Source: Actinomycetes bacterium (GTDB taxonomy: Bacteria; Actinomycetota; Acidimicrobiia; Acidimicrobiales; UBA8190). Taken from it: a DNA stretch of 34,715 bases. The notes below the pieces were generated by a model. The model ran no database searches. It had not been told where the DNA came from and saw only the letters and a list, made by a program, of their open reading frames with translations. The translations under genes and the position numbers were made by a program. Position 1 is the first letter of the stretch, and each line of letters begins with the position of its first letter. This document shows, in pieces, positions 1-34,715 of the stretch. Location: contig JAJZNB010000294.1 of assembly GCA_021848085.1 (NCBI GenBank), positions 1 through 34,715 on the forward strand, read 5' to 3'.

Positions 1-21
1 CTGTTCCTGGGAGGTGCATGA
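1..21 (+). CDS. Possible 3' end of an upstream hyc-operon gene
   Basis: Six codons (LFLGGA) followed by TGA at 19-21, entering from outside the window. In related hyc/hyf operons the gene before the HyfE-like subunit is the NuoH-type membrane subunit (HycD), so this may be its last residues. The stop overlaps ATG at 18-20 in an ATGA arrangement like the other junctions of this operon. The tail is too short for homology. Its third-position GC is lower than that of the overlapping frame 3, which could itself be the upstream gene continuing to 158. Confidence 0.22.
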   Translation: MFLGGA

Positions 22-158
22 GCATGGTGCGTGTCGCGGGCACGGTCCCGGTCAGCGGTTCTCCTGGCGGCCTCCCCGGCCGTCACGCCGGCCGCAGCTC
101 CCCGGGCGATCGCCCGCCGAGCGTCTCGGGGCCGCCGCCGGCCCGGAGGCAGCCGTGA
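18..158 (+). CDS. Small Pro/Arg/Gly-rich ORF, or the C-terminal tail of the upstream gene
   Basis: This frame has strong third-position GC, so it is the better coding frame for bases 1-158. It ends at TGA 156-158, overlapping the GTG start of the next gene by the GTGA pattern. Read from ATG 18 (or ATG 24, better spaced from GGGAGG at 9-14) it gives about 46 residues, basic and rich in Gly, Pro and Arg, with no membrane segment and no recognised domain. It could be an independent coupled ORF between the NuoH-like and HyfE-like genes. It could equally be a disordered C-terminal extension of the upstream membrane subunit, because the frame is open to the window edge. Sequence upstream of base 1 would decide. 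Confidence 0.35.
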   Translation: MSMVRVAGTVPVSGSPGGLPGRHAGRSSPGDRPPSVSGPPPARRQP

Positions 159-841
159 CCCCCGCCACGGTGCCCGGGGCCGCCTTGCCCGGCACCTACG
201 CCGCGGTGGCCGAAGCGCTGGCCGTGCTGGTGCTGCTGGTCGAGTTCGCCATGCTGCGCGCCCCGCTGTCGCGCTCGCAGGTCCGGCTCTACGCCTTCCA
301 GTCGCTGGCGGTGACCGCCCTGGCCGCCTTCGTCGCCGCCGATCGCCACATCCCCGGGCTGTACGCCATCGCCGGCATCTCGCTGGTGCTGAAGGTGGTG
401 GTCATCCCGGCCATCGTGCTGCGGCTGCTGCGCCAGGCCCGGGTGGAGCTGGTCCCCAGCCACCGGCTCGGCGTGGCCACCATGGTCCTGCTGGCCCTCG
501 TCGCCGCCGGCTTCGGCATCTTCGTCATCGGCTCCATGCCCATCCACTCCCGGTCGCTGCCCGCCCCGGCGCTGGGGCTGGCCACCGCCGCCGTGCTGGT
601 GTCGTTCCTGCTGGTCATCTTGCGGTCGGACGTGGTGTCGCAGGCCATCGGGTTCTTCTCCCTGGAGAACGGGGTGTCGGTGGCCAGCCTGGTGGTGGCG
701 GCCGGGCTGCCGCTCATCGTGGAGGTCGCCTTCTTCTTCGACCTGCTGGTGGCCGTGGTGGTGTTCGGCGTGTTGATGCGGGTCCACCACCAGCGCAGCC
801 GGACCCTGTCCACCACCGCCCTCGACCGGCTGCGGGGCTGA
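155..841 (+). CDS. hycP: Hydrogenase-4 component E-like membrane subunit (HyfE/HycP)
   Basis: A membrane subunit of group-4 hydrogenase-like complexes, related to HyfE of E. coli and to HycP (Rv0085) of M. tuberculosis. The GTG at 155 gives 228 residues, close to the roughly 216-220 of the family. The in-frame GTG at 14 would add an Arg/Pro-rich segment with weaker third-position GC and is rejected. Six or seven hydrophobic segments are visible (for example AVAEALAVLVLLVEF, VATMVLLALVAAGF and ALGLATAAVLVSFLLVIL), and the family-like stretch QAIGFFSLENG lies near residue 170. The C-terminal third keeps the acidic VEVAFFFDLLVAVVVFG helix. The start overlaps the previous stop by four bases, and one base separates it from hycQ. 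It presumably sits in the ion-translocating membrane arm. Confidence 0.85.
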   Translation: MTPATVPGAALPGTYAAVAEALAVLVLLVEFAMLRAPLSRSQVRLYAFQSLAVTALAAFVAADRHIPGLYAIAGISLVLKVVVIPAIVLRLLRQARVELVPSHRLGVATMVLLALVAAGFGIFVIGSMPIHSRSLPAPALGLATAAVLVSFLLVILRSDVVSQAIGFFSLENGVSVASLVVAAGLPLIVEVAFFFDLLVAVVVFGVLMRVHHQRSRTLSTTALDRLRG

Positions 842-842
842 C

Positions 843-2303
843 GTGGGGTGGGATCTGCTGACCGTGCTGGTGGCGCCGTTCGCCGTGGCCGTCGCCTGCT
901 GGTGGGCGCCGGTGCCGGTGGGGCGGGCGCTGAGCCTCGGCGGCGGGTTGCTCACCTTCGCCCTGGGCGTGGTGCTGGTGCCCTCGGGGCACGCGGTCGC
1001 TCTCGACGGCTGGCTGCGGGTGGACGACCTGTCGGTGGTGTTCCTGGTGGCGGTGGGCTTCCTGTACCTGGTCACCATGGTGTTCACCGTCGGCTACGTC
1101 CACCCGGCAGGGGAGCCCGACGTCGCCGCCCGCTACCAGCGGCGGCTGCTGGCCGGGCTCAACCTGTTCTGCTGGGCCATGGCCGTCGCCCCGCTCATGA
1201 GCAGCCTGGCCCTGCTGTGGGTGGCCATCGAGGTGACCACCGTCGTCTCAGCCTTGCTGGTGGCCATCGACGACACCGCCGGGGCGACCGAGGCAGCCTG
1301 GAAGTACGTCCTGATCGCCTCGATGGGGCTGGGCATCGCCCTGTTCGCCACCATCACCGTCTACGACGCCGGCAGCACCGTCTTGGGCAACGACTACGAG
1401 CTGTTCATCCCCCAGCTGCTGGCCCACGCCTCGCACTTCCCGGCCCAGATGGTGCGCCTGTCGTTCGTGCTGGCCGTGCTGGGCTTCGGCACCAAGGTCG
1501 GGCTGTTCCCGGTGCACACCTGGCTGCCCGACGCCCACTCCGAGGCGCCCACCCCGGTGTCAGCCCTGCTGTCGGGAGCGCTGCTGGCCCTGAGCTTCTA
1601 CGCCGTGCTGCGCTACTTCCAGATCGCCGTGCGTGCCGTCGGCGGCACCTTCCCCCGCGACGTGCTGCTGGCCTTCGGGCTCGCCTCGTTGGCGCTGGCC
1701 GCCCTCGCCGTGTCGGCCCAGCGCGACCTGAAGCGTCTGCTGGCCTACTCGAGCGTGGAGCACATGGGCATCTTGGCCATCGGGATGAGCTTCGCCGCCC
1801 CCATCGCCGTCGTCGGCGTGCTGCTGCAGGTCCTCGCCCACGCCGCGGCCAAGGGCACCGCCTTCTTCGGTGCCGGCAGCGTCGCCCGCAAGTTCGGCAC
1901 CAAGGACATGGCCCGGATCCGAGGCGGCATCCGGGCCCTGCCCTGGAGCGGGCCGATGCTGGTGCTGGCTGTCCTCGCCCTGTCCGCCCTGCCGCCGTTC
2001 GGGATCTTCCGCAGCGAGTTCCTCATCGTCGAAGGCGGCCTGTCCGACCCGCACCAGGCGACGGTGGCCGTGCTGGTGGTGCTGGTGCTGCTGGCCTTCG
2101 CCGGCCTGTCGTGGTTCTCGACCCGCACCATGCTGAGCCCCGCCGCCGGCTCTGCCTCCCTGCCCGCCGGCGAGCCGAGCCTGTGGATCGTGGCGGCCAT
2201 GGTCGTCGGCCTGGTGGCGCTGGCCGTGCTGGGGGTGCACCCCCCGGGCCAGCTCTCCGACCTGCTGCGCCGGGCCGCCGCCGAGCTGGGGGTGCCGCGA
2301 TGA
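843..2303 (+). CDS. hycQ: Antiporter-like proton-translocating membrane subunit (HycQ, NuoN/NuoL family)
   Basis: A 486-residue polytopic protein of the complex-I antiporter-like family (HyfF, NuoL/M/N; HycQ Rv0086). Around fourteen hydrophobic segments are expected. Charged in-membrane residues typical of active pumps are present: Glu in AIEVTTVVSALL, Lys in FGTKVGLFPVHTWLPDAHSE, Lys in RDLKRLLAYSSVEHMG and Lys in HAAAKGTAFFG. The WLPDAHSEAPTPVSALLSG stretch is a family hallmark. By motif it should therefore be able to move protons (or Na+). It starts with GTG one base after the hycP stop, and its own stop overlaps the next ATG (ATGA). Nothing looks broken, in contrast to the peripheral redox subunits that follow. 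Confidence 0.92.
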   Translation: MGWDLLTVLVAPFAVAVACWWAPVPVGRALSLGGGLLTFALGVVLVPSGHAVALDGWLRVDDLSVVFLVAVGFLYLVTMVFTVGYVHPAGEPDVAARYQRRLLAGLNLFCWAMAVAPLMSSLALLWVAIEVTTVVSALLVAIDDTAGATEAAWKYVLIASMGLGIALFATITVYDAGSTVLGNDYELFIPQLLAHASHFPAQMVRLSFVLAVLGFGTKVGLFPVHTWLPDAHSEAPTPVSALLSGALLALSFYAVLRYFQIAVRAVGGTFPRDVLLAFGLASLALAALAVSAQRDLKRLLAYSSVEHMGILAIGMSFAAPIAVVGVLLQVLAHAAAKGTAFFGAGSVARKFGTKDMARIRGGIRALPWSGPMLVLAVLALSALPPFGIFRSEFLIVEGGLSDPHQATVAVLVVLVLLAFAGLSWFSTRTMLSPAAGSASLPAGEPSLWIVAAMVVGLVALAVLGVHPPGQLSDLLRRAAAELGVPR

Positions 2304-3823
2304 CCGGCCCTCCCGACCGCCGAGCCGGCGGACCCGTCACCGTGATCCCAGCCGAGGTGGACACCCTGCCCGAGGCGGTGGGGCGTCAGCTGGCCGACGG
2401 CGCCCGCTTCTTGGCCCTGGTGGCCAGGGCGGACCCGGGAGGCTCCACCACGTTGCAGGTGCTGGTCGGCCGGTCCAAGCAGGTCGTCATCGTGCAGAGC
2501 CGCCTGAGGCCCCAGCAGCGCCGCTTCCCGACGCTGACGACGCTGACGCCCGCCGCCGCCTGGTACGAGCGCGAGGTCCACGACCTGTTCGGCCTGGTGC
2601 CCGAGGGCCATCACCGGCTCCAACCGCTGGTGCTGCCCCGCGCCGCTGCGGTGGCCGCCCCCAGGCCCGGGGCCGGTGGCGGCCCGAACCGGCTGGTGCC
2701 CGACACCACCCCCCCGTCACCCGATGTGGTGGGGGAGGGGCTGTTCACCATCCCCTACGGCCCGGTGCGCTCGGGGATCTTCGAGACGGTGGAGTACCTG
2801 GTGGAGACCTACGGCGAGGACATCCCGGCGGTGCGCCCCCGGGTCCACTACAAGCACCGCGGCCTCGACTGGCGCTTCACCGATCTCGACGCCGACGACG
2901 CCGTGCTGCTGGCCGAGCGGGTGGAGGGGGTTGCCTCGGTGGCTCACGCCAGCGCCTTCTGCCAGGCGCTCGAAGCACTGGCCGACGTCGAGGTGCCGCG
3001 CCCGGCGCAGCTGCTGCGGGTGGTGCACGCCGAGCTCGAGCGGATCGCCAACCACCTCGACTCGATGCTCCGCCACTGCGAAGGGGCGGGCCAGGCCGTC
3101 GCCTACGCCCGTCTCGGCACCCACAAGGAGCAGGTGCAGCGGCTGCGGGCGGCGTTGTGTGGGCACCGCTTCGGCCGTGGCGTGGTCGTCCCCGGCGGGG
3201 TGAGCGGCCCGCCGGGCTGCCCGCTCGACGACGCCATGGCGGCGGTGTCGGCCCTGGAGCGGGCGCTGCGGGCCGACGTGGAGCTGCTGATGGCCACCCC
3301 CTCGTTCCTCGACCGGCTGCGCGGCACCGGACGCCTCGATGCCGAGCTGGCCACCAGCTACGGGGCGCTGGGGCCGGTGGGTCGCGGCTCGGAGGCGGGT
3401 CCCGACGTCCGCCTGGAGCGGCCCTACGGTGGCTACCGGGCGCTGGGCTTCGAGACCGTCCGCGTCGACGCCGGCGACGCCCTGGGGCGCCAGCAGGTCC
3501 GGGTGGAGGAGATCCGCCAGGGCTTCCACCTGGTCCACCAGGCCCTCGACGAGCTCGACGAGGACGACCCGGTCGCCGATGGCCGCTGGCGGGTGCCGGT
3601 CGCCAGCGCCGACGGGCTGACGGTGGGTTCGGTGGAGGCGCCCCAGGGGGAGCTGCTCTACCTGGTCGAGGTGGCTGGCGGCCGCCTGGTCCGGGTGAAG
3701 CCCCGATGCCCCTCCTTTCACAACCTGGCCCTGTTCCCGGCGGCGTTCCGCGGTGACATCCTCACCGACTTCGTGTTCATCGAGGCCAGCTTCGGCCTGT
3801 CGTTCGCCGGGGTGGCCGGCTGA
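2300..3823 (+). CDS. hycE: HycE-like large subunit (NuoC-NuoD fusion) lacking all NiFe ligands
   Basis: A 507-residue homologue of the group-4 hydrogenase large subunit and of NuoC/NuoD. Residues 1-130 form the NuoC-like domain, with WYEREVHDLFGLVPEGH near its end. The NuoD/HycE domain follows, with HYKHRGLDW. The first ligand motif, normally RVCGxCxxxH, reads RVEGVASVAH: Glu209 and Ala212 replace both cysteines and His216 is kept. The C-terminal motif, normally DPCxxC, reads EASFGL (495-500) a few residues before the stop. The remaining five cysteines are isolated and form no CxxC. Hydrogenase chemistry is therefore not expected. Energy-converting-hydrogenase-related (Ehr) complexes are known to lack these cysteines, and this protein fits that class. 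It overlaps its neighbours by ATGA at 2300 and TGATG at 3821-3825. Confidence 0.92.
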   Translation: MTGPPDRRAGGPVTVIPAEVDTLPEAVGRQLADGARFLALVARADPGGSTTLQVLVGRSKQVVIVQSRLRPQQRRFPTLTTLTPAAAWYEREVHDLFGLVPEGHHRLQPLVLPRAAAVAAPRPGAGGGPNRLVPDTTPPSPDVVGEGLFTIPYGPVRSGIFETVEYLVETYGEDIPAVRPRVHYKHRGLDWRFTDLDADDAVLLAERVEGVASVAHASAFCQALEALADVEVPRPAQLLRVVHAELERIANHLDSMLRHCEGAGQAVAYARLGTHKEQVQRLRAALCGHRFGRGVVVPGGVSGPPGCPLDDAMAAVSALERALRADVELLMATPSFLDRLRGTGRLDAELATSYGALGPVGRGSEAGPDVRLERPYGGYRALGFETVRVDAGDALGRQQVRVEEIRQGFHLVHQALDELDEDDPVADGRWRVPVASADGLTVGSVEAPQGELLYLVEVAGGRLVRVKPRCPSFHNLALFPAAFRGDILTDFVFIEASFGLSFAGVAG

Positions 3824-4620
3824 TGCCGTGGGTCACCCGGGGGCTGCGCAACGGCATCGTCACCACCGGCTACCCGTTGCGCCCCGACGGCTACGGAGAC
3901 CGGTACCACGCCGCGGTGCGGGTGCTGCCCGGCCCTCCACCCGACGCCGGCCAGGCGGCTGCCATGGCGGCCAGCTGCCCCACCGGAGCCGTCACCGCCG
4001 ACGGCGGCACCATCCGCCTCGACCGGGGCCGGTGCATCCTCTGCGGGCGATGCGTGGAGCGCCACCCCCAGCGCTTCGCCTTCGACCCGGCGCCCGAGGT
4101 GTCGGCCCTCACCCGCCGGGCGCTCGTGGTGGACGCCGCCGGCCCCGACGACGACCAGGCCGTCGCCGACGCCCGGGCTGCCCTGCGGCGACGGGTCCGC
4201 GCCCTGCGCCGCTCGCTCCACATCCGCCACGTCGATGCCGGCTCCGACGGCAGCGAGGAGTGGGAGGTGGCGGCCTTGCTGAACCCGGTCTACGACGTGC
4301 AGCGGCTCGGGGTGTTCTTCACCGCCAGCCCCCGCCATGCCGATCTGCTGCTGGTCACCGGCGTCGCCACCACCGCCATGGCCGGCGCGCTGCGGCGCAC
4401 CTGGGAGGCCATGCCCGACCCGAAGCTGGTGCTGGCCGCCGGCACCGACGCGGCCAGCGGCGGGCTGGTGCACCCCACCTACGCCACCGAAGGCGGGGTC
4501 GCCGCCGTGCTGCCGGTTGACGTGTGGGTGCCGGGCTCCCCGCCCAGCCCCTTCGCCCTGCTGCACGGCATCTTGAGCGTCCTCGACCGGCTGGCGCCGG
4601 GCGGAGGCCAGACCCGGTGA
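3823..4620 (+). CDS. Single-cluster ferredoxin domain fused to a HycG/NuoB-like domain without cluster ligands
   Basis: A 265-residue two-domain protein. Residues 1-90 are a polyferredoxin-like (NuoI/HycF) domain. It keeps SCPTGA (Cys52) and CILCGRC (Cys71, 74, 77), but the eighth ferredoxin cysteine is His81 and the first motif is missing, so only one 4Fe-4S cluster can form. Residues 130-255 match the HycG/NuoB small subunit, including HVDAGS, LLNPVYD, ASPRHADLLLVTG, MPDPK, PVDVWVPG and PPSP. All four proximal-cluster ligand positions are changed: CNGC has become DGSE (142-145), the GxC position is Asp209, and PGCPP is PGSPP (Ser239). The whole domain contains no cysteine. It resembles the region of Rv0082 in the mycobacterial cluster. 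The neighbouring NiFe-less HycE-like protein makes shared loss of redox function likely. The next gene starts in its stop (GTGA). Confidence 0.85.
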   Translation: MPWVTRGLRNGIVTTGYPLRPDGYGDRYHAAVRVLPGPPPDAGQAAAMAASCPTGAVTADGGTIRLDRGRCILCGRCVERHPQRFAFDPAPEVSALTRRALVVDAAGPDDDQAVADARAALRRRVRALRRSLHIRHVDAGSDGSEEWEVAALLNPVYDVQRLGVFFTASPRHADLLLVTGVATTAMAGALRRTWEAMPDPKLVLAAGTDAASGGLVHPTYATEGGVAAVLPVDVWVPGSPPSPFALLHGILSVLDRLAPGGGQTR

Positions 4621-6704
4621 CCGGCCTGCTGGTGGTGCTCGGGCTGGCCGTGTGGGCTGCCGGCGCCGCCGTCGACCTCACCGCCGGAGCCGGCCGAAGC
4701 TGGTCGCGCCTGGCGCCCTACGCCGCCGGTGTGGTCGGCTCGGCGCTGGTCACCGTCGCCGGGGTCCGCACCGTGTTCGCCGCTCCTCGCACCGTCGACC
4801 TCGGAGCCACCTTGGCCGTCGGCTCCACCCTGGTGCGCCTCGACCCGCTGGCCGGGCTGTTTCTCACCCTCACCGCCGGGCTCGGTGTCCTCATCTCCGC
4901 CTGCATGGTGAGCTGGGCCCGGCCCGCCGGGCGGATCGAGGGGCACGGCACCGCGGCGGGCTTCCTGCTGCTGCTGGGGTCGGTGGTGGTGGTGGTGATC
5001 GCCGGGGACGCCTTCACCTTCCTGTTCGGCTGGGAGTCGCTGACGGTGGCGTTCATCGTGCTCAGCGGTGTCGGCCGGCACCGGCAGGCGGCCCAGGCCA
5101 GCTGGGTCACCGGTCTGTTCGGCAAGGCCGGCGGCGCCGCCTTGCTGCTCGGCTTCCTGCTGCTGGCCGGCCACAGCCACAGCCTTCGGTTGGCCGCCTG
5201 GGCGCAGGTGACGCCCGGCGCCCTCCACGACGCCGCCTACGCCCTGGTCGTCGCCGGGTTCGGCGCCAAGGTCGGCCTGGTGCCGTTCGAGGTGTGGCTG
5301 CCGGCCGGCTATCCCGCCGCCCCGGGTCCCACCCGGGCGGCCATGGCCGGCCTGGCCGCCAACGTCGGCTTCTACGGGCTGTGGCGGTTCCTGGCCATCT
5401 TGGGGCGGCCGCCGCAGTGGCTGGTCATCACCGTGCTGGTGCTGGGCGGCGTCACCGCCCTGCTCGGCATCGTCTTCGCCTCCGTGCAGTCACACCTCGA
5501 CCGGGTGGTGGCGTTCTCGTCGGTGGAGAACGCCGGGGTGATCCTGGTCGGCTACGGTGTGGCGCTCACCGGGGCCGCCACCGGCCAGCCGCAGCTGCTC
5601 GCCGTGGGGTTGCTGGCCGCCAGCCTGCAGGTGCTGGCCCATGCCGTGGCCAAGTCGGGGCTGTTCGCCTCAGCCGCCTTCTTCGAGGCCGATCTCGGCA
5701 CCGGCGACCTGGAGGCGTTGCGCGGCGTGGGTCGCCACCATCGGGTCAGCGCCGCGGCCTTCGGCGTCGGGTCGCTGAGCCTGGCCGGGTTGCCGCCCAC
5801 CATCGGGTTCGTGGCGGAGTGGATGATCCTCGAGGCGCTGATGCAGGAGTTCCGCGTCCACCAGCTCGCCCTGCGCCTGGCCTTGGCGTCCGCCGGAGCG
5901 CTGGTGGCGCTGACCGCCGGTGTCGCCGCCTTCACCTTCGCCCGCCTCATCGGGCTGATGCTGCGCGGCCGCGGCCGGGCCGACCCGCCGGCCACCGTGG
6001 TCGACGGCGGTGTCGCCGGCCGCGGCGGGCTGGTGCTGCTGGCCGTGTCGTGCCTGGGTCTGGCCGCGGTGGCGCCCTGGGTGGTGCGCTTCGTGGCCGA
6101 CGGGTTGGCGCCGGCCGTCGCGCCGGCGGCCGTCACCGGCGCCCTCCGCTCGCCGTGGGTGCTGCAGCCGGTGTACCGGGGGTTCTCGATCCTGTCCCCG
6201 TCGTGGCTGTGGGTCACCTTCCCGGTAGGGCTGCTGGCCGTCTTCGCCATGGCCACGGCCCTGTCGGGCGGCCGCCTGCTGCGGGTCAGGCGGGTGCCGG
6301 CCTGGCGGTCGGCCGCCGACCCCGTGGCCGGAGCGGCCAGCTACAGCCCCTTCGGCTACGCCAACGCCATGCGCCACGTGCTGGGCAACGTGCTGGGCAC
6401 CCGCCGGGAGCACGCTCCGCTGGCACCGACGCCGGTGGGTGCCAGGTCCGCCCCCGGGCCGGGGGATGCCGGGTCCGCCCCCGGGCCGGGGGGTGCCGGG
6501 ACGCGGCCGACGTCGGCGCGCCTGGCCGCCCGCACCACCGTGGTGGAACCGGTCACCACCTACCTCTACCGGCCGCTTCGCCGCGCCACGCTTCGGCTGG
6601 TGGCCCTGGTCCGCCGGCTGCAGTCCGGTCGCCTCGATGCCTACATCGGGTACATGCTGGTGGCGCTGGTGGTCGTGCTGGCCATCGTGGCGGGGCTGCG
6701 ATGA
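4617..6704 (+). CDS. NuoL/HyfB-like antiporter subunit of the Ehr/hydrogenase-like complex
   Basis: A 695-residue polytopic protein comparable to HyfB and to Rv0083 of M. tuberculosis. The GTG at 4617 overlaps the preceding stop, and a longer upstream reading has no membrane character. Pump residues seen are Glu in FGWESLTVAFIVL, Lys in FGAKVGLVPFEVWLP and Lys in HAVAKSGLFA. The central Lys before the AFSSVENAG motif is Arg (LDRVVAFSS). About residues 595-630 are a hydrophilic loop holding a near-duplicate SAPGPGxAG repeat encoded by GC-rich tandem DNA. A final transmembrane helix (YMLVALVVVLAIVAG) follows, as in NuoL-type proteins. Two antiporter-like subunits in the operon suggest at least two ion channels. 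Its stop overlaps the UspA gene (ATGA). Confidence 0.92.
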   Translation: MTGLLVVLGLAVWAAGAAVDLTAGAGRSWSRLAPYAAGVVGSALVTVAGVRTVFAAPRTVDLGATLAVGSTLVRLDPLAGLFLTLTAGLGVLISACMVSWARPAGRIEGHGTAAGFLLLLGSVVVVVIAGDAFTFLFGWESLTVAFIVLSGVGRHRQAAQASWVTGLFGKAGGAALLLGFLLLAGHSHSLRLAAWAQVTPGALHDAAYALVVAGFGAKVGLVPFEVWLPAGYPAAPGPTRAAMAGLAANVGFYGLWRFLAILGRPPQWLVITVLVLGGVTALLGIVFASVQSHLDRVVAFSSVENAGVILVGYGVALTGAATGQPQLLAVGLLAASLQVLAHAVAKSGLFASAAFFEADLGTGDLEALRGVGRHHRVSAAAFGVGSLSLAGLPPTIGFVAEWMILEALMQEFRVHQLALRLALASAGALVALTAGVAAFTFARLIGLMLRGRGRADPPATVVDGGVAGRGGLVLLAVSCLGLAAVAPWVVRFVADGLAPAVAPAAVTGALRSPWVLQPVYRGFSILSPSWLWVTFPVGLLAVFAMATALSGGRLLRVRRVPAWRSAADPVAGAASYSPFGYANAMRHVLGNVLGTRREHAPLAPTPVGARSAPGPGDAGSAPGPGGAGTRPTSARLAARTTVVEPVTTYLYRPLRRATLRLVALVRRLQSGRLDAYIGYMLVALVVVLAIVAGLR

Positions 6705-7153
6705 GGGGGTCGGGCATGCTCCGACGGGTGCTGGTGGGCTTCGACGGCACCAACGACGCCCGGGCGGCGCTGCGCCTGGCGCTGGCCCTGGCTGCCGACG
6801 CTGGCGGTGGTGAGGTGGTGGCGCTGTCGGTGGTGCCCGACAGCCGGGGTGAGACCGTCGAGGATCGCCGCGGCGCCTTCGACGCCGACGCCGGCCCGCT
6901 GCGCCAGCGGGCCCAGGCCGACATGGCCGCCTGGGGCGATCCGCAGGTGCGGGCCTGGGTCGAGGTGGCCCCCGGGGACCATCCGGCGCGGACCCTGCTG
7001 GCCCAGGCCGAGCGCGGCGGCTTCGACCTGCTGGTCGTCGGCCGTCACGGTGGGGACCGGCTGCTGCACGGCGGGTTGGGCCGGGTCGCCCGGGAGCTGG
7101 TGGAGCATGCCCGCTGCCCGGTGCTGGTGGTGGGGGACCAGGGGTCCTCGTGA
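6701..7153 (+). CDS. Universal stress protein (UspA family)
   Basis: A 150-residue single-domain USP. It opens with RRVLVGFDGTNDARAALRLAL, the usual beta-strand and Asp, and has FDLLVVGRHGGDRLLHGGLGRVA near residues 114-135, followed by the ARCPVLVVG strand. The nucleotide-binding motif G-2x-G-9x-G is recognisable (GRHG...G), but the residue after the last Gly is Arg rather than Ser/Thr, so ATP binding is plausible and unproven. It is translationally coupled to the NuoL-like gene (ATGA) and to degV downstream (GTGA). In mycobacteria USPs and the Rv0079-Rv0087 region belong to the hypoxia (DosR) programme, so a sensor or stress role for the membrane complex is an inference from context. Confidence 0.9.
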   Translation: MRGSGMLRRVLVGFDGTNDARAALRLALALAADAGGGEVVALSVVPDSRGETVEDRRGAFDADAGPLRQRAQADMAAWGDPQVRAWVEVAPGDHPARTLLAQAERGGFDLLVVGRHGGDRLLHGGLGRVARELVEHARCPVLVVGDQGSS

Positions 7154-7947
7154 TCGTCGTCGACGGCGCCGTCGACCTGCCCCCGGAGGCGGCCGGCGCC
7201 GCCGACGCCGAGGTACGCTCGGTCTCCGGCGACGTCTACGTCGATGGCCTCCCGTTCCACGGCACACCGCAGCAGTTCTGGAGCAAGGTGCGCCACGGCT
7301 GTCCGGTGGCGACCACCGCCCCCACCGTCAGCCGCCTGCTGCAGGCGTTCGAGGCGAGCCTGCCCGTCGTCGCCGTGCACGTGTCGGGTGCGCTGAGCCA
7401 GACCGTGAGCCGGGCCCGGGAGGCGGCCCAGCGTCTGGCCGGACCGGCCGTCGTCGTCGACAGCGGCTCGCTCAGCGTCGGGGCCGGGCTGGTGGCGACC
7501 GAGGCCCGCCGGCTGCTGGCCGGCCCGGCCACCTTCGCCGCGGCGGCGGCCGCCGTTCCCGGTGTGACCGAACGACTCCACACCTTCGCCGTGGTGGCCG
7601 ACTCCGCCTGGCTGGTGCGCAGCGGACGGGCCGGCATCGTGCCGCGGCACGCCTCCATGCGCCGGCCGATGGTGCTGGCCGTGCGGGGCCGGGCCCTGCT
7701 CCTCGACCAGCCCCGCGACCGGCACCGCGCCGTGGCGCAGCTGGCCGAGCGAGCCCGCCACCATGCGGCTGGGGTCGGGGCGCGCTGGGCGCTGGGGCAC
7801 GGTGACCTGGCCGACGTCGAGGCGCAGGCGGCCGCCCTGGCTGCCTCGTTGGGCGGGCCGCCGGAGTTCCTGGTGGCCATGAACCCCGCCGTCGGCGCCC
7901 ACCTCGGCCCCGACGCGCTGGTGCTGGCCGTGTTGGACGGCGCGTGA
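7150..7947 (+). CDS. DegV-family fatty-acid-binding protein
   Basis: A 265-residue DegV/EDD-fold protein. It has the early MIVVDGAVDLP strand and Asp, the VATTAPTVSRL motif near residue 55 that contacts the fatty-acid head group, the VSGALSQTVSRAREAA segment, and VVDSGSLSVGAGLVA. FakB proteins of this family present fatty acids to FakA kinase, and no FakA-like gene is visible in the window. The GTG at 7150 lies inside the UspA stop (GTGA), placing it as the last gene of the hyc-like operon. DegV after a hydrogenase-like complex is unusual. It could link membrane lipid state to the complex, or simply be a passenger. It ends 35 bases before the convergent DUF190 gene. Confidence 0.85.
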   Translation: MIVVDGAVDLPPEAAGAADAEVRSVSGDVYVDGLPFHGTPQQFWSKVRHGCPVATTAPTVSRLLQAFEASLPVVAVHVSGALSQTVSRAREAAQRLAGPAVVVDSGSLSVGAGLVATEARRLLAGPATFAAAAAAVPGVTERLHTFAVVADSAWLVRSGRAGIVPRHASMRRPMVLAVRGRALLLDQPRDRHRAVAQLAERARHHAAGVGARWALGHGDLADVEAQAAALAASLGGPPEFLVAMNPAVGAHLGPDALVLAVLDGA

Positions 7948-7981
7948 CCCGACAGAGGCAGCCCGACGGGCCGTCCGGCGC

Positions 7982-8350
7982 TCAGGCCCGCGGCGCTACG
8001 TCGTCGAGGGGCGGGTTGCCGGCGTGGTGGCGCGCCAGCTGCACCGCCTCGATGGTGGTCAGCGCCCCGGGGGCCAGGTCGGCCACCACGCTCAAGAAGG
8101 CCGACACCTTCTCGGCCGCGTCGACGATCTCCACCACCAGCGGCAGGCCGCGGGCCGCGTCGGGGAACCGGCTGGTGTGCAGCACCCCCGACCGGCCATA
8201 GCCCTCGCTGGCCCGCCAGACCGTGGCACCGGCCAGCCCGTCCTCGCGGGCCGCCTCCAGCAGCGCGTCGGCCGCCGAGCGATGGCCGACGCGGTCGTCC
8301 TCGGTCGAGTAGACCTGCAGCCTCCACCTCCGGTCCCAGCGCACCGTCAT
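7982..8350 (-). CDS. DUF190 family protein
   Basis: A 122-residue PII-like fold protein of the DUF190 family. Family features are the strand WRLQVYSTEDDRVGHRSAAD, the block LLEAAREDGLAGATVWRASEGYG, and PLVVEIVDAAEKVSAFL. The ATG at 8350 is chosen because GGAGG sits about nine bases upstream, and the translation before it is either a short Arg-rich segment or the 18-bp repeat. DUF190 genes often neighbour crcB fluoride-exporter genes. None is seen here, so the role is unknown, perhaps a small-ligand or nucleotide sensor. It converges with degV, and the tandem repeat array lies 32-121 bases upstream of the start, where control sites would be expected. Confidence 0.85.
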   Translation of the reverse strand: MTVRWDRRWRLQVYSTEDDRVGHRSAADALLEAAREDGLAGATVWRASEGYGRSGVLHTSRFPDAARGLPLVVEIVDAAEKVSAFLSVVADLAPGALTTIEAVQLARHHAGNPPLDDVAPRA

Positions 8351-8381
8351 CGCAAACGGCCTCCTCGCCGGCATCGCGTCC

Positions 8382-8471
8382 GACCGGCAGGTCACCGTGG
8401 ACCGGCAGGTCACCGTGGACCGGCAGGTCACCGTGGACCGGCAGGTCACCGTGGACCGGCAGGTCACCGTG
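8382..8471. repeat. Tandem array of five 18-bp direct repeats
   Basis: Five consecutive perfect copies of GACCGGCAGGTCACCGTG. Each copy contains GGTCACC, and across unit borders GGTC-N6-GACC forms an inverted repeat, so each border could be a protein-binding dyad. The array lies directly upstream of the DUF190 gene on the minus strand and downstream of the S53 peptidase gene. The unit is a multiple of three, so the array is open in several frames (hexapeptide repeats on either strand), but no convincing gene uses it. It may be a regulatory array or a replication-slippage minisatellite. Confidence 0.95.
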
Positions 8472-8539
8472 GCGCCGGCTGCCGACCGCCCATGGTAACC
8501 GTGGGTGACGCCGCCTTCCCGCCGCCTTCACACGCCGCT

Positions 8540-9967
8540 CTAGGGCTGGCGGTAGCCGGCGGTGGCATGCGGCGCCAGCGAGGCCAGCAGGCCCGACACG
8601 ATGGGGGTGCCGAGCCCGGTCGGCAGGTCGTAACCAGAGCGGGCCGGGAAGCCGGGAGCGCTGGGATAGGGATCGCGGTTGTTGCCGACGGTCACGTCGT
8701 GGAAGTCGGCGTGGTAGCTCGTCGAGTTGGCGGCCAGGGCGTAGAGGGTGGTGTTGAGCAGTCCGAAGCCGTGCCTGGCGCCCTGGGCCAGATCGGCGGT
8801 GATGGCCGCCCAGCTGGGGGCGGACTCGCTGGTGCCGCCGAAGAAGTAGAAGCCGTTGCTCGACCCGCCCAGGAACCCGAGGTAGACGAGGGTCGAGGTG
8901 TACACCGAGGCGTTGAAGGCCACGTCGGACGTGGTGCGCATGGCCTGGCCCGACACCGCCGTCTGGTACGCCGGCGCCGGGAACACGGCGCTGGGGGCGC
9001 CGCCGGTGGCCCCGAACACGCCCAGGGTGCAGCCGAAGGGGCAGGTGGCCGGGTCGCTGTCGTTCCACGCCGTCTCGCCGGCGTAGCTGCCGTTGGTCGA
9101 GGTGGTGTTGTGGGAGGTGTCGGCCCGCACGAACAGGTCGGTGCCGCCGGCCGCCGTCACCTCGGGATCCGACGCCGGGAACAGAGCGTTGGCAGCGGCG
9201 AGCCCGTTGGTGGCTCCGCGATCGCCGGAGGAGGCGAACAGGCTCATGCCCTGCGTCACCGCCTGGTGGAAGATGGCGTCGGCCTGTTGCAGCTGCAGAT
9301 TGTTGCCGCCGCCGGCGATGGCGGCCTCGGGGGCGCCGAAGCTCATCGACAGGACCGTGCCCAGGTGGTGGGTGACGGCATAGTCCTCGGCGACGTTGAT
9401 GGCGTTCCCGTCGGGGGAGGAGGCGACGACCAGGTTGATGCGTGCACCGGGGGCCAGGTCGTGCACGGTCTGCACGTCGAGGCTGGTCTCTTCGGCCCAC
9501 CCGGTCTCCCCGGCGACCTGGCGTGGGTTGTAGGTGGGCTGACCGTCGGGATGGTAGACGTGGAGATCGGCGGGCGGCAGGCCGAAGGCGGCGTCGAAGG
9601 TGGCCAGGTCCGAGGCGACGGTGGGGCTGCCGTAGGCGTCGACGATGGCCACCTGCTCGCCGGTGCCTGCCGCCGCGCCGTCGATGGTCCACGGTACCTG
9701 GTAGGCCTGGTGCAGGATCTGAGGGTCGTAGCAGGCCAGCCCGACCGAGGCGATGCAGGCCCCCGGGGTCAGGCCCGCGGCCGACGTCGACGCCGAGGCT
9801 TGGATGGCGATGGGGCGCACCTGGTAGACGATCGACCCTGTCCCGGCCGAGGCGGCCGCCGCGGCGGAGCTCGAGGCGACGGTGCTGCCCACCAGCGCCG
9901 CCCCGCCAACCAGCGCGGCGGCCGCCGCCGCTGCGCACGTACGCCTCGGACCCCTCCATACCGCCAC
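8540..9967 (-). CDS. Secreted S53 (sedolisin/kumamolisin-type) serine-carboxyl peptidase, no propeptide seen
   Basis: A 475-residue exported peptidase. The GTG at 9967 follows GGGGAGG with good spacing and yields an export signal: MAVWRGPRRT, then a long Ala-rich hydrophobic stretch to about residue 40. Catalytic residues of the sedolisin family are all visible: Glu160 and Asp164 in EETSLDVQ, Asp249 in SSGDRGA, and Ser380 in GGTSESAP. The C-terminus has the calcium-site pattern DFHDVTVGNN...SGYDLPTGLGTP. Typical family members carry a 150-200-residue activation propeptide. Here only about 60 residues separate the signal from the catalytic core, so the propeptide is absent or reduced. It probably acts outside the cell on proteins, often at acidic pH in this family. 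Cys309 and Cys313 could form a disulfide. Confidence 0.87.
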   Translation of the reverse strand: MAVWRGPRRTCAAAAAAALVGGAALVGSTVASSSAAAAASAGTGSIVYQVRPIAIQASASTSAAGLTPGACIASVGLACYDPQILHQAYQVPWTIDGAAAGTGEQVAIVDAYGSPTVASDLATFDAAFGLPPADLHVYHPDGQPTYNPRQVAGETGWAEETSLDVQTVHDLAPGARINLVVASSPDGNAINVAEDYAVTHHLGTVLSMSFGAPEAAIAGGGNNLQLQQADAIFHQAVTQGMSLFASSGDRGATNGLAAANALFPASDPEVTAAGGTDLFVRADTSHNTTSTNGSYAGETAWNDSDPATCPFGCTLGVFGATGGAPSAVFPAPAYQTAVSGQAMRTTSDVAFNASVYTSTLVYLGFLGGSSNGFYFFGGTSESAPSWAAITADLAQGARHGFGLLNTTLYALAANSTSYHADFHDVTVGNNRDPYPSAPGFPARSGYDLPTGLGTPIVSGLLASLAPHATAGYRQP

Positions 9968-10465
9968 GGTTCCCTCCCCGGCCCCGAGCCGTGCACTGGT
10001 AGCACTGGTACAAGGTGTGGCCCAGCAACGGCTGATCGAGCCGAGGATAGGGGCCGGAACCGCCGACGAGCATCGACGGGCGGACAACCGCGGCCCGCCG
10101 ACGCCGGCCCGGGGTCGGCGCAGATGCCTGGTCGCCGCACTCCGCCATGGTGGGCACGGCGGGCCATCTGGCCCCTGTCGGGCCGCGGCCTGCTGCGCGC
10201 CTCGGCCGGCGAAGCGGCACGGTCCCGCCGACGTCCACCCGCCGGTGCCGGTTGCCGAGGTACAGCGGGTCGTCGAGGAGGCGCCGCGGAAGCGCTGGAT
10301 GGCCTCTCCGACCGTGGGCGTCTCGACGATCGACAGCACCTCGGCGAGATGGGTCTTGCAGCAGCCGGTCATGGAGCGTCTCGACCTGTTCGTGGAGCAG
10401 GGCTGCCAACCGTTCAGGGTTTGGCGTGGCTCTGCCCCCTTGGACTGCGGTCACGGGGTCTTGAG
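9968..10465. other. 498-bp interval without a confident gene
   Basis: This interval holds the upstream region of the S53 peptidase, including a 10-bp near-tandem repeat of GCACTGGTA around 9993-10011. Beyond it are several overlapping open frames on both strands without consistent codon bias. On the minus strand, about 10280-10450, a helical-looking segment (ERLAALLHEQVETLHDRLLQ) runs into another frame with THLAEVLSIVETPTVGEA. This could be a frameshifted remnant of an unknown gene. The interval ends at the IS607-type remnant, so part may be decayed insertion-element or target DNA. Confidence 0.4.
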
Positions 10466-10720
10466 ATGACCGTGGCCGTGAAGCTGTCTGGGTGGGCCGA
10501 GGCGAACGGCGTGAGCGGCCAGGGTGTGTGCTGGTGGCCTCACGCTGGGGGGTTGCCGGTGCTTGGCCGCCATCAGGCGCCGGGGACGATCCTGGTCGAG
10601 AACGACCTGGTGGAGGTGCTCGCCGGCTTCTGCGCCCACCTCGACGGCCGGCGTTCGGCCAAGCGCCGTGCCAGCGTGGCGGTCGAGGCGGCGGAGAGGT
10701 CGGCGCTGGCCGGTGCCGCG
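10466..10720 (+). pseudogene. IS607-family TnpA (serine recombinase) remnant with the catalytic domain deleted
   Basis: The N-terminal 43 residues resemble the MerR-like DNA-binding domain of IS607 TnpA: VKLSGWAEANGVS (compare KLSEWAxxxGV), the PHAGGLPVL segment (compare FHAGxLPVP), and PGTILV. They run straight into NDLVEVLAGFCAHLDGRRSA, which resembles the C-terminal end of the same protein (DLVxxVxEVLTSFCARLYGRRxA). The roughly 120-residue resolvase domain with its catalytic serine is missing, and the join is near 10598. Reading stays open after about 10720 but has no further similarity and runs antisense to the next gene. No tnpB is recognisable. The element is dead. The assignment is from memory of the family and should be aligned. 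Confidence 0.72.
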
Positions 10721-10796
10721 CACGTCACCTCGGCGGGATCACCGACGCCGGAGGTTCCGGTGGACCTGGCCGGTGAAGCACCCAGGGCCAGGTCTC

Positions 10797-10820
10797 GCCG
10801 ACGCCAGCAGTCGCGTCGGC
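10797..10820. terminator. Candidate stem-loop between the IS607 remnant and the dlh gene
   Basis: GCCGACGC and GCGTCGGC form a perfect 8-bp inverted repeat around an 8-base loop, 10 bases beyond the stop of the minus-strand hydrolase gene. No T-run follows on either strand, so it would be a non-canonical terminator. It may also be a relic of the IS607-type element end. Confidence 0.38.
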
Positions 10821-10830
10821 AGCCCTCGGC

Positions 10831-11523
10831 TCACGGGTCGAGGCGCTCGTGGAGGAACGACAGCGCCTGCGGCCACACCCGGGCGGCGAGATCGGGATCG
10901 CTGGTTCCCAGCGCGTTCTCCGGGTTCATGAAGGCATGTCCGGCCGGATGGATCTCGAAGATGACGTCCTTGCCCATCTTCTGCAGCTTCTGCTCCAGGG
11001 CCCGGGCGGCATCGGGGCCGAAGAAGTCGTCGTGCTGGGCCATGTGGCCCCGCACGGCGGCCACCATCTTGGACCAGTCGGGCTCCTCATCACCTTGGGG
11101 GAAGCCGTAGAAGGGGACGGCGGCCAGCACCTTGTCGGGCCGCAGGGCGGCCAGGTGCAGGCTGAGCACGCCCCCCATGCAGAAGCCCACGACGCCGATG
11201 CCCCTTCCGGCCGTCGCCTCGTGGCGGTCGAGGAAGTCCACGGCTCCGCTCATGTCACGCGCCGCGCGGTCGGGGGGCAAGCTCTGCATCAACTGGGCCG
11301 CCTTGTCCATCTCCTGGTGGCCGGCCAGCTCGCCGTGGTACAGGTCGGGCGCCAGGGCGACGAAGCCGCCGTCGGCCAGGCGGTCGACCATGACCTTGAG
11401 GCTGTGGTCGAGACCCCACCACTCCTGGACCACCACCACACCCGGTCCCCGCCCGGCGGCAGGGCGGGCCAGGTAGCCCCCCACCGTGGTGCCGTTGCTG
11501 GCCAGCTCCACCGTCTCCCCCAC
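10831..11523 (-). CDS. Dienelactone hydrolase family protein
   Basis: A 230-residue alpha/beta hydrolase of the dienelactone hydrolase (carboxymethylenebutenolidase-like) family, cytoplasmic. The nucleophile elbow GFCMGG places Cys115 as nucleophile. Glu34 in QEWWG is the usual partner, Asp165/166 follows GHMAQH, and His196 in HPAGHAFMN completes the triad. GTG at 11523 follows AGGAGG at five bases. Length matches the family. It may cleave a lactone or ester during degradation of aromatic-derived compounds. No aromatic-degradation genes adjoin it, so the substrate is open. It stands alone, divergent from the MFS gene. Confidence 0.9.
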   Translation of the reverse strand: MGETVELASNGTTVGGYLARPAAGRGPGVVVVQEWWGLDHSLKVMVDRLADGGFVALAPDLYHGELAGHQEMDKAAQLMQSLPPDRAARDMSGAVDFLDRHEATAGRGIGVVGFCMGGVLSLHLAALRPDKVLAAVPFYGFPQGDEEPDWSKMVAAVRGHMAQHDDFFGPDAARALEQKLQKMGKDVIFEIHPAGHAFMNPENALGTSDPDLAARVWPQALSFLHERLDP

Positions 11524-11686
11524 GTCGCCTCCTCGTTCCGTGTCGATCTTGCCGCTGGCGACTGTAGTGAGGGGAACCGCCTGTCATCGAGGCGCCGCCT
11601 GTGGTCAGCGCGGACCAGGCCAGCGGCGGTGACGTGGGCCGGCCCGGACGGCGGGGGGCGGAACCAGGCAAGATGGGAAAGACCCG

Positions 11687-13030
11687 ATGGACGACGACCC
11701 GCAGCTGCCGTCATCGGCCGGGCCGCCGTCGAGCACCGTGCCGGCAGGCGGACCGGCCGCGGAGCCCGGACCGACCGGCTTCCCAACCGGCCGGCAGGCG
11801 CCTCGCGTCGCTGGGGAGCCGACCCCGGCGGCGGCACCTGCCGCGCCCCACGGACCCGGGCGCGACGTCGGCGGCGCGGTCGCCGCCACCGTCGCCGGTT
11901 CGCTCGCCGTCTTCCTGGTCGGCGCTCTCGGCGTGCAGCTGCAGCAGTCGCTGCACTTCGGCCCGGCTGCGCTGGGTGCCGCCGTGTCGATCTGCTACGT
12001 CGGTGCCGCCCTCGGATCAGTGCCCTTCGGCCGGCTGGCCGAAGCGGTCGGCGGCGCCCGGGTGCTGCGGTTGGCCGCCCTGGCCGCCGCCGGGTTGCTG
12101 GGCGCCTTGGCTCTGGCGGCCCGATCGTGGGCGCTGCTGGCCGGCCTGCTGTTCCTGGCCGGTCTGGTCAGCTCGGCCATCCAGCCGGCCGCCAACCTGT
12201 TCCTGGCCCGCAGGACGCCACCGGGCCAGCAGGGGCTGGCCTTCGGGGTCAAGCAGGCAGCGGTCCCCTTGGCGGCGGTCATCGGTGGCTTCGCCGTGCC
12301 GGTCGTCGCGCTCACCGTGGGCTGGCGCTGGGCCTTCGTTCTGGCCGCGGCGGGCTCGTTGGTTGCCGCGGTGGCGGTGCCGCACCCCCGGATCTCGCTG
12401 GCCGAGCACCGGGCCCGACCGGCCGCGCTGCTGCCCACCGGGTCGCGGCGTGCGCTGGTGACCCTTGCCATCGGGTTGGGGCTCGGCGTGTTCGCCGCCA
12501 CCGGGTTGACCGCCTTCATCGTCAGCGCCGCCGTCCACGCCGGCATCTCCCAGGCTGCCGCCGGATGGCTGGCCGCCCTGGGCGGGCTGGTGGCCGGCGC
12601 CGCCCGGGTGGTCAGCGGGTGGCGCGCCGACCGGCGGGGCCGGTCCCACCTGCCGGTGGCGGCGGCCATGCTCGCCACCGGAGGCGTCGGCTACGCCGTG
12701 TTGGTCGTCGGCTCGGCACGAGGCGAGGCCGTCCTGCTGGTGGTGGGGGTTGTGGTTGCCTACGGCGCCGGCTGGGGCTGGAACGGTCTGTTCAACTTCG
12801 CCATCGTCCGGACCCATCCCGAGGCTCCCGCCCGGGCCACCTCCGTCACCCAGGTCGGGGGTCGGCTGGCCGGAGCGCTGGGGCCCTTCACCTTCGGGCT
12901 GGTCGCCGCGCACGGCTCCTACGCCGATGCCTGGGCGGTGGCGGGATCGGCGGCCCTGGTCGGTGCCGGGCTGATGCTGGTCGGCCGCCGGCTGCTGGTG
13001 CGGCGCCGGCGGACGCTGGCGACGACCTGA
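11687..13030 (+). CDS. Major facilitator superfamily transporter
   Basis: A 447-residue protein. About 60 residues at the N-terminus are Pro/Ala/Gly-rich and presumably disordered in the cytoplasm. Twelve hydrophobic segments follow. The loop between segments 2 and 3 reads FGRLAEAVGGARVLR, a degenerate form of the MFS G-x-L-a-D-r-x-G-r-r/k motif, and the equivalent loop in the second half is VVSGWRADRRGRSHLP. The sequence resembles CynX/nitrate-sulfonate-type or unassigned drug/metabolite MFS members, and the substrate cannot be deduced. ATG 11687 begins the long frame with strong codon bias, and no clear Shine-Dalgarno is seen. It is followed by a decayed gene, so it appears monocistronic. 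Confidence 0.85.
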   Translation: MDDDPQLPSSAGPPSSTVPAGGPAAEPGPTGFPTGRQAPRVAGEPTPAAAPAAPHGPGRDVGGAVAATVAGSLAVFLVGALGVQLQQSLHFGPAALGAAVSICYVGAALGSVPFGRLAEAVGGARVLRLAALAAAGLLGALALAARSWALLAGLLFLAGLVSSAIQPAANLFLARRTPPGQQGLAFGVKQAAVPLAAVIGGFAVPVVALTVGWRWAFVLAAAGSLVAAVAVPHPRISLAEHRARPAALLPTGSRRALVTLAIGLGLGVFAATGLTAFIVSAAVHAGISQAAAGWLAALGGLVAGAARVVSGWRADRRGRSHLPVAAAMLATGGVGYAVLVVGSARGEAVLLVVGVVVAYGAGWGWNGLFNFAIVRTHPEAPARATSVTQVGGRLAGALGPFTFGLVAAHGSYADAWAVAGSAALVGAGLMLVGRRLLVRRRRTLATT

Positions 13031-13088
13031 GCCCGGACGCGCTGGCCAGGGTTGGAGCGGACCCCGGGCCGCCTCGTGAGGTGCCCTC

Positions 13089-13713
13089 GACGACCATCCC
13101 GCCGCCGTCATCGGTTCGGCCTGCAGCTACGGCTGCGGTACCACCGACCCGATCGAGCAGCTGTCGGAGCTGGCTGCGCGCCGCGGTGTCGGGCTGCACG
13201 TCGACGGCTGCCTCGGCCGCCTCATCGTGGCCTTCGGCCAGCGCCTCGGCTACGACATCCCGGTGTTCGACTTCCGCCTGCCTGGGGTCACCAGCATCTC
13301 GGCCGACATCCACACGTACGGCTACGGCTTCAAGGGCAGCTCCGTGGCCTGCTTCCGGGGCCAGGAGCGGCGGGACGCCCAGTACTCCTTCCTCACCGAC
13401 TGGAGCGGCGGCACGTGCTGCTCCCCGGGTATCGAAGGCACAGTTTCGGGGGGTCTGCTGGCTGCCACCTGGGCGGCGATGGTCGGAATGGGCTTGAGGG
13501 GCTACCTCTCCCACGCCCCGCCGGATCTTCGAGACCGCCTTCGCCACGCAGCAGGCGGTGCGTGCCCACCTCGAGCTGCGACTGCTGGGCTGGCCCACCT
13601 TGTCGTTCGGCTTCACCTGCGACCAGTTCGACGTGTACCACGTGAACGAGCTCATCCGGGCCGTCATGGCCGACATGATGGACGACCAGCGGTCGCTGCC
13701 GGCCGAGGGATGA
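13089..13713 (+). pseudogene. Decayed PLP-dependent decarboxylase / sphingosine-phosphate-lyase-like gene
   Basis: Two frames together resemble the group II decarboxylase family. From 13089 to about 13512 one frame reads AVIGSACSYGCGTTDPIEQL, then LHVDGCLGRLIVAFGQRLGYD, FDFRLPGVTSISADIHTYG, and TDWSGGTCCSPGIEGTVSGG. Near 13513 the match moves to another frame (RRIFETAFATQQAVRAHLE, then LGWPTLSFGF and DQFDVYHVNE) and stops at 13711-13713. The normal N-terminal half is missing, the PLP lysine in the HKYG motif is Thr (HTYG), and the end is shortened. There is no start codon or ribosome site at the 5' edge. This is a clear non-functional remnant. Confidence 0.82.
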
Positions 13714-13993
13714 CCGCCAGCGGCCGGTCGCCGCCGGCCAGGCCAGGCTGGGCAGCGGGACCGTCCCCGTCGAGGACGTGGCGGCGACGAGCGTGACCGG
13801 CCCGTGGGCCAGCACCTCGTCGCGCTCAGCGGTGTCGATGCCACCAAGCTGGCGCCCTTGGACCCACCGCCTCGGCGGTCGGCACCACGCGCGGCAAGGT
13901 CGCCGCCGGGCTCGGGCTGGGTCCGCAGGTGGCGGTGGTGGCCGTGGAGCACCTGACCCACCGCCGGCAGGGGGTTGGGGTGGGCTGATCGGT
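13714..13993. other. 280-bp interval, probably further gene debris
   Basis: Short coding-like stretches in different frames on the plus strand (SGTVPVEDVAATSVTGP, then QHLVALSGVDATKLAPL, then TTRGKVAAGLGLGPQVAVVA to a TGA at 13986-13988) suggest another frameshifted remnant. I do not recognise the family. It ends next to the convergent stop of the OsmC gene. Confidence 0.35.
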
Positions 13994-14434
13994 TCAGGCC
14001 ACCGGCGTCCGCACCCGCACCGCCGTGTCCACCGGCAGCGCCAGCGACACCGACACCAGGCAGCTCGCCTCGGCCTTGGCCACCACGGCGCGCAGCGCCG
14101 CCTCGTGCTCGGGTTCGGTCTCGAGCTCGACGGTCTGCTCGATGCGGGTGAAGCCGAAGCGCCCGTCGGGCCGGCGCCCGACGACCCCTTCGGCGTGGAT
14201 GTCGAGGTCGTAGAGGGGAAGCTGCTGGCGCTGGGCCAGGGCGGCGATGGTGACGGCTAGGCACGATGCGGCGGCGGCGACGAGGAGGTCCTCGGGGCTG
14301 AAGCGCTCGGGATCGGAGCCGTGGAGCTCCAGCGGCGTGGCCAGCGGCAGCAGCGGCTTGCCCTGCACCCATCCGGTGACTCGCATCCCCCCGTTCCACG
14401 AGACGTCGACCGGGAAGCGGTGCTCACGCACCAC
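13994..14434 (-). CDS. OsmC/Ohr-family peroxidase
   Basis: A 146-residue OsmC-like thiol peroxidase. The GTG at 14434 has GGAGG five bases upstream and overlaps the end of trxB by 11 bases. Family features are the [21 protein letters not shown] helix with the first redox cysteine near residue 55, the [20 protein letters not shown] strands, and [15 protein letters not shown] with the second cysteine. It would reduce organic hydroperoxides with thiol electrons. Its position as third gene after trxA and trxB suggests that the thioredoxin system supplies the electrons, an inference from the operon. Confidence 0.87.
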
Positions 14435-15503
14435 GGGGGCCTCCGGGCTCGGCCGGCTCCTGGAGGCCGGCGGTCGCGGCGGTTGGCTCCAGATCGGCGT
14501 CGGCGGCGTCGTCGAGCCAGCGCTCCACGTCCAAGGCGGCGGCGCAACCGCTGCCGGCGGCGGTGATCGCCTGGCGATAGGTGCGGTCCACCAGGTCGCC
14601 GCAGGCGAACACCCCGGGCAGGTTGGTGGCGGTGCCGGGGGCGGTGACGACCACGTAGCCGTCGTCGTCGAGCTGCACCTGACCACGCAGCAACGCGCTG
14701 CGCGGATCGTGCCCGATGGCGATGAACAGACCGGTCACCGTCAACGTCGAGGTCTTCTTGGTCGCGACGTTGCGCAGGGCCAGCCCTTCGACCGTGTCGG
14801 TGCCGAGCACGTCTTCGACCACGGTGTCGAACAGGATCCGGATCTTGGGATTGGCCAGGGCCCGCTGCTGCATGATCTTGCTGGCCCGCAGGGTGTCGCG
14901 GCGGTGGACGACGGTCACCGACTCGGCGAAGCGCGTCAGGAAGGTGGCCTCCTCGAGGGCCGAGTCGCCGCCGCCGACGACGGCGACGGGCTGGCCCCGG
15001 AAGAAGAAGCCGTCGCAGGTGGCGCACCACGACACGCCTCGTCCCGACAGGCGCTTCTCGTTGGGCAGCCCCAGCTCCCGGTAGCCGGAACCGGTGGCCA
15101 GGATCACGGTGCGGGAGCGGTAGGTGGTTCCCCCCACCGTCACCGCCTTGACGGCACCGGTGAGGTCGAGGGCGGTGGCGTCGTCGCTGATGAGCTCGGC
15201 GCCAAAGCGCTCGGCCTGCTTGCGCATGGAGGCCATCAGGTCGGGTCCCACGACCCCCTCGGGGAACCCGGGGAAGTTCTCCACCTCGCTGGTGTTCATC
15301 AGCGCACCGCCGTGCTGGGCGCCTTCGACGACCAGCGGTCGCAGGTCGGCTCGGGCGGTGTAGACGGCGGCGGTGTAGCCGGCGGGCCCCGATCCGACGA
15401 CGATGACGTCATGCACGGTGTCGTCGCCGTTGGAGGCCGAGGCCGGGGCCACGTGCAGGCCGGAGGGGCCGATCACGCCGGTCGGAGCGCTCGGATCGTC
15501 CAT
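14424..15503 (-). CDS. trxB: Thioredoxin reductase
   Basis: A 359-residue FAD/NADPH enzyme that reduces thioredoxin. The FAD-binding motif [10 protein letters not shown] is at 37-46, the redox pair CATC is at 160-163, the NADPH motif [13 protein letters not shown] follows with the downstream HRRD, and the second FAD motif [10 protein letters not shown] is near the end. About 28 residues precede the usual start of the fold. They lack features, so translation might begin later, but ATG 15503 is the natural start 10 bases after the trxA stop. The C-terminal 25 residues (Pro/Glu/Ala-rich) extend past the family core. It is the middle gene of trxA-trxB-osmC. Confidence 0.95.
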
Positions 15504-15513
15504 GGGATCCCCA

Positions 15514-15876
15514 TCAAGCCGAGTGGGCGGCCACTTGGCGCCGGACGTCGTCCATGTCGAGGTCGCGCACCGCCTGGATGACCTGCTCGAGCGCCTGGGC
15601 GGGCAGCGCCCCGGGCTGCGAGAAGACCAGGATGCCGTCGCGGAAGGCCATCAGGGTCGGGATCGACATGATCCCCGCGGCAGCCGACAGCTCGGGCTGA
15701 TCCTCGGTGTCGACCTTGCCGAAGGTGATGTCGGCGTGCTGGTCGCTGGCCGCGTCGTAGACCGGCGCGAACATGCGGCACGGGCCGCACCACGAGGCCC
15801 ACCAGTCGACGAGGGTGATTCCTTGGTCGGCGACGGTGGACTCGAACGTGTCTTTCGTCAGGTTGACGGTTGCCAT
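15514..15876 (-). CDS. trxA: Thioredoxin
   Basis: A 120-residue thioredoxin, the cytoplasmic disulfide reductase. It has WCGPC at residues 29-33, [16 protein letters not shown] around it, [18 protein letters not shown], and the cis-Pro loop SIPTL. The ATG at 15876 gives a standard length. Longer upstream reading is unrelated and is discarded. The ribosome site is weak. A perfect ATACC-N6-GGTAT dyad lies 24 bases upstream. It is the first gene of the trxA-trxB-osmC operon. Confidence 0.95.
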
Positions 15877-15899
15877 GGTGGTTCCAACCCTTCCACTAG

Positions 15900-15915
15900 A
15901 TACCCCCACCGGTAT
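15900..15915 (-). promoter_or_regulatory. Candidate operator ATACC-N6-GGTAT upstream of trxA
   Basis: ATACCCCCACCGGTAT contains perfect 5-bp inverted arms around a C-rich centre, in a local AT-rich pocket with TATACC and TATCTA on the trxA strand that could be promoter elements. The shape is like C-rich sites bound by CsoR/CstR-type (copper or persulfide) repressors. The match is by eye, and no such regulator gene is in the window. Confidence 0.45.
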
Positions 15916-16067
15916 AGAGTTCTCAACGCCGGGTGGCGCCGGTTCATTCCAGAAGGCTTCCCCGCCGGCAGCAGGTGGCCGGCATCGCCGGATGGCGCTC
16001 GGGCTACGGACCTGGGGTGCCCGCCACCCCTCTCGCCGCACGCCCAGCCCGCCACTGCGAGTGCCGC

Positions 16068-16298
16068 CGCGACGTCCGAGGCGGCGGAGCCCGGGCGGCC
16101 ATCCTCGGCTCCAACGACGGGCTGGTGTCCAACGTGGCGCTGATCGGCGGCGAGCAGTCTCGCCCGACGTCGCCCGTACCGTCGCCCCCAGCGGAGCGCT
16201 CCCCGTGGCGAAGCGGGGGCCGTCAGTGCTGCTGATGGTGGGTGCCGCTGCTGTCTCCTTCGGCATCGGCCGGGCCCTCGGCGTCAGCGGGCACGGTA
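16068..16298 (+). pseudogene. Remnant of a VIT/CCC1-family iron-manganese transporter
   Basis: One frame reads [28 protein letters not shown], which resembles the first helix of bacterial VIT-family proteins (DVxGGxLRaaVFGxxDGLVSN). About 60 bases later another frame reads [19 protein letters not shown] and GIGRALGVS, like the last helix of the same family. The central roughly 150 residues are missing and the two parts are out of frame. There is no plausible start or ribosome site. The call rests on two short matches. Confidence 0.6.
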
Positions 16299-16447
16299 GG
16301 CGCTCAGGCCGCGGCGGACCCAGACCGCTGGCCACAGAAGCTGAGCGACGGCGCCCGCGCGCCGGTGCCGAAGCTCAGGTTGGTGACCGAAGCGGCCGAT
16401 GGTGTTCTCTGTACCGTGCCCAGCCACCCGACCGCGGAGGCAGTCTC

Positions 16448-18412
16448 GTGTCCATCTTCCGTCGGATCCGCCTGGCGCTGGCTGCCGTGGCCGTCGTCGT
16501 CCCTGCCTTGGCGGTGGGCAGCGGTCCGGTGTCGACGCCGACGGCCGGGGCCGACACCCCGGCCTTGACCGTCACCTTGAAGTGGGCACGTCTGCTCGGA
16601 GCTGGCTCGGCCATCACCGCCTCCTCGCCCAACATCGCCCAGCTCGACGGCGCACCGGGCGGCTCCATCGTGGTCGGGTCTCACGGCAACGGGTGCGTCT
16701 ACGCCCTCGACCTCGGCACCGGCGCCACCACGCCTGGCTGGCCGGTGTGCACCGGGCTCGGCATCCACGCCACCCCCGCCGTCGACCCGGGAGCGGGGGG
16801 AGCCAACCGCGACGACGTGGTGGTGGCGGCCGGCAGCCTGTCGGGGTTGAACCCCGGATCGGGTCGCCTCGAGGAGCTCGGGCCGACCGGATCGGTGGTG
16901 TGGTCGCGGACCTTGCCCGACGTGTTCGGTCCCTACGGGAGCTCACCGGTCCTCAGCGCCTCCCCGGCCGTCGGTGACACGGGTGCCGGGCAGCGGCGCA
17001 TCGTCATCGGCACCGTGGGGGGCAGCGCCTACTCCCTCGACGCCGCCACCGGCGCCACCACGCCGGGTTGGCCCATCCAGACCGGGGACACCACCTTCGC
17101 GACGGCGGCCATCGCCAACGTCAACGGCTCGCAGGCCATCGTGGCCGGCAGCGACTCGTATTCGACCGGCGCCGGCTCCTACGACAGCTGGACCGGCGGT
17201 TCGACCCGCCTGGTCACCGCCGACGGCACGGTGGGATGGACCGATCCCAGCAACGAGGTCGTCACCTCGTCGCCGGCGGTGGGGAACCTCGACGGGTCCG
17301 GCCCGGTGGCCGTCTACGGTCACGGCCGCTACTGGTCGGACTTCCATCCCGCCTCCGACGCCGATGGTCTCACCGCCGTCGACGCCGCCACCGGCAGGGT
17401 CCTGTGGGAACGCCACCTCGGGGGCTACACCGAGCCCTCCCCGGCGCTGGCCGACCTCACCGGCAACGGCCAGCTCGACGTGGTGGAGCCGACCCTGACC
17501 GCGCTGGGACAGCGCACCGGCGGGGTGGTCTACGCCTTCGGGCCGACGGGAGACACCTTGTGGGGCCCGGTCACGCTGCCCGAACCGCCCGGCTCGACCG
17601 GCAACCCGAACGTCATCACCGGCGGTGTCGCCACCGCCGACTTCGGCACCGGCTACCAGGACGTGGTGGTGGCCAGCGGCTTCGGCTTCGACATCCTCGA
17701 CGGGCGCAGCGGTGCCGTGGTGGCCACCGAGGGGATCGGCCTCAACGACGCCGGGGGCACGTGGGCCGGCGACCCGAACCCGGCCAACCTGGCCATGGAC
17801 AACACGCCGCTGATCGTGCCCGACCCCAGCGGAGTCGGGGACGACATCGTGGTGGCAGGCACCTACGGGGCGGCCAGCCCCGACAACACCCAGGGATTCA
17901 TCGCCGTCTATCACGTGGCGTCGAGCCCCAACGGCGTCGGCACCGGCGCCTGGCCCCAGTTCCACCACGATCCGCAGCTGACCGGGTCAGCCATCCCGCC
18001 GGCTCCGGCACCGGGCGCCTGCCTCCCCGACACGCCGCCCTGCTCCACCGAGGGGTACCGCCTGGCGGCCTCCGACGGGGGCATCTTCACCTACGGCGAC
18101 GCCGCCTTCCACGGGTCGATGGGCGGCCAGCGGCTCAGCGCGCCGATGGTGGGCATGGCCAGCGATCCGGCCACCGGCGGGTACTGGGAGGTGGCGTCTG
18201 ACGGGGGGATCTTCTCCTTCGACGCGCCGTTCCACGGGTCGATGGGCGGCCAGCGGCTCAACGCGCCGATGGTGGGCATGGCGGCCGGGCCCGGAGGCGG
18301 CTATTGGGAGGTGGCGTCCGACGGCGGCATCTTCTCCTTCGGCGTGTACTTCCGGGGTTCGGCCGGGGACGTGAAGCTCAACCGTCCCATCGTCGGCATG
18401 GCGGCCACCTGA
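16448..18412 (+). CDS. Secreted beta-propeller protein with three C-terminal [10 protein letters not shown] repeats
   Basis: A 654-residue exported protein. GTG 16448 has GGAGG about eight bases upstream and starts a classical signal peptide ([24 protein letters not shown], cleavage probably near residue 36). Residues 45-510 are FG-GAP/PQQ-like propeller repeats, such as [57 protein letters not shown] and [18 protein letters not shown]. Residues 535-654 are three copies of a roughly 40-residue unit ([14 protein letters not shown]...[18 protein letters not shown]). This repeat is widespread in Acidimicrobiia surface and secreted proteins, with unknown ligand. There is no LPXTG or C-terminal anchor, so it is likely released or bound non-covalently. 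A hairpin follows the stop. Confidence 0.87.
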
Positions 18413-18415
18413 GGG

Positions 18416-18437
18416 CGCCCCGAACCGACGCGGGGCG
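18416..18437 (+). terminator. Stem-loop after the secreted propeller gene
   Basis: CGCCCCG (18416-18422) and CGGGGCG (18431-18437) pair perfectly around an 8-base loop, three bases after the stop. No T-run follows, as is common for terminators in high-GC actinobacteria. Confidence 0.5.
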
Positions 18438-18625
18438 GTGCTGAGAGCGGCACCGGGTAGGCTTGGTCATGCCGCAGCGACCTTCGCTCGGCTCGTCCGC
18501 GTCGGTGGCGCTTCGTCAGGCGCGGGCCTCGTCTGGTTCGGCATCCCGCCGGTCTCGGCGACGCGTGCCGTTCGGGTGCGTCCGTCGGTGCCGGCCACGA
18601 CGACATGCCGGCAGAAGGGAGGACC

Positions 18626-18886
18626 ATGGCTACACAGCGCACCAGCTTCGCCAAGCTCCAACGGGATCGCGACAAGCAGGCGAAGGCGGCCGCCAAGCGC
18701 GAGCGTCGCCAAAGCCGCGAAGCCCAGTCCGCCCCCGGCGCCGACGATGCCGCGGCGTCCGTGGACCCGCACGTCCTGTTGGAGCAGGTGGAACAGGCCC
18801 ACCGGGACTTCGACGCCGGCATCATCGACTTCGACACCTACGAGGAGCGCAAGAGCGCCCTGCTGGCCCAGCTGCCGGTCGACTGA
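18626..18886 (+). CDS. Small basic protein with a SHOCT-like C-terminal segment
   Basis: An 86-residue protein starting at ATG 18626 with GGGAGG five bases upstream; an earlier in-frame ATG at 18605 lacks a ribosome site. The N-terminal half is strongly basic (KLQRDRDKQAKAAAKRERRQ). The linker is Ala/Asp-rich. The C-terminal 35 residues (LEQVEQAHRDFDAGIIDFDT...ERKSALLAQL) fit the short helical SHOCT pattern L..L...G.I...E.....LL. SHOCT segments mediate oligomerisation or attachment and do not define a function. The basic part suggests nucleic-acid or membrane-surface binding. It appears to be a single-gene unit. Confidence 0.8.
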   Translation: MATQRTSFAKLQRDRDKQAKAAAKRERRQSREAQSAPGADDAAASVDPHVLLEQVEQAHRDFDAGIIDFDTYEERKSALLAQLPVD

Positions 18887-19065
18887 GGGCACCGCTCCCA
18901 GATCTGTCTCATCTGCCACCCTGGCTGAGATCAGGCATCGGAGCCGCCCGTTGCCGGGCGACGGTGACGGGGGTCTGTCTCTGGCTGGGGGAGCCCGCGC
19001 CGGCGGAGCCGCCTCCAGGCGAGGCCTGCCGGGGGAGCGACATCCGGATCACTACCATCGTCGTC

Positions 19066-20013
19066 ATGGCAGACGGTCGGTTGCGCTCCTCGCTGTGCAC
19101 CGAAGCCTCGCTGACGTCGGACCGCTTCGTCAGCTGGGCCGAGCGGATCCGGCCGGCGTGGGACCACGGCGGTTCGGGCCTGCCGGTCCTCGTCCACCGC
19201 AAGCTGTGGGAGTGGCTGTTCATCATTGAGGCGCTGTCGGAGCGTGGCATGCTGCAGCCGGGTCGCCGGGGCCTGGGCTTCGGGGTCGGCAACGACCCGC
19301 TCCCGTCGCTGTTCGCCAGCCTGGGATGTGAGATCGTCGCCACCGATCTCGACGTGGCGCAGGCCACCGAGGCCGGTTGGGTGGCCGGCGGGCAGCACGC
19401 CGCGGCCCTGGCCGACCTCAACCGGGCCGGGCTGTGCGACCCTGACCAGTTCGCCCAGCGGGTGTCGTTCCAGCCGGTGGACATGAACCGGATCCCCGAC
19501 GACCTGCGCGGCTTCGACTTCACCTGGTCGGCCTGCGCCTTCGAGCACCTGGGCACCATCGAGCGGGGCCAGGAGTTCCTCCTCCGCCAGATGGGCTGCC
19601 TACGACCCGGCGGGGTTGCCGTGCACACCACCGAGTTCAACGTCTCTTCGAACCGGTCCACCGTCACGTGGGGCCCCACCGTGGTGTTCCGCCGGCGCGA
19701 CATCGACTGGATCGTCCGGCAGCTGCGCCACTGGGGCGACCGCATCGACGTCGACTTCGACACCGGCAGCTCGGTGTCCGATCGCCACGTCGACGTGCCG
19801 CCGTTCACCAACGTCCATCTCAAGACCATGGTGTCGAGCTACGTCACCACCTCGTTGGCTCTGGTGGTCGAGAAGAGCCCCGACAGCCCTCCCGAGCGGC
19901 CCATCGACCCGTGGCGCCAGGCGCGCCTGCGCGGCTCCGACGCCTGGCACGGACGGGTTGGCCCGCGATGGCGCAAGGTGGTGTCCAGGTGGCGCACCGA
20001 AACCGGGCGATGA
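19066..20013 (+). CDS. SAM-dependent methyltransferase (class I fold)
   Basis: A 315-residue protein with a Rossmann methyltransferase core. The SAM-binding loop GLGFGVGNDPLPSLFASLG is near residues 68-86, the acidic strand end is IVATDLD, the motif FDFTWSACAFEHLGTIERG is near 150, and the LRPGGVAVHTTEF strand follows. The C-terminal third (residues 210-315) is specific and hydrophilic. ATG 19066 has no Shine-Dalgarno, but TACCAT ends seven bases before it, the spacing expected for a -10 box of a leaderless transcript, which supports this start. The substrate is unknown. Sequences of this style occur with glycan or sugar-modification genes, but no such gene adjoins it. Confidence 0.8.
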   Translation: MADGRLRSSLCTEASLTSDRFVSWAERIRPAWDHGGSGLPVLVHRKLWEWLFIIEALSERGMLQPGRRGLGFGVGNDPLPSLFASLGCEIVATDLDVAQATEAGWVAGGQHAAALADLNRAGLCDPDQFAQRVSFQPVDMNRIPDDLRGFDFTWSACAFEHLGTIERGQEFLLRQMGCLRPGGVAVHTTEFNVSSNRSTVTWGPTVVFRRRDIDWIVRQLRHWGDRIDVDFDTGSSVSDRHVDVPPFTNVHLKTMVSSYVTTSLALVVEKSPDSPPERPIDPWRQARLRGSDAWHGRVGPRWRKVVSRWRTETGR

Positions 20014-20825
20014 CGTGGGCATCGGTGGGATCGGCGGCTTTCCCCGGCAGCGTGCTCCAGGGTCACCTCGTCCCCCTCGACGCGGCGGGTGACCCGATGA
20101 GCGGTGGCGAAGCGATGATCGGCGGCCGCGCTCGGCGCGACGCGGCAGGCGTTGGGGGCCGAGCCGGCCGTGGCCGAACTGGGGGGCGGCGGGCATCGTC
20201 GGGATGGTGATCGCCACCGGAGGGTGGTGGCTCGAGCGCAGGGCACTGACACGGCCGCAGCTGGCTGCGGCCGTGACCGAGCTGAGCTGCGACGGGGCTG
20301 CCGGTGCCGACGCCGCCAACCGGACCCCGGCGGTGCGGCTGGGTGGGCTCTCTGCCGCCAGCTGATCCTCCCCGCGGCAGCCCGGATGGGGATGACTTGG
20401 GGACATGGCGAGCCAGGCTGGGGACAACCCGCGGCGCTCTGGGGATCACGCCGAAGATTCTCCGGACAACGTCGGGATATCGTGTCGAGCCCTTGATTCG
20501 CGGCGTCAGCAAGCGCACAGTGTCTCCAGTCAGTGAGCAACGCCCCGTGGCGCAGCGACGCCCGGCCCTCGGGCCGCCGGCCGCACGTGCCGCAGGGCAG
20601 GAGCTCACCGGCGAGGTGGCTGGTGGCGCCTCGGTGGTTCCCTGGGACCGCCCGAGGCGTGGCCCGGCCGGGGGTCGTCCGACCCCGGGGCTGCGGGCAG
20701 CCGGCCACCGTCGGTGTGGGCCCCGAGGAGCCCGGGCGGCGTCAGCCGGTCGGCTACTCGGGGCCTCGCCGCGTCGGGCCGAGGAGCCGGGTGGGGCCGG
20801 CGCATCCGGGCCTGCCACTCGCCGG
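20014..20825. other. 812-bp interval without a confident gene
   Basis: No frame keeps both a start signal and coherent codon bias. A plus-strand stretch from about 20160 to the TGA at 20363-20365 contains a hydrophobic helix (WGAAGIVGMVIATGGWWLERR) and a charged tail, possibly the 3' remnant of a membrane protein; no start codon precedes it sensibly. The part around 20440-20540 is less GC-rich than its surroundings. From 20540 to 20825 several overlapping frames on both strands look like GC-driven noise. Confidence 0.45.
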
Positions 20826-21092
20826 TCAGCGGACGTGGAAGCCGTCGGCGCCGGCCAGCGGGGCCAGCTCGACGATGTCGACCCGTTCCACCCGGGCCAG
20901 GACCGGTCCCTGCCGGCACCAGCCGGCCACGGCCGCCACCGCGTCGGGCTCGCCTTGCAGCTCGGCCTCGACCCGGCCGTCGGGAAGGTTGCGCACCCAT
21001 CCTGACAGACCCCGCTGGTGCGCCCGGTGGGCGCACGAGGCCCGGAAGCCCACCCCCTGGACCCGCCCCGACACCAGCACCCGCCAGCGCAC
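20826..21092 (-). CDS. acyP: Acylphosphatase
   Basis: An 88-residue acylphosphatase, which hydrolyses carboxyl-phosphate bonds. The signature GRVQGVGFR carries the catalytic Arg, and GWVRNLPDGRVEAELQG carries the catalytic Asn and the second signature. GTG 21092 gives the normal family size, about 90 residues. A TTG at 21134 would add 14 residues and overlap the upstream gene by 19 bases, and GGGAGG at 21127-21132 lies inside that extension, so the exact start is uncertain. It is the last gene of the five-gene minus-strand run and probably shares its transcript. Confidence 0.87.
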   Translation of the reverse strand: MRWRVLVSGRVQGVGFRASCAHRAHQRGLSGWVRNLPDGRVEAELQGEPDAVAAVAGWCRQGPVLARVERVDIVELAPLAGADGFHVR

Positions 21093-21115
21093 GCTGCCCG
21101 CCGAAGAGGTGCCGC

Positions 21116-22033
21116 TCAGCGCACACCCTCCCAAGGGTCAGCCGGTCGCAGGCCCCGGGCCACCATGGTGGCCAGCTCGGCCCGGACGACCGGCAGGTCT
21201 TCGGCGTGGGTGATGCCGACGCAGCGCCCATCGTCGCGCAGCACCCGCACGGGCTGGACACCGCCGGTGGTGCGACCCTCTACCATGGCGCCGATCACCT
21301 CGGGGAGCAGCACCTCGTGATCGGCCTGCACCGGAGCCGCCAGCGTCCCGTCGGCGGCGACCTCGGGATGGCTGCCACGCACCGCCTCCTCGAGCACCGG
21401 CCACACCGTGGGGCGCAGCCCCCAGCAGTTCATCGACACCGGCGTGTCACCCGGCAGCTGCTCGGGCTGGCGGCCGTCGCCGGCCCGGAACGTCCCGTCG
21501 GGCTGGCGTTGCACCAGCTTGCGTTCGGCGATGGCGAGCAGCAGCCCGTCGTCACCGACCTGGCAGGTGCCACGGGTGACCGGCTCGTCGGTGGCCACGC
21601 TGGCGTCGAGACGGAAGCCGATCAGGGCGTGCTCGGACGGTTCGGTGTCGAGATGGCGGGCCAGCACGCCGAGGGCGTCGGCCCCGTAGACGTCGTCGCC
21701 GTTGACCACGGCGAAGTGTCGTTCACCGATGTGGCGCCGGGCGCACAGCACGGCGTGCGCCGTGCCCAGCGGCACCTCCTGCACCGGGAACGACACCGGC
21801 ACCGACGCCGGCCAGGTCCGCCGCACGTGGTACTCGATGGCCGGGCCGGTCTGGGGGCCGAGGACCAGCACCACGTCACCAAACCCGGCCCGTCGGGCGT
21901 CGCCGACGGTCAGGTCGATGACCGCCTCGCCCTGCAATCCCAACGGGGCCAGCGGCTTGCAGGCGCCGCCGAAGCGCTTGGCCAGGCCGGCGGCTAGGAG
22001 CACCAGCACAGGACGATGGCCGCCTGGCGTCAC
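21116..22033 (-). CDS. Sugar-nucleotide-type nucleotidyltransferase
   Basis: A 305-residue member of the NTP_transferase fold. It has LVLLAAGLAKRFGGACKPL near residue 10-28 (the G-x-G-x-R-x(4)-K-P loop for the nucleotide), VVNGDDVYGADAL (metal-binding Asp) near 115, and the conserved GFRLD/VTRGTCQV region. GTG 22033 overlaps the fabH stop (GTGA), which fixes the start. The C-terminal part has no left-handed helix repeats, so it is not a GlmU-like bifunctional enzyme. The sugar or acceptor cannot be named. Its coupling to a fabH-like gene and a thiolase-like gene suggests activation of a sugar or polyol for lipid or glycan assembly, as inference only. Confidence 0.82.
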   Translation of the reverse strand: MTPGGHRPVLVLLAAGLAKRFGGACKPLAPLGLQGEAVIDLTVGDARRAGFGDVVLVLGPQTGPAIEYHVRRTWPASVPVSFPVQEVPLGTAHAVLCARRHIGERHFAVVNGDDVYGADALGVLARHLDTEPSEHALIGFRLDASVATDEPVTRGTCQVGDDGLLLAIAERKLVQRQPDGTFRAGDGRQPEQLPGDTPVSMNCWGLRPTVWPVLEEAVRGSHPEVAADGTLAAPVQADHEVLLPEVIGAMVEGRTTGGVQPVRVLRDDGRCVGITHAEDLPVVRAELATMVARGLRPADPWEGVR

Positions 22034-22959
22034 CCGCCCCACCGCAGCACGGCGCTCGCCCACGTCATCCCGCCGCCGAACCCCGACAGGAGCACCGTGT
22101 GCCCCGGCTCCAGTCGGCCTTCGTTGAGGGCGTGCACCAGCGCCAGCGGGATCGACGCCGACGACGTGTTGCCGTAGCGGTCGATGGTCACCACGTAGCG
22201 TTCCGGGTTGATCCCCAGCCGTTGCGCCGCCGCGGTGATGATGCGGGCGTTGGCCTGGTGGGGGACGAACAGATCGACGTCGGCGGGCGTCAGCCCTGCC
22301 CGTTGCAGGGCGATGGTGGACGAGTCGATGACTGCCCGCACGGCATGGCGGAAGATCTCCTTGCCGTTCATGTACAGGTAGCCGCCGTGGTCGCACTTGA
22401 GCAGGTGCCGCAGCGAGCCGTCGGCACCCAGGTGCCAGCCGAGCAGCTCGGTGGGGCCGTCGGTGGCCTCGAGGACCACCGCCCCGGCGCCGTCGCCGAC
22501 CAGGACCGCCAGCGACCGGTCGTCCCAGTCGGTGATGCGCGACAGCGTCTCGGAGCCGATGAGCAGCACCCGGCGGGCCCCGGCCAGGATCAGCCCGTGG
22601 GCTGCCACCAGGCCGTAGACGAAGCCCGAACATGCCGCGTTGAGGTCGAAGGCGCCGCCGGCGATGCCGAGGCCCTCCTCGACGGTGGCCGAGGTGCCCG
22701 GCACGATGGCGTCGGGGGTGGTGGTGGCCAGCACCAGCACGTCGATGTCGTCGCCGGTCAGCCCGGCGTGCTTCAAGGCGAGCCTGCCCGCTTCGATGCC
22801 GAGCCCGGAGGTGGTGCCGCCGATGCGGCGTTCGCGGATGCCGGTGCGCTCGGTGATCCAGGCGTCGCTGGTGTCGAGGGTGGCCGAAAGGTCGTCGTTG
22901 GTCACGACCTTGTCAGGCACGGCCATGCCCCAGCCGGTGATGCGCGCCCCGGGCATCAC
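22030..22959 (-). CDS. fabH: Beta-ketoacyl-ACP synthase III (FabH-type)
   Basis: A 309-residue thiolase-fold condensing enzyme that starts acyl chains from an acyl-CoA and malonyl-ACP. The triad is complete: Cys110 in LNAACSGF, His234 in PHQANARI and Asn264 in YGNTSSAS. Other family marks are SDAWITERTGIRERRI and the C-terminal GFGGGMTWAS. GTG 22959 and ATG 22956 are adjacent, and both overlap the thiolase stop, so the start is uncertain by one codon. The rest of the FAS II genes is absent here. It may therefore serve a specialised lipid or polyketide step with its thiolase and nucleotidyltransferase neighbours. Confidence 0.92.
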   Translation of the reverse strand: MMPGARITGWGMAVPDKVVTNDDLSATLDTSDAWITERTGIRERRIGGTTSGLGIEAGRLALKHAGLTGDDIDVLVLATTTPDAIVPGTSATVEEGLGIAGGAFDLNAACSGFVYGLVAAHGLILAGARRVLLIGSETLSRITDWDDRSLAVLVGDGAGAVVLEATDGPTELLGWHLGADGSLRHLLKCDHGGYLYMNGKEIFRHAVRAVIDSSTIALQRAGLTPADVDLFVPHQANARIITAAAQRLGINPERYVVTIDRYGNTSSASIPLALVHALNEGRLEPGHTVLLSGFGGGMTWASAVLRWGG

Positions 22960-24125
22960 GACGCCTCGAGGACGTGCATGCCGACGAAGCCGGCGTCACC
23001 GCCGATGATCCCGCCGGTGTTGACGGAGAGGGCCAGTCGGGCTCCCTCCACCTGGCGGTGACCGGCCTGTCCCCGCAGGTGAAGGGTCAGCTCGGCCAGC
23101 TGGCACAGGCCGGTGGCTCCCAAGGGATGGCCGCGGCCCACCAGGCCGCCGCTGGGGTTGACGCACACCGCAGACCCTCCGGCGTCGGTTTGGCCGGCGG
23201 CGGTCGCCCGACCCGCCTGCCCGGGGGCGAAGAAGCCGAGGGACTCGAGGGCGTAGAGCTCTTCAGCGCTGGTGGCGTCGTGGAGCTCCACCACGTCGAT
23301 GTCGTCGGGCCCGACACCGGCCGCCTTCCAGGTGGCCTCGGCCGTCTCCGCCAGCCGGTCGTGGTAGTCGAGGTCGCCGTTGCCGGAGCGGGCCACGCTG
23401 GCCAGCACCCGAGGCGCCCCGGGCAGCGCCCCGGCCTGGAGCACCGCCGCCGCCGCCCCGTCGGTGAACGAGGAGCACATCAGGCGGGTCAGCTGCCCGG
23501 CGACCGGAGCGGAAGCCAGCACCTCCTCCACGCTCACCTCGCTCTGCCACTGGGCCAACGGGTTGCGGGCCGCGCAGCGCCGGGCCTTGGCCGCGGTGGC
23601 CGCCACCTCGACCAAGGTGGTGCCGCGCTCGATGATCTGGCGCTCGAGCCAGGAGGCGTTGAGTCCCATCAGGACGCTGCCGGCCGGGTTGTCGAGCTCG
23701 GCGTGCATGGCGACCCGCTCGGCGGCGGGGAGCCCGTCTTCGACCCCGGCGAGGGTCTGCGCCCGGCTGCCGGTCCACATCTTCTCGACCCCGATCACCA
23801 GGACCGGTGACTCCCCGCCGAGGGCGGCGAGGTGGCCCAGGCGCAGAGCGCTCGAGCCTCCGGCACAGGAGTTGTCGACGTTGACGATCGGCGCGCCCTG
23901 CAGCCCGACATCGCGGAGCCAGGTTTGCCCCCGGATGCAGCCCTGGTCGCACAGGCGGCCGCCGGCGGCGTTGCCGAGCACGACCAGCCCAACCTCCGAG
24001 GGGAGCAGGTCGGCGTCGGCCAGGGCAGCCAGCGCGGCCTGGCGGGCCAGCTCCTCGACCGGCAGGTCGCGGCGGGCCAGTGTGGTCATGCCGACGCCGG
24101 AGACGCTCACGACGGGTCTGTTCAT
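22956..24125 (-). CDS. Thiolase-family protein (acetyl-CoA acetyltransferase / SCP-x-like)
   Basis: A 389-residue thiolase-fold protein. The nucleophile is Cys87 in NVDNSCAGGSSAL, His282 lies in LHDATSAEE, and His333 in GRGHPLGATG is the second catalytic His. The usual C-terminal CxG motif is replaced by VNTGGIIGG, as in the SCP-x/thiolase-like lipid-transfer subgroup, so a classical thiolytic or biosynthetic thiolase reaction is not certain. ATG 24125 lies 16 bases after the LLM gene stop. Longer reading upstream is Pro/Arg-rich and discarded. Its stop overlaps fabH. Such proteins act in acyl-CoA side-chain cleavage (for example sterol chains) or in retro-aldol partnership with MaoC-like (DUF35) proteins; none is seen adjacent. 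Confidence 0.88.
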   Translation of the reverse strand: MNRPVVSVSGVGMTTLARRDLPVEELARQAALAALADADLLPSEVGLVVLGNAAGGRLCDQGCIRGQTWLRDVGLQGAPIVNVDNSCAGGSSALRLGHLAALGGESPVLVIGVEKMWTGSRAQTLAGVEDGLPAAERVAMHAELDNPAGSVLMGLNASWLERQIIERGTTLVEVAATAAKARRCAARNPLAQWQSEVSVEEVLASAPVAGQLTRLMCSSFTDGAAAAVLQAGALPGAPRVLASVARSGNGDLDYHDRLAETAEATWKAAGVGPDDIDVVELHDATSAEELYALESLGFFAPGQAGRATAAGQTDAGGSAVCVNPSGGLVGRGHPLGATGLCQLAELTLHLRGQAGHRQVEGARLALSVNTGGIIGGDAGFVGMHVLEAS

Positions 24126-24141
24126 CGGGCCACCACTGCGA

Positions 24142-25143
24142 TCATTGGGCCACCATTCCGGGCGCACGGCCGGACGCGACGATGCCGGCAAACTGTTGGG
24201 AGAGCTCTGCGAAGGTTACCAGCGGCTCGTCGGTCGCCATGTAGACGGCGACGTGCTCGGCACCGGCCTCGACCCATCGGGCCAGCTGCCCGGCGCAGCT
24301 GCGGGCGTCGCCGGCCACCAGGTGGCGGGCGAAGGCCTTGGGGGGCAGGCGGTAGAGCGAACCGAGCCACTCGCAGCCTCGCTGGTGGGCGTCGTCGCCG
24401 CCCACCGATACGAAGGTGGTGATGGCCCGGGCGATGCCGCGGGGGTCGCGCCCGACCCGCTCGGCTTCCTTGTCGAGCCGGTCCATCGCCAGGCGGTAGT
24501 CGTCGGGGGCGACGAAGAGGGGGATCCACCCGTCGCCACGCTGCACGGCCCGGCGCAGCGCCGCCTCGCTCGAGCCGCCGACCCAGACAGGCGGCGGGGC
24601 CCCCGCCGGCAGCTGCCGGTAGCGGTCGGCGGGGGCGCTGGAGGCCGGTCGCTCGGCTGGGTTCTCGCCGCAGGGGTGCCCGGCCCACAGCCGGCGCAGC
24701 TCGTCGATGCCGGCGTCGAGGCGTCGCCCCCGGCCGCTGTATGCCACACCGGCTGCTTCGTACTCGCCTCGGTGCACGCCGACGCCGACGCCGAGCACCA
24801 CGCGGTCGCCGCCGAGCTGACGGATGGCGGTCACCTGCTTGGCCACCGCCGCCGTCCGCCGCAACGGCAGCTGCAGCACGCACGATCCGATCACGGCCCG
24901 CTCGCTGCAGGTGGCGGCGACGGTCAACGCAGCCAGGCACTCGAGCACCGGCCCGTGCCAGAAGAGGTGGTCCACCGCCCACAAGGCGCTGGCGCCTGCC
25001 GCCTCGGCCGACCGGCAGATCCTGCCGAGCTGGGCGGCGTCGGGCACCGCGGAGTCCTGGGGGATGGTGGGCAGGACCAAACCCAGCCCGCCCATCGGAG
25101 CGGCCCGCGGTCTGACGGCGTCGGTGGAGAGCGCGGTGGCCAC
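24142..25143 (-). CDS. LLM-class (F420- or FMN-dependent) oxidoreductase
   Basis: A 333-residue bacterial-luciferase-like TIM-barrel oxidoreductase. Features are GLVLPTIPQDS at the start of the barrel, ASALWAVDHLFWHGPVLECLAAL, RTAAVAKQVTAIRQLGGDRVVLGVGVGVHRGEYEAAG, and PPPVWVGGSSEAALRRAVQRGDGWIPLF. The region around the cofactor fits the F420-dependent subgroup common in actinobacteria, but F420 versus FMN cannot be settled by eye. GTG 25143 is chosen because TACCAT ends five bases upstream (leaderless -10 pattern) and the first codons have high third-position GC. ATG 25095 is an alternative giving 317 residues. It is the first gene of the operon with thiolase, fabH, nucleotidyltransferase and acylphosphatase. 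Confidence 0.83.
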   Translation of the reverse strand: MATALSTDAVRPRAAPMGGLGLVLPTIPQDSAVPDAAQLGRICRSAEAAGASALWAVDHLFWHGPVLECLAALTVAATCSERAVIGSCVLQLPLRRTAAVAKQVTAIRQLGGDRVVLGVGVGVHRGEYEAAGVAYSGRGRRLDAGIDELRRLWAGHPCGENPAERPASSAPADRYRQLPAGAPPPVWVGGSSEAALRRAVQRGDGWIPLFVAPDDYRLAMDRLDKEAERVGRDPRGIARAITTFVSVGGDDAHQRGCEWLGSLYRLPPKAFARHLVAGDARSCAGQLARWVEAGAEHVAVYMATDEPLVTFAELSQQFAGIVASGRAPGMVAQ

Positions 25144-25305
25144 ACCCCATGGTATGCCATGAGGCCACCCAGGCTCGGTGTTCGCGGGAGGCCGTGTCAC
25201 GTGATGGGTTGCCGATCCATGTCATCTCATCGCCGGCGGCTCCCACCGGGCGGCTCTGGGCCAGCCGCGGGCATGAGGTGCGGCCGGGCACGGCAGAATG
25301 GAGCG

Positions 25306-25797
25306 GTGGATCACGATCCGACCGCCCACCGCACCGTCGATCCCGGCGACGTCGACCGCACCGTCGATCCCGGCGACGTCGACCGCACCGTCGATCCCGG
25401 CGACGTCGCTGCTGCTGGGGCCGTGGCCGGGCAGGTCGGAGGTGTGGCCGGCGGCGACGATCATCCGGGCCCGGCCGCTGTGCTCGGCGACGAGGAGCGG
25501 GCGCAGCGGACGGCGGAGCTGCGGGAGCTCATCGACCTGATGCGCCCAGCCGTGCAGGCCGACGGCGGCGACCTGCAGCTGCTCGACTTCGACGTGGAGG
25601 CGGGCACCGTCGAGGTGCAGCTGGTCGGGGCGTGCAGCTCGTGCGCCATCTCCTCGGCCACCTTGCAGGGCGGCGTGGAGCGGATCTTGAAGGGCCGCCT
25701 GCCCTGGGTGGTCGAGGTGACCGGCGGGGTCGACGAGAGCGTCGACCCGTTCGAGTCGGCCGCCTTGGGCCAAGGCGGCTACGTACCTCGTTTCTAG
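25306..25797 (+). CDS. NifU C-terminal-domain Fe-S scaffold/carrier protein with a repeated N-terminal tail
   Basis: A 163-residue protein. Residues 70-150 are a NifU-C (Nfu) domain, with ELIDLMRPAVQADGGDLQLL and GACSSCAISSATLQGGVE; the CxxC binds or transfers an Fe-S cluster between subunits. GTG 25306 lies in the frame with the domain. The N-terminal about 65 residues are low-complexity and acidic, with three TVDPGDVDR repeats encoded by a 27-bp tandem repeat. Typical short Nfu proteins lack such a tail. It stands alone, convergent with the acyl-CoA dehydrogenase gene, whose neighbours do not include SUF genes. It probably matures Fe-S proteins generally. Confidence 0.87.
   Translation: MDHDPTAHRTVDPGDVDRTVDPGDVDRTVDPGDVAAAGAVAGQVGGVAGGDDHPGPAAVLGDEERAQRTAELRELIDLMRPAVQADGGDLQLLDFDVEAGTVEVQLVGACSSCAISSATLQGGVERILKGRLPWVVEVTGGVDESVDPFESAALGQGGYVPRF
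25330..25407. repeat. 27-bp tandem repeat, 2.9 copies, inside the NifU-C gene
   Basis: Two full copies and one 24-base copy of a unit starting CGCACCGTCGATCCCGGC and ending GACGTCGAC, without mismatch. It encodes TVDPGDVDR three times in the disordered N-terminal tail. Perfect identity suggests recent slippage, and the copy number may vary between strains. Confidence 0.93.
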
Positions 25798-25811
25798 CCC
25801 GCTTCTCGGGC
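25797..25811. terminator. Small hairpin between convergent nifU and acyl-CoA dehydrogenase genes
   Basis: GCCCG and CGGGC pair around the 5-base loop CTTCT, starting in the nifU stop codon and lying 39 bases beyond the stop of the opposite gene. The stem is short and has no T-run. Confidence 0.38.
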
Positions 25812-25849
25812 AGGCTCGCCGCCGCTGCGCAGGGCGCCGCCCCTGGCTC

Positions 25850-27091
25850 CTAGTGGCCCGCCGCCTTGGGTTCCTTGGGCAGGCCCAGCACGCGCTCACC
25901 GACGATGTTGCGCTGGATCTCCGCCGTGCCGCCCCAGATCGTCTCCGACCGTGAGAAGAAGAAGGCGGCCTGCAGCTCGTCGACCGGATAGCTGGGCTTG
26001 CCCCGTCGCCCCAGTGCTCCCTCCTCGGGGTCGCTGGCGATGTCACCCCCGCCGCGCAGGATCTGGCTCTCGGGCCCAAGGATGTCCATGGCCAGGTTCA
26101 TCGTCTCGCGGTGGTACTCGGACCAGAACATCTTGTTGGTGGCACCCAAGGCGGCGGTGGTGTGGGTGCCGTTGAGGGCGTCGGTCAGGCTGCGGTAGCC
26201 GTTGATCTCCATGATCTTGACCTTCGACCAGGCCTTGGCCAGCGCCTGGCGCACCAGCGGGTCCGACACCTTGCCCACACGGCGGGCCGCCTCGATGATC
26301 TGGTCGAGCTCACGCGCGAAGCGGCGGTGCCCGGTGGTGGCCGAGGCGCCTCGCTCGAAGCCCAGGGTGGTCATGGCCACCGCCCACCCGTTGTTGACCC
26401 CACCGACCACGTTGTCTTTGGGACAGCGAGCGTTCTGGAAGAACACCTCGTTGAACTCCGAGGACCCGTCGATCTGCTGGATGGGCCGCACCTCGACGCC
26501 GGGCTGCTTCATGGGCACCAGCAGGTAGGAGATGCCCTTGTGCTTGGGGGCGTCGGGGTCGGTGCGGGCCAGCAAGAAGATGTAGTCGGCGTACTGGGCC
26601 TGGGTGGTCCACACCTTCTGCCCGTTGATCACCCACTCGTCGCCGTCGAGCTCCGCCCGCGTCTTGAGCGAGGCCAGGTCGCTGCCGGCGTCGGGCTCCG
26701 AGAAGCCCTGGCACCAGGCGATGGAGCCGTTGAGGATCTTGGGGATGAGCTCGCGCTTCTGCTCCTCGGTGCCCCACTGCAGGATGGTCGGCCCCACCAG
26801 CGTGTCGCCGAAGAAGTCGGCCCGCAGGGGCGCCTTGGCTCGGGCGAACTCCTCGTTCAGCACGACCTGCTCGATCAGCGACAGACCCTTGCCGCCGTAC
26901 TCGGTGGGCCACGAGGCGCAGATCCAGCCTCCCTCGAACAGCTTCTTCACCCACTCGGCATTGAACGCCTTGCGCTCCTCGGGCGACATGGCGAACCCGG
27001 GCTCGCCCCACCCCTCGGGCAGGTGCGCCTGCAGCCACGAGCGGATCTCGCCTCGGAACGCCTCGGCTTCGGGCGGATAGGTCAGGTCCAT
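25850..27091 (-). CDS. Acyl-CoA dehydrogenase (mycobacterial FadE type)
   Basis: A 413-residue FAD enzyme for alpha,beta-dehydrogenation of acyl-CoAs. It has QGFSEPDAGSDLASLKTRAE, WVINGQKVWTTQAQYAD, the middle beta domain and ETIWGGTAEIQRNIVGERVLGLP. At the site of the MCAD catalytic Glu the sequence is IWGGT (Gly387), but Glu246 in GFERGAS occupies the alternative position used by isovaleryl- and long-chain enzymes and by steroid-degrading FadE proteins, so activity is expected. It resembles actinobacterial FadE subunits that often act as heterotetramers; no partner gene adjoins. ATG 27091 is supported by TACCGT ending six bases upstream, a leaderless -10 pattern. It is divergent from the deacetylase gene. 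Confidence 0.92.
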   Translation of the reverse strand: MDLTYPPEAEAFRGEIRSWLQAHLPEGWGEPGFAMSPEERKAFNAEWVKKLFEGGWICASWPTEYGGKGLSLIEQVVLNEEFARAKAPLRADFFGDTLVGPTILQWGTEEQKRELIPKILNGSIAWCQGFSEPDAGSDLASLKTRAELDGDEWVINGQKVWTTQAQYADYIFLLARTDPDAPKHKGISYLLVPMKQPGVEVRPIQQIDGSSEFNEVFFQNARCPKDNVVGGVNNGWAVAMTTLGFERGASATTGHRRFARELDQIIEAARRVGKVSDPLVRQALAKAWSKVKIMEINGYRSLTDALNGTHTTAALGATNKMFWSEYHRETMNLAMDILGPESQILRGGGDIASDPEEGALGRRGKPSYPVDELQAAFFFSRSETIWGGTAEIQRNIVGERVLGLPKEPKAAGH

Positions 27092-27221
27092 GGCTCGACG
27101 GTACCGCCGCCGCAGGGCGCCAGCCAACGCTGCGGGGTCCGTGAAGGCGGTCCGGAGGGTGCATCGGGCCGCGGCTGGGTACGCTCCGCCTGACCCTGCC
27201 GTCGAGCCCGGGAGAGCGCCT

Positions 27222-27962
27222 GTGTCACGACCGCCACGTATCATCGCGGCTGTGGCGGCCGGCGCCGTGCTGCTCCACGGGCTGCCGTCGCTGACGGTGC
27301 TGGGGGCGCTGGCACCGTGGCAACCGCCGGCGCTGCCGTGGGGCCTGTGTCGCTGGCGGGGCCCCGTCGGCGCCGGCCGTGTGGCTCTCACCTTCGACGA
27401 CGGCCCGTCGCCGCTGGCCACCGTCCGCACCTTGGAGCTGCTGGCCGACCTGGACGTGCGGGCGACGTTCTTCGTGACCGGCACCAACGCCGAGGCCCAT
27501 CCCGAGCTGGTGCGACGCATGCGCGGCGAGGGGCACGCGGTGGGGCTGCACGGCCAGCGTCACCGCCACCATCTGCTGCACGGCCCGCGGTGGGTGTGGC
27601 GGGACCTGCAGCAGGCTGTAGCGGTCTACCGCCAGGTGCTGGGCCACCAGCCCGCCTGGTTCCGTCCGCCGTACGGCCAGCTGGCGGCCGGTTCGGTGCT
27701 GGCCGCCCGACGTCTGGGCCTGTCGACCGTGCTGTGGAGCGGCTGGGGCAGGGAATTCGCCGACCCGTCGCCGCCACAGGTGCTGCGGCGGCTGCAGCGG
27801 CGCCTCGCCGACGGCGCCGTCCTGTTGCAGCACGACAACGACGAGTCATGCCCGGTGGGGACCGCCGCCGTCACCCACGAGGTGCTGCGCCCGCTGGTGG
27901 ACGAGGTACGGGCCCGGGGGCTGGCCCCGGTGACCCTCGACGAGCTGGTCGGTGGCCGGTGA
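27222..27962 (+). CDS. NodB-type polysaccharide deacetylase with an N-terminal signal/anchor
   Basis: A 246-residue protein. It starts at GTG 27222 after a GGGAG site. A basic residue group and a hydrophobic segment (IIAAVAAGAVLLHGLPSLTVLGAL) act as a signal or membrane anchor. The NodB domain follows: ALTFDDGPSP with Asp59/Asp60, His110 and His114 as the metal-binding HxxxH (HGQRH), WFRPPYGQ, and a final LLQHDND with the late His. Chemistry is metal-dependent removal of N- or O-acetyl groups from a glycan outside the membrane. The next gene, an MGDG-synthase-like glycosyltransferase, starts in its stop (GTGA), so both probably act on the same cell-envelope glycan or glycolipid. Confidence 0.9.
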   Translation: MSRPPRIIAAVAAGAVLLHGLPSLTVLGALAPWQPPALPWGLCRWRGPVGAGRVALTFDDGPSPLATVRTLELLADLDVRATFFVTGTNAEAHPELVRRMRGEGHAVGLHGQRHRHHLLHGPRWVWRDLQQAVAVYRQVLGHQPAWFRPPYGQLAAGSVLAARRLGLSTVLWSGWGREFADPSPPQVLRRLQRRLADGAVLLQHDNDESCPVGTAAVTHEVLRPLVDEVRARGLAPVTLDELVGGR

Positions 27963-29140
27963 GCCCCCCCTCCGACGCCGGCGCCGCGCCCCGGCGGTCG
28001 CTCATCGTGTCGGGTTCTATCGGCCAGGGTCATGCCTCGGTGGCCGAGGTGTGCGCCGACGCCCTGGCCGGCGCTGGCGGCACCTGCTCGGTGGTCGACG
28101 CCATGGCCCTGCTGGGATCCTCGGCGTCGCTGGCCGGGGAGCGGGTGTTCCGCCGGATGCTGCGCATCGCCCCGTTGTACGATGCCCTGCACTTCTCGCA
28201 GCTGCGGGCCGGCACGGCTCTGGCTGACGCCATGGACCGGGCCGCCACCCGGCGCCTGGTGCCGCGCCTGCGCAGGCAGGTCGAGGCCTTCGCCCCGGAT
28301 CTGCTGGTGGCGGTGTTCGCCACCGGGGCCGGGGCGCTGGCCCGCTTGCGCCCCGAGCTGCCCGGCGTCCCCACGGTGGTGGTCTGCACCGACGCGTCAG
28401 CCCACCGGCTGTGGGTGCACCCGGGCATCGACCGCTACCTGGTCTTCTCCGACGTGGCCGCCGGCACCGTCCGCCAGTACCAGCCGGGGGCGGATGTGGT
28501 CCGCATCGCTCCGGCGGTGCGCGGCGCGTTCTACGCCGCGCCGTCGCGCCACCAGGCCCGCCAGGCTCTCGGCGCCGCGGCGAACGACGACGCGGCGCCA
28601 TGGGTGCTGCTGTCGGCCGGCGGGTGGGGGGGCGCCCCCCTGGAACGTCTGGCCCGCGCCGTGGCTGCCGCCGGCTGCAAGGTGCTGGCCGTCGCCGGCC
28701 GCAGCCAGGAGCTGGAGCAGCGGCTGCAGCGGGCGGCTGGCACCTTCCCCGCCGGCCCCGCCGGCCCCGGGAGGTCCGCCGGCGCCGGCCGGTCCGGTCT
28801 CGCCGCCGGCCCCGGCATCGTCCCCTTCGGCTACAGCGACCGGATGCCGGAGCTGATGGCGGCCGCTGACGTGGTGGTGACCACCGCGGGGCAGACCTGC
28901 CACGAGGCCCGGGTGGTGGGGCGGCCACTGGTGCTGCTCGACGCCGTGCCCGGCCACGGCCGCGAGAACCTGCTGTTGGAGCTGGCCCATGGCGGAGCGC
29001 TGGCCTGCCGGGCCGAACCGGGGGCCGTGCGCGCCGCGGTGGAGTCGGTGCTGGCCGGCGAGGTGCCACCGGGCCGCCCGTGGCCGATCGCCTCACCCGA
29101 CCAGTGGCACCGACAGCTCCTCGCCGCCCTGCCCCGATGA
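27959..29140 (+). CDS. MGDG-synthase-like (GT28-type) glycosyltransferase
   Basis: A 393-residue GT-B fold protein starting at GTG 27959. The N-terminal domain has SLIVSGSIGQGHASVAEVCAD, like the G-x-G-H loop of MGDG synthase and MurG relatives, and VVVCTDASAHRLWVHPGID. The C-terminal domain has LLSAGGWGGAPLERLARAV, PFGYSDRMPELMAAADVVVT and AGQTCHEARVVGRPLVLLDAVPGHGRENL, the donor-sugar site. Residues 262-285 are a Gly/Pro/Ala-rich loop of repetitive DNA. It probably adds a hexose to diacylglycerol or a related lipid at the inner membrane face. It is coupled to the deacetylase gene. Confidence 0.85.
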   Translation: MSPPSDAGAAPRRSLIVSGSIGQGHASVAEVCADALAGAGGTCSVVDAMALLGSSASLAGERVFRRMLRIAPLYDALHFSQLRAGTALADAMDRAATRRLVPRLRRQVEAFAPDLLVAVFATGAGALARLRPELPGVPTVVVCTDASAHRLWVHPGIDRYLVFSDVAAGTVRQYQPGADVVRIAPAVRGAFYAAPSRHQARQALGAAANDDAAPWVLLSAGGWGGAPLERLARAVAAAGCKVLAVAGRSQELEQRLQRAAGTFPAGPAGPGRSAGAGRSGLAAGPGIVPFGYSDRMPELMAAADVVVTTAGQTCHEARVVGRPLVLLDAVPGHGRENLLLELAHGGALACRAEPGAVRAAVESVLAGEVPPGRPWPIASPDQWHRQLLAALPR

Positions 29141-29199
29141 CCGGCTCGTGGCGAAGGCCAGGGACCGGCTCGGGTGCAGCATCGGGTAGCCTTGGAAGT

Positions 29200-29214
29200 A
29201 CCTGGACACCAGGT
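29200..29214. promoter_or_regulatory. Palindrome ACCTGG-ACA-CCAGGT
   Basis: Perfect 6-bp inverted arms with a 3-base centre, located before the short leader ORF and just after TAGCCT (29188-29193), which fits a -10 consensus. It is suited as an operator dyad or a short hairpin at the 5' end of the leader RNA. Confidence 0.4.
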
Positions 29215-29264
29215 GCGACGTCGGCGCAGGTCGGCGCCGGGGAGGCGCAGAGGAGGTGATGCCG

Positions 29265-29342
29265 GTGCAGAACAAGGGCGAACCCCCCAGTTGCGGCCGT
29301 CCGGACCATGCCCGGCCTCCCGCGCCCGACGGTCACCGCTGA
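29265..29342 (+). CDS. Candidate 25-codon Pro/Asp/Glu-rich leader peptide
   Basis: GTG 29265 lies eight bases after GGAGG of a 10-base perfect complement to the 16S rRNA 3' end (AGGAGGTGAT), the strongest ribosome site in the window. The peptide has 25 residues with Pro at 7, 8, 13, 18, 19 and 21, acidic residues at 6, 14 and 22, and ends HR before TGA. Pro- and acid-rich leader peptides such as MgtL sense low Mg2+ by ribosome stalling or destabilisation, and the downstream genes are Mg-related. ATG 29259 in the same frame is too close to the ribosome site. Confidence 0.45.
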   Translation: MQNKGEPPSCGRPDHARPPAPDGHR

Positions 29343-29352
29343 GCTGGCCGCT

Positions 29353-29385
29353 GCGCCCTGAACGGGCGCTGTCGGCGCCGCCGAC
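29353..29385 (+). terminator. Two tandem hairpins after the leader ORF
   Basis: GCGCCC-TGAAC-GGGCGC (29353-29369) and GTCGGC-GCC-GCCGAC (29371-29385) are perfect 6-bp stems separated by one base. They start 10 bases after the leader-ORF stop. There is no T-run, so Rho-dependent or translational attenuation is as likely as intrinsic termination. Confidence 0.4.
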
Positions 29386-29464
29386 GGCCGATGCGTGTGC
29401 ACGGGGAGCTACCTGACCTGTCCCCGCCCGCCGTGCCGGTGGGCCGAGCTCCGAAGGACGCCCG

Positions 29465-30847
29465 ATGGCCCATGCCGCCACCTTCCCCTCGGCGCCGGCG
29501 CCGGCGACAGCCCACGCGCCGCACCACCGCGGATCCCACCGCGAGCGGCGCATCCTCCGCAGCGAACGGATCCTCGCCACGCGCGCCGTCGCCGAGTCGC
29601 TGGTGTCGGCGGCAGGGCTGCAGCGCCGCCCGGTGCTCAACCAGGCCGGCGCCGAGATCGGCCACCTGGTCGACGTGGTGGCCCGCTGGTCCGACGGTCA
29701 GACCTATCCTCCGGTGACCGGGCTGGTGGTCCGGGTCGGGCGCCGCCTGGCCTTCGTCGACGCTGCCTCCGTCGACCGCCTCGAGTGGGGCGAGGTCCGC
29801 CTGGCGTCGAGCCGCCTCGACCTGCGCGACTTCGAGCGTCGGCCCGGCGAGGTGATGCTGTGTCGCGACGTGCTCGACCACCAGCTGGTCGACACCGACG
29901 GGGTGCAGGTGATCCGGGCGGCCGACCTGTACCTGGCCCAGGTGCTGGGGCGGATCCGGCTGGTCGGTGTCGACGTCAGCCTCCACTCGCTGTGGCGCCG
30001 GCTCGGCCCGGCCCGCTGGCGGCGGCGGCCGACCCCCGAGCGGGTGATCGACTGGTCGGCCATCCAGCCCTTCGGCGAGTCGGGGCGCCAGCCGTCGGAG
30101 GTGCGGCTGCGGACCTCCAACGACGGGCTGCACCGGTTGCGGCCCGGCGAGCTGGCCGACCTCCTCGAGGACCTCGAGCGGCCCGCCCGCGCCGAGCTGC
30201 TCGACGTCCTCGACCCGGCCGAGGCCGCCGACGCCCTCGAGGAGATGGACCCCGAGGAGGTCCGCACCCTGCTGCGCGAGGTCGATCCCGGCCGGGCGGC
30301 CGCCCTGGTGGAGCAGATGGAGCCCGACGAAGCTGTCGACGCGCTGCGCGACCTGGACCGCGACGACCGCGACGACCTGCTCACCCGGATGACGTCGGCG
30401 GCCGCCGAGCGCCTCAGCGTCCTGCTCGACTACCCCGAGGACCGGGCCGGCGGCATCATGACCACGCTGCTGGTGGTGGCCACGACCGACGACACCGTCG
30501 ACGACGTGCGCCGCCGCCTGGGGGAGCTGGCGGAGCACCGCCACGACGTCGACGCCGTGGCCGTGGTGGACGCCAACGGACGCCTCGTGTGGGACCTGCC
30601 GCTGTTCGACGTGGCCCTGGCCGCAGGGTCGGCGCGCCTGGGCCAGCTCGTCGAGCACGAGGAGACCGTGACCGTTCCCCCCGGCGCCGGCCTGGCCGAC
30701 GTGGCCGCCCGCTTCGTCGAGGCCCGCCGGCTGTCGCTGCTCGTCGTCGACGACGGCCGACCGGTCGGCAGGATCCTCGCCGACGACGTCGTCGACGCCC
30801 TGCTGCCGGTGCGCGGCCGGGCCCGCTTCCCGCGGCTGCTGCAGTGA
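29465..30847 (+). CDS. Soluble PRC-barrel / MgtE_N / CBS-pair protein (magnesium-sensor-like)
   Basis: A 460-residue protein without membrane segments. Residues 1-35 are disordered. Residues 45-200 form PRC-barrel-like beta sequence (RPVLNQAGAEIGHLVDVVAR, and VMLCRDVLDHQLVDTDGVQV as a second unit). Residues 220-330 are the acidic helical MgtE_N superhelix (LRPGELADLLEDLERPARAE, and so on). Residues 335-455 are a CBS pair. In MgtE channels these cytosolic domains bind Mg2+ and close the pore; here the TM domain is absent. AAGGA lies eight bases before ATG 29465. The NRAMP gene starts 13 bases downstream, so this is probably the separate Mg2+ sensor/regulator of that transporter. Confidence 0.88.
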   Translation: MAHAATFPSAPAPATAHAPHHRGSHRERRILRSERILATRAVAESLVSAAGLQRRPVLNQAGAEIGHLVDVVARWSDGQTYPPVTGLVVRVGRRLAFVDAASVDRLEWGEVRLASSRLDLRDFERRPGEVMLCRDVLDHQLVDTDGVQVIRAADLYLAQVLGRIRLVGVDVSLHSLWRRLGPARWRRRPTPERVIDWSAIQPFGESGRQPSEVRLRTSNDGLHRLRPGELADLLEDLERPARAELLDVLDPAEAADALEEMDPEEVRTLLREVDPGRAAALVEQMEPDEAVDALRDLDRDDRDDLLTRMTSAAAERLSVLLDYPEDRAGGIMTTLLVVATTDDTVDDVRRRLGELAEHRHDVDAVAVVDANGRLVWDLPLFDVALAAGSARLGQLVEHEETVTVPPGAGLADVAARFVEARRLSLLVVDDGRPVGRILADDVVDALLPVRGRARFPRLLQ

Positions 30848-30860
30848 CGCGGCTGGTGCC

Positions 30861-32252
30861 ATGAGCCCCCCCACCACCGAGTCCGAGGGCACCGACCCGG
30901 TCCCGGCCGGCGGGCGACGGGGCTCCGGCCCGTCCCCCGCCGTTCCCGGAGCGTCGCCCGCCGCTCCCAGTGCAGCGCCGGCAGGCCTCGCCGCCGGCGC
31001 CTCCCCTTCTGGCGGCCGGTCCCGGCGGCGTCGGCTGTTCGTCTACCTGGCTGCCATCGGACCGGGGCTGATCGCCGCCAGCGCCGGCAACGACGCTGGC
31101 GGGGTCCTCACCTACGCCTCGGCCGGGGCACAGTTCGCCTACCGCACCTTGTTCTTCATGGCCGTCGTCACCGTCTTCTACGTGGCGGTGCAGGAGATGG
31201 TGGCCCGACTCGCCGCCCACACCGGCAAGGGGCTGGCGGCCCTCATCCGCGAGGAGTTCTCCCTGCGGTGGACGGCGTTCGCCATGGTGTGCTTCGCCAT
31301 CGCCAACGTCGGTCTGGTGGTGACCGAGTTCGCCGGCATCGCCTCCGCCTTCGGGCTGTGGGGCGTGTCGCGGTACGTGTCGGTGCCGATCGCCGCCGCC
31401 GCCATCTGGGTGCTGGTGCTGTTCGGCTCGTACCGCTACGCCGAGCGGGTGTTCCTGCTGCTGTCGTTGGGGTTCCTCGCCTACCCGCTGGCGATGCTCT
31501 TCGGCCATCCGGCCTGGCGGACGGCCGGCGCCGACCTGGTGTTCCCCCACTTCCTCGGCACCAGGGGGTTCGTGCTGTTGGGGGTGGCTCTGGTCGGCAC
31601 CACCATCACCCCCTACATCCAGCTGTACGAAGCCGGGGCGGTGGTCGACCGGGGGGTCGGCCCCGAGGAGTACCGCCTCACCCGCTTCGACGCCATCAGC
31701 GGCGCCGTCGTCTCCGACGTCATCTCGGTCTGCATCATCATCGCCACCGCCGCGGCCATCGGCGGCACCGGGCCGCTGCAGTCGGCGGCTCAGGCGGCCC
31801 GCTCTCTGCGGCCGGTGGCCGGGGCCGGCGCCGAGACGCTGTTCGGCCTCGGGCTGCTCGGGGCCTCGGCGCTGGCGGCGGCGGTGGTGCCGCTGTCGAC
31901 GTCGTACGCCCTGGCGGAAGCCATCGGGGTGGAGCGGTCGGTGTCGCGCAGCTTCCGCCAGGCGCCGCTGTTCCTCGGTCTGTTCAGCCTGCAGATCGCC
32001 ATCGGCGCCTTCGTGGTGCTGGTCCCGGGCAACCTGATCCACCTCATCGTCAACGTGCAGGTCCTCGAAGGTCTGATCACCCCGTTCACCTTGGGCTTCG
32101 TGCTGATCCTGGCCAACCGCCGCAGCCTGCTGGGCCCGGCGGCCAACGGCGTGCTGGGGCGGGTCGTCGGCACCGTCTCGCTGGTCGCCGTCGGCGGCTT
32201 CTCGCTGGTGCTGGTGGTGCTGAGCGTCAGATCGTGGTTCGGTCTGGGCTGA
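30861..32252 (+). CDS. NRAMP (SLC11)-family transporter, probably of the Mg2+ (NRMT-like) kind
   Basis: A 463-residue protein with 11 or so membrane helices after a disordered 55-residue N-terminus. Helix 1 reads IGPGLIAASAGNDAGG: DAGG (78-81) replaces DPGN, keeping the Asp and losing the Asn ligand. Helix 6 reads GTTITPYIQLYEAG: Thr250 and Tyr252 replace the Met and His of MPH, the Met being the residue that selects Mn/Fe over Mg/Ca. Such changes are reported for NRAMP-related magnesium transporters. Pairing with an MgtE_N-CBS protein supports Mg2+ as substrate. The exact NRMT motif was not checked by alignment. Confidence 0.87.
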   Translation: MSPPTTESEGTDPVPAGGRRGSGPSPAVPGASPAAPSAAPAGLAAGASPSGGRSRRRRLFVYLAAIGPGLIAASAGNDAGGVLTYASAGAQFAYRTLFFMAVVTVFYVAVQEMVARLAAHTGKGLAALIREEFSLRWTAFAMVCFAIANVGLVVTEFAGIASAFGLWGVSRYVSVPIAAAAIWVLVLFGSYRYAERVFLLLSLGFLAYPLAMLFGHPAWRTAGADLVFPHFLGTRGFVLLGVALVGTTITPYIQLYEAGAVVDRGVGPEEYRLTRFDAISGAVVSDVISVCIIIATAAAIGGTGPLQSAAQAARSLRPVAGAGAETLFGLGLLGASALAAAVVPLSTSYALAEAIGVERSVSRSFRQAPLFLGLFSLQIAIGAFVVLVPGNLIHLIVNVQVLEGLITPFTLGFVLILANRRSLLGPAANGVLGRVVGTVSLVAVGGFSLVLVVLSVRSWFGLG

Positions 32253-32335
32253 CGGCGGGTCGATCGGCCCGTTTGCACTCGGCGGCTCCGGCGGGGGAGG
32301 CTAAGCGGCCATGGTCGTAGAGGACGGAGGCGGAC

Positions 32336-33802
32336 GTGCCTGACTCCATCCGGCATCGCGTGGCGGACGTGCGCCGGTCGTGGGAGCGCAGCCGGCACAT
32401 CGAGATCCCCCCTCGGGTGGCTCCGCTGCCGCCTCGGCCCGGCGGTTTGCGCATCGCCTATCTCGTCTACCGAGGCAACCCACGTTGTGGCGGTCAGGGT
32501 GTCTACACCCGGCACCTGGCCCGTGAGCTGGTCCGGCTCGGGCACTCGGTGGAGGTGTTCGCCGGCCAGCCCTGGCCGGTGCTCGACGACGGCGTCGGGT
32601 TCACCCCGGTGCCCAGCCTCGACCTGTACCGTGACCCCGACCCCTTCCGGGTGCCGCACCCGCGCGAGCTCCACGATCTCGTGGACCTCCTCGAGCTCGC
32701 CGTCATGTGCAGCGCCGGGTTCCCCGAGCCGCGGACCTTCTCGCTGCGGGCTCGCCGGCTGCTGGGGGCCCGGCGCGCCGACTTCGACCTCGTCCACGAC
32801 AACCAGTGCCTGGGCTCGGGGCTGCTCGGCATGCTCAGCGACGGTTGGCCGCTGCTCACCACCTTGCACCACCCCATCACCGTCGACCGCCAGCTGGCGC
32901 TGTCGCACGCCGAAGGGCTGCGCGCCCGCCTGGCCCAACGGCGCTGGTTCGGGTTCCTCAAGATGCAGATCCGGGTGGCCCGGCAGCTGCCGCGCATCGT
33001 CACCGTGTCGCAGTCCTCCAAGCACGACATCGCCGAGCAGATGGGGGTCGACCCGGGCCGCATGACGGTCGTCCCCGTCGGCGTCGACCACACGGTCTTC
33101 CGGCCCCGCCCCGAGCGGGCCACGGTGCCGGGACGGATCATGGTGACCTCGTCGAGCGACGTTCCCATGAAGGGGTTGGTGCCGCTGCTCGAGGCGGTGG
33201 CCAAGCTCCGCACCGAGCGCCAGCTGCAGCTGGTGGTCATCGGCCGGCCCACCGAGGGCGGCCGGGTGGCGCGCACCATCGACCGCCTGGGGCTGGGTCC
33301 GGTGGTGCGCTGCGTCAGCGGCATCTCCGACGAGGAGCTGGCCGGCCTGTACGCCGAATCGCAGGTGGCGGTGGTGCCGTCGCTCTACGAGGGATTCTCC
33401 CTGCCGGCCATCGAAGCGATGGCCTGCGGGGTGCCGCTGGTGGCCACCACCGGCGGCGCGCTGCCCGAGGTGGTCGGCACCAGTGGCGACACCGGCCTGC
33501 TGGTGCCTCCTGACGACCCCGAGGCGCTGGCCGGCGCCCTGCGGACGGTGCTCGACGACCCGGACCTGGCCCGGCGCCTCGGCGAGGGCGGACGGCGGCG
33601 GGTGCTGGGCCGCTTCACCTGGGAGGCGACCGCCCGGGGCACCGCCGAGCAGTACCGGGAGCTGCTGGGGTCGACGCCGGCCCGGCACGCCGCCGCGCCG
33701 GGTGTGGCCGATGTGGCTGGCGGCGATCTGGTGGACCCGGTCGCCGCCGACCTGGTCGACGGCACCGCCGGGGCGGGGCGGGCCCGGGAGGCCCAGTGCT
33801 GA
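32336..33802 (+). CDS. GT4-family glycosyltransferase
   Basis: A 488-residue GT-B glycosyltransferase. GTG 32336 has GGAGG six bases upstream. The N-terminal domain has LRIAYLVYRGNPRCGGQGVYTRHLARELVRLGHSVEVF. The C-terminal domain has VGVDHTVFRP, SSSDVPMKG, and the donor-site motif PSLYEGFSLPAIEAMACGVP (EGFSLPAIE = E-x7-E). The last 45 residues are Ala/Asp/Gly-rich without structure. It sits in a coupled trio with a methyltransferase and a prenyltransferase-like gene. Trios with GT4 and methyltransferase occur around methylglucose-lipopolysaccharide genes in mycobacteria (Rv3030, Rv3032), but the polymer made here is unknown. Confidence 0.9.
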   Translation: MPDSIRHRVADVRRSWERSRHIEIPPRVAPLPPRPGGLRIAYLVYRGNPRCGGQGVYTRHLARELVRLGHSVEVFAGQPWPVLDDGVGFTPVPSLDLYRDPDPFRVPHPRELHDLVDLLELAVMCSAGFPEPRTFSLRARRLLGARRADFDLVHDNQCLGSGLLGMLSDGWPLLTTLHHPITVDRQLALSHAEGLRARLAQRRWFGFLKMQIRVARQLPRIVTVSQSSKHDIAEQMGVDPGRMTVVPVGVDHTVFRPRPERATVPGRIMVTSSSDVPMKGLVPLLEAVAKLRTERQLQLVVIGRPTEGGRVARTIDRLGLGPVVRCVSGISDEELAGLYAESQVAVVPSLYEGFSLPAIEAMACGVPLVATTGGALPEVVGTSGDTGLLVPPDDPEALAGALRTVLDDPDLARRLGEGGRRRVLGRFTWEATARGTAEQYRELLGSTPARHAAAPGVADVAGGDLVDPVAADLVDGTAGAGRAREAQC

Positions 33803-34509
33803 CCGTCGACTACACCAAGCTGGGGGTGCGGCCCGGTGAGCGGCTCCTCGACCTGGGCTGCGGCGGGGGACGCCACGCCTACCAGGCGCTGCGGCTGGGG
33901 GCGCGGGTGGTGGCGCTCGACGCCGGCGGCGGCGAGGTGACCCAGGTGCGCAACACCCTGGCGGCCATGGCCGACACCGGGGAGATCGACGACGGCGACG
34001 AGGCGGGGGCGGTCCAGGGCGACGCCCTGCGCCTGCCGTTCGCCGACGGGGCCTTCGACCGGGTCATCGCCGCCGAGGTGCTCGAGCACATCCCGGCTGA
34101 CACCGAGGCCATGGCCGAGCTGGCCCGGGTGCTGCGCCCGGGGGGGACGATGGCGGTGACCGTGCCGCGCTTCGGCCCGGAGCTGGTCAACTGGGCCTTG
34201 TCGCACCAGTATCACGACGTTCCCGGCGGCCACGTCCGCATCTACCGCCGGTCGCTGCTGGTGGACCGGCTGCGGCGCGTCGGCCTGCGCCTGGAGGCGA
34301 GCCACCACGCCCACGCCCTGCACTCCCCCTACTGGTGGCTCAAGTGCCTGGTGGGGGTGCAGCGCGACCGCCATCCGCTGGTGCGGGCCTACCACCGCCT
34401 GCTGGTGTGGGACATCACCAGTGCTCCGCGCCTGACCCGCACGGCGGAGCACCTCCTCAACCCGGTGCTGGGCAAGAGCCTGGTCGTCTACCTGCGGAAG
34501 CCGGCGTGA
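33796..34509 (+). CDS. SAM-dependent methyltransferase
   Basis: A 237-residue class I methyltransferase. It has LLDLGCGGGRHAYQALRLGARVVALDAG (SAM loop and acidic strand end), AVQGDALRLPFADGAFDRVI, AEVLEHIPADTEAMAELARVLRPGG, and a C-terminal part with aromatic residues (SPYWWLKCLVGVQRD). GTG 33796 overlaps the GT4 stop by seven bases. The following gene starts in its own stop (GTGA). Likely substrate is the glycan or lipid-linked sugar built by the adjacent GT4 enzyme, inferred from coupling. Confidence 0.9.
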   Translation: MLTVDYTKLGVRPGERLLDLGCGGGRHAYQALRLGARVVALDAGGGEVTQVRNTLAAMADTGEIDDGDEAGAVQGDALRLPFADGAFDRVIAAEVLEHIPADTEAMAELARVLRPGGTMAVTVPRFGPELVNWALSHQYHDVPGGHVRIYRRSLLVDRLRRVGLRLEASHHAHALHSPYWWLKCLVGVQRDRHPLVRAYHRLLVWDITSAPRLTRTAEHLLNPVLGKSLVVYLRKPA

Positions 34510-34715
34510 CGACCACCGACACGGCGCGGGCCCAGGCCGTGCGCCGCGCCGCCGCCACGCCGCTGAGCGCCCGGATCCCCGAGGTGCCCGGCATCCTCGA
34601 CGCCACCGAGGTGGCGGCCACCGCTGCCTCCATCGCCGAGGTGCAACGACCCGACGGGATGATCCCGTGGTTCCCCGGCGGCCACTGCGACCCATGGAAC
34701 CACGTCGAGGCGGCC
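34506..34715 (+). CDS. Prenyltransferase/squalene-oxidase-repeat-like protein, 5' part only
   Basis: Seventy codons from GTG 34506, overlapping the methyltransferase stop (GTGA), open to the window end. The start is Thr/Ala/Arg-rich; then AATAASIAEVQRPDGMIPWF and PGGHCDPWNHVEAA match the start of an alpha-alpha toroid family annotated as prenyltransferases in actinobacteria (IAEVQxPxGMIPWxPGGHxDPWNHVEAA). Function is unproven. The position after a GT4 enzyme and a methyltransferase suggests the same envelope-glycan pathway. Confidence 0.7.
   Translation, partial: MTTTDTARAQAVRRAAATPLSARIPEVPGILDATEVAATAASIAEVQRPDGMIPWFPGGHCDPWNHVEAA

Follow-up and report, generated by a model that had tools for sequence, protein, structure and literature searches.

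When Mg2+ is low, ribosomes translating the MgtL leader peptide drop off at an EPDP motif near the N terminus, and mgtA is transcribed (PMC11282234, PMC11552253). In another enterobacterial leader, corL of corA (Salmonella, E. coli), translation acts through Rho to reduce the expression of corA; corL has few Pro or acidic residues, and no motif shared with mgtL is stated for it (PMC11552253). The mgtQ ORF, located between mgtC and mgtB in Salmonella, controls a Mg2+ transporter through an abortion of translation that depends on acidic residues (PMC8092293). In Clostridia and Deltaproteobacteria, Mg2+-type NRAMP/MgtE_N operons are under the control of the M-box, and free MgtE N-domains paired with NrmT were already described by Shin et al. 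2014 (PMC4072509). The nearest actinobacterial work concerns the M. tuberculosis M-box, a Mg2+-responsive leader with a conserved small upstream ORF, Rv1805A, that has Pro at position 7; this small upstream ORF is said to be specific to mycobacteria (PMC12810186). Arrest at a Pro-Pro motif is described for the RAPP peptides ApcA, ApdA and ApdP (PMC10951233). A table of attenuators in S. lividans contains amino-acid leaders only (PMC8079986).

The window analysed here, a stretch of 34,715 nucleotides forming contig JAJZNB010000294.1 of an Actinomycetes bacterium, contains at 29141-29464 what appears to be the 5' leader of a Mg2+-uptake operon with a short regulatory ORF. Sequence comparison shows that this leader belongs to a family common to many Actinobacteria. 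As in mgtL of mgtA (E. coli, Salmonella), the ORF is short and efficiently initiated, has early acidic and Pro residues, and lies upstream of a Mg2+ transporter. In contrast to mgtL, its core is (G/S)(E/D)PPS with one acidic residue and a fixed AGU codon for Ser, it occurs in another phylum, and it is common to several transporter families without a conserved RNA fold. It is not an mgtL homologue proper, the core being (G/S)(E/D)PPS and not EPDP. Like corL, some members lie upstream of corA, but in the present family a single motif is common to CorA and NRMT leaders. mgtQ is also a short ORF that controls a Mg2+ transporter; it differs in having 8 codons, in lacking Pro-Pro-Ser, in freeing the mgtB ribosome site and in being enterobacterial. 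The M-box upstream of NrmT likewise controls Mg2+-type NRAMP/MgtE_N operons, whereas here a peptide leader occupies its place. The M. tuberculosis leader is similar in being an actinobacterial Mg2+ leader, and 28-residue ORFs found in this study share Pro7 with Rv1805A; it differs in its M-box aptamer, which is absent from the genomes tested here. RAPP peptides resemble the leader in having a Pro-Pro motif in a leader-type peptide, and differ in the RAPP motif itself and in their targets, thought to be protein-localization components. The arrest of RAPP peptides is not known to occur near the N terminus. An amino-acid operon attenuator was also considered and rejected, as the downstream genes are Mg2+ transporters and there is no terminator.

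The features of the locus are as follows.

29187..29192, + strand: likely promoter -10 element TAGCCT, predicted from the enrichment of TANNNT upstream of leaders
29251..29260, + strand: Shine-Dalgarno sequence AGGAGGTGAT of the leader ORF, 10 bases, by direct reading
29265..29342, + strand: leader peptide ORF MQNKGEPPSCGRPDHARPPAPDGHR, with GTG start and TGA stop (29340-29342)
29277..29291, + strand: core GGC GAA CCC CCC AGT (GEPPS), proposed Mg2+-sensitive pause or drop-off site, from per-position information content
29353..29369, + strand: hairpin 1, GCGCCC/GGGCGC, a perfect short stem from the first-pass annotation, not conserved
29371..29385, + strand: hairpin 2, GTCGGC/GCCGAC, a perfect short stem from the same source, not conserved
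29465..30847, + strand: MgtE_N-CBS gene, a free MgtE cytoplasmic-domain homologue (PF03448 E 6e-22, PF00571 E 3e-11)
30861..32252, + strand: NRMT-type (Mg2+) NRAMP transporter gene (PF01566 E 1e-71; EleNRMT 7QIA E 8e-90)

Both downstream genes fit Mg2+ transport. The product of the first matches the structures of the MgtE cytoplasmic domain (2YVY/2OUX, E 1e-16) and is without the membrane part of MgtE. The best PDB match of the second is EleNRMT (7QIA, E 8e-90), compared with E 2e-14 for the best Mn2+ NRAMP. It bears N-DAGG and GTTITP, fitting the DxxG-TxxA/T metal-site signature of NRMTs (PMC8806188), here in the form DxxG-TxxT. The first-pass annotation had called these genes an MgtE_N-CBS protein and a Mg-like NRAMP, identities that the Pfam matches (PF03448, PF00571) and the match to 7QIA confirm. 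The genome assembly of the window (89% complete) contains no match to CorA and no M-box, and the leader model gives one strong match in it.

The leader peptide MQNKGEPPSCGRPDHARPPAPDGHR has 25 residues, among them 6 Pro and 3 acidic residues. An in-frame ATG at 29259 overlaps its Shine-Dalgarno sequence; the GTG at 29265 is the likely start because relatives such as L013 lack this ATG. The perfect 10-base ribosome site and the 25-codon Pro/acidic ORF reported earlier for this locus are indeed present, and the start and core recur in 61 other leaders. A GAGG-rich Shine-Dalgarno sequence is kept across the leader alignments. Upstream, 43 of 61 leaders have TANNNT at 20-110 nt from their start, where shuffles would give 22.3, and TAGCCT is also found as a -10-like site in L004, L125-127 and L132.

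The core of the leader ORF is conserved to a degree that chance cannot explain, and conservation is confined to the first ~9 codons: the start, 2-4 residues, and (G/S)(E/D)PPS. The earlier emphasis on the number of acidic and Pro residues (3 and 6) does not hold, as only this N-terminal motif is conserved. Of the 61 leaders, most have (E/D)PP followed by Ser at residue 7-8, and 53 have their Ser at one of these two positions. The acidic position is filled by N, K, Q, Y or Ile in 5 of 55 leaders. Other variants read GAT-CCC-TCC-AG(A/T) (L099, L100, L125-L127) or have a single Pro (DPC, DPS, EPH). Leader lengths range from 12 to 42 residues and the C-termini are without conservation, which argues for a regulatory rather than a working peptide. 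Across 50 distinct cores, information at the Glu/Asp and Pro codons is 1.3-2.0 bits at codon positions 1-2 and 0.2-0.6 bits at position 3, with 1.5-2.0 bits at positions 1-2 for the Pro codons alone. This synonymous turnover of Glu and Pro codons indicates that the peptide itself is translated and selected. The Shine-Dalgarno sequence, start, frame and pattern of third-position turnover of this short ORF before a Mg2+ transporter are all conserved. A programmed frameshift at CCCCCC was considered as well; the alternative frames vary in length between relatives.

The Ser codon behaves differently from the Glu and Pro codons. In the same 50 cores, AGT carries 2.0 bits at all three positions, and every one of the 55 motif-bearing leaders, including that of the window (29289-29291), uses it for Ser. 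In the genes downstream, AGT accounts for 3.4% of Ser codons, and for 0 of 19 in the window gene; the codon is fixed in the leaders of GC-rich genomes in which it is rare. In the first 13 loci the fixation is not an artefact of a nucleotide model, because these loci were found through the transporter protein; the later leaders were found by nucleotide models and are biased toward AGT. The fixed AGU is the oddest part of the find, and neither drop-off alone nor a purely peptide-based model explains it.

The distribution of the leader was followed from the transporter genes outward. Orthologues of the MgtE_N-CBS protein were gathered by protein search and their upstream regions inspected. Thirteen MgtE_N-CBS/NRMT loci, the window included, have an upstream short ORF with a strong Shine-Dalgarno sequence, an EPPS-like core and AGT; the core is GAA-CCC-CCC-AGT or a close variant, and the remaining leader has diverged. 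The leader is missing upstream of several other orthologues (L014, L006-L009). A sequence-only model of the 13 leaders (R1), run on 99 related genomes, matched directly upstream of stand-alone NRAMP genes (L052, L056, L058, L062, L021). An enlarged model (R2) was applied to the phylum (396 genomes) and to the class (296 genomes). It added ~20 further MgtE_N loci and matched one leader before CorA (L071, PF01544 E 9e-67), a family outside its training, and one before a 28-residue one-helix ORF (L069/L070). A third model (R3) was used to search two further orders at a cut-off of E<=0.002. In the order of G305, all 6 matches at this cut-off precede CorA; in that of G296, all 24 precede CorA (8), full-length MgtE (1) or a 28-residue hydrophobic ORF (15). 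Pfam confirmed the MgtE and CorA assignments downstream of R3 leaders. A second MgtE case is L135 (E 0.007), and in L132 an MgtC gene (PF02308 E 8e-36) follows the leader at a distance of ~0.7 kb. By the family labels of the search results, leaders come from ~28 actinobacterial families. Because R2 and R3 were trained stepwise, full independence holds solely for the extension from MgtE_N leaders to NRAMP and CorA, and matches within one genus are not mutually independent. Above E 0.005, most other R3 matches are chance. Matches rejected as chance, mostly inside other genes, are L073/L147, L053-L055, L057, L059, L060 and L063, together with L074, L101-L106, L131, L136, L138-L141 and L148-L150.

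A known RNA sensor does not account for the locus. An Rfam search of the window leader gave no family at gathering score or at E<=1. M-box searches (RF00380) found none in the window or in the nine genomes tested, eight of which have the leader, and the positive controls, B. subtilis and L. lactis, gave matches. The first-pass annotation had proposed a Pro/acidic leader peptide before Mg-transport genes without a Mg riboswitch core, and comparison with relatives supports this by revealing a conserved family of such leaders.

We consider it likely, by analogy with mgtL, that low Mg2+ causes ribosomes to pause or drop off at E/D-P-P-S and thereby turns Mg2+ uptake on. That Mg2+ is the signal is deduced from the identity of the genes that follow. 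An efficient ribosome site starts a leader peptide with (G/S)-(E/D)-Pro-Pro-Ser at residues ~4-8. At low Mg2+ the ribosome would pause or fall off at E/D-P-P-(AGU), where an exit tunnel not yet filled would leave it weakly held; with ample Mg2+, ribosomes would complete the leader. Transcription or translation of the transporter genes would then depend on the state of the leader mRNA that lies behind the ribosome, low Mg2+ meaning that uptake is on. This last step may use Rho, as in the enterobacterial mgtL and corL, or local folding, or translation. The ribosome itself is probably the Mg2+ sensor, because the same leader precedes several unrelated families of Mg-transport genes. The likeness to MgtL lies in how the parts are arranged: a strong start is followed by an acidic residue and Pro-Pro while the tunnel is still unfilled, then by a rare AGU, and Mg2+ importers lie downstream. 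Against the mgtL-like reading, one acidic residue before Pro-Pro is usual here, and MgtL relies on two. The leaders with a non-acidic residue in that place, the orthologues that have no leader, the absence of a shared RNA fold or terminator downstream and the fixed AGU also count against it. A wider proposal can be put forward tentatively, and we hold it to be possible rather than probable. It states that a single (G/S)(E/D)PPS family with an obligatory AGU is the common Mg2+ sensor in a large part of Actinobacteria. Its regulon would comprise NRMT, CorA, MgtE, MgtC and the 28-residue membrane peptide, it would replace the M-box, and AGU would be part of the sensor, a Mg2+-sensitive decoding step at this wobble codon behind Pro-Pro setting the threshold.

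The first-pass annotation had further proposed control through an orthodox hairpin switch between GTCGGCGC and GCCGAC. The sequences for it exist: GTCGGCGC occurs at 29220, 29230 and 29371, with one complementary GCCGAC arm, at 29380. The two hairpin stems, described as strong, are also where they were reported, but they are at chance level for GC-rich DNA. Folding of 29141-29464 and of 29342-29464 was no better than that of dinucleotide shuffles (z -0.78 and -0.06, respectively). Relatives keep the leader ORF but neither the stems nor the GTCGGCGC copies, which are not conserved even in L002 (82-84% protein identity); the competing folds are not supported. No intrinsic terminator was found that would support an attenuator in the strict sense, terminator versus antiterminator. 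Control of the transporter by this switch is therefore highly improbable. A second RNA-based reading takes the conserved stretch to be chiefly an element of RNA, with AGU and its flanks bound by a factor or pairing elsewhere and translation of the ORF secondary. It would accommodate the AGT that is fixed in 55 of 55 leaders, the DPSR variants, which read TCC AGA and retain a CCAG-like sequence, and the pairing of the leader 3' part with post-stop sequence that can form in one CorA group. Yet the codon periodicity is strong, third positions at Glu and Pro are free, the distance from the Shine-Dalgarno sequence and start is fixed with Ser at residue 7-8, and there is neither an Rfam match nor a shared fold. 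We regard an element that is mainly RNA as quite unlikely. As to the readout, RNA from the Ser codon to the gene start is somewhat stabler than shuffles (mean z -1.39, n=51 leaders). Pairing of the leader 3' part with downstream RNA is not general (mean z -0.66), nor is sequestration of the downstream gene's ribosome site (mean z -0.19), and no common RNA structure was found downstream of the leaders. With regard to Rho, 74% of the stretches between leader stop and gene are richer in C than in G, but the window leader has no C-over-G bubble (0.39 vs 0.38).

TrmD requires Mg2+, which offers a route by which the leader might sense Pro-Pro elongation itself, through EF-P, charged tRNA-Pro or tRNA m1G37 methylation, and Mg2+ only by way of these. 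Pro-Pro is the most invariant part of the peptide, and EF-P and Pro codons affect mgtL in Salmonella (PMC6460261; Gall et al. 2016 as cited in PMC11552253). However, the downstream genes are specifically those of Mg2+ transport rather than genes for Pro or translation, conservation extends to the acidic residue and to the AGU codon, and some leaders have a single Pro (DPC, DPS, EPH). Sensing of Pro-Pro elongation as such is thus unlikely. The ORF could instead encode a working small protein of Mg2+ homeostasis, as do those of MgtS, MgtR and MgtU. Its conservation in gene context would fit such a role, and small Mg2+ proteins are known (PMC8092293). This is very improbable, given that only ~5 residues are conserved, lengths vary from 12 to 42 residues with unrelated C-termini, and the leader peptides have no membrane segment.

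To our knowledge, little is understood of Mg2+ control in Actinobacteria beyond the mycobacterial M-box. No description of the E/D-P-P-S leader was found in the open-access literature, subscription papers and preprints being outside this scope; its novelty is provisional because of that limit. The leader peptide is apparently undescribed and unrelated to MgtL. One short motif that marks unrelated Mg2+ gene families provides a bioinformatic handle on the Mg2+ regulon, and it predicts that NRAMP-like proteins and small membrane proteins have a Mg2+ function. How ribosomes sense Mg2+ can now be tested in another, independent peptide, one in which a codon is fixed. The comparison suggests that ribosome-based sensing of Mg2+ has arisen at least twice in bacteria.

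Several individual loci merit separate mention. A leader-like ORF (MKPRKPPPGVLPERQNG..) precedes an MgtA-type P-ATPase in L072/L137 (TIGR01524 E 3e-142). That of L072 has KPPP without Ser-AGT, and it is kept only as a weak case because there is no second one among 119 genomes of its class. At L061:1501-1541, MTGEPPSTT with AGT lies at the start of an ORF that runs into a YbeY-like protein, which may be chance. Nine CorA leaders of one family (L108, L119, L121, L123, L124, L129, L130, L133, L134) have the tail SPEVPA or similar and an invariant CorA ribosome site, CCCGGGAGUCCGUC. A stem across the leader stop is possible in the CorA group, between GAGGUCCC in the 3' part and the post-stop GGGACCUC. 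The GAGGUCCC/GGGACCUC stem looks convincing by eye; RNAalifold of nine CorA leaders showed little covariation and did not recover it, and it is a suggestive lead only. In L021 and L020/L062, the leader-bearing NRAMP genes are divergent from MgtE_N-CBS and do not form one operon with it. A 28-residue one-helix ORF comes after the leader in L069, L107-L118, L120 and L125-L127; MSRYAAPLGFTLAAVWVAVLFVLAGGGH and MSKVTVPFAAVLMLAWILTITVINASAH are examples, and both have Pro7.
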